Shown: in pieces, positions 1-64,000 of the stretch
How the letters are laid out: each line of letters opens with the position of its first letter
Position numbering within the stretch: position 1 is the first letter of the stretch
Assembly (NCBI RefSeq): GCF_004118375.1
Contig: NZ_SDHX01000001.1
Span: 2,235,693-2,299,692 of the forward strand
DNA length: 64,000 nt
From: Oleiharenicola lentus
GTDB taxonomy: Bacteria; Verrucomicrobiota; Verrucomicrobiia; Opitutales; Opitutaceae
Direction: 5' to 3'
Program-made: the position numbers and the translations under genes
The notes under the pieces: model-generated
What the model saw: only the letters and a program-made list of their open reading frames with translations
Told to the model about the DNA's origin: nothing
The model's database searches: none

Positions 1-1768
1 CGCGCGAGAAGGTGAGGAGCTGCTTGCTGAGGCCCTTGGCGGCGAGGCAGGCGCGCTCGCTGTTTTCGAGGCCGGAGTAGTCACGGTTCTCCTTGGCCAG
101 CGACACTCCGCCGAGGATGGTCGTGAGGAGGTTGTTGAAGTCGTGGGCGATGCCACCGGCGAGCTGGCCGAGCGCCTCGAAGCGGTTGGCACGCACGAGT
201 TCCTCGGGTGTCAGGCTCATCTCGCTCGGGAGACGGAAAACGACGACCGCCCCCGCGGGGCGACCAGTGGCGTCGGGCACGGCGCGCGCACTGAACGCGA
301 CGGGCTGCGGCGCAGCGTCGCCGGCCTCCAGGGCGAACTCGGTGTTGAGCGCCGTGGGCTCGGCGGTGGCGAGGACTTTGGCGACGGGATTCTCTCCCGG
401 CTGGCCGCTCTGGAGGTGAACCAGGCGGAAAACTTCGCCGGCCTCCTGTCCGAGGCACTGGGCCAGCGTGCGGCCCAGCAGCTTCTCAGCCTTGGGGTTG
501 AGATGGAGCACGTTTCCTCCGGCATCGGCCACGAGCACACCCTCGTGCAACTCGGCCAGCAGTGCGGCGAGCGGAGGCGCCGAGAATGCCTCCTCGGGAG
601 TCGGTGCGAGACCTTCGGCCAGCGGCATGACGTAGCCGAGCACGCGCTGCAGCTCCTTCTTGCGCGAGATTTGCCGGATCACGCAGGCCTGCACCGGCAC
701 GTCGCGGCCCTCGCGGTGGCGGAGGTGAATGACATCGAAGTAGGCGATCTGGCCGGGATGGCGGGAGAGAAAATAGGCCTGCGCTCCGCCGGTGGTCTCG
801 TCCATCGGCAGGCTGCGTAGCACGGATTCCAAGGTGTCCGGCAGCTCCGCCGCGGAGTAGCCGAGGAAGGTCTTGAAGCCCGGCGAGAGCCAGTAGAGCC
901 CCGCGCTGAAATCCAGGTCGAAGAGTCCCGCGCGGCCCGCGCCGCCGAACTCGCGCATGCGCTCCTCCGCCCGCAGACCGAGTTCCTCGAACTCCTTGCG
1001 GTCGCCGATTTCGAGATTGGCGCCAATCACGCGCTGGAGCGCGCCGTTGGGCCCATATACCTGCACGCCCACGCACTGCAGCCACACGTAGTGGCCGAGC
1101 GCATGTTTCATGCGGAACTCGTGCGAGAACGGCCGGGTGCCCGTGGCGACGCGGCCCTGGCGGTCGGGGGCGGCGGCGGAATCATCGGGATGAATCAGCG
1201 CAAGCCAGGCCTCGTAGGTGTTGGGCATCGCGTCGTCAGCGTAGCCGAGCAGCTTCTTCCAGGTGGGCGAGTAATAGGCCTCGTTGCGGAGGAAGTTCAG
1301 GTCGAAGAAACCGAGCGGACCGCGGTCGTTCAACAACCCGAGAAAATGCTCGGCGGGGGCTGCGACCGGCGCGATGGCCGTCACGGTGGCGACGGGGGTA
1401 GTGCCGGCGCCTGAAGCCGGACGGGCGACAAAGACGAGGTGTTGCGGAGGATTGCCCGCGGCGGGCTCGATGCGCACCAGGCTTTCAAAATCGGAGGCCT
1501 CTTTGGGCTGGAGGCGGAGCGCGATGGGGCGGCTGGCGGCTGCCGCGACCAGCACTTCCCATTGTGACTGGACCCAGCCGGGCTCCTGCGACGTGACCTC
1601 AAAGACAAAAAGGTTGGGGAAGAAGTCACCCGCCAGTTCGTCGGGCCTCGCCTGCCACAATGCGGCGGCGGCGGCGCTGGCGAGCTGGATGCGGCCGTCA
1701 TGGGCGACGACAAGAACCGCTCCGTCCGCGGCGGTCGCTGGAGCGACAGACTGGGAGGTCGAGTGCAA
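1..1768 (-). CDS. Multi-PAS sensor histidine kinase (3' end off the window)
   Basis: This is a sensory histidine kinase read from about 1768 down to base 1, where it runs off the window before the ATPase domain. Seen in translation: an N-terminal PAS-like segment (LVVAHDGRIQLAS), a PAS_3-type domain with HPDD and YVWLQ, two further PAS domains (one with FLGYSAAELP, one with LHEGVLVADAGGNVLHLN), then a dimerisation/phosphoacceptor segment LAGGIAHDFNNLLTT containing the H-box histidine. No transmembrane segment is visible, so it is probably cytoplasmic. The start is unclear: the open frame extends back to a TAA near 1966 without any ATG or GTG, and TTG at 1768 is the first plausible codon. The family is known; the stimulus is not. 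Confidence 0.85.
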   Translation of the reverse strand, partial: MHSTSQSVAPATAADGAVLVVAHDGRIQLASAAAAALWQARPDELAGDFFPNLFVFEVTSQEPGWVQSQWEVLVAAAASRPIALRLQPKEASDFESLVRIEPAAGNPPQHLVFVARPASGAGTTPVATVTAIAPVAAPAEHFLGLLNDRGPLGFFDLNFLRNEAYYSPTWKKLLGYADDAMPNTYEAWLALIHPDDSAAAPDRQGRVATGTRPFSHEFRMKHALGHYVWLQCVGVQVYGPNGALQRVIGANLEIGDRKEFEELGLRAEERMREFGGAGRAGLFDLDFSAGLYWLSPGFKTFLGYSAAELPDTLESVLRSLPMDETTGGAQAYFLSRHPGQIAYFDVIHLRHREGRDVPVQACVIRQISRKKELQRVLGYVMPLAEGLAPTPEEAFSAPPLAALLAELHEGVLVADAGGNVLHLNPKAEKLLGRTLAQCLGQEAGEVFRLVHLQSGQPGENPVAKVLATAEPTALNTEFALEAGDAAPQPVAFSARAVPDATGRPAGAVVVFRLPSEMSLTPEELVRANRFEALGQLAGGIAHDFNNLLTTILGGVSLAKENRDYSGLENSERACLAAKGLSKQLLTFSR

Positions 1769-1960
1769 GAGGTTGCGGAGAGGTTGAAAAATCCGCCTGC
1801 ACTTCGCGAGCCAAGACAGCCGGAACGTGCCATGGGGACCTGGTTTCAGTCGCTTTTGACGACGAAATAGAACTTTTGGCCCATGGCTCCTATGGCCATT
1901 GGGAGGGGGCGCATCCCCCGTGTGTCCGGCGGTCCGCGCAACCGTCCGCTGCGGGAACGC

Positions 1961-3385
1961 TTACTGAGCCTGGCGGGCGACTTTGAACTCCTTCGGCTTC
2001 TGACCCTTGGGCAGAGCGAGGAGGTCGTAGTCCTGATAGCCGGTGATGGCCACGTTCACGAACTCGCCGACGGGAAGGTCGCGCGGCACATAGACGCGGC
2101 CGTCGATGTCGGGGGCATCGGCTTCGCCGCGGGCGACGCCGGGCTCCTCGACGAGGACCTTGAGCTTTTGGCCGACGTAAGACTTGGAGACTTCACCGGC
2201 GATGCGCTGCTGCAAAGCCATCAGCTTGTGCCAGCGGGCTTCCTTGACCTTGGGTGGAATCTGGTCGGGCATCTTGGCGCCGCGGGTGCCTTCTTCCTGC
2301 GAGTAGCGGAAGACGCCGAGACGTTCGAACTTCGTCTGTTCGATAAATTCGCAGAGCTCGGCGACGTCGGCCTCGGTCTCGCCGGGGAAGCCGACGATGA
2401 ACGTCGTGCGGACGGCGATGCCGGGGATGCCGGCGCGGATACGCTTGATGAGGTCGCGGATGTAGTCGCCGCTGGTCTCACGCTGCATCTTGCCGAGCAT
2501 GTTGTCGGAGATGTGCTGGAGCGGGATGTCGATATAGCGCGCGACCTTCGGGCACTCGGCGATGGTGCGGATGAGTTCGTCGCTCCAGTGGGCCGGGTGC
2601 GTGTAGAGCAGGCGGATCCAGAAGTCGCCCTCGATGGCGTTGAGCTCACGGAGCAGGGTGGTGAGCGCGGTGCCGCGGCTGGAATCAACAGGCGTGCGGG
2701 GATTCGGGCGCTGCTCCCAGGTGTCCATGCCGAAGAAGGTCGTGTCCTGGGAGATCAGGTTGATCTCTTTCACGCCTTCCTTCACGAGGCGGCGGGCCTC
2801 CTGCACGACACTGTCTACCGTGCGGCTGCGGTGCCGGCCGCGGATCTGCGGAATGATGCAGAACGTGCAGGGGTGGTTGCAGCCCTCGGCGATCTTGATG
2901 TAGGCGAAATGGGCGGGCGTCAGCCGGAAGCGGGGCGTGTCGTAGTCCGGGATGTAGGTGGACTTGCCCTCGAAGAGCACGGCGGGGGCGGCCTTGGCGC
3001 CGCCGGAGCCGCGGTCCTTGGCGTAGATTTCCTCGATGATCGGGGCGACCTTTGTGACCTGGTCCAGGCCGATGAAGGCGTCCACCTCGTCGTGCAGCTC
3101 GGTCTTGAGGTCCTTGGAGAAACGCTGGCTCATGCAGCCGGCGACGATCAGCTTCTGCTCCTTGCGGCGCTTTTTCATCCCCTTGTTCTGGTGAACTTCG
3201 AGGATGTGGCCGATCGACTCCTCCTTGGACGAGTCGATGAACGAGCAGGTGTTGACGATGACCACGTCGGCTTTCTCGGCCTCGGGTATCACGGCCATGC
3301 CCGCCTGATGCAGGTGACCGACCATGATCTCGCTATCCACGAGATTCTTGGCGCAACCGAGGGAGATGAGGCTGACTTTGATCAT
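1961..3385 (-). CDS. rimO: Ribosomal protein S12 methylthiotransferase RimO
   Basis: RimO is a radical-SAM enzyme that methylthiolates an aspartate of ribosomal protein S12. The 474-residue product starts with the MTTase domain (ISLGCAKNLVDSE, first cluster cysteine at residue 11), has the radical-SAM motif CNHPCTFC near residue 170, and ends in a TRAM-like domain. It is slightly longer than the roughly 440 residues of E. coli RimO. The ATG at 3385 is chosen because conserved sequence begins there; an upstream in-frame extension crosses a dispersed repeat and is unlikely to be translated. It lies downstream of the tiny basic gene and rhodanese on the same strand. Confidence 0.95.
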   Translation of the reverse strand: MIKVSLISLGCAKNLVDSEIMVGHLHQAGMAVIPEAEKADVVIVNTCSFIDSSKEESIGHILEVHQNKGMKKRRKEQKLIVAGCMSQRFSKDLKTELHDEVDAFIGLDQVTKVAPIIEEIYAKDRGSGGAKAAPAVLFEGKSTYIPDYDTPRFRLTPAHFAYIKIAEGCNHPCTFCIIPQIRGRHRSRTVDSVVQEARRLVKEGVKEINLISQDTTFFGMDTWEQRPNPRTPVDSSRGTALTTLLRELNAIEGDFWIRLLYTHPAHWSDELIRTIAECPKVARYIDIPLQHISDNMLGKMQRETSGDYIRDLIKRIRAGIPGIAVRTTFIVGFPGETEADVAELCEFIEQTKFERLGVFRYSQEEGTRGAKMPDQIPPKVKEARWHKLMALQQRIAGEVSKSYVGQKLKVLVEEPGVARGEADAPDIDGRVYVPRDLPVGEFVNVAITGYQDYDLLALPKGQKPKEFKVARQAQ

Positions 3386-3428
3386 GGGTGCGTTTGTGGA
3401 GGCGGCTGGTAACCGCGGGTCCGGCAAA

Positions 3429-3464
3429 AGAAAACGGCGGTCATAGACCGCCGCTACAGGCAAG
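3429..3464. repeat. Dispersed intergenic repeat, family D
   Basis: A palindromic unit of the type GGCGGTCATAGACCGCCG followed by CTACAG. Related copies lie at 5170-5220 and 33172-33235. All three are intergenic and short, consistent with a REP-like non-autonomous element. Function unknown. Confidence 0.7.
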
Positions 3465-3481
3465 GCGTCCTGGGAAGGGCC

Positions 3482-3589
3482 TTACTTCTTCTTGGCGGCC
3501 TTGATGGCGGCCTTGATCTTGGCGTTGCGGCGCTTGTGATAGGCGACGCGGCGTTTCTTTTTGATGTGCTTGTTGAGTTGTTGACCCAT
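3482..3589 (-). CDS. 35-residue lysine/arginine-rich protein
   Basis: A tiny open frame starting MGQQLNKHIKKKRRVAYHK and ending in KAAIKAAKKK. About half of the residues are Lys or Arg, so it would be a nucleic-acid-binding or ribosome-associated basic peptide if expressed. There is no clear Shine-Dalgarno sequence before the ATG. It sits between the rhodanese gene and rimO on the same strand, and the proximity to a ribosomal-protein-modifying gene fits a translation-related role, but this is inference. It is not ribosomal protein Thx by sequence. Function unknown. Confidence 0.6.
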   Translation of the reverse strand: MGQQLNKHIKKKRRVAYHKRRNAKIKAAIKAAKKK

Positions 3590-3645
3590 AGGTGGAGTAA
3601 GTGAGCGGTCTTTGTGCCCGAAAGGGCGCGGGATAGTCAAGCCCC

Positions 3646-3966
3646 TCAATAGCGGGCCAGGGTGGGGTCGATTTGCTCGGCCCAGGCGTCGATCCCCCCG
3701 GCCACATTGCTGACCTGCGTGAAGCCGTTGGCGCGGAGGAATTGCGTGACCCGCAGGCTGCGGCCGCCATGGTGGCATTGGACCAGGATAAGCCGGTCCC
3801 GGGGCAGGTCAGGCAGGCTCTCGGGAATCTGGCGCATGGGGATGTGACGGCTGCCGGCGATGGCGCAGGTGGCGACCTCGATGGGTTCGCGCACATCGAG
3901 CAGCAGGGCGCCTTCCTGCTGGAGCCGGGCGGCGGTGGTGACATCAACTTCGAGTGGCGTTTCCAT
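3646..3966 (-). CDS. Rhodanese-like domain protein
   Basis: A single rhodanese domain of 106 residues. Seen: the LLLDVREPIEV entry motif, HIPMRQIP, and an active-site loop with cysteine, QCHHGGRS, followed by GFTQVSNVAGGIDAW, the standard C-terminal signature. Such domains carry persulfide sulfur on the cysteine; the physiological acceptor cannot be told here. An alternative ATG ten codons upstream (3996) would add a short Cys-containing tail; METPLEV was chosen because conserved sequence begins there. Confidence 0.85.
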   Translation of the reverse strand: METPLEVDVTTAARLQQEGALLLDVREPIEVATCAIAGSRHIPMRQIPESLPDLPRDRLILVQCHHGGRSLRVTQFLRANGFTQVSNVAGGIDAWAEQIDPTLARY

Positions 3967-4046
3967 GGAGCCTAGGCAAAGCGGACAGCTCCGCATGGCA
4001 ACCAGTTAGCCATTGACCACGGCGCCTAGCTACAAGTGCAATAGAC

Positions 4047-4062
4047 TTCATAAGTCCTATGC
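4047..4062. repeat. Short ATAAGTCCTAT repeat copy, family G
   Basis: The string CATAAGTCCTAT just before the manC start recurs in a longer, tandem-like form at 8229-8272. It overlaps the likely ribosome-binding region of the following gene. Function unknown. Confidence 0.4.
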
Positions 4063-5147
4063 CTGAACGATTCGTTGTCATCATGGCTGGCGGTCGCGGC
4101 GAGCGGTTTTGGCCGCAGAGCTGCGCCGCCACCCCCAAGCACCTGCTCCCGATCGTCGGGGACAAGACCATGCTCGCCCAGACGGTGGACCGCGTGGCCG
4201 GCGTTGTGCCGCGTGAGAACATCTTCGTGCTCACCACGCAGGCGCAGCAGGCCGGCTGTCGGGGCGCATGTCCCGACCTGCCAGCCGGCAACATCGTGGC
4301 CGAGCCGATGGGGCGCGATACCGCGGCGGCGACCGGTCTGGCCATGTTGCTGGTGAAACAGCGGAGTCCCGGCGCGGCCTTCGCCATGCTTCCGGCCGAC
4401 CATGTCATCCATGACGTTAAGGAGTATGCCGCCCTCCTGAACGTCGCCTTCGAATCGGCCGAGTCGGCCGATGTGCTGGTGACTCTGGGCATCAAGCCGA
4501 CGGCGCCCGAGACCGGTTTCGGCTATATTCAGCAAGCCGGTCCCTGGAAGCGGGTGGGCGGACGAGACGTCATGTCCGTGAAGCGTTTCGTCGAAAAACC
4601 GAATCTCGAGACCGCCAAGAGATACCTTTCCTCCGGGGAATATTTCTGGAACGCCGGCATGTTTGTCTGGCGCGTGCCCGTTGTTGAGGCTGCCTTTCGC
4701 GCGCATGCTTCCGAGCTCTACGCCGGTCTGACCAAGCTTGAGTCCGCGGCGAAATCCGCTGGCGGTTGGACGGCGGCGCTGCCGGAGGTTTACCCGACGC
4801 TGCCCCGGATTTCCGTGGATTATGCGCTGATGGAAAAATCCACCAACGTCGTGGTTGTGCCGGCCACCTTCGACTGGGACGACGTCGGCGCCTGGCCGGC
4901 GATCGCCAAGCATTTCACGCCGGACTCCGCGGGCAACGTCCTGCGTGGCCTCGCCATGGTCGAGGGCGGCGCCAACAACATCGTCGTGAGCGAGAGCGGC
5001 CATCTCACGGCTGTGGTCGGCGCGAGCGATCTCGTCGTCGTCCACACCGCGCAGGCCACCCTGGTTTGCCCCAAAGACAAGGCCCAGGACATCAAGGCGC
5101 TGCTCAAGCGCCTGGGCGAAGACGCGGCGCTGAGGAAATTTTTGTGA
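4059..5147 (+). CDS. manC: Mannose-1-phosphate guanylyltransferase
   Basis: This nucleotidyltransferase makes GDP-mannose from GTP and mannose-1-phosphate (EC 2.7.7.13), a precursor for surface polysaccharide. The 362-residue protein opens with the nucleotide-binding signature AGGRGERFWP (residues 9-18), followed by ADHVIHD and the FVEKP motif typical of sugar-phosphate nucleotidyltransferases, and near the end the FDWDDVGAW block. It has only the transferase part, with no C-terminal phosphomannose isomerase cupin, so it is the monofunctional type. It heads a plus-strand series; the substrate is assigned from family features. Confidence 0.93.
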   Translation: MPERFVVIMAGGRGERFWPQSCAATPKHLLPIVGDKTMLAQTVDRVAGVVPRENIFVLTTQAQQAGCRGACPDLPAGNIVAEPMGRDTAAATGLAMLLVKQRSPGAAFAMLPADHVIHDVKEYAALLNVAFESAESADVLVTLGIKPTAPETGFGYIQQAGPWKRVGGRDVMSVKRFVEKPNLETAKRYLSSGEYFWNAGMFVWRVPVVEAAFRAHASELYAGLTKLESAAKSAGGWTAALPEVYPTLPRISVDYALMEKSTNVVVVPATFDWDDVGAWPAIAKHFTPDSAGNVLRGLAMVEGGANNIVVSESGHLTAVVGASDLVVVHTAQATLVCPKDKAQDIKALLKRLGEDAALRKFL

Positions 5148-5169
5148 ATGGCACGGTGTCAGGGCGAAT

Positions 5170-5220
5170 TGTAGCGGCGCTCTATGAGCGCCGTTCGGCG
5201 GTCACAGACCGCCGCTACAG
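5170..5220. repeat. Dispersed intergenic repeat, family D
   Basis: Two adjacent palindromes (GGCGCTCTATGAGCGCC and GGCGGTCACAGACCGCC) bounded by GTAGC and GCTAC, filling the manC-ruvX gap. Related to copies at 3429 and 33172. Confidence 0.75.
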
Positions 5221-5223
5221 CTC

Positions 5224-5655
5224 ATGCGTTGTCTCGGCATAGATTACGGCACCAAGCGCGTCGGCCTGGCCCAGGGCGACGAGATCGGCGTCGCCACGCC
5301 GCTGCCGGCCCTGACCGACGCCGATGAGACCGTGCGCTGGCGCAAGCTGGGCGAACTGATCCGCCTGCGTCGATTCACCGAGCTCGTCCTCGGCTATCCC
5401 TACAACATGGACGGCACCGTCGGCTTCAAGGCGAAGGAGGTCGATGCCTTCGCCGCGCGACTCAAAGCGGAGTTCGGCCTTCCCGTGCATCTCGTGGATG
5501 AAACCCTTACCAGCGCCGAGGCCGAATCCAGCATCGCCAAAAAGAACCGCCGCGCCGTCCGCGACAGCGGTCTGATCGATTCCCGCGCCGCCTGCCTGAT
5601 CCTCCAGGACTACCTGGATCAGAAGCTGCCGCCGGCGATTTCCGGACCGCAATAA
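5224..5655 (+). CDS. ruvX: Putative pre-16S rRNA nuclease / Holliday junction resolvase RuvX (YqgF)
   Basis: A 143-residue RNase H-fold protein of the YqgF family, known for 16S rRNA 5'-end processing and proposed as a Holliday-junction resolvase. Seen: CLGIDYGTKRVGLA at the start with the first catalytic Asp, LVLGYPYNMDGT, and VDETLTSAEAE with the later acidic residues. Length is normal for the family. It follows the family D repeat directly, so its ribosome-binding site must lie in or beside the repeat. Confidence 0.92.
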   Translation: MRCLGIDYGTKRVGLAQGDEIGVATPLPALTDADETVRWRKLGELIRLRRFTELVLGYPYNMDGTVGFKAKEVDAFAARLKAEFGLPVHLVDETLTSAEAESSIAKKNRRAVRDSGLIDSRAACLILQDYLDQKLPPAISGPQ

Positions 5656-5722
5656 CCACCGATTACCCGGATGGACACGGATGAAGAAGGAATCTATCCG
5701 TCCTCATCCGTGAAATCTGTGG
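5655..5722. repeat. Dispersed repeat, family C (GGATGGACACGGATG type)
   Basis: An imperfect inverted element made of GATTACCCGGATGGACACGG, ATCCGTCCTCATCCGTG and related words. Copies lie at 6478-6535 and 26520-26610. It provides the probable GTG start codons of truA. Confidence 0.75.
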
Positions 5723-6468
5723 TCAAAGACAAACCGCTGCGATGGAAGTGCGTCGTCGCTTACGACGGCACGACTTTCCATGGCTGGCAGAGCCAGGAGA
5801 GCCGCAATACGGTGCAGGATCTCATCGAGTCACGGTTGAAGGCCATCTTCGGTGATCTCATCCGCATCGAAGGCAGCGGGCGTACGGATTCGGGGGTGCA
5901 TGCCCACGCGCAGGTCTTCCACTTCGACGCGGCCTGGCGTCACGGCGCGGAGAAGCTGCGCAAGGCCATCCAGACCGGGCTCCCCCGCAGCATCCTGCTC
6001 AAGTCGGTGCGCGCGGCACGGCCGGATTTTCACGCGCGGTTTGATGCCACGGGAAAAATCTACCGCTACCACGTGCATCTCGGCGATGCCGACCCCTTCG
6101 AGGTGAAATATTGCTGGTCTCTGGGCCGGGAGCTCGACTGGGCGGCGGTGCAGGCCACGGCGAAAGTCTTGCGCGGAAATCATGACTTTTGGGCCTTTTC
6201 CGGCGAGAACGACCGCACCTACGAGACCACCGTGCGACACTTGCGGCGGTTGGAGGTCAAGAAGCAGGGCCGGCGCGTATCCTTCACCTTCGAAGCCGAC
6301 GGCTTTCTCTACAAGATGGCGCGCAGCCTCGCCGGCGCCCTGGTCAATGCGGGTCTAGGCAAGATAAAGCCCGCGGACGTCGCGGCGTTGCTAAAAACGC
6401 GGAAGCGCATCGCCGAAGTCGTCACCGCTCCGCCCCAGGGTTTGTTCATGGTGAAGGTGATTTACTGA
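5719..6468 (+). CDS. truA: tRNA pseudouridine(38-40) synthase TruA
   Basis: TruA isomerises uridines 38-40 in the tRNA anticodon stem. The conserved part starts at VAYDGTTFHGWQ, with the catalytic aspartate in GSGRTDSGVHA and the later DFWAFSG and TFEADGFLYKMARS blocks; about 249 residues is normal. The start is uncertain: no ATG lies close to the conserved sequence, and GTG at 5710 or 5719 comes from the end of a dispersed repeat. A longer frame from ATG 5671 would translate the repeat itself and was not chosen. Confidence 0.9.
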   Translation: MVKDKPLRWKCVVAYDGTTFHGWQSQESRNTVQDLIESRLKAIFGDLIRIEGSGRTDSGVHAHAQVFHFDAAWRHGAEKLRKAIQTGLPRSILLKSVRAARPDFHARFDATGKIYRYHVHLGDADPFEVKYCWSLGRELDWAAVQATAKVLRGNHDFWAFSGENDRTYETTVRHLRRLEVKKQGRRVSFTFEADGFLYKMARSLAGALVNAGLGKIKPADVAALLKTRKRIAEVVTAPPQGLFMVKVIY

Positions 6469-6477
6469 AGAAGGGAT

Positions 6478-6535
6478 GTCATGGATTACGCAGATGGACA
6501 CGGATGCGGAATGAATCTATCCGTGGTCTGCCGTG
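6478..6535. repeat. Dispersed repeat, family C
   Basis: Contains GGATTACGCAGATGGACACG and AATCTATCCGTGG, matching the copies at 5655 and 26520. The terminal CCGTG supplies the likely GTG start of the following comF-like gene. Confidence 0.75.
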
Positions 6536-7267
6536 AAACTAGCGCTCCAGCAGCTCTGCCGTGACGGATTGGACGTGCTGTTTCCCCGCAGCTGCGTGCA
6601 TTGCGGCCGGGCGGTGGAGGCGGGGAGCTTCCGGCACCTGTGCCCGTTTTGCGCGCCTTTGCTACACCTTGTCCGGTCGCCCCACTGCACGACCTGCGGG
6701 CATCCCTTTTTCGGCGACATGGCCGAGGACCGGCTTTGCGAGCACTGCGAGACGCTGCATCCGGTCTTTGGCGAGGGCCGCACCGCCATCCTGTTGCAAG
6801 GCGCCGGACGCTCACTGATCCACGCGTTGAAATACCACCGCGCGCTGCACGTGCTGGAGGACATCGTGACCGCCATGCGGCAGGCGCCGGGCTACGCCGA
6901 TTATGCCCGCGGCGCCGTGCTGGTGCCGGTGCCGCTCCACCCGCGCAAGCTGCGCGAGCGCACCTACAACCAGGCGCTTTTACTGGCCGAGTGCCTTGCG
7001 CAAGCCACGGACGGCGAAGCGGAAGTGCAGCAGCTCTTGCAGCGGGTGGCCGACACCCACACCCAGACTCATTTCGACCGCGAAACCCGCCGGGAGAACC
7101 TGAAAAATGCCTTTGCTTTGGCTCCCGGCGCCACCCTTAATCCGACGTATCGTTACCTCCTTATAGATGACGTCTTCACCACGGGCTCCACACTCAATTC
7201 CTGCGCCGCCGTGCTGCGCCGCGGTGGTGCGCTGAGCCTCGACGTCGCCACCTTCGGCCACGGCTGA
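6533..7267 (+). CDS. ComF family phosphoribosyltransferase-like protein
   Basis: A 244-residue ComF-type protein. The N-terminus holds a Cys-rich zinc-finger-like segment ([27 protein letters not shown]), and the C-terminus the type I phosphoribosyltransferase PRPP motif [14 protein letters not shown]. Known members act in DNA uptake, but many orphan homologues have no proven role. The GTG start at 6533 lies in a dispersed repeat. It is followed after 17 bases by accD on the same strand. Presence of type IV pilus genes elsewhere in the window (pilT) is compatible with, but does not prove, competence. Confidence 0.88.
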
Positions 7268-7284
7268 TCATTCCTTTTTACGCC

Positions 7285-8211
7285 ATGTCGCATTTTGCCA
7301 AACCCAAGCAGCCCTCGGCCCCCAAGGCCACGGGCGCCAAAACCACCAAGAAGAAGGTCAATACAGAAGGCCTCTGGACCAAGTGCCCCGTCTCGGGTGA
7401 CATCGTGTTCAACAAGGACCTTGAAGCCAACCTCATGGTGGTGCCGAAGAGCGGCTACCATTTCCCCATCGGCTGCCGCGCCCGTATCGCCAGCATGATC
7501 GACGAGGGCACTTTCGAGGAGCATGACGCCAACGTGAAGTCGGCCGACCCGCTGAAGTTCGTGGACTCCGCCGCGTATCCCGACCGCATCAAACGCTACG
7601 AGAAGGACAGCGGTCTGCCCGAGGCCGTGATCTGCGGTACCGGCAAACTCAACGGCATCCTGGTGTCGCTGGCGGTGATGGATTTCCGCTTCTGCGGCGG
7701 CGCCATGGGCGCAGCCGTGGGTGAAAAGATCACCCGCGCCATCGAGCGTGCGACCAAGAAAAAGATTCCCTGCATCGTGGTGAGCGCCTCCGGCGGTGCC
7801 CGCATGCAGGAGGGCATCTTCAGCCTCATGCAGATGGCCAAGACCAGCGCCGCTCTCGGACGCCAGGCCGAGGCGAAGCTCCCCTTCATTTCGATCCTGA
7901 CTTACCCGACCACCGGCGGTGTCACCGCCAGCTTCGCCACGCTGGGCGACGTGATCCTGGCCGAGCCGGGCGCGATGATCGGCTTCGCCGGTGCGCGCGT
8001 GATCAAGGAAACCACCAAGCAGACGCTGCCGGCCGGTTTCCAGACCTCGGAGTTCCTGCTCAAGCACGGCCTCGTGGACCAGATCGTCAGCCGTCTCGAA
8101 ATGAAGGACCGCCTCACCAGCATCCTCCAGGCGCTGCACACGCACAAATACATCCCGCACAAGGTCCCGACCGCCTCGCCATTCCCGTCGGTCAGCGCGG
8201 CCAGCGCCTGA
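7285..8211 (+). CDS. accD: Acetyl-CoA carboxylase carboxyltransferase subunit beta, zinc-ribbon cysteines mostly lost
   Basis: AccD is one half of the carboxyltransferase that forms malonyl-CoA, feeding fatty-acid synthesis. The crotonase-like core is clear ([48 protein letters not shown]) and length (308) is normal. The N-terminal zinc ribbon, normally CxxC and CxxC, here reads KCPVSGD (C34, S37) and VVPKSGY (V53, S56). Only one of the four metal-ligand cysteines remains, although the surrounding ribbon sequence ([16 protein letters not shown]) is kept. The protein may therefore fold this module without zinc. Followed by folC. Confidence 0.95.
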
Positions 8212-8228
8212 ACGCGGCCAAGTCGGTC

Positions 8229-8273
8229 CATAAGCCTGATAAGTCCTATACGCCCTATAGGTCCGATAGAATT
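8229..8273. repeat. Tandem-like CCTATA repeat, family G
   Basis: The accD-folC gap holds CATAAGCCTGATAAGTCCTA, then CGCCCTATAGGTCCGATAG, a string of related ATAAGTCC/CTATAGGTCC words. A shorter related string precedes manC at 4047. Confidence 0.6.
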
Positions 8274-8290
8274 CCCCTAAGCCGGCCTCA

Positions 8291-9592
8291 GTGATCCTGC
8301 CGCTCTCCGACTACAGTTCAGTCAAGGACTACCTCTACAGCCTCAAGGCCGGGGGCATGAAATTCGGCATCGATCGCATGCAACGACTGGCCGCGGCGTT
8401 GGGGCATCCCGAGCGGAGTTACCCGGTGATCCACGTCGCCGGCACCAACGGCAAGGGCTCGGTCTCGGCGATGATCGAGTCCATCCTGCGCACGGCCGGC
8501 CGGAGCACCGGGCTCTACACGTCGCCCCATCTCGTGAAACTCGGCGAACGCGTGCAGGTGAACCGCCGTTTGCTGACTGAGGAGGAAATCGTGGCCTACG
8601 CGCGCGAGTTGCGACCGGTTGCGGAGCAGGCAGCGGTCTTTGCGGCCGACGAACACGCCACCTTCTTCGAATTCATGACGGCCATGGCCTTCCTGCAATT
8701 CCAGCGCAACCGGGTGGACGTGGCCGTGGTGGAAGTGGGCATGGGCGGACGGCTCGACGCGACGAATATCGTTTCGCCCGCGGTGAGCGTGATCACCTCC
8801 ATCGGCCTCGACCACTGCGCGGAACTCGGCGACACGGTGGAGAAAATCGCCCGCGAGAAAGCCGGCATCATCAAGCCCGGCCGCCCGGTAGTCATCGGGC
8901 GCATGCCGCCCGGCGCCGAGCGTGTGATCCGGGAAGTGGCGGCGGACCGGCAAGCGCCGGTGCACTCGGTGCGCGATGTTTTTGGCGAAGACCTTGCCCG
9001 CTACCCCGAGACCAACCTCGAAGGCGAATACCAACGCTGGAACGCCGCCACCGCTGCGCTCGCGGTGCGCCTGCTGCCGGCTGCGCTGCAAACCGAGGAT
9101 CAGGTGGTCGCGCGCGGATTGCGTCAGGTGGACTGGCCCGGGCGCTGGCAACGCCTGGAGGCGGGCGGGCGGCACCTCATCCTCGACGCTTCGCACAATC
9201 CCGAAGGCGCCCGGGAGCTGGCCAAAAATCTCGCCAAGCTGGAGCGGGAAACCGGACGCAAGCCGCTGATCATCGCCGGGGCCTTGGGCGAGTTTCGGGC
9301 CCGCGCTCTGCTGGACGTGGTGCTCTCGCACGCCGCGAGCCTGCACCTCGTCACGCCCAACCAGGCCCGCGCCACGCCTTACGACGAGATGCGCGCCCTG
9401 GTGCCCGAGGCGTCCCGCGCCCTCGTGCAACGCGGGGATCTCGCGAACATTTTCCCGACGCCCCGGACCTGCACGCTCGGCCAACCGGGTGACACCGTGG
9501 TAGTGACCGGTTCGATCTATCTGCTCGGTGAAGTGCTGGAGCGGCTCGATCCCGGCCGGGGTACGCGAGAGGACAAGCTCCAGGACTTCTGA
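8291..9592 (+). CDS. folC: Bifunctional folylpolyglutamate synthase / dihydrofolate synthase
   Basis: FolC adds glutamate to dihydropteroate and to folates. The 433-residue protein shows the Mur-ligase-type ATP loop HVAGTNGKGSVSAMI near residue 50, YTSPHLVKLGERVQVN, EVGMGGRLDATN with the family signature, and DASHNPEGA in the C-terminal domain. A GTG start at 8291 is used because SDYSSVKDYLYSL, typical of the N-terminus, follows directly. It neighbours accD, a pairing common in bacteria. Confidence 0.94.
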   Translation: MILPLSDYSSVKDYLYSLKAGGMKFGIDRMQRLAAALGHPERSYPVIHVAGTNGKGSVSAMIESILRTAGRSTGLYTSPHLVKLGERVQVNRRLLTEEEIVAYARELRPVAEQAAVFAADEHATFFEFMTAMAFLQFQRNRVDVAVVEVGMGGRLDATNIVSPAVSVITSIGLDHCAELGDTVEKIAREKAGIIKPGRPVVIGRMPPGAERVIREVAADRQAPVHSVRDVFGEDLARYPETNLEGEYQRWNAATAALAVRLLPAALQTEDQVVARGLRQVDWPGRWQRLEAGGRHLILDASHNPEGARELAKNLAKLERETGRKPLIIAGALGEFRARALLDVVLSHAASLHLVTPNQARATPYDEMRALVPEASRALVQRGDLANIFPTPRTCTLGQPGDTVVVTGSIYLLGEVLERLDPGRGTREDKLQDF

Positions 9593-9646
9593 ATCCATTG
9601 CGCGCTTGTTTCCCGGCGCCGGCGCTGACAGTTTCCCGCCACCCCG

Positions 9647-10651
9647 ATGAAGAAACCCGCACCGTCATTCGCCAAGGCGTTCAAGGGGAAGCGCGTGCTC
9701 ATCACCGGCGGACTCGGATTCATCGGCTCGAACCTGGCGCGCACGCTGGTGAAGCTTGGGGCGAAGGTCACGCTGCTCGACAGCCTCATCCCCGAATACG
9801 GCGGCAACCGGCGCAACGTGCGCGGGATCGAAGCCAAGACGAACATCAACCTCGCCGACGTCCGCGACCGGCACAGCTTGCCGGAGTTTCTGCGCGGACA
9901 GGAATTTCTTTTCAACCTCGCCGGGCAGACGAGCCACATGGACTCAATGACGGACCCGGAGACGGATTTGGAAATCAACTGCCGTGCCCAGCTCACGTTG
10001 CTCGAGGCCTGCCGGAAGCATAACCCGCGGCTGCGGGTGGTTTTCGCCAGCACGCGCCAGATCTACGGCCGGCCCGACTACCTGCCGGTGGACGAAAAGC
10101 ACCCGCTGCGCCCCGTGGACGTGAACGGCATCAACAAGCTCGCGGGCGAGGAGTATCACCTGCTTTACAGCCAGGTTCACGGCGTGCCCAGCACCGTGCT
10201 GCGGCTCACGAACACCATCGGCCCGCGCATGCGCGTGAAAGACGCGCGCCAGACGTTTGTCGGCGTGTGGATCAAGCAGATCCTTGAAGAGAAGCCGGTC
10301 GAGGTGTGGGGCGGGACTCAGCTGCGCGACTTCACCTACGTGGACGACGCGGTCGAGGCGTTCCTCGTCGCGGCGACCCACCCGCAGGCGGTGGGAAAGG
10401 TGTTCAATCTCGGTGGTGTCGGGCGCATCAGCCTGCGCGACCTGGCCGCGCTGCTGGTGGATGTGGCCGGGCAGGGGAGCTACACGGTGCGGGAGTTCCC
10501 CGCCGACCGGCGCAAGATCGACATCGGGGATTATTACTCGGACTGCGGCCTGATTGAGCGCGAACTGGGATGGAAACCGAAGACCAACATCCGGCAGGCG
10601 CTGGCCAAGACCGTCGCCTACTACCGCAAAGAGCTGCCGCACTACCTGTGA
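9647..10651 (+). CDS. Extended-SDR NAD-dependent epimerase/dehydratase with Asn in place of the catalytic Tyr
   Basis: A 334-residue nucleotide-sugar epimerase/dehydratase of the extended SDR type. The NAD-binding motif GGLGFIG is at residues 21-27 and the Ser-containing strand is FASTRQIYG. The usual YxxxK catalytic pair reads NGINK, that is Asn160 and Lys164, so the tyrosine is absent. The flanking DVNGINKLAGEEYHLLY and RLTNTIGPRM look like a coherent subgroup rather than decay. The stop overlaps the GTG start of a DegT aminotransferase, indicating co-translation and a joint role in making an amino-sugar or other modified nucleotide sugar. Confidence 0.85.
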   Translation: MKKPAPSFAKAFKGKRVLITGGLGFIGSNLARTLVKLGAKVTLLDSLIPEYGGNRRNVRGIEAKTNINLADVRDRHSLPEFLRGQEFLFNLAGQTSHMDSMTDPETDLEINCRAQLTLLEACRKHNPRLRVVFASTRQIYGRPDYLPVDEKHPLRPVDVNGINKLAGEEYHLLYSQVHGVPSTVLRLTNTIGPRMRVKDARQTFVGVWIKQILEEKPVEVWGGTQLRDFTYVDDAVEAFLVAATHPQAVGKVFNLGGVGRISLRDLAALLVDVAGQGSYTVREFPADRRKIDIGDYYSDCGLIERELGWKPKTNIRQALAKTVAYYRKELPHYL

Positions 10652-11760
10652 ACTCGCCCAAGATACTGCCCGCCGATCCCAAGGCTGCCTACCTTGCCGC
10701 GCAGGCCGAGACCGACGCGGCCATCCGGCGTGTACTGCTGAGCGGCCACTACATTCTGGGCCCCGAGGGTGATGGCTTCGAAAGGGAGTTTTCCCAATGG
10801 CTGGGCGTGGCCGGCACCGTCGCCCTGGCCAACGGCACTGACGCCATCGAGCTGGCCCTGCGCGCGGCGGGCATTGGACCGGGCGACAAGGTGGTCACCG
10901 TGGCGAACACTGTCACCGCCACGGTCTCCGCGATCACCGCCACGGGGGCGCGGGCGGTTTATGTCGAGATCGACCCCGCGACCATGCTCATGGATGTCGG
11001 TGCGTTGGAGGCGATGCTGACCACGCTGCGTGATCCAAAAATTAAGGCCGTCGTGCCCGTGCATCTCTACGGCCAGATGGTGGACATGCCGCATCTGACC
11101 ACGGTCGCGGCGGCGCACAACCTGACGGTGATCGAGGATTGTGCGCAGGCGCACGGGGCCGCCATCGGCGGGCGCAAGGCCGGCACCTGGGGGCGGCTGG
11201 CGGCCTTCAGCTTCTATCCGACCAAGAACCTCGGCGCGCTGGGCGACGGTGGTGCTGTCTGCGGCGGCGATGTCGCTTTGCTCGAACAGGTCCGCCTCCT
11301 CCGGCAATACGGCTGGCGCAAGCGCTACGTGAGCGAGATGCCTGGCCGCAACAGCCGGCTCGACGAGCTGCAGGCGGCGATCCTCCGCGTGCGCCTGACC
11401 AAACTGGACGCCGACAACTTGCGCCGTGCGACGATCGCGGCCCGCTACCTCGAATCGCTCAAGGGGCTGCCGTTGGTCCTGCCGGTCACCGCCGAAGGCC
11501 GCACCCATTGCTGGCACCAGTTTGTGGTTCGCACGCCGCGTCGCGAGGAACTGCGGATCCACCTCGAGAAGAGGCATATTCTCTGCGGCGTGTTGTATCC
11601 CGTGCCCGTCCACCGGCAGCCCGCCTATCATGACGCCGCCCAGAGCCTGCCGCACACGGAACAAGCCTGCGCCGAGGTGCTCTCACTGCCCTTGCATCCG
11701 GGTCTGACCGATGCCGACGTCGAGCGGGTCATGCGGGAAGTGTCCGGCTTTTTTGCGTGA
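10648..11760 (+). CDS. DegT/DnrJ/EryC1/StrS family PLP-dependent sugar aminotransferase
   Basis: A PLP enzyme of 370 residues that would transaminate a keto-sugar nucleotide. Seen: the NGTDAIELALRAAGIGPGD substrate/PLP segment, VIEDCAQAHGA with the cofactor-binding Asp, and FSFYPTKNLGALGDGG with the Schiff-base lysine. The GTG start at 10648 overlaps the preceding SDR stop (GTGA), a translational-coupling arrangement. The two enzymes probably act in sequence on a nucleotide-linked sugar. The exact sugar cannot be read from sequence. Confidence 0.92.
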   Translation: MNSPKILPADPKAAYLAAQAETDAAIRRVLLSGHYILGPEGDGFEREFSQWLGVAGTVALANGTDAIELALRAAGIGPGDKVVTVANTVTATVSAITATGARAVYVEIDPATMLMDVGALEAMLTTLRDPKIKAVVPVHLYGQMVDMPHLTTVAAAHNLTVIEDCAQAHGAAIGGRKAGTWGRLAAFSFYPTKNLGALGDGGAVCGGDVALLEQVRLLRQYGWRKRYVSEMPGRNSRLDELQAAILRVRLTKLDADNLRRATIAARYLESLKGLPLVLPVTAEGRTHCWHQFVVRTPRREELRIHLEKRHILCGVLYPVPVHRQPAYHDAAQSLPHTEQACAEVLSLPLHPGLTDADVERVMREVSGFFA

Positions 11761-11770
11761 GGTTTGATCA

Positions 11771-11857
11771 GTAGCCGACTTGGAGCGCAGCGACAAGGTG
11801 GTCGGACATGACGACCACGCTTTCATCCCGCGTTCGCGGGACTCAAACGCGGCTGCA
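11771..11857. repeat. Dispersed repeat, family B (GGAGCGCAGCGACAA type)
   Basis: Imperfect inverted element starting GTAGCCGACTTGGAGCGCAG and containing GTGGTC ... GACCACGCTTT, then a CCCGCG/CGCGGG hairpin. Related copies are at 19891, 21700 and 27432, the middle two in reverse orientation. Confidence 0.75.
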
Positions 11858-11867
11858 GCACGCAAAC

Positions 11868-12437
11868 TTAGAGGTTCCTGTTTGGCTGCGTGAAGAAATA
11901 GCGATCACCCGGCTTGTAGGGCATGTTTCCGTCGAAACGCCCCGGCGCCTCCTCGTAGATCAGCACCTGCGAGGCGCCGATCTCGGACGTGAAGTAGCCG
12001 AGCACGGTGAGCTGCTTCATCATCTTGAAGAAGTGCGCGGGCGTGCCGGTGTGGGCCTTCTGTTCGGCATCAAGCGTGTTGAGGCGGGCGGTGCGGGCGG
12101 CAGGCGTGGCGGCGGCGAAGTTTTCGGCGCGCAGCTTTTCGAGGCCGGCCCGGAAGGCGGCATGGTGTGCGTCGTCGTAGCAGTCGGTGACCATCATCGC
12201 CATAAAGGCACCGACGCCCGCGGCCTTGGCGCCCGGAGTCGCGGTGGTGGGGATGATCGTCTCGGCAATCTCGTCGAGCAGCGCAATGTCGGTGGCGCTG
12301 AAATTGTCGCCGATGGTCTTGCCCGCAACGGTCGCGCCGCGCAGCCAGGTGTCGCCGCCGATGAGCGCGCCGCCGAGCAGAAAGCTCAGGCGGGCGAGAG
12401 CTTCACGGCGGGTGAGAATGTTGGGCGGGTTCATCAC
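11868..12437 (-). CDS. Gluconate 2-dehydrogenase subunit 3 family protein (Tat-exported)
   Basis: A 189-residue small subunit that accompanies GMC-type dehydrogenases. The N-terminus has a twin-arginine signal (LTRREALARLSFLLGGALIGG), predicting export of the folded complex. The body matches the family pattern with DEIAETIIPTTATPGAKAAGVG. Its ATG overlaps the stop of the upstream GMC oxidoreductase by four bases, so the two are co-translated. The pair probably oxidises sugars or glycosides in the periplasm and passes electrons to the respiratory chain; the substrate is unknown. Confidence 0.9.
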   Translation of the reverse strand: MMNPPNILTRREALARLSFLLGGALIGGDTWLRGATVAGKTIGDNFSATDIALLDEIAETIIPTTATPGAKAAGVGAFMAMMVTDCYDDAHHAAFRAGLEKLRAENFAAATPAARTARLNTLDAEQKAHTGTPAHFFKMMKQLTVLGYFTSEIGASQVLIYEEAPGRFDGNMPYKPGDRYFFTQPNRNL

Positions 12438-14116
12438 AGGTTCCTCCTCTTGAGCTCATTGACGGCGTGGGCGGCGGCACGGGCGGTGAGGGCCATGTAG
12501 GTGAGCGAAGGGTTCACGCAGTTGCCGGAGGTCATGCCGGCGCCGTCGGTCACATAGACGTTGGGTGCGTCCCAGACTTGGCTGTGGGCATTGAGCACGG
12601 AGGTCTTGGGATCGCGGCCCATGCGGGCCGTGCCCATCTCGTGGATGCCGCGGCCGAAGTTGTAGCCGGCGCTGGTCTTGATGACTTTCTTCAGGCCGGC
12701 GGCTTCGAGCATCTCGGCGGCGTCGTCCTGCATGTCGCGGCGCATCTTCAGTTCGTTCTCCTTGATCTCGCAGTCCATCGCGAGGACGGGCAGGCCCCAC
12801 TTGTCTTTTTTCGCGCGGTCGAGAGTGATGCGGTTTTCATGGTAGGGCAGGATCTCGCCGAAGCCGGTCATGCCCATGACCCACGGGCCGGGCTGGCTGA
12901 GCGCTTCCTTGAGCGGGGCGCCGATGCCGAGTTCGGGCACCTCGCGTTCCCAGCCGAGGCGAGAGGCTGCGCCTTGGTAGCCGAAGCCGCGCAGGTAATC
13001 GCGTTTGTCGCCAAACAGATTCCGGTAGCGCGGAATGTAGAAACCGCCGGGGCGACGGCCGGCGACGATCCGGTCGAGGTAGCCCTCGACCTGGCCAAAG
13101 GCACCGACGCGGAAGTGGTGGTCCATGGCGTTGTGGCCGAGTTCGCCACTGCTGCTGCCAAGGCCCTCCGGCCAGATGTCGGTGGCCGAGTTCATCAGCA
13201 CCCAGGTCGAGTTGAATGCGGAGGCGCAGAGGAAGACGATCTTCGCCTGGTAGTCGTAAGTCTGGTGCGTCTCGGCGTCGATGACCTCGACGCCGGTGGC
13301 GCGCTTCGCGTCCTTGTCGTAAAGCACGCGCGTGACGATCGAGCCGGGGCGCAGGGTGAGATTGCCCGTGGCCACGGCGACCGGGAGCGTGGACGACTGC
13401 GTACTGAAGTAGGCGCCGAAGGGGCAGCCGAGCCAGCATTTGTCGCGAAACTGGCAGTTGACGCGCCCCGCGTGTGGCTGGCTGAGGTTGGCGAGCCGGC
13501 CCATGATCAGGCGGCGGTGGCCGCCGAACTGGCTGCGCAGGCGGGCCGCGACATCCTTCTCCACGCAGTTCAGCTCGAAGGGCGGCAGGAATTTGCCGTC
13601 GGGGAGCTGGGGCAGGCCCTCGATCGAGCCGCTGATTCCGGCGAAGCTTTCGACGTGGTCATACCACGGCGCGAGGTCGGCGTAGCGGATGGGCCAGTCC
13701 ACGCCGTGTCCGTCCTTGGCGTTGGCCTCGAAGTCGAAATCGCTCCACCGGTAGCTGTGACGGCCCCAGAGCAGGGAACGTCCGCCGACCTGGTAGCCAC
13801 GGAACCAGTCGAAGGGTTTCACCTCCGTGTAGGGGCAGTCCTGCTCGTCGGCCCACCACTCGGCGTTGGCCTCGTGGAGCAGGTCGCGGTTAGAAATCGG
13901 GCGTTCGGCGATCAGTTCGCGGGACTTTTTCCCGCGATGCGGCAGCTCCCACGGTGCCTTGAGCGCGCTGGGGTAGCCGGTGATGTGTTCGACGTTTGGG
14001 CCGCGCTCAAGGAGCAGGACCTTCAGGCCTTTTTCAGTGAGTTCCTTCGCCGCCCAGCCGCCGGAAATACCGGAGCCGACGACGATGGCGTCATACGAGT
14101 GCGTGGAAACGGACAT
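12434..14116 (-). CDS. GMC family oxidoreductase (FAD sugar dehydrogenase large subunit)
   Basis: A 560-residue FAD flavoprotein. The N-terminal dinucleotide motif is VVGSGISGGWAAKEL; a central CQFRDKCWLGCPFG segment is Cys-rich; the C-terminus has the GMC signature region with GRGIHEMGTARMG and GNCVNPSLTYMALT carrying the His and Asn typical of the active site. There is no own signal peptide, fitting piggy-back export with the Tat-tagged small subunit encoded downstream. The ATG at 14116 precedes MSVSTHSYDAIVV; an upstream extension lacks conserved sequence. Together with the neighbouring Gfo/Idh/MocA genes it suggests keto-sugar chemistry. Confidence 0.92.
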   Translation of the reverse strand: MSVSTHSYDAIVVGSGISGGWAAKELTEKGLKVLLLERGPNVEHITGYPSALKAPWELPHRGKKSRELIAERPISNRDLLHEANAEWWADEQDCPYTEVKPFDWFRGYQVGGRSLLWGRHSYRWSDFDFEANAKDGHGVDWPIRYADLAPWYDHVESFAGISGSIEGLPQLPDGKFLPPFELNCVEKDVAARLRSQFGGHRRLIMGRLANLSQPHAGRVNCQFRDKCWLGCPFGAYFSTQSSTLPVAVATGNLTLRPGSIVTRVLYDKDAKRATGVEVIDAETHQTYDYQAKIVFLCASAFNSTWVLMNSATDIWPEGLGSSSGELGHNAMDHHFRVGAFGQVEGYLDRIVAGRRPGGFYIPRYRNLFGDKRDYLRGFGYQGAASRLGWEREVPELGIGAPLKEALSQPGPWVMGMTGFGEILPYHENRITLDRAKKDKWGLPVLAMDCEIKENELKMRRDMQDDAAEMLEAAGLKKVIKTSAGYNFGRGIHEMGTARMGRDPKTSVLNAHSQVWDAPNVYVTDGAGMTSGNCVNPSLTYMALTARAAAHAVNELKRRNL

Positions 14117-14212
14117 GGGGTGGGGTGCGCCAATGGAGGTCAGGATTTGCCGGGATGCAACCGGACATTTTTGCGAGACTTTGCATCGCGAATGAGAGCT
14201 TAAGCTTCGCCC

Positions 14213-14240
14213 AAAAAAAGGCCCGCAATGCTGCGGGCCT
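14213..14240 (-). terminator. Rho-independent terminator after the Gfo/Idh/MocA gene
   Basis: On the minus strand a 9-bp stem (AGGCCCGCA with TGCGGGCCT, 4-nt loop) is followed by seven T residues. It lies just past the stop at 14286 and before the GMC gene, so the two are likely separate transcription units. Confidence 0.85.
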
Positions 14241-14285
14241 TTGTAAATCGGCGGCATCAAGCGCCGCATGCAGTTGCGAAACCGC

Positions 14286-15455
14286 CTACGCGATCTTCTT
14301 CGCCGCGGCCTGGGCCTTGAGGCAGAGCTCGGCGGCCTTGAAGGCGTGGGCCTGGGTCATGGCTTTTTCAGTGCGATGGATGCAGTCGAGGATCAACTCG
14401 CCGAAGAAGCGGAAACCGACCTGGCCGTCCACGTTGAGGTAGCGCTCGCCGGTCTCGTCCACGATATAGACATTGTCGCCCTTCTTGTCGCGGCCGACGT
14501 CCACGTATTTGCGCAGCTCGATGTAGCCTTTCTCGCCGAGGATGATGGTGCGGCCGTCGCCCCAGGTGCTGAGACCCTTCGGGGTGAACCAGTCCACGCG
14601 GACGTAGTTGGTCGCGCCGTTGTTGCCGAGCAGGTTGGCCTCGCCGAAATCTTCCAGCCCGGGCTTGTCGGGGTGCGCGTAGTTGGCGACGGCGGCGTGT
14701 TGGATCGTAGCGTCGGTCGCGCCGGTGTAGGTGAGGAACTGTTCGAACTGGTGCGAGCCGATGTCGCAGAGGATGCCGCCGTAGCTGTCGTGGTCGTAGA
14801 ACCAGTCGGGCCGGCCCGGGCCCTCGCGGTGCGGCCCGAGGCCGATGACCTGCAGCACGCGGCCGATGGCGCCCTGTTGCACGAGATCGGTGGCGAACAT
14901 GGCGGACTCCACATGCAGGCGCTCGCTGTAATACACCATGAACTTCTTGCCCGTCGCAGCGGCGACCTTCCGCGCCTCGTCGAGCTGCGCGAGGGTGGTG
15001 AAGGGCGGCTTGTCAGTGAAGTAATCCTTGCCGGCTTGCATGACCTTGCAGCCCATCGGGCCGCGGAACTTCGGGATCGGCGCGGTGGTGACGAGCTTTA
15101 CCTCGGGATCGGCGAGGATCTCGTCGAGCGAATGGGCGACCTTGGTGTTGGGGAATTGCTTGAGGAAATTCTCCAGCTTCTTCGGGTCGGGCTCGAAGAC
15201 CCACTTGAGCGTGCCGCCGGCCTCGGTGAGGCCGTTGCACTGGCCGTAGATGTGGCCGTGGTCGAGGTGGGCGGCGGCGAAGACGAATTCGCCGGGCTTC
15301 ACGACCGGGTTGGGTTTGCCCTTCGGGGCGTAGTTCATGCCGTCGGCTTTCTGGGTGCTCATGGCGGGAGAGGTTTGGGCGGAGGAGGAGACCGCGACGG
15401 TGGCGGCACCGGCGGCGAGGGTTTTGAGAAAATGGCGGCGGGGTTGGTCGGTCAT
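14286..15455 (-). CDS. Gfo/Idh/MocA family oxidoreductase with Tat signal
   Basis: An NAD(P)-dependent sugar oxidoreductase of 389 residues. It starts with a twin-arginine signal, QPRRHFLKTLAAGAATVAV. Seen in the body: the TDKPPFTTLAQL segment at the position of the usual EKP motif, and CDIGSHQFEQFL with the family's catalytic-region His. The N-terminal Rossmann glycines are less canonical (FAAAHLDHGHIYGQ). Many exported Verrucomicrobial paralogues of this kind are known; substrates are mostly unknown. It follows the PmoA-like and MFS genes on the same strand. Confidence 0.88.
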   Translation of the reverse strand: MTDQPRRHFLKTLAAGAATVAVSSSAQTSPAMSTQKADGMNYAPKGKPNPVVKPGEFVFAAAHLDHGHIYGQCNGLTEAGGTLKWVFEPDPKKLENFLKQFPNTKVAHSLDEILADPEVKLVTTAPIPKFRGPMGCKVMQAGKDYFTDKPPFTTLAQLDEARKVAAATGKKFMVYYSERLHVESAMFATDLVQQGAIGRVLQVIGLGPHREGPGRPDWFYDHDSYGGILCDIGSHQFEQFLTYTGATDATIQHAAVANYAHPDKPGLEDFGEANLLGNNGATNYVRVDWFTPKGLSTWGDGRTIILGEKGYIELRKYVDVGRDKKGDNVYIVDETGERYLNVDGQVGFRFFGELILDCIHRTEKAMTQAHAFKAAELCLKAQAAAKKIA

Positions 15456-15542
15456 CGGCAGGTGGGGTGAAGTGACTTCAGTCATTCTGCGAGACACGAG
15501 ACCATTGGCGAGGCGCGCCGAGGTGGACAGTACAACAGCGTG

Positions 15543-16739
15543 TCACTCTGCCGACAACGTGGCAACCGCGGGCTTGGCGTAGGCCTGCCAGCAGGCTTCG
15601 AGCAGGGCTCCGTCGGCCGGACCGTCCGTCACGACGAAGCGGTAGCGCATGACGTGAGGTTTGCCCGGCTCGATGCGAAATTCGCCGAGCTGCGATGGGG
15701 CGAAGCAGACGAAGGGTTCCGTGGGGTGCAGACGCAGCGGCTCGGGCGCACGAAAATTTTCCGGGTGGCCTAGAATGCCCACGCCGGCGAGGGCGCCGTC
15801 GCTGCGTCCGCCGATGTGGACCCAGCGGGCGCGGCTCGTGTTGCCCTTCACACGGTCGGTCTCGCCTTCGGAGGTGAGAAAGGTCGCGTTGTCCTTGCCG
15901 TTCCAACCATCGTGTCCGCGGAAGCCGAGGCCGCCGTAACGATACTCGGGCAGGATGAGCGGATCGGGCGTCGCGCAGGTCTGCGTGATAACGAGGTCGA
16001 AAACGCGCATCGGCGTCACGGTCGCGGTCACTTCGTAAACCGTGACCTCCCAGGTTTCGTTCAGCGCGGTGACCGGCGAAGGCGCGGAGAGGTCGATCTG
16101 GCGCTGCATGGCCACCCATCCGCCATGCACCGGACCGCTCCAGATGCGGACCAGTTCGGCAAACTCCACCTTGCCGGTGAGCTGGCCCATGTTCCAGAAA
16201 TCCGGGGCGCGGCCCTGGAACTGCGTCTTGGTCCAAGGCGCCCAGATGCCGTGATGGTGCAGATGGTCGGCCGGATAGCTGCCGGTGATGACCGTGCCGG
16301 CGGGAGAGTGCACCGGGTGGATGTGGCCGCTGCGCAGAAATTTCTTGTCCACCCGGTCGTTGGGCAGGGGTTCCTCCCGGGTCCAGTAGTCGAGCACGGG
16401 CTTGCCCCGCACGGTGAGCTTTACCCGGCCGTCGGCCGCCACACTCGCAACATCGGTCGAATAAAAATCCACCGGCCGCAACGTGAGCACGGGGGACTCA
16501 CCAGCCTTGATATGGGGCAGCACGAAGCGGGCGGTGCCGCCGTCGTCCACCTGCACGGAAAACGTGCCGGCGCGGCCGTTGACAATGGCGTTGCGCGAGG
16601 CCGCGGCGGGCATGGGAAACGACACCACCACGGCGGCGCGATCCACCTCGGCGGCCGGCACGGTGACGCGCCAGTTGGCGGCGGAAGCCAGCGTGGCAGT
16701 GGCGACAAGCAGGGCAAAGAGACGAACGAGAGAGGTCAT
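15543..16739 (-). CDS. PmoA-like (DUF6807) exported protein
   Basis: A 398-residue secreted protein with a Sec signal peptide (MTSLVRLFALLVATATLASA). The body shows HIHPVHSPAGTVITGSYPAD and HLHHHGIW, the His-rich signature of the family annotated as PmoA/DUF6807, and a later RYGGLGFRGHDGW. Despite the name this family is not proven to be part of methane monooxygenase. It commonly lies with Gfo/Idh/MocA genes in sugar-utilisation loci, as here, between an MFS carrier (13-base gap) and an oxidoreductase. Enzyme activity is unknown. Confidence 0.85.
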   Translation of the reverse strand: MTSLVRLFALLVATATLASAANWRVTVPAAEVDRAAVVVSFPMPAAASRNAIVNGRAGTFSVQVDDGGTARFVLPHIKAGESPVLTLRPVDFYSTDVASVAADGRVKLTVRGKPVLDYWTREEPLPNDRVDKKFLRSGHIHPVHSPAGTVITGSYPADHLHHHGIWAPWTKTQFQGRAPDFWNMGQLTGKVEFAELVRIWSGPVHGGWVAMQRQIDLSAPSPVTALNETWEVTVYEVTATVTPMRVFDLVITQTCATPDPLILPEYRYGGLGFRGHDGWNGKDNATFLTSEGETDRVKGNTSRARWVHIGGRSDGALAGVGILGHPENFRAPEPLRLHPTEPFVCFAPSQLGEFRIEPGKPHVMRYRFVVTDGPADGALLEACWQAYAKPAVATLSAE

Positions 16740-16752
16740 GGCGAAGAATGAA

Positions 16753-18021
16753 TTACTCGGGCAGCGGCTTGCCGCGGGTTTCGGGGGCGAACCAGATGAT
16801 GACCAGGCCAAACACATAGACCAGCGAGATAACCGCACCGGCCTGCGCGTAGCTGCCATGGAAGGTCTGCATCAGCGCGCCCATTTGGAGCGCACCGACG
16901 GCGGCGAGGATGCGGCCGGCGTTGAACGACAGGCCCTGCGCCGTGGCCCGCACGCGGGTTGGGAAAATCTCCGGCAGATAGAGCGGCAGCCAGCCAAAGA
17001 AGGCGGCGGTGATCGCGCCCACGATGAAGGTGAGGGTCAGGAAGGTGGCGCCATAGGTGTCCACACCTCGGAAAAGGAGCGCGCAGCTGACCAGCGAGCC
17101 CAGGCTGAGCAAGAAGTAGGCGGGTCGCCGGCCCAGCACGCCGCCGAGCCAGGCGCCGACGAGGCAACCGAAGACGGAACCGAGTGCCGAGAGCGCCTGC
17201 GTGTAGGCCTTGGCCTTCGGGAGCTCCGGACCAGCCATCTTGTCGGCCCAGAGCGGCAGCCACTGCACGGAACCCCAGGTGCCGATCAGCGCGACCGAAG
17301 AGATCAGCATGCCGAGCACGAGCGGCTTGATCAGCGCACGGTTCGAGAAGATTTCCTTCATCGGCTGGGTGGGCTTGGCGGCGGCGGCATGCTGCCACTT
17401 TTCCGACTCCGGCACGAAGAGCCGCACGAAGAAGGTGAGCGCGGCCGGCAGGGCGCCGATCACCACGACCACGCGCCAGGTGTCCTGTGTCACCGCGAAA
17501 AATATGCCCACGCAGGCGATGAGCGCGAACCCGACATTGGCCGCCGCGCCGATGACGCCCGCGAGCATCGGGCGGTGTTTCTCCGGCCAGACTTCCATGA
17601 CGAGCGCAACGCCCAGGGCCCACTCGCCGCCCATGCCGAGCGCGGCGATGAAGCGCAGCGCGGCGAGGTGCCAGGGTTCCGCGGCAAAATATACCAGGCC
17701 GGTGAAGATGGAATAACAGAGGATCGCCATGCTCATGGCACGCACGCGCCCGATCTTGTCGCCCAGCCAGCCGAAAAGCAGGCCGCCCCCCGCCGCACCG
17801 AGCAGGAACACGGCGGTGACCCAACCCATCCAGAAACCGACGAACTTGTCGTCCACGATGCCGGAAGCGGCCTGCATCTGCTGGAGTGCGGGCCGGGCGA
17901 TGAGCGGAAAGATGCCCATTTCAAGGCCGTCGAACATCCAGCCGAGAAACGCGGCGAGAAGGACCATGATCCGGGCTTTGCCGGTGGCGGTGGATGGGGC
18001 AGGGGCTTGGGGTGACGTCAT
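16753..18021 (-). CDS. MFS transporter, sugar/acid symporter type
   Basis: A 422-residue, roughly 12-helix permease. The MFS loop signature GWLGDKIGRVRAM follows helix 2, and the first half has RFIAALGMGGEWALG, typical of the metabolite:H+ symporter branch; the second half repeats with GGVLGRRPAYF and LPEIFPTRVRATAQG. The cytoplasmic C-terminus ends APETRGKPLPE. It is the first gene of a likely operon with the PmoA-like protein and the Tat-exported oxidoreductase, suggesting that it imports the product of their extracytoplasmic chemistry. Substrate unknown. Confidence 0.92.
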   Translation of the reverse strand: MTSPQAPAPSTATGKARIMVLLAAFLGWMFDGLEMGIFPLIARPALQQMQAASGIVDDKFVGFWMGWVTAVFLLGAAGGGLLFGWLGDKIGRVRAMSMAILCYSIFTGLVYFAAEPWHLAALRFIAALGMGGEWALGVALVMEVWPEKHRPMLAGVIGAAANVGFALIACVGIFFAVTQDTWRVVVVIGALPAALTFFVRLFVPESEKWQHAAAAKPTQPMKEIFSNRALIKPLVLGMLISSVALIGTWGSVQWLPLWADKMAGPELPKAKAYTQALSALGSVFGCLVGAWLGGVLGRRPAYFLLSLGSLVSCALLFRGVDTYGATFLTLTFIVGAITAAFFGWLPLYLPEIFPTRVRATAQGLSFNAGRILAAVGALQMGALMQTFHGSYAQAGAVISLVYVFGLVIIWFAPETRGKPLPE

Positions 18022-18118
18022 GGGTGGCGTGGGTGCGTGGGTGAAGAGAAGAGGCCGCGAGGGCGAGAGGCGATCGGAGAGGGGCTTAAGCGGTTACGCG
18101 AAAGCCCCGGCGTTGCGT

Positions 18119-18201
18119 ATCATCCTGAGCGCAGCGAAGAATCCAGTGCGGCGGTCGTGAGGTGCGGTGGCACTGGATGCTTCGCTGCGTTCAGAATGGC
18201 A
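18119..18201. repeat. Dispersed inverted repeat, family A (CTGAGCGCAGCGAAGAATCC type)
   Basis: Two arms, CCTGAGCGCAGCGAAGAATC and GGATGCTTCGCTGCGTTCAG, form a long imperfect hairpin. A second copy is at 23808. This word is a widespread intergenic repeat in many bacterial genomes; read through it gives peptides such as HPERSEESS, which should not be annotated as protein. Confidence 0.85.
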
Positions 18202-18223
18202 GAGGGAGTGCTCGGGTGGGGAT

Positions 18224-19267
18224 TCATACTTTAACCACCTGGCCGCTCTTGGCCGATTCGTAAATGGCGTGGACGAGCGCGACCGCCCTGCGGCCTTCGC
18301 GCGCGCCGATGGCGGGCGGACGGTTATCGCGCACAGCTTCGACGAGATCGCCGATCTGCCGCAGGTGACCGGTGATGGCGATGCCTCCGGGAACGGAAGA
18401 ACCAGAACCGAGCACGTCGTCACGCTTGGCGTGGCGGATGGCGTCGTCACCGGGCTCGGCTGTGGAAAAATCCCAACGGGCGATGAAGTCATCCTCCAGG
18501 CAGATGGAGCCTTTCTCGCCGCAAAGTTCGATGCGCCGCGACCAGCCGGGCCAGAGTGCCGTGCTGGCCTCGATGGTGCCAAGGGCGCCGTCGGGATACC
18601 GGAGCGTGGCCACGGTGGTGTCATCGGCCTGGATGCCGGTATGGACGCGGCGGGTGAAGCGTCCGGACACCTCGGACGGCAGACCGGCCAGCCACTGGAG
18701 CAGGTCCACGCCGTGGATGGCCTGGTTCATCAGTGCGCCGCCGCCGTCGAGTTCCCAGGTGCCCTTCCAGGCGGTCTTGTAGTATTCGACGGTGCGGTGC
18801 CACTTCACGTAAGCGCTGGCGAGAACCAGGCGGCCCAGGCGGCCGGCTTCGACGGCGGCCTTGACCTTCTGCGCGCCGGCGCCGAAACGACCTTGGAAGA
18901 TGGCGGCGACCTTCACACCCTGCTGCTCGGCGGCGGCGATGATTTGGTCGCACCGGGCGGGCGTGATCTCGAGCGGTTTCTCGACGACCACATGCTTGCC
19001 AGCGCGAATGGCAGTCAGCGCGGGATTGAGATGCGCGCCGCTCGGGGTGGTGACGTTGAGCACCTGGACATCGGCGCGGGCGACCATCTCCTCGACCGTG
19101 GCGGTGATGACCGGGATGCCGTGCTTGGCCGCAAAGGCGACGCCGCGATCCGCGGAGCGGCTGACCACGCCAACGAGCTTGGCGCCGGGGGTCTGGGCGA
19201 TGGCCTGCGCATGGTAGCCGGCGATCATGCCCGTGCCGACGACTGCAAATCCGAGAGGAGAAGACAT
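18224..19267 (-). CDS. Gfo/Idh/MocA family oxidoreductase (cytoplasmic)
   Basis: A 347-residue NAD(P)-dependent dehydrogenase. The Rossmann motif VVGTGMIAGYHAQAI is at the N-terminus, VEKPLEITPARCD carries the EKP motif with its Lys, and GGGALMNQAIHGVDLLQWL has the catalytic-region His. There is no export signal, unlike the paralogues at 14286 and 27547, so it would act on imported sugar or polyol. It lies just upstream, in transcription order, of the MFS gene but is separated from it by a repeat-filled 200-base gap, so a shared operon is uncertain. Confidence 0.92.
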   Translation of the reverse strand: MSSPLGFAVVGTGMIAGYHAQAIAQTPGAKLVGVVSRSADRGVAFAAKHGIPVITATVEEMVARADVQVLNVTTPSGAHLNPALTAIRAGKHVVVEKPLEITPARCDQIIAAAEQQGVKVAAIFQGRFGAGAQKVKAAVEAGRLGRLVLASAYVKWHRTVEYYKTAWKGTWELDGGGALMNQAIHGVDLLQWLAGLPSEVSGRFTRRVHTGIQADDTTVATLRYPDGALGTIEASTALWPGWSRRIELCGEKGSICLEDDFIARWDFSTAEPGDDAIRHAKRDDVLGSGSSVPGGIAITGHLRQIGDLVEAVRDNRPPAIGAREGRRAVALVHAIYESAKSGQVVKV

Positions 19268-19283
19268 AGATTTAGACGGAAGG

Positions 19284-19385
19284 TTTAACCACGAAATACA
19301 AGGAAGACACGAAAAGGAGAGAAGGAGGAAGCTGCCATCGCTGATTCATGTTTGGTCATTTCGTGTATTTGGTGGGTTTGCTTCG
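19284..19385. repeat. Dispersed repeat, family E (ACCACGAAATAC type)
   Basis: Arms AACCACGAAATACAAGGAAG and CATTTCGTGTATTTGGTGGG form a long imperfect inverted repeat in the gap between the oxidoreductase and the DUF1801 gene. Only one copy was seen in this window. Confidence 0.6.
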
Positions 19386-19421
19386 CCATCTTCGCTAAGC
19401 CTCCGTCGTGGGGACAAAAAG

Positions 19422-19814
19422 TCAGGGCTCAGTCCGCCATTTGCCGTCCTTCTCGACGCTTTCCGTGACGCGATGTTTCACGAGGCGTCGAATGAGGGTG
19501 GCGGGCACGGGCTGGTCGAGCGGGAAACGCACGGTCGAGCCGGAGCCATCGTGCTTGGCCAGTTCCTGCTTAAAGGCGCGGATGCTGGGTGTGCCCGGGA
19601 AGAGACTGACGTGATTCTTGAAGGCGGCATACATAACCAGAATACGCTTATACGAATGAGCCGGCATGCCCCATTTGAGAGATTCGACGGCCCCCGGCGC
19701 GGCGGTGCGCACGATTTTGCGGAGTTCCCGCAGGCGGGGGCGGGCACGATTGTCGGCGGCAGCAAGATACTCGATCACAGTCTTGGGGCGGGCGGAGGCT
19801 TTGGGGGGAGCCAT
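19422..19814 (-). CDS. DUF1801 domain protein
   Basis: A 130-residue cytoplasmic protein of the DUF1801 (YdhG-like) family. Seen: VIEYLAAADNRARPRLRELR at the start, then ESLKWGMPAHSY with the conserved W-G-P pattern and KNHVSLFPG. Relatives include a Bacillus protein described as a frataxin-like iron chaperone, but this member lacks context to support that. The ATG at 19814 starts MAPPKAS; an in-frame extension would run through an intergenic repeat. Function not established. Confidence 0.82.
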   Translation of the reverse strand: MAPPKASARPKTVIEYLAAADNRARPRLRELRKIVRTAAPGAVESLKWGMPAHSYKRILVMYAAFKNHVSLFPGTPSIRAFKQELAKHDGSGSTVRFPLDQPVPATLIRRLVKHRVTESVEKDGKWRTEP

Positions 19815-19890
19815 GGGGTGTTGTGGGTATAGTCGCGCAAGGGTCAGCGTCAAACGCTGGGTTTGGGTCTGTGGCGCGGATCTATTCGGA

Positions 19891-19967
19891 GTAGCAGCCG
19901 TGCTTGAGCCGGAGGCAAAAGCGTGGGGTCGCGCACAGACCACATTGTCACTGCGCTCCAAGGCTAC
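19891..19967. repeat. Dispersed repeat, family B (reverse orientation)
   Basis: Reverse-complement copy: GTAGCAGCCGTGCTTGAGCC at one end and TTGTCACTGCGCTCCAAGG followed by CTAC at the other. Matches 11771, 21700 and 27432. Confidence 0.7.
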
Positions 19968-19982
19968 GCTTCAATCCGAATC

Positions 19983-20246
19983 CTACCGGCGAGACCTCTT
20001 GGTCTTCACCGTCCCGCCGCCCTTCGCCAGCCACCAGATGCTGCCGATGATCAGGAGCAGGCCGGCGCCGTAGTGCCAGTGGTGCGTCATGACGCGGGTC
20101 TTTCCGTCGATGCCGGTCTTCAAATAGGTCAGTCCGGTCTCGGTCTTGCCGGCGAGTGAGACTTCGCGGCCGTAGCCGGCATAAAGCAGCCAGAGGCCGG
20201 CACCGAGGGCGGCGAGCGCGAGGAGCAGTTGCAGGAAGCGAGGCAT
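19983..20246 (-). CDS. Small two-helix membrane protein
   Basis: An 87-residue protein with an N-terminal hydrophobic segment (LLLALAALGAGLWLLYAGYG) and a second one (GAGLLLIIGSIWWLA), separated by a hydrophilic loop with HHWHYG, and ending in a basic tail KTKRSRR. The layout resembles DUF3185-type small membrane proteins, with a longer loop, but I cannot assign a family firmly. It lies downstream of ffh on the same strand, 43 bases away, with a small GCGGGA/TCCCGC hairpin between them. Function unknown. Confidence 0.7.
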   Translation of the reverse strand: MPRFLQLLLALAALGAGLWLLYAGYGREVSLAGKTETGLTYLKTGIDGKTRVMTHHWHYGAGLLLIIGSIWWLAKGGGTVKTKRSRR

Positions 20247-20289
20247 CGGGAACTCGCGGGACTGACAATCCCGCCTCCATCGAGAGGCG

Positions 20290-21630
20290 TCAGAACGGCA
20301 TGCCGCCGCGGCCGCGCATCTGTTCCATCTGGCGCATGAGCTTCTTCTGGTTTCCGCCCTTCATCATTTTCATCATCTTCTGCATCTGGTCGAACTGCTT
20401 CATGAGCTGGTTGACCTCGACGACCTGCACGCCGGCGCCCTTGGCGATGCGGATGCGGCGGTTGCCGTTGAGCAGCGAAGGTTTCCGGCGCTCCTGCACG
20501 GTCATTGACTGGATGATGGCCTCGGTGCGCTTCATCTGGCGGTCGGCGTCGCCGGGCAGCTGCACGCCGCTCATGCCGGGCATCATGCCGAGGATGGACT
20601 GCATCGAGCCCATCTTCTTCACTTGCTGCATCTGCGCGAGGAAGTCCTCCAGATTGAAGTCCGCCTTGCGCATTTTCTCGGCCATGCGCTCGGCTTCCTT
20701 CTGATCGATGGTCTCCTGCGCCTTCTCGACGAGCGACACGACGTCGCCCATGCCGAGGATGCGCGAGGCGAGGCGGTCGGGGTGGAAGATCTCGAAGTTC
20801 TCCGTCTTCTCGCCGGTGCCGATGAATTTGATGGGCACGCCGGTGACGGACTTGATCGAGAGCGCCGCGCCGCCACGGGTGTCGCCGTCGAGCTTGGTGA
20901 GGATGAGGCCGGTGAGCGTGAGGGCGTCGTGGAAGGCCTTGGCGACGTTCACCGCCTCCTGGCCGAGCGCGCCGTCGGCCACGAGGATGACCTCGTCGGG
21001 CTGCACGGCCGCCTTGAGCTTCTTCACCTCCTCGATGAGGTCGTGGTCGATCTGCAGGCGCCCGGCGGTGTCGAAGAGGATGACGTCGGCGTTCTGCGCG
21101 AGGGCGGACTCGAGGGCCTTCGCGCCGATGCCGGGGACGTCCTTGGAGGCCCGGTCGCAGTAGAAGCCCAGTTCCTCCTGCTTCGCGAGAATCTCGAGTT
21201 GGTCGATGGCGGCAGGGCGATAGACGTCGCCGGCCACGACGAAGGGCCGGGCGCCCTTTTTCTTGAGCAGCTTGCCGAGCTTGGCGGTGGAGGTCGTCTT
21301 GCCCGAGCCGTGCAGACCAACCATGAGCACTTTCAGCGGACGCTTAGCGGCGAGTTCGGTCGCACCTTCACCGAGGAGCTTCACCAACTCGTCGTGGATG
21401 ATCTTCACGACCTGCTGACCGGGCGACACGGATTTCAGCACGCTCTGGCCAACGCACTGCTCTTGGACGCGGTCGATGAAGTCGCGGGCGACCTTGAAAT
21501 GGACATCGGCCGAGAGCAGGGCGGCGCGCACCTCCTTGAGGGCGTCGGCCATGTTGGCTTCGGACAGGGTGCCGGTGCCACGCAGGTTGCGCAGTGCGCC
21601 GGTCAGTTTCTCGGTGAGTGATTCGAACAT
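20290..21630 (-). CDS. ffh: Signal recognition particle protein Ffh
   Basis: Ffh binds SRP RNA and signal sequences and delivers ribosomes to FtsY at the membrane. The 446-residue protein has the N domain, a G domain with P-loop [13 protein letters not shown] (residues 105-), DTAGRLQ, and [14 protein letters not shown], and a Met-rich M domain with the RNA-binding RIAKGAG and a C-terminal run rich in Met, Lys and Gln. The ATG at 21630 begins MFESLTEKL, the normal N-terminus. No SRP RNA gene was seen nearby. Confidence 0.97.
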
Positions 21631-21699
21631 CGGAGCCACGCACTGAAACCAGTCACGGGCGGGAATAAACACTAAACTTGGGGGCGGGGCGTCGTATGT

Positions 21700-21777
21700 G
21701 CGCGACCACCTAGTCGCCGTTTCGGCAAGCTCAAGGTCCCGAGTCCGTCGAGCGACTTCGCTCCAAGGCGGCTACAC
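21700..21777. repeat. Dispersed repeat, family B (reverse orientation)
   Basis: Divergent reverse copy ending CGACTTCGCTCCAAGGCGGC then TAC, in the gap between ffh and the response regulator. Confidence 0.6.
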
Positions 21778-21790
21778 CAGAGGGCGCGGA

Positions 21791-22171
21791 CTATGCGGCG
21801 CGTTTGGCGGCGATCTGGCGCAGCTTGTCCGCGATCTGGGCCTCGGTCCAGGGCTTCACGATGTAGTGGCGCACGCCAAGGGCGATGGCCTGCTTGATCG
21901 TTTCGCGGTCATTGCTGGCGGTGCAGATGACCGGCTCGACCGACTTGTGCAGCGGCGACTCGCGCAGGCGGCGGAGCACGTCGAGCCCGCCGGACTTGGG
22001 CATGTTCAGGTCGAGAAAGACCACGTCGAACCAGCGCTTCGGATCGTCAAGCAGGGTCCAGGCTTCGTTGCCGTCTTCGGCGAGCGTGAGCTGATGCTCG
22101 GGCCATTTCTCGAACAAATGGCCCATCATGACCCGGTAGCGGGCTTCGTCATCGGCGATAAGGATGTTCAT
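21791..22171 (-). CDS. Single-domain response regulator (REC only)
   Basis: A 126-residue receiver domain without output domain. Seen: acidic pair in ILIADDEARY, phosphoacceptor Asp in VVFLDLNMPKSGG, and the conserved Lys in YIVKPWTEAQI. The usual Thr/Ser position is in CTASNDRE. Such CheY-like proteins act by protein contact, in phosphorelays or motility. No kinase gene is adjacent. It is divergent from der, with 120 bases between the two start codons. Confidence 0.9.
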   Translation of the reverse strand: MNILIADDEARYRVMMGHLFEKWPEHQLTLAEDGNEAWTLLDDPKRWFDVVFLDLNMPKSGGLDVLRRLRESPLHKSVEPVICTASNDRETIKQAIALGVRHYIVKPWTEAQIADKLRQIAAKRAA

Positions 22172-22291
22172 AAGTCGATGGCCCGTGCTGCTCTCCATCG
22201 ACACCGGCGGACGGAACTTGAGCCGGCGGGCAGGCGGCCCGCGCTGGAATCATCGCTTGCCAGCGTCGCCCGGGGCGCGATACCTCGGGGG

Positions 22292-23788
22292 ATGCAGAAT
22301 GCACCGCGCACCGTCGCCATCGTGGGCCGCCCCAATGTGGGCAAAAGCCGCCTGTTCAACCGGTTGGCCCGCAAGCGCATATCCATTGTTCACGACATGC
22401 CGGGTGTCACACGCGATGTCATCACGGCGGAGGTTGAGGACGGCGGCTACACGCTGCTCGACACGGGCGGTCTGGGCCTGACCGGCAGCGACACCCCGGC
22501 ACGCATCACCAAGGCCTCCGAAGCGCAGGTTGGCTTCGCGATCGAGGCAGCCAGCGTGATTCTCTTTGTCATCGACGCCCGCGAGGGTGTGACCGGCCTC
22601 GACGAGCGCATCGCGCAACTCCTCCGCAAGAGCCGGAAGCATGTGCTGCTGGTCGCCAACAAGGCCGACCGCGGGCAGGAAAAGCTAGCCGACATCTCGG
22701 AGTTCTACCGGTTGGGCTTCGGCGAGCCGTTCTACATCTCCGCCGAGCACGGCAACGGCGAGGCCGAGGTGCGCAACGCGGTCCTGGAAAAGCTCGGACC
22801 GGTGCAGGAGGAAACCGACGAGGAGCGCGCCCGTCTGCACATCTGCTTCCTCGGCCGCCCCAACGTGGGCAAGTCATCCCTTAGCAACCGCCTGCTCAAG
22901 AGCGACCGCCTTATCGTCAGCGACGTGCCCGGCACCACGCGCGACGCGGTCGAACTCGACTTCAGCTACACCAACAAGGACGGCAAGCCGTGGCTGTTCC
23001 GCCTCGTGGACACGGCCGGCATCCGCGCCGCGCCCAAGCTGTCGTCGTCGGTCGAGTATTTTTCCCGCCTGCGCTCGCTCGAGGCCATCCACGGTTCCGA
23101 CGTTGTGTTTATGGTGCTCGACGCGATGGACGGCGTCACCCAGCAGGACAAGGCCATCGCCGGCGAGATCGTTAAGGCGCAGAAACCGATCGTGATCGTG
23201 GTCAACAAGTGGGACCTCGTGCACGAGGCCTTCCGCACGCATTCGCCGGGCATGGAGAAATACAAGAACGCGCGCGATTTTCGCGAGAAGTTCGAGAAGG
23301 CGATGTTTGACCAGCTGTTCTTCACGCCCGGTGCGCCCGTGATGTTCGTGTCGGCGCTGACCGGCCATGAGATCGACCGCATGCTGCGCGCCGCCCGCGC
23401 GCTGGACCGCCGCCTCGACACCAAGATCCCGACCGCGCGGCTCAACGCCACGCTCATCAAGCTGGCGGACCGCACACCGCCGCCGGCGATCGGCGGCCAG
23501 CGCTTCAAGATCTACTACGCCACGCAGACCTCGCGCCGGCCGTTTCGCATCAAGGTGTTTTGCAACCAGGAGCGCACGCTCACCGAATCTTACCGCCGCT
23601 ACCTCGAGGCGGGCCTCGTCAAGGAGTTCGAACTCGACGGCTGCCCGATCCACTTCGACCTCGTCGGCAAGAAGAAGGTGCCGATCGAGCAGCGCCTGGC
23701 CTACCGCAAGAGCAAGACCGGCGATGGCGGCACGGAGGAGGGCGGCGGCGAGGAGATGGAGTTTGATCCGAGCATGCTGGACGATTGA
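22292..23788 (+). CDS. der: GTPase Der (EngA), 50S ribosome assembly
   Basis: Der is a tandem-GTPase factor for 50S subunit maturation. The 498-residue protein has two G domains, each with its P-loop (GRPNVGKSRLFNRL near residue 14 and GRPNVGKSSLSNRLL near 190), G2/G3 blocks (PGVTRD, DTGGL; PGTTRD, DTAGI), NKAD and NKWD base-recognition motifs, and the KH-like C-terminal domain (QTSRRPFRIKVFCN). The C-terminal tail is acidic and Gly-rich. ATG 22292 gives MQNAPRTVAIVGRPN, the expected start. Confidence 0.96.
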   Translation: MQNAPRTVAIVGRPNVGKSRLFNRLARKRISIVHDMPGVTRDVITAEVEDGGYTLLDTGGLGLTGSDTPARITKASEAQVGFAIEAASVILFVIDAREGVTGLDERIAQLLRKSRKHVLLVANKADRGQEKLADISEFYRLGFGEPFYISAEHGNGEAEVRNAVLEKLGPVQEETDEERARLHICFLGRPNVGKSSLSNRLLKSDRLIVSDVPGTTRDAVELDFSYTNKDGKPWLFRLVDTAGIRAAPKLSSSVEYFSRLRSLEAIHGSDVVFMVLDAMDGVTQQDKAIAGEIVKAQKPIVIVVNKWDLVHEAFRTHSPGMEKYKNARDFREKFEKAMFDQLFFTPGAPVMFVSALTGHEIDRMLRAARALDRRLDTKIPTARLNATLIKLADRTPPPAIGGQRFKIYYATQTSRRPFRIKVFCNQERTLTESYRRYLEAGLVKEFELDGCPIHFDLVGKKKVPIEQRLAYRKSKTGDGGTEEGGGEEMEFDPSMLDD

Positions 23789-23807
23789 GGAAATGATTGC
23801 CGCCACC

Positions 23808-23890
23808 TGTCATTCTGAACGCAGTGAAGAATCCAGGATGAGGTGCGCTGCGGTCATTCCGCTGGATCCTTCGCTTAGCTCAGCATGACA
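23808..23890. repeat. Dispersed inverted repeat, family A
   Basis: Second copy of the element at 18119: arms TCATTCTGAACGCAGTGAAG and TGGATCCTTCGCTTAGCTCA, between der and fmt. Confidence 0.85.
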
Positions 23891-23903
23891 CTGGGACGTC
23901 ACC

Positions 23904-24908
23904 ATGCTTAAACTCGTCTTCATGGGCTCCGATGCCATCGCGCTGCCGGCGCTGGACTGGCTGGTCCGCAGCGAAGTGGGTCAGGTCGTGGCCGTATTCA
24001 CGCAGCCGGACCGGGCGATGGGACGCGGGCAGAAGGTGCAGCCGAACGCGATCAAGCTCTGGGCCGAGGCCCGCGGCCTGCCGGTGCACCAGCCGGACAA
24101 ATTCGATGCCGCTGCCCGCGCGCAACTCGCCGCCTGCGCACCCGAGCTGACACTCGTCATGGCCTACGGCCACATCCTCAAGCAGGACGCGATCGACACG
24201 CCGCGCCTCGGCACGCTCAACCTGCACACCTCGATCCTGCCGAAATACCGCGGCGCGTCACCGATCCAGACTGCCACGGCCTGCGGCGATCGCGAGACCG
24301 GCGTGACTCTCATGCGGATGGTGCTGCAACTCGACGCCGGCCCCGTGGCCGATGTCGAACGCGTGACCATCGCGCCGCTCGATACCGCTGCGGAGGTCGA
24401 GGCCAAACTGGCGCAGGCCTGCGTGCCGCTGCTCGCGCGTTGCCTCCCGGCCATCGCCGCCGGTCACCAGGTTTTCACCCCGCAGGATGCCGCCCAGGCG
24501 ACCTTCTGCCGTCGCCTGGAAAAGGCCGACGGTGTGCTCGACTTTACCGCGCCGGCCGCCGCGCTCGCCGCGCGCATCAACGGCCTTAATCCTTGGCCCG
24601 GCTCTTCGGTCGAGATCAATGGCCAGCCGGTCAAACTCGGCCTGGCTGACGCATTGGGTCAGCCAGAGACCGGCCCGTCCGCGTCTAGCCAAACACCGGG
24701 CACAGTTCTCGGGCACAAGGACGACGGTTTGCTGGTCGCGACGGGGCAGGGGGTCCTGCGGTTGTGCCGGCTCCAGCGGCCGGGCGGGAAGATGCTCCCG
24801 GCGGGGGAATTTTTGCGCGGGTTCCCGGTTGCGCCGGGCACGCTGTTGCTGTCGCGACCGATGCCGGCGCTGGTCGCGGGGCAGCCGTTTCCCTATCGCA
24901 AGGGCTAG
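23904..24908 (+). CDS. fmt: Methionyl-tRNA formyltransferase
   Basis: Fmt formylates initiator Met-tRNA with 10-formyl-THF. The 334-residue enzyme shows the formyltransferase core with Asn-His-Asp catalytic residues in LGTLNLHTSILPKYRGASPI and QLDAGPVADVE, and the C-terminal OB-like domain (FCRRLEKADGVLDF, INGLNPWPGSSVEING). Length is slightly above the usual 310-320. No peptide deformylase gene lies beside it, unlike in many genomes. Confidence 0.95.
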   Translation: MLKLVFMGSDAIALPALDWLVRSEVGQVVAVFTQPDRAMGRGQKVQPNAIKLWAEARGLPVHQPDKFDAAARAQLAACAPELTLVMAYGHILKQDAIDTPRLGTLNLHTSILPKYRGASPIQTATACGDRETGVTLMRMVLQLDAGPVADVERVTIAPLDTAAEVEAKLAQACVPLLARCLPAIAAGHQVFTPQDAAQATFCRRLEKADGVLDFTAPAAALAARINGLNPWPGSSVEINGQPVKLGLADALGQPETGPSASSQTPGTVLGHKDDGLLVATGQGVLRLCRLQRPGGKMLPAGEFLRGFPVAPGTLLLSRPMPALVAGQPFPYRKG

Positions 24909-24945
24909 GCTTGTTTTTGCGGACGAATCGCCCAACCTGACGCCT

Positions 24946-25512
24946 ATGCGAGCTTTTACCCTGCGCTTCGGCGCCCTGATGCTGTTTCTCGCGGTCGGCG
25001 CGTCCGCCCAGATGGAGCGCGCGGAGCTGGCCTCTCTCCGCCAAGATGTCATGCTGCTCACCCAGCGCGTCGGTGAACTGACCATGACCGTCGAGCAGCT
25101 CACGCGTGAAAACAGCGCGTTGCAGGACAAGGCCAACCGGAGCTATGCCACGGTCGAGCAACTCAACAAGGCCATCGCCGACGTGAACCGCACGCTTGAA
25201 TCCGAGCTGGTTGACCAGAAGCGCGAGATTCTGGCGCAGGTCGCCGGCCAGCTGGAAAAGCTGGGCAAGCAGACCAACGCCGCGCTCGACGCCCTCGCCA
25301 AGAGCCAAGCCACGCGCCCCGTCGTGCAGACCACGTTCGCGGAAGATTTTCCCAAGGAAGGCATCAATTACACCGTCCAGTCCGGTGACACGCTCGCAGT
25401 GATCGCCCGCAAGAACGGCGCCAAGCTCCAGGACATCATCAACGCCAACAAGATTGCCGACCCGACCAAGATTCGCGTCGGGCAGACGCTCTTCATTCCC
25501 CTCGCCAAATAA
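24946..25512 (+). CDS. Exported coiled-coil LysM-domain protein
   Basis: A 188-residue secreted protein. It has a signal peptide (FGALMLFLAVGASA before QMERAEL), a long alpha-helical, probably coiled-coil middle with heptad-like repeats (LRQDVMLLTQRVGELTMTVE), and a C-terminal LysM domain (YTVQSGDTLAVIARKNGAKL to IRVGQTLFIPLA) that binds peptidoglycan. It ends one base before parB, so both are probably co-transcribed, with no evident functional link. A role in cell-envelope organisation is inferred from the domains. Confidence 0.88.
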   Translation: MRAFTLRFGALMLFLAVGASAQMERAELASLRQDVMLLTQRVGELTMTVEQLTRENSALQDKANRSYATVEQLNKAIADVNRTLESELVDQKREILAQVAGQLEKLGKQTNAALDALAKSQATRPVVQTTFAEDFPKEGINYTVQSGDTLAVIARKNGAKLQDIINANKIADPTKIRVGQTLFIPLAK

Positions 25513-25513
25513 C

Positions 25514-26446
25514 ATGGCCAAGCCATCTCCTTCCCGTCTCGGCCGCGGTCTCGGCGCGCTGATCACCAGCTCCGCCGCCGCCCCCAAGCCCGCCGCTCCG
25601 GCACCCGCTCCGGCTGCCACGCCCGCTCCCGTCCCGGCCCCGGTGGTGGTCGAGGGGCTGCCCGGCTATCGGGAAATTCCGGTTCACCACGTCGAGCCCA
25701 ACCCGTATCAGCCGCGCAAGGAGTTCTCCGACGAGGCGCTGGCCGAACTCGTGGAAAGCATCCGCGCCGAGGGCCTGCTGCAGCCGATTGTGGTGCGGTC
25801 CGCGGGCGACAAGTTCCAGCTCATCGCGGGTGAGCGCCGCTGGCGCGCCTTCCAGAAGCTCGGCGTGAAATCGATTCCCGCGCGGGTGATGAACTCGAGC
25901 GACGCCTCGGCCGCCACGCTGGCGATGATCGAGAACCTGCAGCGCGCCGACCTCAACCCGATCGAAGAAGCGCACGGCTACGCCAGTCTCATCCGCGATT
26001 TCGACCTCACGCAGGATGCCGCCGCCCAGCGCGTCGGCAAGGGCCGCGCCACGGTCGCCAATTCCCTGCGCCTGCTCGGCCTGGAGGCCGAGCTGCAGGG
26101 CTACGTGGGCAAGGGCATGCTCAGCGTCGGCCACGCCAAGGTGTTGCTCGGCGTCGAAGGCTCGGCCGAGCGCGCCGTGCTCGCCCGTCGCACCCTGGAG
26201 CAGGGGCTGAGCGTTCGCGCCCTCGAGGAACTCCTTCGCTCTCACGCCGGCGGCAAAACCGGCAAGAAGCGCCGCATGCCCGGGGCCACGGCCACTGCAC
26301 TGGCCGACATCGAGAAAAAACTCACCTCGCACCTCGGCGCCCGCAGCTCGCTTAAGCACTCCGACAAGAACGGCCGCATCATCATCGAATACGCCGGCAA
26401 CGACGACCTCGCCCGCGTGCTCGGCAAGATGGGACTGAACCTCTGA
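25514..26446 (+). CDS. parB: ParB/Spo0J chromosome-partitioning protein
   Basis: ParB is a CTP-dependent clamp that binds parS and organises the origin region. The 310-residue protein starts with the Spo0J-like RLGRGLGALI segment, followed by an Ala/Pro linker. The N-terminal domain has PNPYQPRKEFSDEALAELVE and the CTP-binding GERRWRAFQKLG, then ENLQRADLNPIEEA and the helix-turn-helix (LTQDAAAQRVGKGRATVANSL). The C-terminus matches the dimerisation domain. No parA lies in the window, although parA-parB pairs are usual, and I saw no clear parS. Confidence 0.94.
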   Translation: MAKPSPSRLGRGLGALITSSAAAPKPAAPAPAPAATPAPVPAPVVVEGLPGYREIPVHHVEPNPYQPRKEFSDEALAELVESIRAEGLLQPIVVRSAGDKFQLIAGERRWRAFQKLGVKSIPARVMNSSDASAATLAMIENLQRADLNPIEEAHGYASLIRDFDLTQDAAAQRVGKGRATVANSLRLLGLEAELQGYVGKGMLSVGHAKVLLGVEGSAERAVLARRTLEQGLSVRALEELLRSHAGGKTGKKRRMPGATATALADIEKKLTSHLGARSSLKHSDKNGRIIIEYAGNDDLARVLGKMGLNL

Positions 26447-26519
26447 GTAGAACGAACAGCCGCCAAGGCCAGGCACAGGAGCTGACCGAGAGAACGGAGT
26501 TGGGTCGGGGTGTTTTACT

Positions 26520-26610
26520 AAGTGCTCCTCGTTTCATCCGTGGAGGAAACGAGACTTTCGCCATAAATGTCTTTCCTGTCTGGCATCCGTGTGCCTCCGT
26601 GTAATCCGTG
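26520..26610. repeat. Dispersed repeat, family C
   Basis: Long copy with GTTTCATCCGTGGAGGAAAC, GGCATCCGTGTGCCTCCGTG and TAATCCGTGGC. It ends in the GTG used as start of the inositol-monophosphatase-like gene. Confidence 0.7.
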
Positions 26611-27405
26611 GCTAACCCAGAACCAGACCAACGTATCGAAGTCGCGAAGCGGGCCGTCATGGCCGAGTCGGAACTCATGCACCGGGAATTCGGCCGGGCC
26701 CGCGCCGAGATCAAATACGACGGCACCAAGGTGACGCCAGTGGACGTCGCCATCTCGCAGCACCTGCAGGATGCCATCGCCAAAGCCTTTCCCGAGGACC
26801 AGTTTTTCAGCGAGGAACTTACGCCGACCGAAACGCCCACGCCCGTCACCTCGCGATTCTGCTGGGTCTGCGACCCGATTGACGGCACCAACAACTACGC
26901 CAACGGCATCGCCCACTGCGCCATCTCGCTCGCGTTGCTCGAACACGGCGAACCGGTCTATGGCGTGATCTACGACCTCGCCCGCCGGAAGCTCATCCAC
27001 GGCGGCCCCGGGAGGGGCGTGTGGGACGGCGACCAGCAAGTGAAGGCCCGGCCCGATTCCCCGAGCGGCCACAGCCTGATCGGGTTTCATTCGCCAGTGG
27101 ACAAGGTTTACGCTGGCGAGGGCAAGCGCCTGATCGAGAACTTCAAGATCCGCGGACTCGGCAGCAGCACGCTGCACCTCGCCTACGTGGCCATCGGCCT
27201 GCTCGACGGGGTGGTGGAGCACAACAACCGCCTCTGGGACATCGCCGCCGCCTGCGCTCTGGTTGAGGAGTCCGGCGCGAAGATCCACTACCTGACCGCT
27301 TCACCCTATCCGATGAAGGAGTTCACGCTGAAAGCCCCGCGCGTCCAATACGTCACTGGCAACGCCGCGACCGTGGTGAAGCTGCGGGAGATTTTGGGGC
27401 GGTGA
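26608..27405 (+). CDS. Inositol monophosphatase family protein
   Basis: A 265-residue metal-dependent phosphatase of the IMPase/CysQ/SuhB superfamily. Metal and substrate motifs are seen: FFSEEL, CDPIDGTNNYANG and NRLWDIAAACALVEE. The family includes inositol-1-phosphatase, PAP phosphatase and histidinol phosphatase, and the exact substrate cannot be fixed. The start is GTG at 26608, lying in a dispersed repeat; an ATG further inside (VMAESELM) is also possible but would remove part of the first helix. Confidence 0.88.
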   Translation: MANPEPDQRIEVAKRAVMAESELMHREFGRARAEIKYDGTKVTPVDVAISQHLQDAIAKAFPEDQFFSEELTPTETPTPVTSRFCWVCDPIDGTNNYANGIAHCAISLALLEHGEPVYGVIYDLARRKLIHGGPGRGVWDGDQQVKARPDSPSGHSLIGFHSPVDKVYAGEGKRLIENFKIRGLGSSTLHLAYVAIGLLDGVVEHNNRLWDIAAACALVEESGAKIHYLTASPYPMKEFTLKAPRVQYVTGNAATVVKLREILGR

Positions 27406-27431
27406 TTTGTAGGGGCGGGGTCTATTGAACA

Positions 27432-27508
27432 GTAGCCGCGTTGGAGCGGAGCGACAACGTGGTCGTTCTCGGACCACGCTTTCGCCTACGGCTCAAGCGC
27501 AGCTACAC
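27432..27508. repeat. Dispersed repeat, family B
   Basis: Copy with GTAGCCGCGTTGGAGCGGAG, GTGGTC/GACCAC and TACGGCTCAAGCGCAGCTAC ends, same orientation as 11771. Confidence 0.75.
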
Positions 27509-27546
27509 CGTGCAGCCCTGGTCTGCAATTGGAACCGAGCCTCCGC

Positions 27547-28923
27547 TCACACCTCGAATCCCTTGCGCGAGGGCCGGGACAGCATCGCGCTCGCGGCTGG
27601 GTCGCCGATGATCAGTTCCTTCGCCGGGTCCCACTGGAGTTTCTCGCGGCCGAGACGGATCGCGATGTTGGCGAGGTGGGCGATGGTGATGGAGCGATGG
27701 CCGATCTCGACGGGTGCGATGGGGGTGCCGCCGTCGTAGATGTGGTCCACGAAATCTTTTTCGTGGAGTCCGCTCACGGGCAGGTGGATTTCACCGGGCT
27801 CAATTTTCTTCCGCGCGAGTTCCTTGGGGGTCATCTCCAGCACGCCGCGGCCCACGAAGATCGCGCGCCCGTCCTCGCCCGTGAAGTGGAGGCCGTTGCG
27901 GTGGGAGTCCGAGACGTTCGCGCGCACCCCGTTGGCATAGACCACGTCAAAGGCGAACGCGGTCGGCGTGTTGTAAACCGCCGCCGGGTCAGGCAGGGTA
28001 GCCTTCACGTTCTCGATCCGAACCGGGCCGCCGGCATCCTCGCATAGCGCCCATTGCAGAATGTCGAGGTGGTGCGCGCCCCAGTCGGTCACGAAGCCGC
28101 CCGAGTAGTCCCAGTTGTGGCGCCAGTTGAGCTGGAGCAGGGCAGGCGTGTAGGGTCGTTCGGGTGCGGGCCCGAGCCACAGGTCGTAGTTCAGCTCGGC
28201 CGGCACGGGTTCGGGCTTGTTCCGGTTGGCGAGGCCCGACCAGTTGGTGTGGCCGCCGCTGAAGCCGATCTTCACTTGTTGGACCCGGCCGATGCGGCCG
28301 TTGCGGATGAACTCGCAGGCGGTGCGGAAATGCACGGAGCTGCGCTGTTGGGAGCCGGTTTGGAACGTGACGCCCGACTCGGCCACCGCCTGCGCCATGC
28401 GCCGGCCCTCGGCCACGGTCAGCGACAGCGGTTTCTGTCCGTAAACATGCAGGCCGCGCTTGATCGCGTGGAGCGCCGCCGCGCAGTGCCAGTGATCGGG
28501 CGTGCTCACATAGACGGCGTCGAGGTCCTCGCGGTCCAGCATTTCGCGGAAATCCTCATAGATACGGCAGCCCTTGAAGGTGCCGGAGTCCTTCCACTCG
28601 GCGTAATGCGCCTCCACGACCTTTTGACCAACGAGTCGGCCGCCGCGCAGTTCGCCCTTGTAGCCGTAGTTCGGCAGGTCCCTCACCGGGTCGGCCACCG
28701 CCACGACCTGCAGCCGCGGATCGCCCAGGAAGGTCGGCACACAGGCATGGGCCTGAGTGCCGAAGCCGATCACGCCAAGGTTGATTCGGTCAGCCGGCCC
28801 CGGCCGGCGAGGGCGGGTGCCGAGGCTGGCGGAAAACAGCGAAGGCAGGGCAAACAAACCGGTGGCAGCGAGCGCGGAGTTCTTGAGGAATTCGCGCCGG
28901 GGGAGAGTGGACAGTGACTTCAT
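27547..28923 (-). CDS. Gfo/Idh/MocA family oxidoreductase with Tat signal
   Basis: A 458-residue exported oxidoreductase with twin-arginine signal LPRREFLKNSALAATGLFAL. The Rossmann segment NLGVIGFGTQAH, QKPLSLTVAEG (EKP-like motif with Gln instead of Glu) and DWGAHHLDILQWAL with the family His are seen. It is the longer, C-terminally extended form common in Planctomycetes and Verrucomicrobia, often in glycoside-degrading loci. It stands alone here, downstream of the AT-rich HEPN-like gene. Substrate unknown. Confidence 0.9.
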   Translation of the reverse strand: MKSLSTLPRREFLKNSALAATGLFALPSLFSASLGTRPRRPGPADRINLGVIGFGTQAHACVPTFLGDPRLQVVAVADPVRDLPNYGYKGELRGGRLVGQKVVEAHYAEWKDSGTFKGCRIYEDFREMLDREDLDAVYVSTPDHWHCAAALHAIKRGLHVYGQKPLSLTVAEGRRMAQAVAESGVTFQTGSQQRSSVHFRTACEFIRNGRIGRVQQVKIGFSGGHTNWSGLANRNKPEPVPAELNYDLWLGPAPERPYTPALLQLNWRHNWDYSGGFVTDWGAHHLDILQWALCEDAGGPVRIENVKATLPDPAAVYNTPTAFAFDVVYANGVRANVSDSHRNGLHFTGEDGRAIFVGRGVLEMTPKELARKKIEPGEIHLPVSGLHEKDFVDHIYDGGTPIAPVEIGHRSITIAHLANIAIRLGREKLQWDPAKELIIGDPAASAMLSRPSRKGFEV

Positions 28924-29020
28924 GGGGTTCCACTAGAGTTAACCTCCTTGTCGTGCTGTCAAACGTCGCAGCATATCGCTTAGAACTACGACTATGCTGG
29001 GGATGCCCCAAGCGACTTGC

Positions 29021-29617
29021 CTACGCATTCTTCGATTCAGAAATGGATACTGTTCCTGAAAAACCGTCGCTTAGCAGACCATCCAATTGCTCAATTGGTG
29101 TATGCTTACACAATAATTCAAATATCACATCAATGGTTTTATATGCTCTCTCGGCATTCTCTAGCGATATCTCCAATTCGAGTTTTGATGTCGGAGCATC
29201 AAAACGCTGTCTTTCAAATTCCGCACGCGACATAGTTTTATCGAACTTGATATACTCTGGCTTGGCGTGGGCGACCTTGTTGCGAATTTTGACAAGCCAT
29301 ATAACTGCGGCCCAAGGATCAGTCTCAAAATTTGGTTCCGGCATTTTTAGATTTACGACGACAATGCGCAGCTTGGCGATTGGGCTAGCTGATTCGTAAT
29401 CTTTCCAACGCGGGATAAGGCGCTCGCCAAAAGCGTTGGCTAGGGCCTCTAAGGCCATAGCGGAAAAAGTTATCGTGACTAGTTCATCGTATAACCAGCC
29501 GGGGGCCCTCATTCGTGCGCGTTCTAAGGCCAAATGTGCAGCACCGATTAGGATATGGTGCGGCGAGAATTCACGTTCTCGGTGAACTCGCATTTGGACT
29601 GAATTATTACCGTTCAT
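29021..29617 (-). CDS. HEPN-like protein, AT-richer than neighbours
   Basis: A 198-residue protein of unknown function. It is alpha-helical in appearance and carries VKIRNKVAHAKPEY, where R112-N-K-V-A-H117 fits the Rx4H motif of HEPN-type RNases; the preceding helix (ITFSAMALEALANAF) also fits that fold. HEPN assignment is inference from this motif alone. The gene is visibly richer in A and T than its surroundings, pointing to acquisition. Its ATG overlaps the stop of the beta-CASP gene in a TAATG junction, so it is translationally coupled to it. An upstream in-frame extension inside that gene is unlikely. Confidence 0.7.
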   Translation of the reverse strand: MNGNNSVQMRVHREREFSPHHILIGAAHLALERARMRAPGWLYDELVTITFSAMALEALANAFGERLIPRWKDYESASPIAKLRIVVVNLKMPEPNFETDPWAAVIWLVKIRNKVAHAKPEYIKFDKTMSRAEFERQRFDAPTSKLELEISLENAERAYKTIDVIFELLCKHTPIEQLDGLLSDGFSGTVSISESKNA

Positions 29618-30975
29618 TAAACCGTATATGTCTGCAGCGGCACCGGATCGAGCACCTTGGCTTTCGGGAGCTTCTCCTTGAGCTGCTCGGCAAACCATGC
29701 GCGGGCGGGCGGGTCGCCGTGGGTGAGGACGATCGAGCGGGGGTGGCTCTGGACGGCGTAGTCGAGGAGTTCCTCGCGGTCGGCGTGGCCGGAGAGCTCG
29801 AAGCGTTCGATCTGGCAGCGGAGCTTCACCTTCACGTTGGCGTCGGCGAAGAGGAAGGGCTCGCCTTTCTCGGCGGCGAGGAGCGCGCCGCCGACGGTCT
29901 CGGGGTCGCAGTAGCCGACGAAGCAGATGCTGTGCTTCGGCGAGGCGGCGAGGGCGGAGGCGAGGGTGTAGGAGGGCGTCTTCTCGACCATCATGCCGGA
30001 GCTGACGACGTAGATGCCCTGCTGGGGCGGCTCCTTGCCGGCCTTGATGTCACGGGGCGTCTTGCGGACTTGGAGGTCCTTGAGAATCGTGCGGGTGAAG
30101 TGGACGGCGCCGGTCTTCTTGGCGATCTGATCGAAGAGGTCGGCGATGTCCATGCCGAGGCCGGAGGCGAAAATCGGCGCGTCCACCAGCTTGTTGAATT
30201 TTCGGGCATCGTGGAGGATGGCCATGATCTCCTGCATGCGGCCGAGGGCGAAGACCGGGATGAGCACGGAGCCGCCCCGCTCGATCGTGGCATTGATTGT
30301 CTCCACGAGTCGGATCATCTCGAAGGAGCGGGTCTTTTCGGCGGCACGCTCCGTGACACCGCGCGTGGTCTCCATGACAAGCGTGTCAAATTTCGCCTTG
30401 GGGAACATGGCGCCGGCGAGGATGCGTTGGACGTTGAAGAGCACGTCGCCGGTGATAAAGAGTCGGCGGTTCTTATGGTGGATCTCGACGCCGGCGGCGC
30501 CGGGGATATGGCCGGCGGGGTGGAGGATGAACTCGATGTCGTCCTTGGCGCCCGAGAACTTCTTGGCGTGGTTGTAGGGGTGACCGTAGAGACGTGGGGC
30601 GATCCGGTCGATTTCCTCGTGCGTGAACAGCGGGTAATCGGCCGTGCCCTTCTCCTCGCGCTCGCGGACCATCACGTTGACGGAATTGTGCAGCATGCGC
30701 TCGATGAGCATGCGGCTGGGCTGGGTCATGATCACCGGCACATCGGGCTGGTTGCGCAGGAGCAACGGGAGTGAGCCGATGTGGTCGAGGTGACAGTGCG
30801 TGATGATGATCAGGTCGAGCTTCACGCCCTGGAGCGGGCGGAGGTTCGGGGCGGCGTCGCGGCCGGATTTCTTGGGGTGCAGGCCGCTGTCGATGACGAG
30901 GTGGAAGTCGCCGAGCTGGATATAGAGCGAATTCGCGCCGATGCCGCCGTCGCCGTTGAGATCGATGAGCTTCAT
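29617..30975 (-). CDS. Beta-CASP metallo-beta-lactamase ribonuclease-like protein
   Basis: A 452-residue MBL-fold hydrolase of the CPSF/YSH1-like group. The metal motif THCHLDHIG is at residues 59-67, followed by PAGHIPGAAGVEI and FITGDVLFN with further ligands, then the beta-CASP domain with GSVLIPVFALGRMQEIM, SSGMM, and a C-terminal ELSGHADREELLDY and VLTHGD. Relatives process or degrade RNA. The start ATG at 30975 begins MKLIDLNGDGGIGAN. It is coupled to the HEPN-like gene downstream, which makes an RNA-centred partnership plausible. Confidence 0.9.
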   Translation of the reverse strand: MKLIDLNGDGGIGANSLYIQLGDFHLVIDSGLHPKKSGRDAAPNLRPLQGVKLDLIIITHCHLDHIGSLPLLLRNQPDVPVIMTQPSRMLIERMLHNSVNVMVREREEKGTADYPLFTHEEIDRIAPRLYGHPYNHAKKFSGAKDDIEFILHPAGHIPGAAGVEIHHKNRRLFITGDVLFNVQRILAGAMFPKAKFDTLVMETTRGVTERAAEKTRSFEMIRLVETINATIERGGSVLIPVFALGRMQEIMAILHDARKFNKLVDAPIFASGLGMDIADLFDQIAKKTGAVHFTRTILKDLQVRKTPRDIKAGKEPPQQGIYVVSSGMMVEKTPSYTLASALAASPKHSICFVGYCDPETVGGALLAAEKGEPFLFADANVKVKLRCQIERFELSGHADREELLDYAVQSHPRSIVLTHGDPPARAWFAEQLKEKLPKAKVLDPVPLQTYTV

Positions 30976-31006
30976 TAAAAGGGGCCGTCAGGGCGCCAGG
31001 CGGAAC

Positions 31007-31072
31007 GCCGCGGCCATCCAGTCGGCTGGATCGCCACGTCCGGCGGAGCCGGACTCGCGATGACAAAGACAG
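31007..31072. repeat. Short dispersed-type repeat (GATCGCCACGTCCGGCGGAG)
   Basis: Intergenic palindromic sequence with GTCCGGCGGAGCCGGAC and a CATCCAGTCGGCTGGATCG hairpin, before the beta-CASP gene. Only one copy was seen, so assignment to a repeat family is tentative. Confidence 0.45.
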
Positions 31073-31073
31073 G

Positions 31074-31457
31074 TCAACCCCGTGGAATCGTCATGTCAAA
31101 CGCCGGGATGCGCACATAGATCCGCTGGCCGTCCTCGTCCACGCCGTGAAAGCTGCCCGTTGCCCGGGCGTCGCAGTGGCCGACGTGGTAGCTGTTGTAG
31201 GAAAAATGCTCTCCCGAGGCGAGTGTAGGGGTCTCGCCGACGATCTTGTCGCCCTCGACGACCAGGCGCGTGCCGTCGGCGTGCTCGATGATCCATTTCC
31301 GTCCGAGCAGGGTGACGATGCGGTCGGAGTCGTTGCGAATGGTGAGGAAGTAGATGAACGCGTGCGGCTTGTCAGGCGGTAGCTGCTCTCCGCCGTGGCG
31401 ATAGACCAGGTTGTCCAGATGGACCTTGAGACCGGGCAGTTCAAGCGACGCGGGCAT
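31074..31457 (-). CDS. apaG: ApaG domain protein
   Basis: A 127-residue ApaG-fold (fibronectin-III-like) protein. Seen: HAFIYFLTIRNDSDRIVTLLGRKWII and TLASGEHFSYNSYHVG, matching the family's core strands. In enterobacteria ApaG is linked to Co/Mg efflux phenotypes; the biochemical role is still open. Length is typical. It lies upstream of the beta-CASP gene on the same strand, 98 bases apart, with a repeat between. Confidence 0.88.
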   Translation of the reverse strand: MPASLELPGLKVHLDNLVYRHGGEQLPPDKPHAFIYFLTIRNDSDRIVTLLGRKWIIEHADGTRLVVEGDKIVGETPTLASGEHFSYNSYHVGHCDARATGSFHGVDEDGQRIYVRIPAFDMTIPRG

Positions 31458-31471
31458 GGAAAGGAGGAAGA

Positions 31472-31563
31472 CAGGGAAACCTGAAACTTGAAACCTGAAA
31501 CCTGTGGATTAAGCCACATCTCTGGATCATATTCAGGTTTCAGGTCTCAGCTTTCAGGTTTTC
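31472..31563. repeat. Inverted repeat, family F (CTGAAACCTGAAACC type)
   Basis: Left arm GAAACCTGAAACTTGAAACC (itself repeating GAAAC.TGAAAC words) and right arm CAGGTTTCAGGTCTCAGCTT form a long hairpin between the divergent apaG and purH genes. Similar elements are known from other bacteria; only one copy here. Confidence 0.75.
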
Positions 31564-31617
31564 TGACCGGCTTTCGGCTTGCCGGGGAATTGGGCGGGGC
31601 GCACAAAGGCCGTTCCT

Positions 31618-33165
31618 ATGGAAAAGCTCGCGCTGCTCTCGGTCAGTGACAAACGCGGTCTGGTGGACTTCGCCACGGCCCTCGTCAAACAGCATGGTTA
31701 CCGCCTGCTCTCGACCGGCGGCACGGCCAAGCTCCTCGCCGGCGCGGGTCTGCCGGTGACCGAGGTTAGCGAGCACACGGGTTTCCCGGAGATGATGGAA
31801 GGTCGTGTGAAGACCCTGCACCCGAAGATCCACGGCGGCCTGCTGTGCCGCCGCGACAAGGAAGACCACCTGGCTGCGGCCCGCCAGCACGGCATCGGGC
31901 TGATCGACCTCGTGGTGGTTAACCTCTATCCCTTCGAGCAGACCGTCGCGAAGCCGCACGTCGAGTTCGAGGAGGCGATTGAAAATATCGACATCGGCGG
32001 ACCGTCCATGCTGCGCAGCGCCGCAAAGAACCACGAGAGCGTGACCGTCGTCTGCGATCCCGACGACTATGCCTCGGTGATTGTCGGGCTGGCCAACCCC
32101 GCCGGCATGGGCGCGCTGCGCCGGAAGCTTGCGCTGAAGGTCTTCCAGCGCACGGGCGCCTACGACACCGCCATCGCGAAGTATCTCGAGGGCCAGCAGG
32201 CCGAACCCGACCTCGAGGCCCTGAGTGGATTCCCGGCGAGTTACTCGCTCACATTGAAGAAGGCGCAGAGCCTGCGTTACGGCGAGAATCCCCACCAGAA
32301 GGCCGCGCTCTATGGCACCTTCCACGACCACTTCCAGCAGCTGCAGGGCAAGGAGCTCAGCTATAACAACATTTTGGACATCACTTCGGCGACCTACCTG
32401 ATCGGCGAATTCGAGCGTCCGACGGTGGCGATCCTGAAGCACACGAATCCCTGCGGCGTCGCCAGCGCCGACTCACTGATCGAAGCGTGGCACAAGGCCT
32501 ACGCGACTGACCGGCAGGCGCCGTTCGGCGGCATCATTGTCGTCAATCAGACCCTCGGCGTGGACGTCGCCGAGCAGATCAAGGACATCTTCACCGAGGT
32601 CATCATCGCCCCGCGGTTCTCCGACGAGGCGCTGGCGATCTTCGCCAAAAAGAAGAATCTCCGTCTCATGATCGCCAAGGAGGGCATCGGCGCCGACGCC
32701 CTGCAGGAAGTACGTTCCGTGGTCGGTGGCGTGTTAGTGCAGGACCGCGACCGCTCGATGGAAAAGATGGCGGCCTGCGAGATCGTGACCAAGCGCCAGC
32801 CCACGGCCGACGAATGGGCCTCGATGCTCTTTGGCTGGAAGGTCGGCAAGCACGTCAAATCGAACGCCATCGTCTATTGCCGCGGCGAGCAGACGCTCGG
32901 CATCGGCGCCGGGCAGATGGCCCGCGTGGACAGCTCGCGCATCGCCGTGTGGAAGGCCGGTGAGGCCAAGCTCGACCTCAAGGGCTCGGTCGTGGCCAGC
33001 GAGGCGCTGTTCCCCTTTGCCGACGGCCTGATCGCCGCCGCCGACGCCGGTGCCACCTGCGCCATCCAGCCGGGCGGCTCGGTGCGCGACGAGGAAGTCA
33101 TCAAGGCCGCCGACGAGCGCGGCATGGCGATGGTCTTCACCGGCGTGCGGCATTTTAAGCACTGA
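31618..33165 (+). CDS. purH: Bifunctional AICAR transformylase / IMP cyclohydrolase PurH
   Basis: PurH performs the last two steps of IMP synthesis. The 515-residue protein starts with the MGS-like cyclohydrolase domain ([39 protein letters not shown]) and continues with the AICAR transformylase domain ([26 protein letters not shown], and the Lys-containing [23 protein letters not shown]). ATG 31618 gives [11 protein letters not shown], the usual beginning. It is a single gene between repeats, not in a visible pur operon. Confidence 0.97.
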
Positions 33166-33171
33166 GCTGCT

Positions 33172-33235
33172 TGTAGCGGCGCGCTATGAGCGCCATCGGA
33201 CAAGGTCGGCGGTTACAGGTGTTGCGCCGCTACAG
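33172..33235. repeat. Dispersed intergenic repeat, family D
   Basis: Copy with TGTAGCGGCGCGCTATGAGC and GCGCCGCTACAGC ends, related to 3429 and 5170. Confidence 0.7.
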
Positions 33236-33286
33236 CCGATCCAAACTTCCGCTTGGCGGATGTTGGTTGGCAGCTATCCTTGTCGC

Positions 33287-34069
33287 ATGAAAACGATTTT
33301 CCTATGGGTGCCCGTCGCTGCGCTGCTGGTGCTGGCCGGCTGTTACACGGTGCCGGAGACCGGTCGTCGCTCGATGATCATCATCCCGCCCAACGAGGAA
33401 CTGCAGATGGGGGCGGCGGCGTTTACCGAAATGAAAACCAAGGAGAAGCTCTCCACTGACATCGAGGCCAACGCCCGCGTGTCCCGCATCGGCAAGCGCA
33501 TCGCGGATGCCGTGGGCGATGCCTTGCCCGGGGCCAAGTGGGAGTTCGTGGTGTTCGACGAGCCCAAGACCATCAATGCCTTTGCCCTGCCCGGCGGGAA
33601 GGTGGGCGTCTATACCGGACTGATCAACCTCGCCAGTTCCGACGACGAGATCGCCATCGTCATGGGCCACGAGATCGCGCACGTCACGGCCCGACACGGG
33701 GCGGAGCGCATGTCGCAAGGGCTGGTCGCGGGCCTGATCGGCGCGGGCGTGGAAGTGGCCACAGAGGACAAGAAGCATCGCGACCTGATCCGTGTGGCCT
33801 ACGGCCTCGGCGCCGCGGGTGCGACGCTGGCTTTCTCGCGCGGCAACGAAAGCGAAGCGGATTTCATCGGCCTGCGCTATGCGGCACGGGCCGGCTACAA
33901 TCCGATGGCGGCAGTCACGTTTTGGCGGAAGATGGCGGCGCAGAAAGACGGGCCCCAGCCCCCGAAATGGATTTCAACGCATCCGCCCCACGCCGAACGC
34001 ATCGCCGACCTGCAGAAGTGGATGCCGGAAGTGTTGCCGCTCTACGAGAAAGCAAAAGAACGCTACTGA
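33287..34069 (+). CDS. M48 family metalloprotease, lipoprotein
   Basis: A 260-residue periplasmic zinc protease with a lipoprotein signal (VPVAALLVLAGC, Cys as lipid anchor). The zinc motif HEIAH lies in IVMGHEIAHVTARHG, with the third ligand Glu in NESEADFIGLRYAARAG, and STHPPHAERI near the C-terminus, all typical of the LoiP/BepA-like group. These proteases act in outer-membrane protein quality control. It precedes an M20 peptidase gene by 59 bases. Confidence 0.93.
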   Translation: MKTIFLWVPVAALLVLAGCYTVPETGRRSMIIIPPNEELQMGAAAFTEMKTKEKLSTDIEANARVSRIGKRIADAVGDALPGAKWEFVVFDEPKTINAFALPGGKVGVYTGLINLASSDDEIAIVMGHEIAHVTARHGAERMSQGLVAGLIGAGVEVATEDKKHRDLIRVAYGLGAAGATLAFSRGNESEADFIGLRYAARAGYNPMAAVTFWRKMAAQKDGPQPPKWISTHPPHAERIADLQKWMPEVLPLYEKAKERY

Positions 34070-34128
34070 AGCGTGCGCGCCGCGACTTCGGGCTAGCGCT
34101 ATGACACAACCTGCGGCAAGGTGGCCGC

Positions 34129-35499
34129 ATGTTTGACCCCGTTGAAAAACTGAAGGAATACGTGCGGCATGCCAGCGTTTCGGCGGACCCGCAGTTCAAA
34201 GCCGGCATGGTCGGCGCACAGCAGTTCGTGTCGGGCCTGCTCAAGGAGATGGGCTTCGCCGTCGAGGTGGTGCCGACCGCGCTGCATCCGGTGATCGTCG
34301 CCAAGCGCGGCGACAACCCGGCCTGGCCGCATGTCATCATCTACGGCCACTACGACGTGCAGCCGCCCGACCCGCTCGACAAGTGGCACACGCCGCCGTT
34401 CGAGCCGACGATCAAGGGGGAGCGCATGTTCGGTCGCGGCACCGCCGACAACAAGGGGCCGCTCATGGTGCATTTTGCCGCCGTCGCTCGCCTGTTGGAG
34501 AAGAACCCGAATCTGCCGCTGCGGATCACGTTCGTGGTCGAGGGCGAGGAGGAGATCGGCAGTCAGAACTTCAAGACCTTCCTGCTCGCGAACAAGGAGA
34601 AGCTGCGCGGGGATTTCGTCTATTTGTCCGACACCGGCATCCCGAATGCCGACCAGATGGTGGTCACGGTCGGCCTGCGCGGCATGATGGCCTTTGAAGT
34701 GGAGCTGACCGGGCCCAAGGGCGATCTGCATTCCGGCATGCACGGCGGCGTGCTCATGAACCCGTTGCAGGCGCTGGCCGAGCTGTGTGCGTCACTGCAC
34801 ACGCCGGACGGCCGCGTGAACATTCCCGGTTTCTACGACAGCGTGATCGAGCCGCACGCCTGGGAGCGCGAACAGCTCGCCACGCTCGGCCTGAAGGAGT
34901 CGGATTACGCGGCGTTTCTTGGGATCAATGAATTCCACACGCCGCCGGGCTACACTCCCTTCGAGGCGATCCGTTTCCTGCCCACGCTCGAGTTCAACGG
35001 TTTTAGCGGTGGTTATCAGGGGGAGGGGACCAAAACCGTCATCCCGAGCAAGGCGCGGGTGAAAATCACCTGCCGCCTCGTGCCGAACCAGACGCCCACC
35101 AACATGAAGCAGGTCGTTTTCGATGCGATCCGCGCGCGTTGCCCGAAAGGGGTGACCATGACGATCACCGAGCAGCACCACGCCACGCCCTATGTGGCGA
35201 TCCCGCCCGACCGCTCCAACACGCCGAAAGACCAGTCGCCCGTGCTGGCACGCGGTTTCCGTGCGCTGGAGAAGGCGGTGGTCGAGACCTGGGGCAAGCC
35301 GCCACTGTTTCTGCGCGAGGGCGGTAGCGTCGGCCTGATCGCTGACCTGAAGGAAGTGCTCGGCATCGACGCCGTCATGCCCGGACTGTTCCTCCCGGAG
35401 GACAATCTGCATGCGCCCAATGAGAGTTTTCACCTCGGCGTTATGAAGAAGGGCATCGAGATGTCCGAGCGCATGCTGGAGGAGCTGGCGAAAGGATGA
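34129..35499 (+). CDS. M20 family dipeptidase
   Basis: A 456-residue zinc peptidase. Metal ligands are seen in order: YGHYDVQPPDP, RGTADNKGPL with Asp, EGEEEIGS with the catalytic Glu pair, SDTG, and HAPNESF near the end; the dimerisation domain contains LHSGMHGG. The layout matches the carnosinase-like dipeptidase branch, which often has broad specificity. No signal peptide, so cytoplasmic. It ends before a strong bidirectional terminator. Confidence 0.94.
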   Translation: MFDPVEKLKEYVRHASVSADPQFKAGMVGAQQFVSGLLKEMGFAVEVVPTALHPVIVAKRGDNPAWPHVIIYGHYDVQPPDPLDKWHTPPFEPTIKGERMFGRGTADNKGPLMVHFAAVARLLEKNPNLPLRITFVVEGEEEIGSQNFKTFLLANKEKLRGDFVYLSDTGIPNADQMVVTVGLRGMMAFEVELTGPKGDLHSGMHGGVLMNPLQALAELCASLHTPDGRVNIPGFYDSVIEPHAWEREQLATLGLKESDYAAFLGINEFHTPPGYTPFEAIRFLPTLEFNGFSGGYQGEGTKTVIPSKARVKITCRLVPNQTPTNMKQVVFDAIRARCPKGVTMTITEQHHATPYVAIPPDRSNTPKDQSPVLARGFRALEKAVVETWGKPPLFLREGGSVGLIADLKEVLGIDAVMPGLFLPEDNLHAPNESFHLGVMKKGIEMSERMLEELAKG

Positions 35500-35552
35500 A
35501 GGAGAGACCGAACCGGGGCGAGGGCGCCCCGGCTCCATTCTATACAAAACAA

Positions 35553-35584
35553 AAGGCCGCGGAGGAATCCGCGGCCTTGGTTTT
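35553..35584. terminator. Bidirectional rho-independent terminator
   Basis: An 11-bp perfect stem (AAGGCCGCGGA with TCCGCGGCCTT, loop GGAA) lies between the convergent M20 and pal genes, flanked by GGTTTT on the plus side and an A-rich run on the other, so it can stop transcription from both. Confidence 0.88.
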
Positions 35585-35600
35585 GAAATGCGTCGGAAGA

Positions 35601-36146
35601 TTACTGCTTCACCAGCTCGATGAAGTCCACCCGGCGATCCTTGGCCCACTCGCTTTCGCTGCCGCCCTGCTTGGCTTCGGTGGAGCCCTTGGAGAGCGTC
35701 TCAAGGCGGGCGGCGTCGGCGCCAAGGGAGACGAGGTAGCGCTTCACGGAGTTGGAGCGGTTCTCACCGAGGCCGAGGTTGTATTCGGCGGTGCCGCGCC
35801 AGTCGCAGTGGCCGACAAGCACGAGATTTTTGCCGGGATTGTCCTGCAGCCACTTCAGCACGTTCTGCAGCTTCGGTCGCTCGGCGGGGGCGACGGCAAA
35901 ACGATCAAGGGCGAAGTAGATGGGCTCGACCACGCTCTTGTTGGCGGCATCGGGAGCAGCACCAAGGTCTCGGTTCTCGAGGTTGATGGTCTCACCGGGC
36001 ATCGCGATCTCGTCTGGATTCACCGTAGAACCCGGGCCGGTCGCGGTCGTGTCAACCGGGGCGCGCATGGGCTTTTTGGCGCACGCACTGAGCAGCAGGG
36101 CGGCGGCGACAAGGGAGAGGCCGAGGAGTTTGGAAACGTGCTTCAT
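35601..36146 (-). CDS. pal: Peptidoglycan-associated lipoprotein (OmpA-like), Pal
   Basis: A 181-residue outer-membrane lipoprotein with lipobox LLLSAC. The C-terminal OmpA-like domain shows YFALDRFAVAPAERPKLQNV, VGHCDWRGTAEYNLGLGENRSNSVKRYLV and the GSESEWAKDRRVDF ending, matching Pal, which links the outer membrane to peptidoglycan in the Tol-Pal system. No tol genes are nearby, so Pal is assigned from sequence and not context. Confidence 0.9.
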   Translation of the reverse strand: MKHVSKLLGLSLVAAALLLSACAKKPMRAPVDTTATGPGSTVNPDEIAMPGETINLENRDLGAAPDAANKSVVEPIYFALDRFAVAPAERPKLQNVLKWLQDNPGKNLVLVGHCDWRGTAEYNLGLGENRSNSVKRYLVSLGADAARLETLSKGSTEAKQGGSESEWAKDRRVDFIELVKQ

Positions 36147-36233
36147 GGAAGGCGAAAGAGTCTGGCGGTTATTGGATAAAGGCTTGGGGCGCGCAAGAAT
36201 TAAACAGTCCGGAGCAGCGTCCGGGCCAACGGC

Positions 36234-36896
36234 TCATTTGCGGTGATCGATCAGCCCGATCTCCAGCGAGTAACGGGTCAGGCTGGCGACGTCGTGCAGG
36301 TCGAGCTTCTTCATCAGGTTGGTGCGATGATTATCCACCGTCTTGACGCTGATCTCGAGTTTTTGGGCGATCTGCTTGGTGCTGTTGCTTTCAGCCACCA
36401 GCTTGAGGATTTCACGCTCCCGGTCGGTCAGGGTTTCGACCCCGGTGGCGGAGTTTTTGTTGGCCACCACCGTGCGCAGGAGGGCGGCCACGCCGGGACC
36501 GAAGTAGGTGCCACCCTTGGAGATGGTCTCCAGGCCTTTCTTGAATTCCCCCAGACCGGCGGTCTTCTCGACGAAACCGTGGGCGCCGGCCTCCAGCATT
36601 TCCCGGACGAGCGCCGGGGTTTCGTAGGCGGAAAACACCAGCACGCGGGTGGACTTGAGCGGCTTGCTGATGCGGCGGAGGATGTCCACGCCACTCAGGC
36701 CGGGGAGGCGGGCATCGAGCACGATCAAGTCGGGTTTAAGGTCGAGGCAGAGCTGGCAGGCCTGATGGCCTTCGCCGCTCTCTCCCACGATCTTGTAGGC
36801 AGGATCGACCCGCAGAATTTCCGCCAACATCTCGCGAATGGCGGTGTGATCCTCGACGATTACAATGCGTTTGGCGGCTGGCAGATTGGTGGACAC
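36234..36896 (-). CDS. NarL/FixJ-type response regulator
   Basis: A 220-residue two-domain regulator. The REC domain has IVEDHTAIREML with the acidic pair, phosphoacceptor Asp in LIVLDARLPGLSG, and Lys in FVEKTAGLGEF; the C-terminal LuxR-type helix-turn-helix reads LTDREREILKLVAE and TKQIAQKLEISVKTVDNHR. It should bind DNA after phosphorylation. No cognate kinase gene lies next to it. Confidence 0.93.
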   Translation of the reverse strand: MSTNLPAAKRIVIVEDHTAIREMLAEILRVDPAYKIVGESGEGHQACQLCLDLKPDLIVLDARLPGLSGVDILRRISKPLKSTRVLVFSAYETPALVREMLEAGAHGFVEKTAGLGEFKKGLETISKGGTYFGPGVAALLRTVVANKNSATGVETLTDREREILKLVAESNSTKQIAQKLEISVKTVDNHRTNLMKKLDLHDVASLTRYSLEIGLIDHRK

Positions 36897-36951
36897 GGCT
36901 GATGGCGACTTGGGGGCTTGCCCCTAGAAACTAGGTGGTCGCACTGTCCAG

Positions 36952-36979
36952 AATCTGGGGAAGATTACAACCCCAGATT
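36952..36979. other. Hairpin near the tRNA-Lys 3' side
   Basis: A perfect 9-bp stem (AATCTGGGG with CCCCAGATT, 10-nt loop) lies downstream of tRNA-Lys in its transcription direction. There is no T-run, so a processing or weak termination signal is possible but unproven. Confidence 0.4.
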
Positions 36980-37008
36980 GGGTATGTCCTCAAGTGGCAG
37001 GAGCGGGG

Positions 37009-37083
37009 TGGTGGGTCGACTGGGATTCGAACCCAGAACCAACGACTTAAAAGGACGCTGCTCTACCATTGAGCTATCGACCC
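37009..37083 (-). tRNA. tRNA-Lys (TTT), CCA encoded
   Basis: On the minus strand the acceptor arms GGGTCGA and TCGACCC pair perfectly, with D-arm GCTC/GAGC, T-arm CTGGG-TTCGAAT-CCCAG and an anticodon loop CTTTTAA giving anticodon TTT. The terminal CCA is present in the DNA (37009-37011). The anticodon stem GCGTC/GTCGT contains a T-T mismatch at positions 30-40 and a G-T pair at 27-43, which is uncommon. Confidence 0.93.
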
Positions 37084-37200
37084 GTTCCGACCAGAGGACT
37101 GGAGATAGTTTTTCGTCGCCGGGGCATGGCAAGAATTAATTGCAGGCCTCGACACTGCAACCGCGGCATTGACCGGCGCGTCATTCCGGGTGCAAGCTCC

Positions 37201-37872
37201 ATGCAAATTACTGCGATCCCCGTGGGAACAATTCTCAAATTTCCTGATCAGAAAGAGCCTGACCACATGACCGCCAAGGCTCAGGAAGTTGCCCTAGACC
37301 GCATGCTCGTTGACCGCTTCAAAGGCGGGGACAATTCGGCATTTGATCAACTGGTAAGTCGTTACTGGGACCGCATCTATGCGATGACCAACCAGCTTCT
37401 GCGCAACCAGCAGGACGCCGAGGAGGTCACCCAAGACGCCTTCATTCGGGCCCATCGCGGTCTCGCAAATTTCCGCGGCGACTCCGCTTTCTCTACCTGG
37501 CTATACCAGATTGCCACCAATCTCGCGCGCAACCGCTACTGGTACTGGTGGCGCCGCAAGCGCGACAAGTCCGTATCCTTTGATGCACCCTTGGGCGATG
37601 AAAACGATACGACGCTCGCCGAACTGATTCCCGCCGAGCAGGAGACGCCCGAAGACGCCACCGTCACCCAGGAATTCGTCGGCCGCGTGTCCGAGTGCAT
37701 GGAGGAACTCAACGAGAAGCACCGCGAGATCCTGATCCTGCGCAATGTGCAGAACCTTTCCTACGAAGAAATCGCCGAAATCCTCGGCATCAGCGTGGGC
37801 ACGGTCAAAAGCCGTATCGCGCGCGCTCGTGAGAGCCTGCGCGAAAAACTAGGGGAGGAATTCCAGCCATGA
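37201..37872 (+). CDS. ECF-type RNA polymerase sigma factor
   Basis: A 223-residue sigma-70-family factor of the RpoE/SigW kind. Region 2 is seen in LVSRYWDRIYAMTNQLLRNQQDAEEVTQDAFIR (shown here only as landmarks: RYWDRIY, DAEEVTQDAF) and STWLYQIATNLARNRYW; region 4 in REILILRNVQ and YEEIAEILGISVGTVKSR. An alternative ATG at 37267 (MTAKAQE) would drop an unconserved N-terminus. Its end overlaps the next gene's ATG by four bases, the classic arrangement of a sigma factor with its regulator. Confidence 0.92.
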   Translation: MQITAIPVGTILKFPDQKEPDHMTAKAQEVALDRMLVDRFKGGDNSAFDQLVSRYWDRIYAMTNQLLRNQQDAEEVTQDAFIRAHRGLANFRGDSAFSTWLYQIATNLARNRYWYWWRRKRDKSVSFDAPLGDENDTTLAELIPAEQETPEDATVTQEFVGRVSECMEELNEKHREILILRNVQNLSYEEIAEILGISVGTVKSRIARARESLREKLGEEFQP

Positions 37873-38561
37873 AAGACCATCGATTCATCGAATTGCTGAA
37901 TCTCTACATCGACCGGCAGATCACGGCCGGAGAAACCGCGGAGCTGGAGGCCGAGTTGCAGGCCAACCCGAAGCGTCAGGCCGTTTACCGCCAGTATTGC
38001 CAGATCCACACCGCCACGAAGCAGGTGTATGCCAGCTTCCGGGCCAGCGCCGAGACCTCCGCCACGGAAACCACCCAGACCGGCGTCATCGAGCTTTTTG
38101 AAAGCCGTCGTCGCCGCGCCCATTGGGTCTATTACGCCGGTGGCATGGCGGCGGCCGCCTGCCTGGCTCTCGTCTTTTTCCGTCAGAATCCGACAACTGA
38201 GACGGTCACACCGGTTGCCACGGTCAATGCCAAGCCTGCTGCGATTGTCGCGGTTTCGGCCCCTGCGGTCAGCGCCGCCACCGTTTCGGCCCATGAACTG
38301 GCTCCCGTATCCGCCGGCCTCCACGAAACCCCGGCCACCAATCACAACTACAGCGCCATGCTGACCGTCCTGCGCGAGCAGGATGAGGAGCGAAGCTTCA
38401 GCAACGCCCGGCTGCAGGCCGGTCGCCTACAGCCGCTGTTTGACGACAGCCTGTTTGATCCGGTCCGCGCCAATTCCGCCCAGGAACAACGCGTGTTCCG
38501 CAGTCATCAGGCAACGCCCGCGCAGCAAGCCGAGTTCTCGGCATTCCAATTCCAGCGCTGA
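37869..38561 (+). CDS. Putative membrane anti-sigma factor partner
   Basis: A 230-residue single-pass protein. The cytoplasmic N-terminus (FIELLNLYIDRQITAGETAE, then QANPKRQAVYRQYC) resembles anti-sigma N-terminal helices, but the HxxxCxxC zinc motif is not present. A transmembrane helix follows (VYYAGGMAAAACLALVFF), then an Ala/Val/Pro-rich extracytoplasmic part. Coupling with the upstream sigma factor (ATGA overlap) is the main evidence for the role. A strong terminator follows directly. Confidence 0.75.
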   Translation: MKDHRFIELLNLYIDRQITAGETAELEAELQANPKRQAVYRQYCQIHTATKQVYASFRASAETSATETTQTGVIELFESRRRRAHWVYYAGGMAAAACLALVFFRQNPTTETVTPVATVNAKPAAIVAVSAPAVSAATVSAHELAPVSAGLHETPATNHNYSAMLTVLREQDEERSFSNARLQAGRLQPLFDDSLFDPVRANSAQEQRVFRSHQATPAQQAEFSAFQFQR

Positions 38562-38572
38562 GCGATTCATTC

Positions 38573-38600
38573 AGCCGCCCCGAGCCGGGGCGGCTTTTTT
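38573..38600 (+). terminator. Rho-independent terminator of the sigma/anti-sigma operon
   Basis: A 9-bp stem (AGCCGCCCC with GGGGCGGCT) with a 5-nt loop, followed by T6, just past the stop at 38561. Confidence 0.92.
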
Positions 38601-38614
38601 GTGTCCGCCGACGC

Positions 38615-39214
38615 TCAACCGAGCGCTTTCTTGATCAGGGCCTCGGTCGTGGCCTTGGGCCCAAGCGCCACCCACGCCTGGCGGACGGCCTTGTCGGCAT
38701 CGGCCGCCTTGTAGCCGAGGGCAGTGAGCGCGAGCACGGCGTCGTTTACGCGATTGTCCGCGACCGGAGTGGAACTTTCGAGCGAAGCGGGAACCGCACC
38801 CAGGTCGGCCGGGTTGAGTTTGTCGCGCAGCTCGATGACGAGGCGTTCAGCGGTTTTCCGGCCGATGCCCGGGCACTTGGCCAGCAACCCGACATCGCCC
38901 GCAGCGATGGCTGATTTCAGCGTGGGCAGGGAGAGCTTGCTCATGACGCTCAGCGCCATTTTCGGCCCAACCCCGGTTACTTTCTCGACCAGCAACCGGA
39001 AAAAATTCCGCTCCTCGACCGTCGCGAAGCCGTAAAGCGTCTGCGAGTCCTCCCGGTAAACCGCAAGGGTGTGCAGCTTGGCGACCTGACCGGGCTGAGG
39101 CAGCCGCTCGGCGGTCGTGACCGGAATGTTGATCTCGTAGCCAAGTCCGCCGGTTTCGATCACCGCCACGAGCGGCGTGGCGGAAACAAGGATGCCGGAG
39201 ACGCTGGTGATCAT
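38615..39214 (-). CDS. ruvA: Holliday junction branch migration protein RuvA
   Basis: RuvA recognises Holliday junctions and loads RuvB. The 199-residue protein has the N-terminal OB domain (ITSVSGILV, GGLGYEINIP), the tandem helix-hairpin-helix domain (VTGVGPKMALSVMSKL and CPGIGRKTAERLVIELRDKL), and the C-terminal RuvB-binding domain (AVLALTALGYKAADADKAV). It is the last gene of a dapA-dapB-ruvA unit, its ATG directly following the dapB stop. No ruvB or ruvC adjoin. Confidence 0.96.
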   Translation of the reverse strand: MITSVSGILVSATPLVAVIETGGLGYEINIPVTTAERLPQPGQVAKLHTLAVYREDSQTLYGFATVEERNFFRLLVEKVTGVGPKMALSVMSKLSLPTLKSAIAAGDVGLLAKCPGIGRKTAERLVIELRDKLNPADLGAVPASLESSTPVADNRVNDAVLALTALGYKAADADKAVRQAWVALGPKATTEALIKKALG

Positions 39215-39946
39215 TTATTTCAGTCCGAGCACGTCCTGCATGTCGTAAACGCCGGGCTTTTGGCTCACGACCCACTTGGCCGCGCGAACTGCGCCACGGG
39301 CGAAAATGCCCCGATCGGAAGCCTTGTGCGTGAGCTCCAGGCGCTCACCGAGCGCAGCGAAGAGCACCGTGTGGTCGCCGACGACATCACCGCCGCGCAA
39401 CGCGTGGACGCCGACCTCGGAAGGTTGCCGTTCGCCGGTAATTCCGGAGCGCCCGTGCTTCAGGGCATTGGCGGTCAGCTTCCGCTCCTCAAGAATGATT
39501 TCAAGCAGACGCGCGGCGGTGCCGCTGGGCGCATCCTTCTTAAAACGGTGATGCATCTCGATGACTTCGGTGTCGTAGTCGGCGCCGAGCACGGCAGTGG
39601 CGCGGCGGGTGAGGGCGAAGAGCAGGTTCACGCCGACGGAGAAGTTGCCGGCCCACACGCAGGGAACCTGCGCGGCGAGCGCGAGCAGACGCGCCTTTTC
39701 GTCGGCCGCGTGGCCGGTCGTGCCGATCACAATCGGCTTGCGTCGGGTTACGGCGAGTTCGAGCAGTTTGCCGGTGGCGTGATGGGAGCTGAAATCTATG
39801 ATCACGTCGCAGGCCCCGAGGTGGGTGGCGGCGTCATCCCCGGCATCGATGGCGGCGCTGATGGTTGCCTGCATGTCGGCGGCGGCCGCAGCTACGGCCT
39901 GCCCCATGCGTCCCTTGGAACCGTTGAGCAGAATCTTCAGGCTCAT
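39215..39946 (-). CDS. dapB: 4-hydroxy-tetrahydrodipicolinate reductase DapB
   Basis: DapB reduces the DapA product with NAD(P)H in the lysine/diaminopimelate pathway. The 243-residue protein has the nucleotide loop LLNGSKGRMGQAV, FSSHHATG, IGTTGH, and the catalytic signature EMHHRFKKDAPSGTA with His and Lys. The first loop reads NGSKGRMG rather than the more usual GAxGRMG. ATG 39946 begins MSLKILLNGS. It lies 4 bases after the dapA stop and abuts ruvA, so all three are co-transcribed. Confidence 0.95.
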   Translation of the reverse strand: MSLKILLNGSKGRMGQAVAAAAADMQATISAAIDAGDDAATHLGACDVIIDFSSHHATGKLLELAVTRRKPIVIGTTGHAADEKARLLALAAQVPCVWAGNFSVGVNLLFALTRRATAVLGADYDTEVIEMHHRFKKDAPSGTAARLLEIILEERKLTANALKHGRSGITGERQPSEVGVHALRGGDVVGDHTVLFAALGERLELTHKASDRGIFARGAVRAAKWVVSQKPGVYDMQDVLGLK

Positions 39947-39950
39947 GGGC

Positions 39951-40841
39951 TCAGCGGGCGAAAGCCTTGAGGGTGGCACGCAGCGTTTCGCGGCTGGCGT
40001 CGGTAAGTTCGCACAGCGGAGGGCGCACTTCGGGCGAACCGATGATCCCGGCCTCGGCCATGGCGAGCTTGATGGGGGCAGGGTTGGATTCGATGAAGAT
40101 TGTCTTGAACACCGGATACAGGCGGCGGTGCAGCGCGCGGGCCTTGGCATAGTCGCCGGCGAGCGCCAGGCTGACGAGCCGACTGACCTCCTTGGGCAGA
40201 AGGTTGCTGGCCACACTGATCACGCCTTTGGCGCCGACGGCCATGAAGGGCAGGGTGAGGGAGTCGTCGCCGCTCAGCACGGTCATGTCGTTGCCGAGCG
40301 CGGCGACGATCTGGTCAACCCGGTCCACGCTGCCGCCGGCCTCCTTGATGTGGGCGACATGCGGGAACTTGGCGCGCAGGCGCTCAATGACCTTCACACT
40401 GATCTCGATGCCGCAGCGGCCGGGGATCGAGTAGAGCACGATCGGCTTGTTGGTGATGCCGGCGATCTCGGCGAAGTGCCGGTAAAGCCCCTCCTGCGTC
40501 GGGCGGTTGTAGTAGGGCGCCACCAACAGGAAGCCGTCGGCGCCGGCCTCATCGGCGGCCCGGGTCATGTCAATGGCTTCGCGGGTCGAGTTGGAGCCTG
40601 TGCCGGCGATGATCGGCACGCGGCCGCGCGCGGTCTCGATTGTGCAGCGAATGACATCGAGATGCTCCTCGTGGGAAACCGTCGGCGACTCCCCGGTGGT
40701 GCCCACCGGCACGAGACCGCTGATGCCGCCCCTGATCTGGAAATTCACCAATTTCTTCAGCTCATCGTATGCGACGGCCCCGTCACGGAACGGCGTGACG
40801 ATGGCGGTGTAGGTGCCGGTGAAGGTGCGGGGACGATTCAT
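39951..40841 (-). CDS. dapA: 4-hydroxy-tetrahydrodipicolinate synthase DapA
   Basis: DapA condenses pyruvate with aspartate semialdehyde, the first committed step to diaminopimelate and lysine. The 296-residue TIM-barrel enzyme shows GTYTAIVTPF, VGTTGESPTVSHEEH, the catalytic Tyr in VAPYYNRPTQEGLYRHF and the Schiff-base Lys in VAHIKEAGGS, plus LSGDDSLTLP. It leads the dapA-dapB-ruvA unit and is divergent from pilT across a 78-base gap. Confidence 0.96.
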   Translation of the reverse strand: MNRPRTFTGTYTAIVTPFRDGAVAYDELKKLVNFQIRGGISGLVPVGTTGESPTVSHEEHLDVIRCTIETARGRVPIIAGTGSNSTREAIDMTRAADEAGADGFLLVAPYYNRPTQEGLYRHFAEIAGITNKPIVLYSIPGRCGIEISVKVIERLRAKFPHVAHIKEAGGSVDRVDQIVAALGNDMTVLSGDDSLTLPFMAVGAKGVISVASNLLPKEVSRLVSLALAGDYAKARALHRRLYPVFKTIFIESNPAPIKLAMAEAGIIGSPEVRPPLCELTDASRETLRATLKAFAR

Positions 40842-40919
40842 GGGAAAGTTACCTTGAACGAAGCAAAGTTAGCCTTTAGGCAAAGCACAGCTTTAAGGGC
40901 GGTTCACGCATAAAATTCC

Positions 40920-42014
40920 ATGAGCAACACAATCCACCTAGAAATCATCAACGATCTGCTCAAACTTGCCGTGGAGAGCGGCGCCAGTGACATCGTGATC
41001 AAGTCCGAGAAGCCCGGTTATCTGCGTCTCGGCGGCCGTTTGCGCTCGGTGGAGATGGATCCCATCAGCTGTGAGCACGCCCAGGCCTTCGTGGACGAAA
41101 AAGTGCCGCGCATCTTCCGCGACAAGTGGGACAAGGACGGCCAGGTGGACTTCGCCTACGCGGCCGACGACATCGGTCGTTTTCGCGTGAACGCCTTCCA
41201 TCAGCGCGGCCTGGTCAGCATCGTTTTTCGTCACATCAAGAGCCGTCCGCCGACGTTCGCCGAACTCAACATCGAGTCCGAGACGCTCATCAAGATGTCC
41301 CAGGCCAAGGACGGGATCCTGCTGGTCTGCGGCGCGACCGGTTCGGGCAAAAGCTCCACGATGGCGGCCATGCTCAACTGGGTGAACCAGAACATGGACA
41401 AGCATATCGTGACCATCGAGGACCCGATCGAATACACTTTCAGCGACGACAAGTCGCTGTTTCAGCAGCGCGAAATCGGCCTCGACGTGCCCAACTTCGA
41501 AATGGCGATCAAGTCGGTGCTGCGCCAGAATCCCGACGTCATCCTGATCGGTGAAATGCGCGACAAGGAAACCTTCGAGACCGCGATCTCCGCCGCCGAA
41601 ACCGGCCACCTGGTGTTCTCGACGATGCACGCGGCCACGGTCGCCCAGTCGCTCACGCGTCTCTTCGAGTTCTTCCCGCCGGAGCAGCTGGCCCAGGCCC
41701 GCCGCCAGATTGCCGGTTCGCTGCGAGGCTTCATCTGCCAAAAACTGATTCCGGCCCTCGAAGGTGGTGGCCGTTATGCGGCGCATGAGATCCTTGTGGC
41801 CGACGCCACGGTGCGAAACCTCATCCTCGACGGTCAGAATGACAAGATTCAGCAGCTGCTGGAATCCGGTTCCGACGGCATGTCGAAGTCGTTCAACAAG
41901 GATCTCTACCGCCTGATCAAGGAAGGCAAAATCAGCAAGGCCGACGGACTCCGCTTCTCGCCCAACCCGCCCGCACTCGAGATGAATCTGAAGGGCATCT
42001 TCTTCAAGACCTGA
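40920..42014 (+). CDS. pilT: Type IV pilus retraction ATPase, PilT/PilU family
   Basis: A 364-residue AAA-type secretion ATPase that powers pilus retraction. Seen: Walker A GATGSGKSSTMA at residues 138-, the Asp box VTIEDPIEYTF, Walker B region NPDVILIGEMRDKETFETAIS and the His box ETGHLVFSTMHAA. The C-terminus has a longer, PilU-like tail, so PilT versus PilU is not settled. Its TGA overlaps the ATG of the next gene (TGATG), coupling it to an exported protein. Confidence 0.92.
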   Translation: MSNTIHLEIINDLLKLAVESGASDIVIKSEKPGYLRLGGRLRSVEMDPISCEHAQAFVDEKVPRIFRDKWDKDGQVDFAYAADDIGRFRVNAFHQRGLVSIVFRHIKSRPPTFAELNIESETLIKMSQAKDGILLVCGATGSGKSSTMAAMLNWVNQNMDKHIVTIEDPIEYTFSDDKSLFQQREIGLDVPNFEMAIKSVLRQNPDVILIGEMRDKETFETAISAAETGHLVFSTMHAATVAQSLTRLFEFFPPEQLAQARRQIAGSLRGFICQKLIPALEGGGRYAAHEILVADATVRNLILDGQNDKIQQLLESGSDGMSKSFNKDLYRLIKEGKISKADGLRFSPNPPALEMNLKGIFFKT

Positions 42015-42946
42015 TGAAGCGTCACGCGGCAGCTTTCGCGCTGGGCTATCTGGCTGTCATCATGCCAGGGCAGGGCGCGGAACCCGTGGCGCCGTTGGAA
42101 TCGTCCAAGCAGGGACTGCGAAAACTGGAAAGCGGCCAGACCGGCAGCCGCGGTCCCGAGGCCAAGGAGGGTCTGCGAGCCGAAACGCCAGGCTTGAGCA
42201 TTCCCGGTCAGGAATCGTTGCCGCTGCCCGTCCTCATGACGCCTGACAAACAGGAGAAACAGCGCAAAACGGAAAAAGAACGGGCGGAGAGCCAAAACTG
42301 GCTCGTGAACGGGGTCCGGCGACTGGAAGCAGCGGACAAGCGCGCCGCGCTCGAACCGAGCCAGAAAGAGGCGGCTGAGGCAGGCGCGGCCATGGAGTCC
42401 GCGCCTGCCGATACCACCGACCCGCAGTATTTGCTCCGGATCTACGACGAGCAAAAAAAGGTGGAGGAGGGACGGCAAAACGTTGCAGCCGGCACCAGAA
42501 AGCCCGTCGCCGATCCGCTTGCGCCTTTTCTGCAAGGCTGGCTGGGCAACTCGCCTTCGCGTGGACCGGCATTTGATGATTTCGTCCGAGGGCGGTCGTC
42601 CGGCTCACCGGGGCAGCCGATTGGAGTCACGGCTCCCGGGCAGCCGCTCACGACTGACACCACGGGAGCGGCCAGTCCGGCGACCAGCGAGCCTGCCCAA
42701 CTCCCCTCGGGGCCAAATCCTTATTTGGATAATTCTTCGGCCATGGGGATTGGATTGGACGCTCTCAATCGGCCGCTTCACACGGCTCCTCCGGCTCAAC
42801 TTCCGAGCCTCGCAGCGGGGCCGCAGCCCAGCGTGTCTGTTGCGCCGCTGACGCCCGTGCCGGAGCTGCGTCCCGCAGAGAGAAAAGCCCCTCCGCCGCC
42901 GCAGGCGGACGACAAGAAATACTTTCCCCAGCTGAACAAATTTTAG
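42014..42946 (+). CDS. Exported Pro/Ala/Gly-rich protein coupled to pilT
   Basis: A 310-residue protein of unknown family. It has a signal peptide (HAAAFALGYLAVIMPGQGA), then a hydrophilic low-complexity body with a charged helical stretch (TPDKQEKQRKTEKERAESQN), an EAADKRAALEPSQKEAAEAG stretch, and a Pro-rich C-terminus ending KYFPQLNKF. No known domain is recognised. The one-base overlap with the pilus ATPase gene suggests a partner in pilus or envelope function. Codon use matches the host. Confidence 0.75.
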   Translation: MKRHAAAFALGYLAVIMPGQGAEPVAPLESSKQGLRKLESGQTGSRGPEAKEGLRAETPGLSIPGQESLPLPVLMTPDKQEKQRKTEKERAESQNWLVNGVRRLEAADKRAALEPSQKEAAEAGAAMESAPADTTDPQYLLRIYDEQKKVEEGRQNVAAGTRKPVADPLAPFLQGWLGNSPSRGPAFDDFVRGRSSGSPGQPIGVTAPGQPLTTDTTGAASPATSEPAQLPSGPNPYLDNSSAMGIGLDALNRPLHTAPPAQLPSLAAGPQPSVSVAPLTPVPELRPAERKAPPPPQADDKKYFPQLNKF

Positions 42947-42991
42947 GACTTGGTTTTTGCCAATCGGGTGGGTTTAACCGACCCTTCATCT

Positions 42992-43897
42992 ATGTCATTG
43001 GCACTCCTTTTTGCAGGTCAGGGCGCCCAGAAGGTCGGGATGGGCAAGTCGCTTTACGAAGGCTCCGCCGCGGCGCAGTCGCTTTACAATGAGGCTGACC
43101 GGGTGCTGGGCTGGAGTCTGACCAAGGTTTGCTTTGAAGGACCGGATGCAGAACTGACCCAGACCAAGGTCTGTCAACCCGCTCTCTATGTGCACGGTCT
43201 CGCGTTGGTGGCCGCTCTGCAGGAAAAGGGGAAACTTCCCGCGGTATCCATGGCCTTGGGCCTCAGCTTGGGTGAAGTGACGGCCCTGACCGCCGCCGGA
43301 GTTTTCGATTTTGCCACCGGCCTCAAGGTGGTGGCCGAGCGGGGTCGGCTCATGCAGGTGGCCTGTGAAAAGTCAGTTGGCGGCATGGCCGCCATCATCG
43401 GCGAGGAGCGGGCCAGGATCGAAGAACTATGCCGTGAATTCGACATCCAGGCGGCGAATTTCAATGCCCCCGGACAGATCATCGTCTCCGGCGACAAGGC
43501 CAAGGTGGAGTCGCTCGTTGCGGCCGCCAAGGACAAGGGACTGAAACGGGTCATCGCGCTCAATGTCGCCGGTGCCTATCACAGCCGCCTCATGGAGCCG
43601 GCCCGGGTGGAGTTTGCCCGTTTTCTTGCCGGTGTGGAGTTCCGGACGCCGAAGTTCACGGTCTTCACCAACACCACCGGTCTGGCTGTCACCGAACCTG
43701 CGGCCATCCGGGAGGCGCTCGTGAAGCAGGTGGTTTCCTCCGTGCTTTGGGAAGACTGCATGCGCAGCGCCGTGGCCGCGGGCGCCACGGAATTCTGGGA
43801 GTGCGGCCCCGGCGCCGTGCTGGCCGGCCTCGCCAAGCGCACCGACAAGGCCTGGGTGGTCAAATCCTTTGCCGAACACGCGGATATTCCCGCCTGA
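42992..43897 (+). CDS. fabD: Malonyl-CoA:ACP transacylase FabD, with GLSLG active-site motif
   Basis: FabD loads malonate on ACP for fatty-acid synthesis. The 301-residue protein shows LLFAGQGAQKVGMGKSL, the glutamine-binding loop, the nucleophile in ALGLSLGEVTAL (Ser92) and the catalytic His197 in NVAGAYHSRLM, plus the ECGPG near the end. The family's GHSxG motif here is G-L-S-L-G, with Leu91 replacing His. The rest of the site is intact, so it is probably active. lepA starts 8 bases after the stop. Confidence 0.94.
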   Translation: MSLALLFAGQGAQKVGMGKSLYEGSAAAQSLYNEADRVLGWSLTKVCFEGPDAELTQTKVCQPALYVHGLALVAALQEKGKLPAVSMALGLSLGEVTALTAAGVFDFATGLKVVAERGRLMQVACEKSVGGMAAIIGEERARIEELCREFDIQAANFNAPGQIIVSGDKAKVESLVAAAKDKGLKRVIALNVAGAYHSRLMEPARVEFARFLAGVEFRTPKFTVFTNTTGLAVTEPAAIREALVKQVVSSVLWEDCMRSAVAAGATEFWECGPGAVLAGLAKRTDKAWVVKSFAEHADIPA

Positions 43898-43904
43898 CCA
43901 CATC

Positions 43905-45707
43905 ATGTCGCTGGCACCTCTCACGCGGAATTTCTGCATCATCGCTCACGTCGATCACGGCAAGACCACCTTGTCCGACCGCTTGCTGCAATACACCAAC
44001 ACGGTGTCGCAGCGCGTGCTGACCGAACAGCACCTCGACTCGATGGATCTCGAGAAGGAGCGCGGCATCACGATCAAGATGCACCCGGTGGTGATGAATT
44101 ACCCGGCCAAGGACGGAAAGACCTACAAGCTGCACCTCACGGACACCCCGGGGCACGTGGACTTTTCTTACGAAGTCTCCCGTTCGCTCGCGGCCTGCGA
44201 AGGCGCGCTGCTGCTCATTGACGCGGCGCAGGGCGTCGAGGCCCAGACCGTGGCCAATGCGCATCTGGCCTTTCAGCAGGGCCTCAAGGTCATCCCGGTC
44301 ATCAACAAGATCGACCTGCCGAGCGCCAACCTCGAGCTCTGCATGAAGCAGCTGGAAGACATTCTCACCATCCCGGCCGAAGAGGCGATCCTCGCCAGCG
44401 GCAAGTCGGGCATCGGCATCCAGGACATTCTTGAAGCCGTGGTAACCCGCGTGCCTCCGCCCCGCTGGACGGACTATCCGACGCTGCGCGCGCTGGTGTT
44501 TGATTCCAAATATGATTCCTACCGCGGGGTCATTTCCTACGGCCGTGTTTTCTCCGGCACCATCAAAGCCGGTGAAATGATGGTGCTGATGAGCACCGGA
44601 CAGAAATCGGAGGTCAAGGAGGTCGGCGTGTTCCGTCCGGGCATGGAGAAGGTTTCTCACCTCGGCCCGGGCGATGTCGGCTACATCGTCAGCAACATCA
44701 AGAGCACCGACGAGATCAAGATCGGCGACACCATCACCCATTCGCAGAAGCCCGCGGCCGACATGCTGCCCGGCTACAAGGAGGTGCGGCCGATGGTGTA
44801 TTGCGGTCTTTATCCGCTCGAGTCCGACGACTACGAGAAACTCAAGGTCGCCCTTGGGAAGCTGCGGCTGAACGACTCCGCATTGGTCTATTCCTCCGAG
44901 AGCTCTGTCGCGCTTGGATTTGGCTTCCGCTGCGGTTTCCTTGGTCTGCTGCACATGGAAGTGGTCCAGGAGCGCATCCGGCGCGAATACGACGTCGAGA
45001 TCATCTCCACCTATCCGAGCGTGGTTTACAAGGTGAAGAAGCATGGTGGCACCGTGCTCGAGGTGGACAATCCGATCAACCTGCCAGACCCCGGCAGCAT
45101 CGAGGAAATCTCCGAGCCGACCATCAAGGCCGCGATCCACATCCCCAACGAGTTCATGGGCGACATTCTCTCGCTCATCATGGAGAAGCGCGGCACCTGC
45201 GACCATACGGATACGCTGGATGGCGCGCGCGTCATGCTGACCTGCACGCTGCCGCTCAACGAAATCCTGGTCGATTTCAACGACCGGCTGAAGAGCATCA
45301 CCCGCGGGTATGGTTCCATGGATTACGAGCTCGGCGAATACCGGGTGTCGGATCTCGTGAAGATGGACATTCTCGTCAATCAGGACCCCGTGGACGCCTT
45401 TGCCAGCATCGTGCACCGCAGCAAGGCCGAGGGGCAGGGCCGGGCGCTCTGCGAGAAGCTGGCCGACATCATTCCACCGCAGATGTTCAAGATCGCCGTG
45501 CAGGCCGCCATCGGCGGCAAAATCATCGCCCGAGACAACGTGCGCGAGATGCGCAAGGACGTCACCGCGAAATGCTACGGCGGCGACATCAGCCGCAAGC
45601 GCAAGCTCCTCGACAAGCAGAAGGAAGGCAAAAAGAAGATGAAACAAATCGGTCGCGTTTCGATCCCGCCGGATGCCTTCATCCAGGTTCTTAAAACGAA
45701 CAGCTAA
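43905..45707 (+). CDS. lepA: Elongation factor 4 (LepA)
   Basis: LepA is a translational GTPase that acts on stalled or assembling ribosomes. The 600-residue protein has P-loop AHVDHGKTTLSD, the switch region KERGITIK, DTPGHVDF and NKIDLPSA, followed by the EF4-specific GYGSMDYEL segment and the positively charged C-terminal domain (GGDISRKRKLLDKQKEGKKK). ATG 43905 gives MSLAPLTRNFCIIAHVDHG. It is followed by the signal peptidase gene lepB after 8 bases, the common lepA-lepB pairing. Confidence 0.97.
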   Translation: MSLAPLTRNFCIIAHVDHGKTTLSDRLLQYTNTVSQRVLTEQHLDSMDLEKERGITIKMHPVVMNYPAKDGKTYKLHLTDTPGHVDFSYEVSRSLAACEGALLLIDAAQGVEAQTVANAHLAFQQGLKVIPVINKIDLPSANLELCMKQLEDILTIPAEEAILASGKSGIGIQDILEAVVTRVPPPRWTDYPTLRALVFDSKYDSYRGVISYGRVFSGTIKAGEMMVLMSTGQKSEVKEVGVFRPGMEKVSHLGPGDVGYIVSNIKSTDEIKIGDTITHSQKPAADMLPGYKEVRPMVYCGLYPLESDDYEKLKVALGKLRLNDSALVYSSESSVALGFGFRCGFLGLLHMEVVQERIRREYDVEIISTYPSVVYKVKKHGGTVLEVDNPINLPDPGSIEEISEPTIKAAIHIPNEFMGDILSLIMEKRGTCDHTDTLDGARVMLTCTLPLNEILVDFNDRLKSITRGYGSMDYELGEYRVSDLVKMDILVNQDPVDAFASIVHRSKAEGQGRALCEKLADIIPPQMFKIAVQAAIGGKIIARDNVREMRKDVTAKCYGGDISRKRKLLDKQKEGKKKMKQIGRVSIPPDAFIQVLKTNS

Positions 45708-45715
45708 CCCCCTCT

Positions 45716-47044
45716 TTGCCCGTGTTCGACTTCCTGCGTTCCGAAGATTCCAAACTGCGGCGCAGTGCCGCCCAGTGGTTGGAGATGGCCCAGCGGATCC
45801 ATGATTTCCGCAAGGATCTGCTGACGGAAGAACAGGGCGGGGGACTGCTGGCGGCGATGGCGGAGGTTAAAGCGCTGGTGAGGCAAAAGGCCGCCGTGCC
45901 GGCGCTGAAACCCGCCATCGAACGTCTCGAAGGAGCGATGCGGACCTGTGGCGGACGGCTTTATCCGACCACCTCCCTGACCGAAAACGTCGAATTTTTC
46001 CTGGTCGCGGCGATCGTGATCCTCGGGCTGCGTGCGTATTTTGTTCAACCGTTCAAGATCCCGACCAATTCCATGTGGCCCAGCTACTATGGCATGACTT
46101 CGGAAGTGTTCACCCCCGGCGAGGAGCCGGGGCTGCTTGGCAAGGCGGCGCGCCTGGTTGGCTTGGGTGCCGTGAACTATACCATGAAGGCACCGGCCGC
46201 AGGTGAAGTCATGGTGCCGGTATTCCGCAGCGGCGCACCGGCCTACACGGAGCGAGCGGGACGGAGCCTCTTCATTTTTCCCACGTTGATGCGCGAATAC
46301 ACGGTTATGGTAGGCGGACAGCCGGTGAAGCTGACGGTGCCGGCCGACTGGGCCCGTTCCGAATTCGGCTACGATGACGTGTTGGAGAAAACGCTGTTTG
46401 CCGGAAACCGTAACGGTCTGATGCAGGCGGCCCAAAAGGCCAACGGTGCCAGCCAGCTGGAGTCGTCCATGATGGAAGTGACCAGCGGCGGCCGGCGGAT
46501 AGAAGCGCGCATTTACTGGGTTCCCACGGGGCGCAAGGTGCGACAGGGCGAAGATATTGTGTCTTTCGACATCCTGACGGGCGATTTGTTGTTCGTGGAC
46601 CGGATGAGTTATAACTTTGTCCGTCCGTCGGTTGGTTCCGGCTTTGTATTCAAAACGGACAACATCGATCACGAGAGCATGAAGGACGCGAATGGCCGTC
46701 AAATCAGCCAGTATTATGTGAAGCGACTTGTAGGCCTTCCCGGAGATCAATTGGAGATTCGGGAACCGGTTCTATATCGCAACGGCGAGCCTATCACGGG
46801 GTCCGAGGCCTTTGCGCACAACGCCAGGCGCGAGGGACTTTATCGCGGCTACTTCAATGGATCCAGTCACCTGGAGGGCGGCGAAGTGCTCGACGTTCCT
46901 GCGGGTTCATATTTCGCCATGGGCGACAATTCCTCAAACAGTGCGGACAGCCGCGTTTGGGGCTTCGTACCGGAAATGGACGTCGTGGGGCGTCCGTTGT
47001 TTATCTACTATCCACTGACCAAGCGTTGGGGCGTGGCTAAGTAG
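45716..47044 (+). CDS. lepB: Signal peptidase I with large internal insertion
   Basis: LepB cleaves Sec signal peptides at the membrane. A transmembrane helix (FFLVAAIVILGLRAYFV) precedes the catalytic Ser119 in PFKIPTNSMWPSYYG, and Lys336 lies in YYVKRLVGLPGDQ; MGDNSSNSADSR is box E. The Ser-Lys distance is about 217 residues, against about 55 in E. coli, so an insertion of roughly 160 residues separates boxes B and D. There is also an N-terminal cytoplasmic extension of about 90 residues. The start is non-ATG: TTG 45716 or GTG 45722. Confidence 0.93.
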   Translation: MPVFDFLRSEDSKLRRSAAQWLEMAQRIHDFRKDLLTEEQGGGLLAAMAEVKALVRQKAAVPALKPAIERLEGAMRTCGGRLYPTTSLTENVEFFLVAAIVILGLRAYFVQPFKIPTNSMWPSYYGMTSEVFTPGEEPGLLGKAARLVGLGAVNYTMKAPAAGEVMVPVFRSGAPAYTERAGRSLFIFPTLMREYTVMVGGQPVKLTVPADWARSEFGYDDVLEKTLFAGNRNGLMQAAQKANGASQLESSMMEVTSGGRRIEARIYWVPTGRKVRQGEDIVSFDILTGDLLFVDRMSYNFVRPSVGSGFVFKTDNIDHESMKDANGRQISQYYVKRLVGLPGDQLEIREPVLYRNGEPITGSEAFAHNARREGLYRGYFNGSSHLEGGEVLDVPAGSYFAMGDNSSNSADSRVWGFVPEMDVVGRPLFIYYPLTKRWGVAK

Positions 47045-47203
47045 AATTAAGTTGGATGGATGCACGAGGCTCTGAGCAGACCTATTTACTAGCACAATAT
47101 AGAATAAGTTCTGCAATATCGGCGGCAGATTGGGATAGGCCGACCATTACACAGGCTTAGTTTGTCTCTCTTATTGTCTGAACGGGAAGGAAAAGGAAAA
47201 TAT

Positions 47204-47407
47204 ATGCAACCGTTAGCGACAATTAAGGTGAAGGTGAGCTCACGGGTTAGTCGTGATGCTATGACGCCCCTTGTTCAGTTAGCCCGTAGCCAGGGAATGA
47301 AACCGGGGCCTTTCTTGGCTCACGTTGCTGAATCTATCGCACGCTGTCCTAGTGACAAATTCCACGCAGCTATGGCGGAATTTCTTCGTGAAGCCTCGAA
47401 GCGGTAG
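47204..47407 (+). CDS. Small ribbon-helix-helix-like protein (orphan)
   Basis: A 67-residue protein. A short strand (ATIKVKVSSRVS) followed by two helices (AMTPLVQLARSQGM and PGPFLAHVAESIAR) fits a ribbon-helix-helix DNA-binding fold, judged by pattern only. The ATG at 47204 has a purine-rich GGAAGGAAAAGG upstream, a good ribosome-binding site. Codon use (many T-ending codons) and lower GC differ from the host. It lies 14 bases before the next orphan gene, so the two form an operon. A regulator or antitoxin-like role is only inference. Confidence 0.6.
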   Translation: MQPLATIKVKVSSRVSRDAMTPLVQLARSQGMKPGPFLAHVAESIARCPSDKFHAAMAEFLREASKR

Positions 47408-47421
47408 CCTAGTCTCTTGCT

Positions 47422-48225
47422 GTGAAACCTGCTAAGGTTAGGGCGAAGGCAAAAGACCTGCTTAAGGTATCTGACGGCGTTGTCCTAGGCGCCGCATCAA
47501 CTTCTGTCGTTCATACTGTTAGGCGCTCCATCCAGTCTCTCATTCCGGGTGATTTTTACTGGTGGATGGAGATTGATAGCGAGATCGGCGTATCCGTCCA
47601 TTGGGTTTGGCTTGGTCACTCCGCCGTCAGTCGTGTCGGCGGAGTTTCTGACTTTAACGTGGATATCCTTTTGGAGCTGCTTCGCGGTGTGAACTGGTTT
47701 GTTCAACGCCATGATGCTATTGAGTCGGTAGAAGGTTATGAGCAGGCTGCCCTCAAAGCTGCGCAGGAGAAGCGTAGGAATCGCGCTATTGGCCGTTCTG
47801 GGGGGAAGTTGAAGGAGGTTCGTATTCCAGAGCCTCCGCCTCTCAGTATCGAGGGCAAGAAGCTGGTTCATCGGGTAGGGGTGGCGCGTGCGGGCTATTT
47901 GGCTGCTGTGGATGAAGCGAACCGGAAGCAAATGTCTGCTGCTGCCGCTAAACCAAAGCCTCCGGAATTTCGCGCCTACAAGGCGAATAAATCCGTTCCC
48001 TGCTTTGGTCTCACTGGCTCCAAGGGCACTATCATTGCCGCTTGGATTTGGAGCACCTTTCACGAGAAGGAAGAGATGATGGATAAGCTTTGTGCTGATC
48101 CCGCTGGGACCTATACGCATTTGACGGTTTACGGACTCGTATTTGATGAGCCGGACAGGTGGAGAGAGGCATGGGAATCGACTCGCTCGTTAAGGCGTCT
48201 AGCTGCCGAGATTCCGCCTTCGTAG
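47422..48225 (+). CDS. Orphan 267-residue protein of unknown family
   Basis: I do not recognise this protein. Visible features: an aromatic N-terminal part (FYWWMEIDSEIGVSVHWVWL), a basic, charged middle (QEKRRNRAIGRSGGKLKEVR), a Pro-rich stretch, and a C-terminal segment CFGLTGSKGTIIAAWIWSTF followed by charged helices. No signal peptide or membrane helix. Start is GTG 47422 without obvious Shine-Dalgarno, suggesting translational coupling to the preceding gene. T-ending codons are far commoner than in neighbours, indicating horizontal origin. It is followed by a 660-base non-coding, hairpin-dense stretch. Confidence 0.6.
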   Translation: MKPAKVRAKAKDLLKVSDGVVLGAASTSVVHTVRRSIQSLIPGDFYWWMEIDSEIGVSVHWVWLGHSAVSRVGGVSDFNVDILLELLRGVNWFVQRHDAIESVEGYEQAALKAAQEKRRNRAIGRSGGKLKEVRIPEPPPLSIEGKKLVHRVGVARAGYLAAVDEANRKQMSAAAAKPKPPEFRAYKANKSVPCFGLTGSKGTIIAAWIWSTFHEKEEMMDKLCADPAGTYTHLTVYGLVFDEPDRWREAWESTRSLRRLAAEIPPS

Positions 48226-48284
48226 GCAGAGCCTGTCGATTTGTGGAAAAACCCCTCAATCGTTCGTGTGCCCATCCCGGCAGA

Positions 48285-48511
48285 CATCGCCGCATATGGG
48301 CATTAGGGATTGCCCGGCCCGCGACCCCAACGGGTCGAGGGCAATCCCGGCCGACACTGACCAAACTCGCGCCGTCGCGTCGGGGCCTATCTGGGATAGG
48401 TTGTGGGAATGCGGGCCGCGAAGCGGTCCGCATTCCCTAACCTTGTTATTATTGGGACAACTGTCCCCTAAAGCATGTGTCGGCCGGGCCTGAGTAGGCG
48501 GCGTAGCCGCC
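48285..48511. ncRNA. Candidate structured RNA or ssDNA-type origin region
   Basis: Seen: GGGATTGCCC/GGGCAATCCC (48306-48315 with 48339-48348) enclosing GACCC/GGGTC; a 12-bp perfect pair CCCGGCCGACAC (48346-48357) with GTGTCGGCCGGG (48477-48488) that brackets CCTATC-TGG-GATAGG, a 15-bp stem (48405-48419 with 48423-48437, one G-T pair, GAA loop) and GGGAC/GTCCC; then GGCGGC-GTA-GCCGCC (48497-48511). This density is far above the surroundings. Whether it acts as RNA or as a replication/packaging-type DNA signal cannot be told; strand is unknown. Confidence 0.5.
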
Positions 48512-48840
48512 CTTGGTATTCGTCCCATATCCTAAACTTTTACCTCAATTCTCTGATCAGGTGCCTCACAGGTCGGTTGACTGAGGCGGGGGTTACAGAT
48601 AACAGATACCTGCTCGGTTGACTCAGTGGCATTTCAAACCGGATGGGAGGAAAATTGGAAATATGCCTTGCCTAGAGCTAAAACATGCACAATATAGGTT
48701 ATGTCTAATATACATAATGCTGATTTTCTGTGCATTACCCTTTTGGTAACCCCAAGCAGTTGCCTGCCATCTACGGCTGAGCATCGAGTTCGCTAAGAAT
48801 TTCCTACCAGAACCCCGCCTCAAACTTGATGGCGGTTCCT

Positions 48841-48873
48841 GGCCAACTCGCATGCTGATTCTGCGAGTTGGCC
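48841..48873 (-). terminator. Possible terminator hairpin of the NHL gene
   Basis: A perfect 12-bp stem GGCCAACTCGCA/TGCGAGTTGGCC sits 15 bases past the NHL gene's stop in its transcription direction. There is no T-run, so termination strength is uncertain. Confidence 0.5.
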
Positions 48874-48887
48874 TGACCCGGCAGTGC

Positions 48888-51800
48888 TCAAGAGCGCTTC
48901 GCTTTCTGAAAGCGGCGGAGCGCCCACATGCTGCTGAGCGCGGCGACGAACCAGAGACTTGGGGCACCACCACCGCCACCACCGCCGGATGAACCGCCAT
49001 CGGTTCCGCCGCCGGAAGTGGTTTCAGTTGTCAGTTTCACGGTGGATACGGTTACCCCGCTGGTCCCTACTCCGATGGCCCGCAAGATCGAGTTGCCGCT
49101 GTCGGTGAGGATAATCAGGCTGCTGCCCGCAATGAGGCCCTTCGGCTGGTTGAACAACGCCTGTTCGGCCGGGCCGCTGCGCTTGCCGGAAATACCGGCA
49201 ATGCCGGCCACGGTGATGACACTTCCGGTAGGAACGGCGCGGCGGATGCAACTGTTGCCCGTATCCGCGACATAGAGGACGCCGTTGCTGGAATCAACCG
49301 CCACACCCTGCGGGAGGTTAAACAAGGCATATTCGCCGATGCCGTCGTAGATGCCGCTGATTCCGGGCGAGCCGGCGATGGTGCTCACCAACCCGGAAAC
49401 CGTGGAGGCGGTGCTGGTCGGTGCCGGCGTGATGCCGGTGCAGGTTCCGTTGTCCAGTGATAGGTTGGCCACGCTGGAGTCATCCACTCCCGAAAGATAC
49501 GTGAGCGTGATGAGTGCCCCGCTCGAGCTAGCCGTATAACGCGCCGCCAATGTCGTATTACCGTTCAATGCGGTCACCACTTTCGCCGCCCAGGTGGCGG
49601 GTTCATCGGTGGCGGCCACCGGCACGTTCAGGGTGATCGGACTGTTGGTCAACGCCGAGTCCGTGACGACCACCAGGGCGTTGCCCGCGGTGCCGATGGT
49701 TCCGGCCGCTGTGGCTGAAACCGTGCGGCGTGCGGTGTTGATGCGGCGGAGCGTGTGATTGTAGGTATCGGCGATGAACAGCGAGGAAAAGCTGTCGTGC
49801 GCGAGGCCGGTGGGATTGTTGAATCGTGCGGCGGTGCGGTGGCCGTCGGCATCGCCCGTTACGCGGGCGGCACCCGCATAGGTGCTCACCACCGCTCCAC
49901 TGGTGATCTTGCGGATGGTGGCGCTCGCGGCATCCGATACATAAAGGTCGCCCAAAGAGGCGTCGTAGGCGATGCCCGTCGGCATGCTGAAGAGCGCGGC
50001 CGTGCCCGTGCCGTCGGTCGTCCCACTCGATCCGGCCGTCCCCGCAAACGTGGTCACGCTACCGGAGGTGGTGACCTTGCGGATCGTGGAATTGCCGGTG
50101 TCGGTTACGTAGAGGTTGCCGGCGTTGTCATAGGCAATGCCGGTGGGGCTGTTGAACCGCGCGGCCTCTCCCGTGCCATCCGTCGTGCCCGAGGTGCCGC
50201 TGCGTCCGGCCAGGACTGAAACAATGCCTGTGGAACTGACTCGCCTGATGCAGTGATTGGCGGTGTCGCAGACGTAATAATTGCCCAGCGCATCCACCGT
50301 GATTCCGTTCGGCTGCAGCAAATGGCCCGAGCCGACACTGCTGTCGTCGATACCACCACCGCTGCCATCGTTGCCGCTCCCACCGCCCCCGCCCCCGCCG
50401 CCCCCGCCACCGCTGTTGCCGGGCGCAAAGCCCTTGCGGATGGTGTGATTGCGGTTGTCGGCGATGTAGAGATTTCCGGTGCTATCCACCGCGAGGCCGC
50501 TGGGATAGTTGAACCGTGCTGTGGAGCCGGCCCCGTCAACCGAGCCGACGCTGCCAGCCTGGCCACCGATGGTCGTGACGGCTCCGGACGGTGATATTTT
50601 GCGCACGGTGCTGCTGTTGGTGTCAGCCACGTAAACATTGCCGTTGGCGTCCACCGCCACCCCGCTCGGGCCGCTGAAGCGGGCGCTGCTGCCAGTCGCA
50701 TCCGTGGAACCGGGCACACCCAAGGAGCCGGCGAGGGTCGTGACGGCTCCGCCGGGCGCAATGCGTCGCACCACATGGTTGCCGGTGTCCGCCACATAGA
50801 GGTTGCCGGCGGTGTCGATGGCCAGGTCACGCGGATAGTTGAAGCGGGCGCTGCTACCTGAGCCGTCCATGGCGCCGGAGAGTCCTTCCGAGCCGGCATA
50901 GGTTGAGACCACACCCGCAGCGGAAATCTGCCGAATGACATGGTTGCCATAGTCGGCCACGTAAACGTTGCCGGCGGCATCCACCGCCACCCCGCTCGGG
51001 TAGTTGAACTTGGCGCTGTTGCGGTCCCCGTTGGTGGTTCCGGAAGTCAGGGCGACGCCTGCATAGGAAGAGACCTCGCCAGCGGGAGTGATACGGCGCA
51101 CGAGATGATTGGCGGAGTCGGCGACAAAGAGATTTCCTGCGCTGTCGAAGGCCAGACCGGCGGGGCTGTAGAAAGACGCCGCGTTGCCTGTGCCGTTGCT
51201 GAAACCACGCAGTCCGGCGGTGCTGCCCGCGAAAAGCATGGTGACTCCATCCGGGGTGATTTTCCGGACCGCATGATTGCCGGAGTCGGAAACATAAATA
51301 TTGCCGGCAGAATCGACGGCGGTGTCGGCCGGGTTGCGGAACAAGACGGGGTCGAGCAGGAAGCCGGAGCCGTTTTGCAGGCCAGCCAAGCCGCCCGAGC
51401 CGGCCAGCGTCGTCACGACGCCGGCGGAGGTTACTTTGCGAATCAGCTGATTCCGATAGTCGGCGACATAAATGTTGCCCGAGGAGTCAACTGCGACGCC
51501 CGTCGGCCGGTCGAAGCGCGCGGCACTGCCGCTCCCATCCACCCGCCCGGCCACACCCGCGGAGCCGGCCAGCGTCGTCACGACGCCTGCGGACGTCACC
51601 TTGCGGATGGTCGAGTTGAGCTGGTCGGCAACATAGACGTTGCCACCGGTATCGACCGCCAGGGAGTTGGGAAAATTGAACCGGGCGGCGGCGCCGGTGC
51701 CATCCGTGCCTCCAAAGGTGTTGGGCGCGCCGGCCAGGGTTGTGACGGTGCCATCGGTCGCGATCCGGCGAATCATGTTGTTGCCCGTGTCGGCGACATA

Positions 51801-52556
51801 AATAATGCCCGCGCTGTCCACCGCGATACCTCGCGGATTGAAGAACCGGGCGGCGGCCCCCAGTCCGTTGGCGTTGCCGGCCGATCCGGCGGTGCCGGCC
51901 ACAGTTGTGACTACGCCGGCGGGTGTGATCTTTCGAATCACATGGCTCCCAGAGTCGGCGACATAGAGATTGCCCGCGGTGTCCACGGCCAGTCCGCTGG
52001 GATTCTGGAAGCGGGCCGCACTCCCCGTGCCATCAGCCGTGCCGGCGGTGGCCGCGGTGCCCGCGAGTGTGGTCACGGTGCCGCTGGCGGTGATCTTGCG
52101 AATCGTGTGGCCGGCGTAATCGGACACGTAAAGGTTGCCGGCGCTGTCCACCACCGTGCCTTGAGGCAGGTTAAACGTGACATTCGGATCGGTGGTGCTG
52201 CCGTCATTGCCCCCCACCCGACCGGCGGTGCCGACGAATGTGGTTACGACCCCGGCTTGAGTCACCTTCCGGATCAGGGAGTTGGCCGAATCAGCCACAT
52301 AAATGTCACCGGCCGGATTCACAGCCACGCTGATGGGAAAATTGAAGATGGGCACCAGCTGATTGCCTCCGCTGCCGTTCAGGTTGCCGCCCTTGCCGGC
52401 CACACCGGCGAAGGTGCTGTAGGTGTAATCCTGGGCCAGGGCTGAGCCAAGCAGGCCGCCAAGCCCCACCAGAAAAGTCACCCGCCGGAGCGAGCGGGCC
52501 AGAAGCGAATGCAAGCGGGTGGAACGGTTACGGGGGGCAAGCCTTGTGTTGATCAT
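48888..52556 (-). CDS. Giant exported NHL-repeat protein with Gly-rich C-terminal sorting tail
   Basis: A 1222-residue surface or extracellular protein. A signal-type segment (VTFLVGLGGLLGSALA) precedes about 17 NHL repeats of roughly 55 residues, each like GNLYVADSGSHVIRKIT with a following TTLAGTAG, which should fold as one or more beta-propellers. A run of 11 glycines lies near residue 720, a non-NHL domain (ALVVVTDSALTNSPITLNVP) interrupts the repeats late, and the tail reads GGGGGGGAPSLWFVAALSS then a RR-containing basic end, like GlyGly-CTERM sorting signals. Start ATG 52556 (MINTRLAP) or 52601. Ligand unknown. Confidence 0.9.
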   Translation of the reverse strand: MINTRLAPRNRSTRLHSLLARSLRRVTFLVGLGGLLGSALAQDYTYSTFAGVAGKGGNLNGSGGNQLVPIFNFPISVAVNPAGDIYVADSANSLIRKVTQAGVVTTFVGTAGRVGGNDGSTTDPNVTFNLPQGTVVDSAGNLYVSDYAGHTIRKITASGTVTTLAGTAATAGTADGTGSAARFQNPSGLAVDTAGNLYVADSGSHVIRKITPAGVVTTVAGTAGSAGNANGLGAAARFFNPRGIAVDSAGIIYVADTGNNMIRRIATDGTVTTLAGAPNTFGGTDGTGAAARFNFPNSLAVDTGGNVYVADQLNSTIRKVTSAGVVTTLAGSAGVAGRVDGSGSAARFDRPTGVAVDSSGNIYVADYRNQLIRKVTSAGVVTTLAGSGGLAGLQNGSGFLLDPVLFRNPADTAVDSAGNIYVSDSGNHAVRKITPDGVTMLFAGSTAGLRGFSNGTGNAASFYSPAGLAFDSAGNLFVADSANHLVRRITPAGEVSSYAGVALTSGTTNGDRNSAKFNYPSGVAVDAAGNVYVADYGNHVIRQISAAGVVSTYAGSEGLSGAMDGSGSSARFNYPRDLAIDTAGNLYVADTGNHVVRRIAPGGAVTTLAGSLGVPGSTDATGSSARFSGPSGVAVDANGNVYVADTNSSTVRKISPSGAVTTIGGQAGSVGSVDGAGSTARFNYPSGLAVDSTGNLYIADNRNHTIRKGFAPGNSGGGGGGGGGGGSGNDGSGGGIDDSSVGSGHLLQPNGITVDALGNYYVCDTANHCIRRVSSTGIVSVLAGRSGTSGTTDGTGEAARFNSPTGIAYDNAGNLYVTDTGNSTIRKVTTSGSVTTFAGTAGSSGTTDGTGTAALFSMPTGIAYDASLGDLYVSDAASATIRKITSGAVVSTYAGAARVTGDADGHRTAARFNNPTGLAHDSFSSLFIADTYNHTLRRINTARRTVSATAAGTIGTAGNALVVVTDSALTNSPITLNVPVAATDEPATWAAKVVTALNGNTTLAARYTASSSGALITLTYLSGVDDSSVANLSLDNGTCTGITPAPTSTASTVSGLVSTIAGSPGISGIYDGIGEYALFNLPQGVAVDSSNGVLYVADTGNSCIRRAVPTGSVITVAGIAGISGKRSGPAEQALFNQPKGLIAGSSLIILTDSGNSILRAIGVGTSGVTVSTVKLTTETTSGGGTDGGSSGGGGGGGAPSLWFVAALSSMWALRRFQKAKRS

Positions 52557-52665
52557 GTGCAAGTTGGTTTTGGTAAGCGACAAAAGCGGCCGGTTCCACA
52601 CTTTTCGTGAGAACTTTCAGTCCTGACTTGAGGTCTCGTTTCAGGCGCAGGACACAGGATAATTT

Positions 52666-53547
52666 TTACTGGAAATGGTGGGTAATGCCGGCCAACACCG
52701 CGGTTGGGTCGTCCTCCAGGAGGTAGTGTCCGGCGCCGGCCAAATAATCGCTAGGCGCAGTTGGAAAGAGCGCTTTCCAGCGGTCAAAGTAGTGCCGGTT
52801 GAAGCAAAAGTCCCGTCCACCCCAGATGATCCTGACTTCGTGCTGCCTCAGCAGGGGCAAGGCAGCTTCAATCTTCGTCAGGGCTTCGTCGTTGGGGGCC
52901 CCCACTCCCTGTGGGATGTCGCGCACAAACCGGTGGGTGGCGATCCGGTTGGTCCATGAGTCGTAGGGGAACAGGAATCCGCGCTTAATCGCCGCTGGCA
53001 GCGGTTTGGTGACGGCCATCCACGTAGCGGGCCAGGCAAAGCCATTGAAGCCGCGCACGGCCAACTCCCCGATCACCGGGATGCGACAGAACCGGATGCG
53101 AGCCGGGACGACGGTATCGGCGAAGGCCGCCGTGTTCAGGATGACCACCTTGCCCAGCTTCTCATGACGCGGCAGGCAGGCCCCCAACCCGATCGGTCCG
53201 CCCCAATCGTGGACGATCAGGTGGATCTTGCGCAGATTCAGCGAATCGAGCAGCCGGCCGAGGTTCGCCACATGGTTGGACAGCGTGTAGTCGTAATCCT
53301 GGGGCTTGTCGGAAAGGCCGCACCCCAGATGGTCCGGCACGATGCAGCGCATACGCCCGCGCAGCTCCAGCACGACATTGCGGTAGAAAAACGACCACGT
53401 CGGGTTGCCGTGGACCATGAGCACGGCTTCGTCGCCCTGGCCTTCGTCGAGATAGCTGAGCGCGCCTGCGCCGGTGTCGAACTGCTTCGGTTCGAATGGA
53501 TACAGCTCGGTGAGCCAGTCTGGGAGTTGTGTCGTCCCTCTCACCAT
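52666..53547 (-). CDS. OleB-like alpha/beta hydrolase (haloalkane dehalogenase family)
   Basis: A 293-residue hydrolase. The oxyanion-hole motif HGNPTW (46-51), nucleophile Asp114 in VHDWGGPIG and the late catalytic His in AGAGHYLLEDDP are those of the haloalkane-dehalogenase branch, to which OleB belongs; OleB decarboxylates beta-lactones to olefins. Its start overlaps the stop of the OleA-like gene by 7 bases, the same order as in ole operons. No oleC or oleD follows; the next gene is the unrelated NHL protein. Dehalogenase activity is the alternative reading. Confidence 0.8.
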   Translation of the reverse strand: MVRGTTQLPDWLTELYPFEPKQFDTGAGALSYLDEGQGDEAVLMVHGNPTWSFFYRNVVLELRGRMRCIVPDHLGCGLSDKPQDYDYTLSNHVANLGRLLDSLNLRKIHLIVHDWGGPIGLGACLPRHEKLGKVVILNTAAFADTVVPARIRFCRIPVIGELAVRGFNGFAWPATWMAVTKPLPAAIKRGFLFPYDSWTNRIATHRFVRDIPQGVGAPNDEALTKIEAALPLLRQHEVRIIWGGRDFCFNRHYFDRWKALFPTAPSDYLAGAGHYLLEDDPTAVLAGITHHFQ

Positions 53548-54578
53548 TCGACGGCCAACATCAGGCTGTTCAGACCGCTGCCGATGCCCAGGAGTGCGGC
53601 TTTTTGCCCGGGTTGCAGCGCGCCACGCTCCGCCGCCAGCGCCAGCGTGGCCGGCAGCGCAGCCGAACCGGTGTTACCCAGAAAATCCACCGAGGCGAAA
53701 TCCTTGGCCGCATCTAGCTGCAGCGTTTCGTAGAGTTTCCGACGGTGTGCGGAACCCACTTGGTGGGTGATGACGCGATCCGGCGTGCCGACACCCCAGC
53801 CCGACTCGGCGGCGAATTTGGTCCACGTCGCTTTGGCGACGTCCATGCCGGCGAGCAGCAGTTGTTCGGAATCGGTTTCCATCACGAGCGTGTCGCCGTC
53901 GCTATCGCCTTGGCAGAGGTCGCTGTGCTTCGTCTCGGCATGGGCGCTGCCGCAGACCAGCCGGTGCTTGGGCCGGCCGGCGGGGACCAGGTCCTCGTGG
54001 CAGACGATGGCCGCCACGGCCGCCGAGCCAATCGTCAGGTTGGCGAAGAACGGCTTGATCGCATTCCGGTCGAGCGGCGTTTCCAGCAAGTGCCGGATCG
54101 TGCGATCCACGAGCGGGCGGCCGTTTTCGCCCGAGGCCACCATGCCGCACTTGATCTGCCCGGCATCGACCATCGCCGCGAGCGTTACCAAACCGTTGAG
54201 GAATCCGAGACACGCGTTCGACACGTCGAATACCTGGCAGTCGGTCCCGAGGCCGATCTTGCGGTGGGCAAACGATGCCGTCGCGGGCTCCAGCATGTCG
54301 CGGCACACCGCCGAGTGGATGAAGACCTCCATCTGCTCCGCGCGCAGCGCCGAGGCCTTGAGCACGTTGCGGCCGGCGGCGGCGCTGGCGTCGGACGGCT
54401 TCGTGCCGGGCGCCCACATGCGGCGCTCCCTGATGCCCGTCATGAGTTCCAGCCGGCCGGCGGGTAGTTTCAACCGGTCGTAGAGCGGCTTCAGGCGCTC
54501 CTCGATGGCGGCGGAAGTCCAGACATCGTCCGGGAGCGCCACGGCGAGCGATTCAATGCAGGCGTGCTTGAATCGCAT
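53541..54578 (-). CDS. OleA-like thiolase-fold condensing enzyme (KAS III family)
   Basis: A 345-residue thiolase-superfamily enzyme. Catalytic Cys123 (FDVSNACLGFLNG), His272 (VITHQVGSAHRR) and Asn302 (FLGNTGSAAL) are in place. Residues ERRMW, CRDMLEPATAS with Glu97, and the ending LLGIGSGLNSLMLAVEW are, from memory, the pattern of OleA, which joins two fatty acyl-CoAs head-to-head using that Glu, rather than of FabH. The start lies 3 bases after the FabI-like stop and the end overlaps the OleB-like gene, so the three are translated together. A FabH-type 3-oxoacyl-ACP synthase remains possible. Confidence 0.85.
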   Translation of the reverse strand: MRFKHACIESLAVALPDDVWTSAAIEERLKPLYDRLKLPAGRLELMTGIRERRMWAPGTKPSDASAAAGRNVLKASALRAEQMEVFIHSAVCRDMLEPATASFAHRKIGLGTDCQVFDVSNACLGFLNGLVTLAAMVDAGQIKCGMVASGENGRPLVDRTIRHLLETPLDRNAIKPFFANLTIGSAAVAAIVCHEDLVPAGRPKHRLVCGSAHAETKHSDLCQGDSDGDTLVMETDSEQLLLAGMDVAKATWTKFAAESGWGVGTPDRVITHQVGSAHRRKLYETLQLDAAKDFASVDFLGNTGSAALPATLALAAERGALQPGQKAALLGIGSGLNSLMLAVEW

Positions 54579-54581
54579 GGC

Positions 54582-55397
54582 TTATTTCTCCGGCCGCATG
54601 GCCAGCCGGATGATTTCCTTGTCGAAGTAATTGCTGCCCAGTCCGGCGTCGACGACGAGGGTCGTGCCGTTCAGGCCGCTGCTGCGCTCGCTGAGCAGGA
54701 ACACGGCGACATTGGCCACCTCCTGGGTCTCAAGGTTCCTGTTCCGGAAGGTCAGTTTCTCCGCATAGATGTAACTCTCGATGTAGCCGGGAATGCCCGC
54801 GGAGGCGCTGGTTTTGAGCGGACCAGAGCCGACGACGTTGAAGCGCACGCCGGTCCCGGCAGAGCCGAAGGACTTGGCCAGAAAGCGCGAACAGGACTCC
54901 AGCGCGGCCTTGATCGGGCCCATGTAGCCGTAGTTATCGGGCGTCACGAGCAGCGAGGAAATGCCGATGGTAATGACCGAGGCATTTTTCGCGAGATGCG
55001 GCTTGAAGGCCTGCGCGAGTTCCACGAGCGAGAAGGCCGAGATGGCCGTCGCCTGCAGAAAGTCCTTCCGCTTCGTCTCAGAGAAGGTCTTGAAGCCCTC
55101 GCTGTAGTTGGCGAAAGCGATTGAATGGACCAACCCGTGCAGCGGCGCGAAACCGGCCGCCGCAACCTCGGCGGCCAGCTGGTCGGCGGCGCCCTCCTGC
55201 TCAACGTCGCACAGGAAGACCGGCTTTCCGGCCAGCAACGTCTCAAGGGATTTTTTCCGCGCCTCGGAGCGCACGGCATAGACCACCCGCGCGCCCTGCT
55301 CTTCCAGCGTCTTGGCGATGAACCATGCGACGCTCTTCCTGTTGGCCACGCCTTGGACCAGGAAGGTCTTGCCGGAAAGCTGGAGAAAGTCGCTCAC
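54582..55397 (-). CDS. Enoyl-ACP reductase, FabI-like
   Basis: A 271-residue SDR-fold reductase. The FabI-type nucleotide segment is VQGVANRKSVAWFIAKTL (residues 14-), and the catalytic pair Tyr156 and Lys163 is in YGYMGPIKAALES, at the same spacing as FabI. It should saturate the enoyl-ACP double bond in chain elongation. GTG 55397 overlaps the dehydratase stop (GTGA). Because it is embedded in a specialised cluster it may serve the cluster's own ACP; it could instead be the only housekeeping FabI, which this window cannot decide. Confidence 0.87.
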   Translation of the reverse strand: MSDFLQLSGKTFLVQGVANRKSVAWFIAKTLEEQGARVVYAVRSEARKKSLETLLAGKPVFLCDVEQEGAADQLAAEVAAAGFAPLHGLVHSIAFANYSEGFKTFSETKRKDFLQATAISAFSLVELAQAFKPHLAKNASVITIGISSLLVTPDNYGYMGPIKAALESCSRFLAKSFGSAGTGVRFNVVGSGPLKTSASAGIPGYIESYIYAEKLTFRNRNLETQEVANVAVFLLSERSSGLNGTTLVVDAGLGSNYFDKEIIRLAMRPEK

Positions 55398-55843
55398 GTG
55401 GTGACCTGGCCCTCGGGTTTCTTCCACGCGACCGCGAACTCGACGTTCATGATCTTCTTGCCCTCGGTGTTTTTCATCAGGCCGGTGAGGAAGTGAAACT
55501 CGCCGACCGTCTCCTTGCGCTTCACCTCGATGGTAACAGTCTCGCCCGGATAAACCGGCAGGCGGAAACGGATGTCCGAGACCTTGCTGAGGAGCGGCAC
55601 TCCCCCGCCCTGTCCGGCTGCGCCGGCCATGAGCTTGGCCATCAGGCAGGCACCGGTCTGGAAGACGGACTCACTCAGGAGCACGCCGGGCGTGATCGGG
55701 GCGCCGGGATAGTGGCCCTTGTAGAAATCCTCGTCGGCGCGCCAGGTGCGCTTGGCGACAAGGGACTCGCCCTCGTGGGAAACGATTTCGTCCACGAACA
55801 GGAACGGCGGACGGTGCGGGATGAGTTTTTCGACTTCGGTCAC
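55394..55843 (-). CDS. 3-hydroxyacyl-ACP dehydratase, FabZ-like
   Basis: A 149-residue hot-dog-fold dehydratase. Seen: LIPHRPPFLFVDEI near the start and the active-site stretch GHYPGAPITPGVLLSES with His44 and Glu58. It would dehydrate 3-hydroxyacyl-ACP. No ATG is available after the upstream stop; GTG 55843 gives a protein starting at TEVEKLIPHRP, the normal FabZ start. The gap from the FAD gene is 8 bases and the end overlaps the FabI-like gene. Confidence 0.87.
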   Translation of the reverse strand: MTEVEKLIPHRPPFLFVDEIVSHEGESLVAKRTWRADEDFYKGHYPGAPITPGVLLSESVFQTGACLMAKLMAGAAGQGGGVPLLSKVSDIRFRLPVYPGETVTIEVKRKETVGEFHFLTGLMKNTEGKKIMNVEFAVAWKKPEGQVTT

Positions 55844-55851
55844 GGTGAAAA

Positions 55852-57303
55852 TCAGGTGTGGGCGGGCTCGGTCGTGCGTTTCTTCGCGGCGATGAATTTG
55901 TCCACCTGGTTGGCGACGATCACGCCATAGTTGATGGTGCCGAGCCAGCCCGACATGATGATACCGACCGAGCCGGCGTGGTAGAGGCCGGGCAGCTGGT
56001 TGGGCAGATCCATCGAGACCTTGAGGCCTTCGAACTTGGTGCCGAACGACGTGCCGTTCCAATGGTGCGTGTAATACTCGATCGTGCGCGGCGTGGCGGC
56101 CTCCATCCAGTCGATCTTGGCGCGCACGTCGGGGATGAACTTCTCAAGCGAAGCGATGGACTCGTCGATCAGACGTTGCTTGTGCTTGGCGTAATCCTCC
56201 TCGCTCAGGCTCTTCCAGTCTTCGTAGCGGCCGTTGATGGACACGACGACCGTGTAGCGGTCGCTGCCCGGACGGGTGTCCGGGTAATACATCGAGAAGG
56301 TGCGGCTCGTCGTGTGCAGGTCCACGAGCTTCTCGCTGGAGAACTTCGGCTCGTCGGAGGTAAACACGAGGTCGCCGATGTGCGGCAGTGTCTCGCCCTT
56401 CTTGATTCCGAGATAGACCTGACAGGAGCTGCTGTTAACCCGCACAGCTTTGGTCTGGGCCACGAATTCCTGACTGAAGTTCTCCTCGCCGCCGAGGCGC
56501 AGGACCGTGTTCTTGATGTTGGAATTCGAGACCACCGCGTCGCAGCGGATGGTGCGGCCGTTGGCGACAACGCCGGTCACCACTTTGCGGCCGTCGCGTT
56601 CCTCGGTCAGGATTTTCTCCACGAGCACGTGCTTGCGCAGCTCGGCGCCGTTCTTCTTCAGCTCGGCGGCCATCTTCTTCACCAGCACGTCGGTGCCGCC
56701 TTGGAAGGTATAGACGCCCTTGCTCATGAAGTTGGAGAACACGATGCCGAAGGTGATCGCCGGATCGTCCATCGTGGAGCCGTTGGCATAGGCGATGGGC
56801 TCCATAAGCAGGCGCTTCACGTCGTCGCGACCCGGGAAATAGCGCTCGAACATCTGCCCCGTGGTCTCGGGGTTGTTGTCGTAGAAATTCATCGCCCGCA
56901 GGTCGGTGAAGAACCGCTCCACCGTCTCGGCCGGGACCTGGAATTTCTCGACCATCTGCCGGGTGAAATCCTCGCGGTCGAAGGTCGTGTTGACCTCAAA
57001 CTGCGGGTTGATGAACCGCACGCCCTTGAGCTGCACAATCGAGTCGGCGATGTCCTGGCCCCAGTATTTGCGACAGGACTTGATCATCCCGATCGGAAAA
57101 CCGTGCAGGGAGATGTCGAAGATGTGACCGCCCTTGCGGGTGAACCAGGTGGCCAGGCCGCCGAGCTGGTAGTGATGCTCCAGCAGCAGCACCTTGTGCC
57201 CGCACTTTGCGAGGACGTTGGCGGAGGTCAGTCCGCCGAGTCCGCTGCCAATGACCACCACGTCGTAGTGATCCTCGATGCCTTTGAGCCAGTCGTAAGC
57301 CAT
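55852..57303 (-). CDS. CrtI-type FAD oxidoreductase (phytoene-desaturase-like), first copy
   Basis: A 483-residue FAD enzyme. The dinucleotide motif [20 protein letters not shown] and the adjoining [15 protein letters not shown] are those of phytoene desaturase/carotenoid isomerase-like proteins; the C-terminal FAD segment is [17 protein letters not shown]. No crtB or other carotenoid gene is present, so an acyl or polyene chain is a likelier substrate. The ATG at 57303 lies directly after a terminator hairpin of the upstream gene, leaving no obvious Shine-Dalgarno site. Confidence 0.85.
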
Positions 57304-57304
57304 G

Positions 57305-57331
57305 AAAAAGGGCCCCATGTGAGTGGGGCCC
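57305..57331 (-). terminator. Rho-independent terminator upstream of the first CrtI-type gene
   Basis: On the minus strand the 8-bp stem GGGCCCCA/TGGGGCCC is followed by T5, which directly abuts the ATG of the FAD gene. It sits 15 bases past the stop of the TIM-barrel gene. It may end that transcript or act as an attenuator. Confidence 0.8.
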
Positions 57332-57346
57332 CGCGAAAAGCGCAAC

Positions 57347-58204
57347 TCAGAGTTTGAGTGCTCGCAAATACTTCAGGCTGTCGGGAATGCACACGAGCGG
57401 TGTGGGCGTCTCGTCCTCGACAAAGTAGTGTTTCACGCCGATGTCCTGCGCAGCCTTGAGGACCGCCGGCCAGTCGATCTGGCCGGTGCCGACGGCGACG
57501 TTGTCGATCGGCGGGGCGCCACCGGTGGACAGGCCGGTTACGGCGCCCTTGCGAATGTCCTTCACGTGGAGCAGCGACCAGCGGGTCGGGTGCTGGCGGA
57601 GCAGCGTGGCCGGGTCGAGACCGGCGTGGAAGACCCAGAACACATCCATCTCAAAGCTGACGAAATTGGGATTGGTGCCCTCCAGGATCAGATCGAACGG
57701 CGTCTTGCCGCCCTCTTCCGGCAGCTTGACGAACTCGTAGCCGTGCGGGTGGTAGCCGTAGGTGATGCCTTCCTGGCGGAACGCCTCACCCCACTTGTTG
57801 AAGTCCGCGGCGGCCTTGCGCGCGATCTCGGCCGTGAACGGCGCCTTGTGGGGAATCCAGGCGGTCATGACGTATTTCACGCCGAGGGTCTTGGCCGTCT
57901 TGATCGCCCCGGCCAAATCCTTGGTCAGCGCCTCGTAGCCGATGTGCGCACCGACGGCCTTGAGGCCGCGATCCTGCAGCATTTTGAGGAAAGCTTCATC
58001 GGACAACCCATAGGTGCCGGCGGTCTCAACTTCGGTGAAGCCCTGCGCCTTCACCCAGTCGAGGGCGGCGGCGGGATCGGCCTTGGTCTGCTCGCGCATG
58101 CTCCAAAGCTGGAGGCCGAGATGCTCCTTGAAGGTTTCGGCGGCGGTGGCGCAACTGGCGAGGACAAGACTCATGAGGACAAGGGGCAGTCGGGGTGTTT
58201 TCAT
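57347..58204 (-). CDS. Sugar phosphate isomerase/epimerase-like TIM-barrel lipoprotein
   Basis: A 285-residue xylose-isomerase-like TIM-barrel protein exported by a lipoprotein-type signal ([13 protein letters not shown]). Seen: [42 protein letters not shown] and LLHVKDI, carrying the His, Glu and Asp residues that bind metal in this fold. Relatives act on sugars or keto-sugars in Verrucomicrobia and Planctomycetes. It seems foreign in function to the acyl cluster around it and may belong with the sugar-oxidation genes elsewhere. Terminator follows. Confidence 0.87.
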
Positions 58205-58223
58205 GGGGTTAAGGGATAGATTC

Positions 58224-59648
58224 TCAGCCGGCGCTCTTTTGCAAGATGTGATAGTTCGCCATCGAGATGCCGCTGAGCATGGCGCCGATGATGCCAAGAA
58301 AACCCTGATCGGTGCCGCAGAGGTAAAGGTTGCGGAGGTGGGTGCGTCCGTCCTTCACCTTGCGCGGGGCGCCGTAGATCGCGCCGTTCAGGTGGCCGGT
58401 GAACTTTCGCACCGTGCGCGGGGTGAACATGTCGGTCGTGACCAGGTTGCCCGACAACACCGCGTCGTCCACGGCTGGCAGGAAACGGCGGGCGCTGCGC
58501 TGCATTTCACCGAGCCAATGCCCCTTGGCCGCGCGGTAATCGGGTTCGGCCAGCGCCGACCATTGGTCGTGGTTGGCGAGGCAGGTTACGCGGAAGAGCC
58601 CTTCCGGCAGTTCGCCGGTGCCGGCGTAGTCGAAATTGTTGGGAAAACAGATGACGCCGCTCCGCGGGTCCACGAGATGGGAGGCGTGCGAGTAATCGAA
58701 GCGGTCTGAGTCGTTGAAAAAGATGATCGTGTCGTCGCCCCAGCCCCAGGTCGCGGGCGCCTGTTTGAAGACGGAAATCGTCTCGCAGAACGACAGGGCG
58801 CCGAGGTTGGCGTCGGCCTCGGCCGGGTGCGCCGGTTCGCAGGCACGCATCGTTTCCGGGTAGCCCATGGACGAGATGACGTGGTCGGCCGTGACCTCGG
58901 TGCCATCGTCCAGCCGGAGCGCCACCGCCCTGCCCTCGCGTTCGATAATCTTCGCGACGCCACATTTCATGCGCCGCTCGCCGCCGGCCTGCCGGTATTT
59001 GTCGAGCAGCACGCGGATGATCACGCGCACGCCGTCCAGCGGCCGGGCAAAACCTTCGAGGAAGAGCGCCTTGAACATGATCACGAACTGCCCGAACTCC
59101 ATGTCCCGCTCCTGCGCGCTGCCGTAATACATCACCGGACAGAAGATCATGTCGGTGAGCAGGGGATCCGTGATGTGCCGCGCCACCACCTCGCGCGCCG
59201 ACACCGGCTTCGCGTCGAGCGCGACGTCGTCGTAAGTCTTCACGAGCTGCACGAGCGCGCGCCAGCCATCGGCCTGGGCGGGGAACTTCGCCGTCACTTC
59301 CGCGTCGAGCACCGCAAAGTCGTTGGTGAACTTCAGGTCGCAATCGCGAAAGGCGATGCGCGAGCGCTTCTGCGGGCAGAGGGCAAATTCCTCGCGGTCG
59401 ATGCGGAGCTGGCGCATCAGTTTCACCAGCGGTGTGCCTTTCACGCCCGGCGGGACGTAGTTGGTCATCGCATGCAGGCCGACGTCAAACTTGCGGCCCG
59501 CGATGCTGTAGAAGCTGTTCAGGCCGCCCGGCGCGTTGTGGCGCTCGAAGATGCAGACCTTCTTGCCGAAGTGAGCCAGCCGGATGCCGGCGGCGAGGCC
59601 GGACATGCCGGCGCCAATGATGGCCACTTCGTAATGGGAGTCTTTCAT
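58224..59648 (-). CDS. CrtI-type FAD oxidoreductase (phytoene-desaturase-like), second copy
   Basis: A 474-residue FAD enzyme distinct from the 55852 copy. N-terminal motif AIIGAGMSGLAAGIRLAHFG and ERHNAPGGLNSFY; C-terminal NLYLCGTDQGFLGIIGAMLSG. Same superfamily as carotenoid desaturases and isomerases; again no carotenoid partner genes are nearby. ATG 59648 gives MKDSHYEVAIIGAG. It is separated from the ACP gene by a terminator-like hairpin and is followed 19 bases later by the TIM-barrel gene. Confidence 0.85.
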   Translation of the reverse strand: MKDSHYEVAIIGAGMSGLAAGIRLAHFGKKVCIFERHNAPGGLNSFYSIAGRKFDVGLHAMTNYVPPGVKGTPLVKLMRQLRIDREEFALCPQKRSRIAFRDCDLKFTNDFAVLDAEVTAKFPAQADGWRALVQLVKTYDDVALDAKPVSAREVVARHITDPLLTDMIFCPVMYYGSAQERDMEFGQFVIMFKALFLEGFARPLDGVRVIIRVLLDKYRQAGGERRMKCGVAKIIEREGRAVALRLDDGTEVTADHVISSMGYPETMRACEPAHPAEADANLGALSFCETISVFKQAPATWGWGDDTIIFFNDSDRFDYSHASHLVDPRSGVICFPNNFDYAGTGELPEGLFRVTCLANHDQWSALAEPDYRAAKGHWLGEMQRSARRFLPAVDDAVLSGNLVTTDMFTPRTVRKFTGHLNGAIYGAPRKVKDGRTHLRNLYLCGTDQGFLGIIGAMLSGISMANYHILQKSAG

Positions 59649-59662
59649 CAGGAGCTCAGTTG

Positions 59663-59722
59663 TAGGGCGTGGTCTTCGCACCCCGCCATAAAAAAGGCGG
59701 GATCAGCGATCCCGCCCTACAG
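59663..59722. repeat. GTAGGGCG-bounded intergenic repeat
   Basis: Element starting TGTAGGGCGTGGTC and ending GATCCCGCCCTACAG, between ACP and the second CrtI-type gene. Related GTAGGGC-type material is seen at 62317-62394. Confidence 0.6.
59690..59716 (-). terminator. Terminator-like hairpin between ACP and CrtI-type genes
   Basis: Minus strand: GGCGGGATC-GCT-GATCCCGCC (9-bp perfect stem) followed by T6. It is part of a dispersed repeat but has the form of a rho-independent terminator, so it may separate the KAS II-ACP transcript from the rest. Confidence 0.75.
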
Positions 59723-59742
59723 AAGACAAACTGGGTCGAACC

Positions 59743-60000
59743 TCAACCGGCCTTGGCCTGGAACTTTGGCGTCAGGTAATCGGCGCAGCTGTCGAGGGAG
59801 GCGAGTTGCATGTAGTCGGCCTCGGGCACTTCGATGCCATGGCGCTTGCGGAGCTCCATGACGATATCGAGGAAGTCCATCGAATCGAGCTGCAGCTGGT
59901 CGCGCAGACGAACATCCGGTTTCACCGCACTGAGATCCTCATCGGGCGCGATGTCGGAAATGATGTCGATAACCAGCTTGCGGCATTCGTCTTTCGTCAT
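59743..60000 (-). CDS. Acyl carrier protein (cluster-dedicated)
   Basis: An 85-residue ACP. The phosphopantetheine serine is Ser40 in LQLDSMDFLDIVMELRKR. Relative to housekeeping AcpP the motif is DSM, as usual, but the surroundings (DECRKLVIDIISDIAPDED) are divergent and the C-terminus is longer. It lies 13 bases after the KAS II-like gene, implying that the acyl chain of this pathway is built on a dedicated carrier. Confidence 0.92.
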   Translation of the reverse strand: MTKDECRKLVIDIISDIAPDEDLSAVKPDVRLRDQLQLDSMDFLDIVMELRKRHGIEVPEADYMQLASLDSCADYLTPKFQAKAG

Positions 60001-60013
60001 GGTGCGGAGGGTG

Positions 60014-61252
60014 TCAGGTGCGGAAGCGCTTGATGATGAGGGTGGAGTTAATTCCTAACATACCAAAGGAATTATTCAGGATGGCGTCAACCCGTTTAAC
60101 GGCCCTCGGCTGGTTGATCACGAGGCCGGGGATATCGCACTGCGGATCAAGCTCATCCACGTTGATCGTGGGGTGGACGATGAGGTCGTCGAAGCTCGGA
60201 ATATTGCCCGCCAGCTCCAGTGCGCCGGCCGCGCCCATGGCGTGGCCGATGAAACTCTTGGTGTTGTTGATCGCAGCCGGTTCCTTCCGTTTGCCGAAGG
60301 CGGTGGCGATGGCCTGGCATTCCTGAATGTCGCCCTGTGGGGTCGAGGTGGCGTGCGTGTTGACGATGTCGATGTCGTCCACCGTCATCGCGGCGTTGAT
60401 GAGTGCCTTCTCGACGCATTGGGCCTGGCGTTCGGGGTTGGGCAACACGTAGTCGGTGGCGTCGGAGTTGACGCAGTAGCCGGCGATTTCGGCGTAGATT
60501 TTCGCGCCGCGAGCCTGGGCGTCTTCGAGGCGTTCGAGCGTGTAGATCGCCCCACCCTCCGAGATCACGATGCCGTTGCGGCCCTTGTCGAAAGGCCGGC
60601 TGGCCTTGGTCGGGTCGGCGTGGGTGGCGAGGGCGTTCTGGCTTTTGAAACCGGCGAAGATGCCGAAGGTCTGCGGACTCTCGCTCACGCCGCCGCAGAT
60701 GGCCAGGTCCACCTCGCCGAGCCGCAGCATCTGGGTGGCGTGGATGAGGCCCATGTTGCCGGCGGCGCAGGCGGCGCCGATCGTGTAGGCGGGGCCGGTC
60801 GTGCCGAGGTTGAGCGATACTTCGCCCGCGGGGCTGTTGGCTACGGTCCGCGGGTTGTGGTGGTGCGTCCAGAACTTCGTGTCGTATTTGAACTGCGAGA
60901 TGTTGAAGACCTCGTTCTCGGTCTCAACGTTGCCGTGCTCCGTGATGCCGAGATAGACGCCGATGCGGCTCTTGTCGCGCGCGTCGAGATTGATGCCGGA
61001 ATCGGCGACCGCCTCGCGGGCGCAGTAGATGCTGATGCTGCCGGCGCGCGTGCCGATGCGGACATCCTTCTTCTTCTGGTATTTCAACGGATCGAATTTG
61101 CAGAGACCGGCCGGCCACTGGCCCATGTAGCGCACCTCCGTCATCGCGATGCCCGACACGCCCTTCAGCAGGTTGGCGCGGAATTCGGCCAGAGTGTTGC
61201 CGTTCGGGGCGGTGAGACCGATGCCGGTGATGACGATGCGGGTGTGCTTCAT
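60014..61252 (-). CDS. Beta-ketoacyl-ACP synthase II-like (FabF family)
   Basis: A 412-residue decarboxylating condensing enzyme. Triad: Cys162 in IGAACAAGN, His300 in VNTHATSTPQGD, His337 in NTKSFIGHAMGAAG. Divergence from FabF (for example TEHGNVETENEVFN and KFWTHHHNPRTVANS) suggests a specialised elongation step. It heads the minus-strand cluster and is divergent from galE, with 68 bases between the starts that must hold both promoters. Confidence 0.92.
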   Translation of the reverse strand: MKHTRIVITGIGLTAPNGNTLAEFRANLLKGVSGIAMTEVRYMGQWPAGLCKFDPLKYQKKKDVRIGTRAGSISIYCAREAVADSGINLDARDKSRIGVYLGITEHGNVETENEVFNISQFKYDTKFWTHHHNPRTVANSPAGEVSLNLGTTGPAYTIGAACAAGNMGLIHATQMLRLGEVDLAICGGVSESPQTFGIFAGFKSQNALATHADPTKASRPFDKGRNGIVISEGGAIYTLERLEDAQARGAKIYAEIAGYCVNSDATDYVLPNPERQAQCVEKALINAAMTVDDIDIVNTHATSTPQGDIQECQAIATAFGKRKEPAAINNTKSFIGHAMGAAGALELAGNIPSFDDLIVHPTINVDELDPQCDIPGLVINQPRAVKRVDAILNNSFGMLGINSTLIIKRFRT

Positions 61253-61320
61253 GTCGCTTGCGGAAACTGGGAACAGATTTGCCTAGCCATCGGAAGGTTA
61301 AAATCAATAACTGCCTGCCC

Positions 61321-62316
61321 ATGAAAGTGCTCGTTGCCGGCGGAGCCGGTTACATTGGAAGCCATTGCGTCAAACAGCTGGTCGCCGCCGGTCATGAACC
61401 CGTCGTCGTGGATAATCTCGTTTACGGGCACCGGGCCGCAGTTGCCCCCTCGATACGTCTGCACGACGTGAATCTGGGACAACCGGAGGCGATCCGCACC
61501 GTCATTGCGGCCGAAAAGCCCGACGTGGTGATGCACTTTGCCGCCTATGCCTACGTTGGCGAATCCGTGACCCACCCCCTCAAGTATTACCAGAACAACG
61601 TCGCGGCCACGTTGCACCTGCTGGAGGCGATGCTGGCGCACGGGGTGAAAAAGTTCGTGTTCTCGTCCACCTGCGCGACCTACGGCGTGCCCGAGCGCAT
61701 GCCGATTACCGAGGATCTGCCGCAGAAACCGATCAATCCCTACGGGCAGACCAAGCTTGATGTGGAAAACATGCTCAAGGCCCTCGCGCCGGCCACGGGC
61801 CTGAGCTTCGCCGCCTTCCGCTACTTTAACGCCGCCGGCGCCGCCGAGGACGGCTCCATCGGCGAGGATCACGATCCGGAGTCACACCTTATCCCTCTGG
61901 CCATCGGCGCAGCTCAGGGATTGCGGCCGGCGCTCCAGGTTTTCGGCAACGACTACCCCACCCCGGACGGGACCTGTCTGCGCGATTATGTGCATGTGGA
62001 CGACCTCAGCCGCGCCCACATCGCCGCTTTCAGGCTGCTGGAGAAGCCCGGTTCGCAGAATTTCTTCAACCTCGGCACCGGCACGCCGACCTCGGTGCTG
62101 AAAGTCATCCGCGCGGTCGAGAAGGTTTCCGGCCTGAAGGTCCCCCACCATTTCGCGCCGCGCCGCGCCGGTGATCCGCCCGCGCTCTATGCCGACGCCG
62201 CCAAGGCCCGCGAGCAACTGGGCTGGACGCCGAAGTTCCAGACCATCGAGCCGATCATCGAAACCGCCTGGCGCTGGCACCAGGCCAAGCCGAAGGGGTA
62301 TCAGGATCGCAAGTAG
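61321..62316 (+). CDS. galE: UDP-glucose 4-epimerase GalE
   Basis: GalE interconverts UDP-glucose and UDP-galactose. The 331-residue SDR has GGAGYIGSHCVKQL at the N-terminus, FSSTCATYG with the catalytic Ser/Thr, NPYGQTKLDVENML with Tyr and Lys, and RYFNAAGA, DYVHVDDL and LGTGTPTSV, the usual GalE landmarks. ATG 61321 gives MKVLVAGGAGYIG. It stands alone between the lipid cluster and the sigma-54 regulator. Confidence 0.94.
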   Translation: MKVLVAGGAGYIGSHCVKQLVAAGHEPVVVDNLVYGHRAAVAPSIRLHDVNLGQPEAIRTVIAAEKPDVVMHFAAYAYVGESVTHPLKYYQNNVAATLHLLEAMLAHGVKKFVFSSTCATYGVPERMPITEDLPQKPINPYGQTKLDVENMLKALAPATGLSFAAFRYFNAAGAAEDGSIGEDHDPESHLIPLAIGAAQGLRPALQVFGNDYPTPDGTCLRDYVHVDDLSRAHIAAFRLLEKPGSQNFFNLGTGTPTSVLKVIRAVEKVSGLKVPHHFAPRRAGDPPALYADAAKAREQLGWTPKFQTIEPIIETAWRWHQAKPKGYQDRK

Positions 62317-62394
62317 GACCGGTCATCGACCGGTCAATTCCGACCGCGGTCACGCGGCTGACTCAATCATGGCCGGTTGAAAAGCCGGCCCTAC
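62317..62394. repeat. Palindromic intergenic repeat between galE and the sigma-54 activator
   Basis: GACCGGTC-ATC-GACCGGTC (62317-62335) and GGCCGG...CCGGCC (62371-62390), ending CCCTAC. It reaches to the very end of the sigma-54 activator gene and may act as a convergent terminator. Confidence 0.6.
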
Positions 62395-63764
62395 TTCTTC
62401 GGCCGTTTCTTGGCCGCCGGCTTGGCTTCACTCTCCGGCAGGCGTGATTCCATCGCTTCCTGCAGCTTGGCCAGCTCTTCACCCGGGTGCTGGGCGCGGA
62501 GGGCCTTGGCCAACTTGTCGTATAGGCTTTCGAGCGACTCGCCGCTGCTGACGACCGAGGCCGCGCCCTTGGGATCGCGCACCTCGTCGGGTAGATCCTT
62601 GGGCAAAATCGCGTCACCGGTCGCGGCCACGGCGCTGCGATAAACGACGTTCTCCAGTTCGCGCACGTTGCCCGGCCACGGGTAGGCGGTGAGCAGGGCC
62701 ATGGCTTCCGGCGCCACCTTGCGCGCCTTCACCTTCTTGGCCTTGGCGAGGTTCTGCACGAAGAAATCCACGATCTGGACCACGTCCTCGGTGCGCTCGC
62801 GCAATGGCGGCAGCTTAACGCGCACGACGTTGAGCCGGTAATAGAGGTCCTCGCGGAACTTCTTTTCGCGCACCAGCGCCTCGAGGTCCTTGTTGGTCGC
62901 GGCGACGACGCGTACGTTGACCTTGATCGTGTCCACGCCGCCGACGCGCTGGATGTCGCCCTCCTGCAGCACGCGCAGGATCTTGGTCTGCGTGGTCGGC
63001 GTCATGTCGCCGATCTCGTCGAGGAAAATGGTGCCACCGTCGCACTGCTCGAACTTGCCCAGCCGCTGCGCCGTCGCGCCTGTGAACGAGCCGCGCTCGT
63101 GGCCGAACAGCTCGCTTTCGATCAGATTCTCGGGAATGGCCGCGCAATTGACCGCGACATAGGGCTTCGACGCGCGGTGGCTGTGGCGGTGAAGGCTGCG
63201 GGCGACGAGTTCCTTGCCGGTGCCGCTCTCGCCGGTGATCATCACCGACGCGTCGCTGGCGGCGAACTGGCCTATGATCTTGAACACCTGCTGCATGGCC
63301 GGTGAGGCGCCGACAATGCCTTCCTTGTGCTCCTCGGTGTTGATGACGGGTTTGTAACCCGCGGCGGACTTGTTGTCGGCCTGAGTGCGCAGGGCGCTCT
63401 CCACCAGCGCCAGCAGCTTGGGCGGATCGAAGGGCTTCACCACGTAGTCGAATGCGCCAAACTTCATCGCCTCGATCGCGGTCTGGGCCGTGCCGTAGGC
63501 GGTCATGAAAATCACCAGCTGCTTCGGATTGGCTGCGCGGATGTGCTGAAGGGTCTCCAGGCCCGACATGCCGGTCATGCGGTTGTCGAGCAGCACCACG
63601 TCGGGCGCCTGCTTCTTGACGGCCGCCACGCCTTCCTCGCCGCTCGGGGCCTCCTGCACCTCGTAACGCTGGGAGGAAAGCACCCGGTTGAGCGAGTAAC
63701 GGACCTCGGTGTCATCATCGATGACGAGAATGCGCGGGACAGGAGCGGAGACGGCTTCGGACAT
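62391..63764 (-). CDS. NtrC-type sigma-54 activator without recognisable DNA-binding domain
   Basis: A 457-residue response regulator. The REC domain has [12 protein letters not shown], Asp60 in [10 protein letters not shown] and [10 protein letters not shown]; the AAA+ domain has Walker [13 protein letters not shown], the sigma-54 contact loop [11 protein letters not shown] (GSFTGA variant of GAFTGA), DEIGDM and NVRELENVV. The C-terminus is Lys/Ala/Glu-rich ([13 protein letters not shown]) with no Fis-type helix-turn-helix. It may activate from solution or have been shortened by the adjacent repeat. No kinase is adjacent. Confidence 0.93.
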
Positions 63765-63819
63765 CAGTGGTGCGGAAAATAATTAGCCCTTTCGGGACAG
63801 ACGGTTCTACTTAGCGCCC

Positions 63820-64000
63820 ATGTTTGGGTGGTCAATTAACTTGTTTCGCCTCTTCGGCATCCAACTCGCGGTGCATGTGAGTTTTCTCCTGCTTCTGGGC
63901 TATTACGCCTGGAGCGGCTGGCAGGAAGGCGGCCGCAGCGGGATGGTTTGGAGCATTTGTTTCATTCTGCTGTTTTTCGCCTGCGTGGTGCTGCACGAAC
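63820..64000 (+). CDS. Site-2 protease family (M50) protein, N-terminal fragment
   Basis: Sixty codons run off the right edge. Translation begins MFGWSINLFRLFGIQLAVH, has two hydrophobic helices (SFLLLLGYYAW and SICFILLFFACVVL) and ends in HE, the start of the HExxH zinc motif expected for SpoIVFB-like M50 proteases. It is divergent from the sigma-54 activator. Intramembrane proteolysis is the likely function; the substrate is unknown. Confidence 0.8.
   Translation, partial: MFGWSINLFRLFGIQLAVHVSFLLLLGYYAWSGWQEGGRSGMVWSICFILLFFACVVLHE

Follow-up and report, generated by a model that had tools for sequence, protein, structure and literature searches.

A strongly folded non-coding region in a probable 1.6-kb Xer-exploiting element at dif of Oleiharenicola lentus, a candidate satellite of single-stranded DNA phages

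The structured non-coding region at positions 48285-48511 of the 64,000-nucleotide stretch of Oleiharenicola lentus DNA analysed here (the window) can best be read, with moderate confidence, as the cis-acting non-coding half of an IMEX (integrative mobile element exploiting Xer) with a length of 1,595 bp, and this element would be a satellite or miniphage of a single-stranded DNA (ssDNA) phage, most likely an inovirus. The element lies at dif, the site of bacterial chromosome untangling. That these 1,595 bp represent an insertion at the chromosomal dif site is strongly supported by the sequences of the window and of related genomes, and the ends and gene content make the element a probable IMEX. 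The fuller picture, in which a regulator, an orphan protein and a folded origin or packaging domain make up an ssDNA-phage satellite of about 1.6 kb that depends on the host XerCD and a helper phage in Verrucomicrobiota, is put forward more tentatively. The relevant features are the following.

45716-47044, plus strand: lepB-like signal peptidase I gene, recognised by eye from its conserved motifs; context, outside the element
47087-47114, plus strand: left attachment site with XerC arm TACTAGCACAA, core TATAGA and degenerate XerD arm ATAAGTTCTGC
47092-48686, plus strand: inserted element of 1,595 bp, from GCACAATATAG to the next GCACAATATAG
47204-47407, plus strand: ORF of 67 aa, first gene to follow the left end; by eye its product resembles ribbon-helix-helix proteins and is probably a small DNA-binding regulator
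47422-48225, plus strand: orphan ORF of 267 aa with a GTG start, residues ~28-109 of which are weakly related to two mobile-looking loci
48268-48303, plus strand: hairpin TGCCCAT..ATGGGCA at the upstream edge of the structured region, from the minimum-energy fold
48285-48511, no strand assigned: structured non-coding region, candidate ssDNA origin or packaging region
48346-48488, no strand assigned: domain closed by the perfect 12-bp inverted repeat 48346-48357/48477-48488
48405-48437, no strand assigned: 15-bp hairpin with a 3-nt loop, with G.T on the plus strand and A.C on the minus strand
48497-48511, no strand assigned: hairpin GGCGGC-GTA-GCCGCC with a T-rich tail, possible terminator
48682-48709, plus strand: right attachment site, a complete dif with XerC arm AACATGCACAA, core TATAGG and XerD arm TTATGTCTAAT
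48888-52601, minus strand: NHL-repeat-like gene, recognised by eye, on the far flank of the element

The original prediction had drawn attention to a 12-bp inverted repeat, a 15-bp stem and six or more stems within this region, and all of these could be located. The inverted repeat is present and perfect, the 15-bp stem (48405-48419/48423-48437) is 93% complementary with a single odd G.T pair, and the minimum-energy fold of 48260-48540 contains at least six stems, some of them short. No more than 4 perfect stems, each taken at its maximal length, reach at least 8 bp in the region, and since a 10-bp stem (48306-48315/48339-48348) shares 3 bases with the 12-bp stem, full formation of both at once is impossible. 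The stability of the fold is exceptional, with z-scores of -6.80 (RNA, plus strand), -6.72 (RNA, minus strand) and -6.65 (DNA, plus strand), each based on 200 dinucleotide shuffles of which none was as stable. Likewise, the same number of long perfect stems was reached in only 3 of 500 shuffles, and an arm of at least 12 bp in none of them. When the window was scanned in 426 tiles of 227 bases with 20 shuffles each, the tile at 48301 had both the lowest z-score (-6.36) and the lowest energy, with the tile at 57301 a close runner-up by z-score (-6.23). Other tiles with low z-scores lie around 57301, 18001, 59551 and 35401 (z-scores of -6.2, -5.8, -5.3 and -4.8). The ORFs treated as genes stop at 48225, and the mechanically called ORFs that overlap 48285-48511 are without any support. 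Terminator-like hairpins were no more frequent than in shuffled sequences (1 found versus 1.6 expected), so that the hairpin at 48497-48511 is by itself no evidence for a terminator. Beyond the element, an inverted repeat (48841-48873) of two perfectly matching 12-bp arms around a 9-nt spacer lies by the end of the NHL-type gene and is perhaps its terminator.

The element consists of the two ORFs and the structured region, all enclosed by two dif-type attachment sites. The GCACAA of the left site lies 48 bp past the lepB stop codon, at the spacing observed for dif in relatives. The XerC arm plus core at 47092 and at 48687 are identical in 11 of 12 bases, the last core base being different, and the 64-kb window contains two copies of the 11-mer GCACAATATAG, where a first-order Markov model predicts 0.001 occurrences. 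In the genome itself, the dif pattern is matched at the right end and nowhere else. Across the genus, this pattern (up to 3 mismatches) was matched in 7 of 21 genomes, our own included; of 150 family genomes, 94 contained a match to a looser pattern (up to 2 mismatches), in most cases a single one, and the reversed control pattern was matched in 1. The G+C content of the element (53.4%) is below that of the window (63.4%), and the GC3 values of its two ORFs (0.49 and 0.54) are below that of lepB (0.71). Neither ORF matches a recombinase or integrase family in Pfam, PHROGs, NCBIfam or PADLOC. The sequence features of an IMEX, namely location at dif, a XerC arm and core at both ends and no integrase of its own, are thus found together in this element, which is known from one genome only.

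An empty counterpart of this site exists in the metagenome-assembled contig JAUPWC010000438.1, which has the highest LepB identity (90%) among the contigs matched. Here lepB is followed by a single dif 60 bp on and by the same NHL-type gene, with no element in between. The dif core reads TAAAGA on this contig and TATAGA in genome G003. The empty site and the lepB-dif spacing in relatives together indicate that the window genome has gained 1,595 bp at dif. With regard to this spacing, the gap between lepB and dif is 38-68 bp in eight loci of the genus, and the ninth locus, L024, holds another element at this position. For a wider view, 85 dif loci were fetched (86 minus L130, which has no strict dif); these are a non-random sample that includes the genus loci, the dif-positive genomes left out of the 94 being six with lepB near dif, some with dif at a contig edge and some that were simply omitted. 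With a lepB call that required the alignment to reach the C-terminal end, 26 of the 85 loci proved to contain lepB, and in 21 of the 85 dif follows it after 16-188 bp. Among 30 dif loci viewed, 24 showed no lepB within the 1.5 kb available. Conversely, in 24 of 65 lepB loci from named contigs dif lies at most 120 bp after lepB; several of these 65 have nearly no sequence past lepB, and some contigs are common to the 65-locus and 85-locus sets. In G012, lepB was sought for the other half of a dif element and none was found, which is uninformative. Two further loci, L218 and L225, carry left-end-type sites at 16 and 45 bp past lepB, with a XerC arm and core and no XerD arm, which suggests that additional elements of at least 10 kb lie at dif there. 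A separate observation concerns a 102-kb contig of G065 with two dif-like sites 51 kb apart (G065:C2:21207-21227 and 72422-72442; L132 and L133), which is perhaps a plasmid with paired Xer sites.

Relatives carry phages at the same site. The 85 loci were scanned for a repeat of the XerC arm plus core up to ~8 kb upstream of dif, a range that misses longer-reaching elements. Exact 12/12 repeats were found in five of them, the XerD arm of the lepB-side copy being divergent in every case, and they delimit elements of 7.05 kb (L067), 6.99 kb (L079), 7.95 kb (L101), 5.95 kb (L120) and 4.52 kb (L086). L123 and L127, with 11/12 repeats, were not counted; the genes of L127 do not look phage-like by eye. 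The L067 element encodes a Zot protein (PF05707, E-value of 9.6e-10) and a G2P-type Rep (PF23343, 7.8e-12). L079 matches the Zot of L067, L101 matches both its Zot and its Rep, and the DNA of L120 matches that of L101 over the Zot gene. The 4.5-kb element of L086, in genome G521, encodes a microvirus-type major head protein (E-value of 2.7e-202) and a pilot protein, and is called a microvirus from these protein types. In genome G083, where the ends have the same structure (12/12 repeat, XerD arm divergent in the lepB-side copy), a 7.9-kb inovirus-like element and a 16.3-kb phage-like element lie in tandem (C1, ~2096.4-2120.6 kb; L155 and L156). The smaller one is related to L067 in DNA, and the larger one encodes an ATPase that matches the packaging family phrog_2666 (E-value of 5.7e-5). 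Elements of 14-16 kb occur at dif in G083 and G550, and the window element is the smallest seen at this dif. At the lepB-dif junction of these Opitutaceae-type genomes, inoviruses, a microvirus, larger phage-like elements and the window element all dock, and this means that helper-satellite pairs can be searched for there with only a lepB gene and the dif pattern. Strong folds that are at least partly intergenic are also present in the inoviruses at dif (z-scores of -6.9 for L067 and -4.5 for L120, with 30 shuffles each).

In organization, the dif inoviruses share with the window element a short gene immediately inside the lepB-side end. Such a gene comes first in all five inovirus-like dif elements, namely L067 (92 aa), L101 (77 aa), L120 (71 aa), L079 (80 aa) and G083 (with an in-frame stop codon), and also in G584. 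In G584, a left-end-type site is located at 14102 of the reversed stretch (L157) with a relative of the 67-aa protein 148 bp inside, the element being cut by the contig end, the gene consisting partly of N and no lepB being found. The 67-aa protein itself has no match in Pfam, PDB, PADLOC or NCBIfam, and in PHROGs it matches one family of unknown function (E-value of 0.047). Its predicted model (pLDDT of 70.5) has three helices and an undefined N-terminus, which is compatible with a ribbon-helix-helix protein and is not proof of one. Compared with the first genes of L101 and L120, it matches at 32% over 63-66 residues with E-values of 6e-7 and 6e-6, values that are flattered because the search set comprised five sequences. 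In this five-sequence comparison the first gene of L067 gave no pairwise match to the 67-aa protein; that of L079 was compared only with the L067 gene (E-value of 8.9e-5). When the 67-aa protein was searched alone against 189 genomes, L101 ranked sixth and L120 last of 21 non-self matches (E-values of 0.023 and 0.093), and among 28,876 reading frames an unrelated regulator was best (0.0043), followed by L101 (0.0051) and L120 (0.015). A four-row profile, which included the window protein, matched 7 of 250 family genomes; outside its own rows these were G083 (3.7e-14), G584 (2.6e-13) and G639 (4.0e-5), the last being the same unrelated regulator. By pairwise or profile comparison, the first genes of L101, L120, G083 and G584 are thus weakly related to the 67-aa protein. 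Kinship is likely in view of their common position; the similarity alone is not proof of it.

The product of the second ORF, the 267-aa protein, has no match in Pfam, PHROGs, PDB, PADLOC or NCBIfam, its predicted model is poor (mean pLDDT of 37.7), and no homologue was found in viral contigs, genome contigs or plasmids. Relatives were found in 3 of 189 genomes, our own included. Residues 28-109 match proteins of G179 (L020) and G127 (L021) with E-values of 2e-4 and 4e-4 per genome, and in the reading-frame set the matches between the 267-aa protein and these two were reciprocal at 4e-5 to 3e-4, with L020 and L021 matching each other at ~0.04. A match of L028 to the middle of the protein scores alike (2.2e-4). 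The kinship with L020 and L021 is weak, and both relatives lie in mobile-looking surroundings. The neighbour of the L020 relative is a P-loop ATPase that matches the packaging family phrog_2666 (E-value of 7.4e-8); since it also comes close to the cut-off of Pfam nSTAND3 (27.0 of 27.2 bits), its packaging role is uncertain. By eye, the neighbours of the L021 relative are a Rep-like protein with an HUH-type motif, a small regulator and a tyrosine recombinase; the Rep-like gene has no Rep family match. Two broader searches yielded candidates that were rejected. The best match among 193 Vibrio phage records (E-value of 0.2) was taken as chance. In 387 genomes of the phylum, 7 matched including our own, and the six others, which fall in the middle of the protein (~residues 84-199), run across stop codons in four cases and have a best E-value of 7.4e-5, were taken as compositional.

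These observations can be joined in a model in which the host XerC/XerD would excise the element from dif as a circle. A rolling-circle Rep supplied in trans by the helper, most likely a filamentous phage, would copy this circle from an origin in the structured region. The resulting single strand would fold at 48285-48511 to provide a start for the complementary strand and a packaging signal, and would be exported in virions made by the helper. In this model the 67-aa protein would be the repressor of the element, and the 267-aa protein, as its single larger gene product, might be a replication or helper-interference factor. As in a known satellite, the element lacks recognised morphogenesis genes and has an attachment site in common with phages, and the 67-aa gene may also be shared with them, judging by weak similarity and by position. 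The element has two ORFs only: no Zot/pI ATPase or Rep of the kind that would make it an inovirus was recognised in it, nor was a capsid or other structural gene, an origin motif or a packaging motif. Replication and packaging are therefore inferred. Speaking against a satellite are the facts that a Zot search of the genome revealed no filamentous helper, that the two G2P-type Rep genes of the genome belong to other elements, that the similarity of the 67-aa protein is weak, that no homologue of the fold was found in 250 family genomes beyond four short matches taken as chance, that the two cores differ by one base and that the element is known from one genome. The original prediction had suggested that the region and two orphan genes might be the functional core of a small undescribed element, and had likened the layout to the origin or packaging region of ssDNA elements. 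Both ideas gain from the dif-type sites that flank the region and both genes, from the empty site in a relative and from the ssDNA phages found there in relatives; an origin or packaging function is retained here as a candidate role.

The same layout could also be left by decay. The dif inoviruses L101 and L120 have their short first gene and their cargo genes on the plus strand, near lepB, and their phage block on the opposite strand toward dif. Because of this arrangement, a dif filamentous prophage that had lost its Rep-capsid-Zot block and kept its left end, the regulator, a single cargo gene, part of the intergenic region and dif would be a dead remnant with about the layout of the window element. 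A search for Zot in the genome itself gave nothing above the cut-off (best E-value of 5.36), so that no resident filamentous helper was found, as would suit such a remnant. However, both ORFs are open, both attachment sites are in place, and no convincing relative of the 267-aa protein was found in the dif inoviruses examined. A working miniphage would look alike, so that the difference is mainly one of activity. We regard a dead deletion derivative as unlikely, yet as the strongest competitor of the satellite.

A satellite might alternatively depend on a different helper, which could be a microvirus or could belong to the phage-like elements of 14-16 kb, with all else remaining the same; the confidence in this reading therefore overlaps with that in an inovirus satellite, from which it differs in the helper alone. 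Both the microvirus of L086 and the larger elements of G083 and G550 occupy dif, and the ATPases near the L020 relative and in the 16.3-kb element of G083 match the same packaging family. Moreover, a weak minus-strand frame inside the left end of the latter element matches the 67-aa profile with an E-value of 0.064. The clear relatives of the 67-aa protein, however, are the first genes of inovirus elements, and the borderline nSTAND3 score weakens the argument from the L020 ATPase. A helper other than an inovirus thus seems rather improbable.

Still less probable is an autonomous mini-element in which the 267-aa protein would be a new replication initiator acting on the structured region, with only the host Xer proteins being needed. 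It is the only larger gene, and the N-terminal part of its product is weakly related to proteins encoded near a Rep-like gene (L021) and next to the gene of a P-loop ATPase (L020). Against this, none of five libraries gave a Rep family match for the protein, no HUH motif was seen in it by eye, and its L021 relative adjoins a separate Rep-like gene, itself without a Rep family match.

To return to the satellite reading, an origin-like role of the folded region finds a parallel in a different structured DNA of the same family. The genome encodes two G2P-type Rep proteins of ~430 aa in two related integrated elements with integrase-like genes, the latter recognised by eye (G000:C1 ~941-946 kb, L147, and 1000-1006 kb, L148). 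A three-hairpin module is located at the 5' ends of these two rep genes (L147:8240-8335, minus strand; L148:8444-8539, minus strand), in the non-coding part of L024, a further dif element of the genus (L024:532-626, plus strand), and in the dif inovirus L079 (L079:8578-8673, plus strand). Seven further loci (L232, L233 and L236-L240) contain it as well. It occupies the 5' end of a G2P-type rep gene in L231, L252 and L240, and also in L232, which is cut by the contig end. In four sequences, 11 of 26 pairs changed on both sides; in eleven sequences this was the case for 15 of 26 pairs, with 38 such cells versus a shuffled mean of 10.0, in an alignment that was fitted to the structure and of which four loci had built the model. 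The covariance model identified the module in 21 of 252 family genomes at an E-value of 0.01, with values no higher than 2e-5 in ten of these genomes, and Rfam gave no match for the four loci searched. The module is possibly a rolling-circle origin or a regulatory element of rep. The window region was considered as a member and rejected: its best scores were 7.3 bits (E-value of 0.16) and 9.2 bits (0.067) with one hairpin only, and whole-model alignment of its minus strand gave 5.6 and 5.0 bits, which is not significant. Both are stretches of DNA with several hairpins that belong to mobile elements of this family, and two of the elements with the module lie in this genome, but the window region does not match the module, which may thus back an origin-like role by analogy only.

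Sequence homologues of the fold were sought as well. Among 250 family genomes, with two candidates scored per genome, 5 matched at an E-value of 0.01 including our own, and the four non-self matches were short and taken as chance. Two of them (L227 and L229) represent one common sequence that by eye is coding DNA with a short-chain dehydrogenase motif; the other two span 35 and 25 bp. No homologue was found in phages, plasmids gave one match at an E-value of 0.4, and when the region was compared under relaxed settings to 12 other elements, the matches were 11-15 bases long. At gathering score, Rfam 15 identified only a tRNA elsewhere in the window, and at an E-value of 5 there was nothing relevant, the best hit near the region reaching 17 bits where 268 are needed. 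The original prediction had likened the layout to a structured non-coding RNA; a structured RNA or riboregulator of the element or the host would agree with the very stable RNA fold and with the slight excess of G-U pairs on the plus strand (5 versus 2), but it is very improbable given that there is no relevant Rfam family, that the opposite strand folds as strongly, that no conserved copy was found and that promoter-like sites are at chance level (2 found versus 1.4 expected).

Should the element prove mobile, it would demonstrate how little DNA suffices to parasitise an ssDNA phage, and it would offer a compact system for studying what a folded single strand needs for copying, packaging and integration. 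Compared with the filamentous prophages at dif (L067, L079, L101, L120 and G083), it is alike in its site, its ends, the short and partly related first gene and the strong folds. It differs in that these prophages measure 6-8 kb and have Rep- or Zot-type genes, and matches between their DNA and the structured region are at chance level. Microviruses carry capsid and Rep genes, and RS1 carries a phage-type regulator and replication genes. The window element is unlike the dif microviruses and the phiCjT23-like phages in that those phages carry capsid and Rep genes. With RS1 it would have in common a small size, a satellite's link to the filamentous phages at dif and a regulator of phage type; unlike in RS1, no replication genes were recognised in it. 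Both the dif-integrated microviruses (PMC3091885) and the phiCjT23-like phages (PMC9719478) are presented as ssDNA phages using Xer/dif.

Among the open-licence matches listed, no title named a satellite or dif phage like this element in Verrucomicrobiota, and the dif-integrated satellites described in the sections consulted are from Vibrio (PMC4246890, PMC5357621). There, RS1 is introduced as a satellite of CTXphi, and TLCphi of Vibrio cholerae as a satellite IMEX located at dif, with which it agrees in its XerC arm and core but not in its XerD arm; TLCphi is without morphogenesis and structural genes, and an autonomous replication module is described for it (PMC4246890, PMC5357621). The replication module of such satellites has no recognised counterpart in the window element, in which no Rep was identified. 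On the basis of these descriptions, the element resembles TLCphi in its dif site, its degenerate XerD arm and its lack of recognised morphogenesis and structural genes; it is unlike TLCphi in measuring 1.6 kb, in having no recognised replication gene, in belonging to another phylum and in that its helper dependence is presumed. The IMEX sizes given in the same accounts are 7.5, 29.1 and 57 kb (PMC4246890, PMC5357621). If our reading is true, the O. lentus element would be far smaller than these IMEXs, and structured DNA would be its main functional part.
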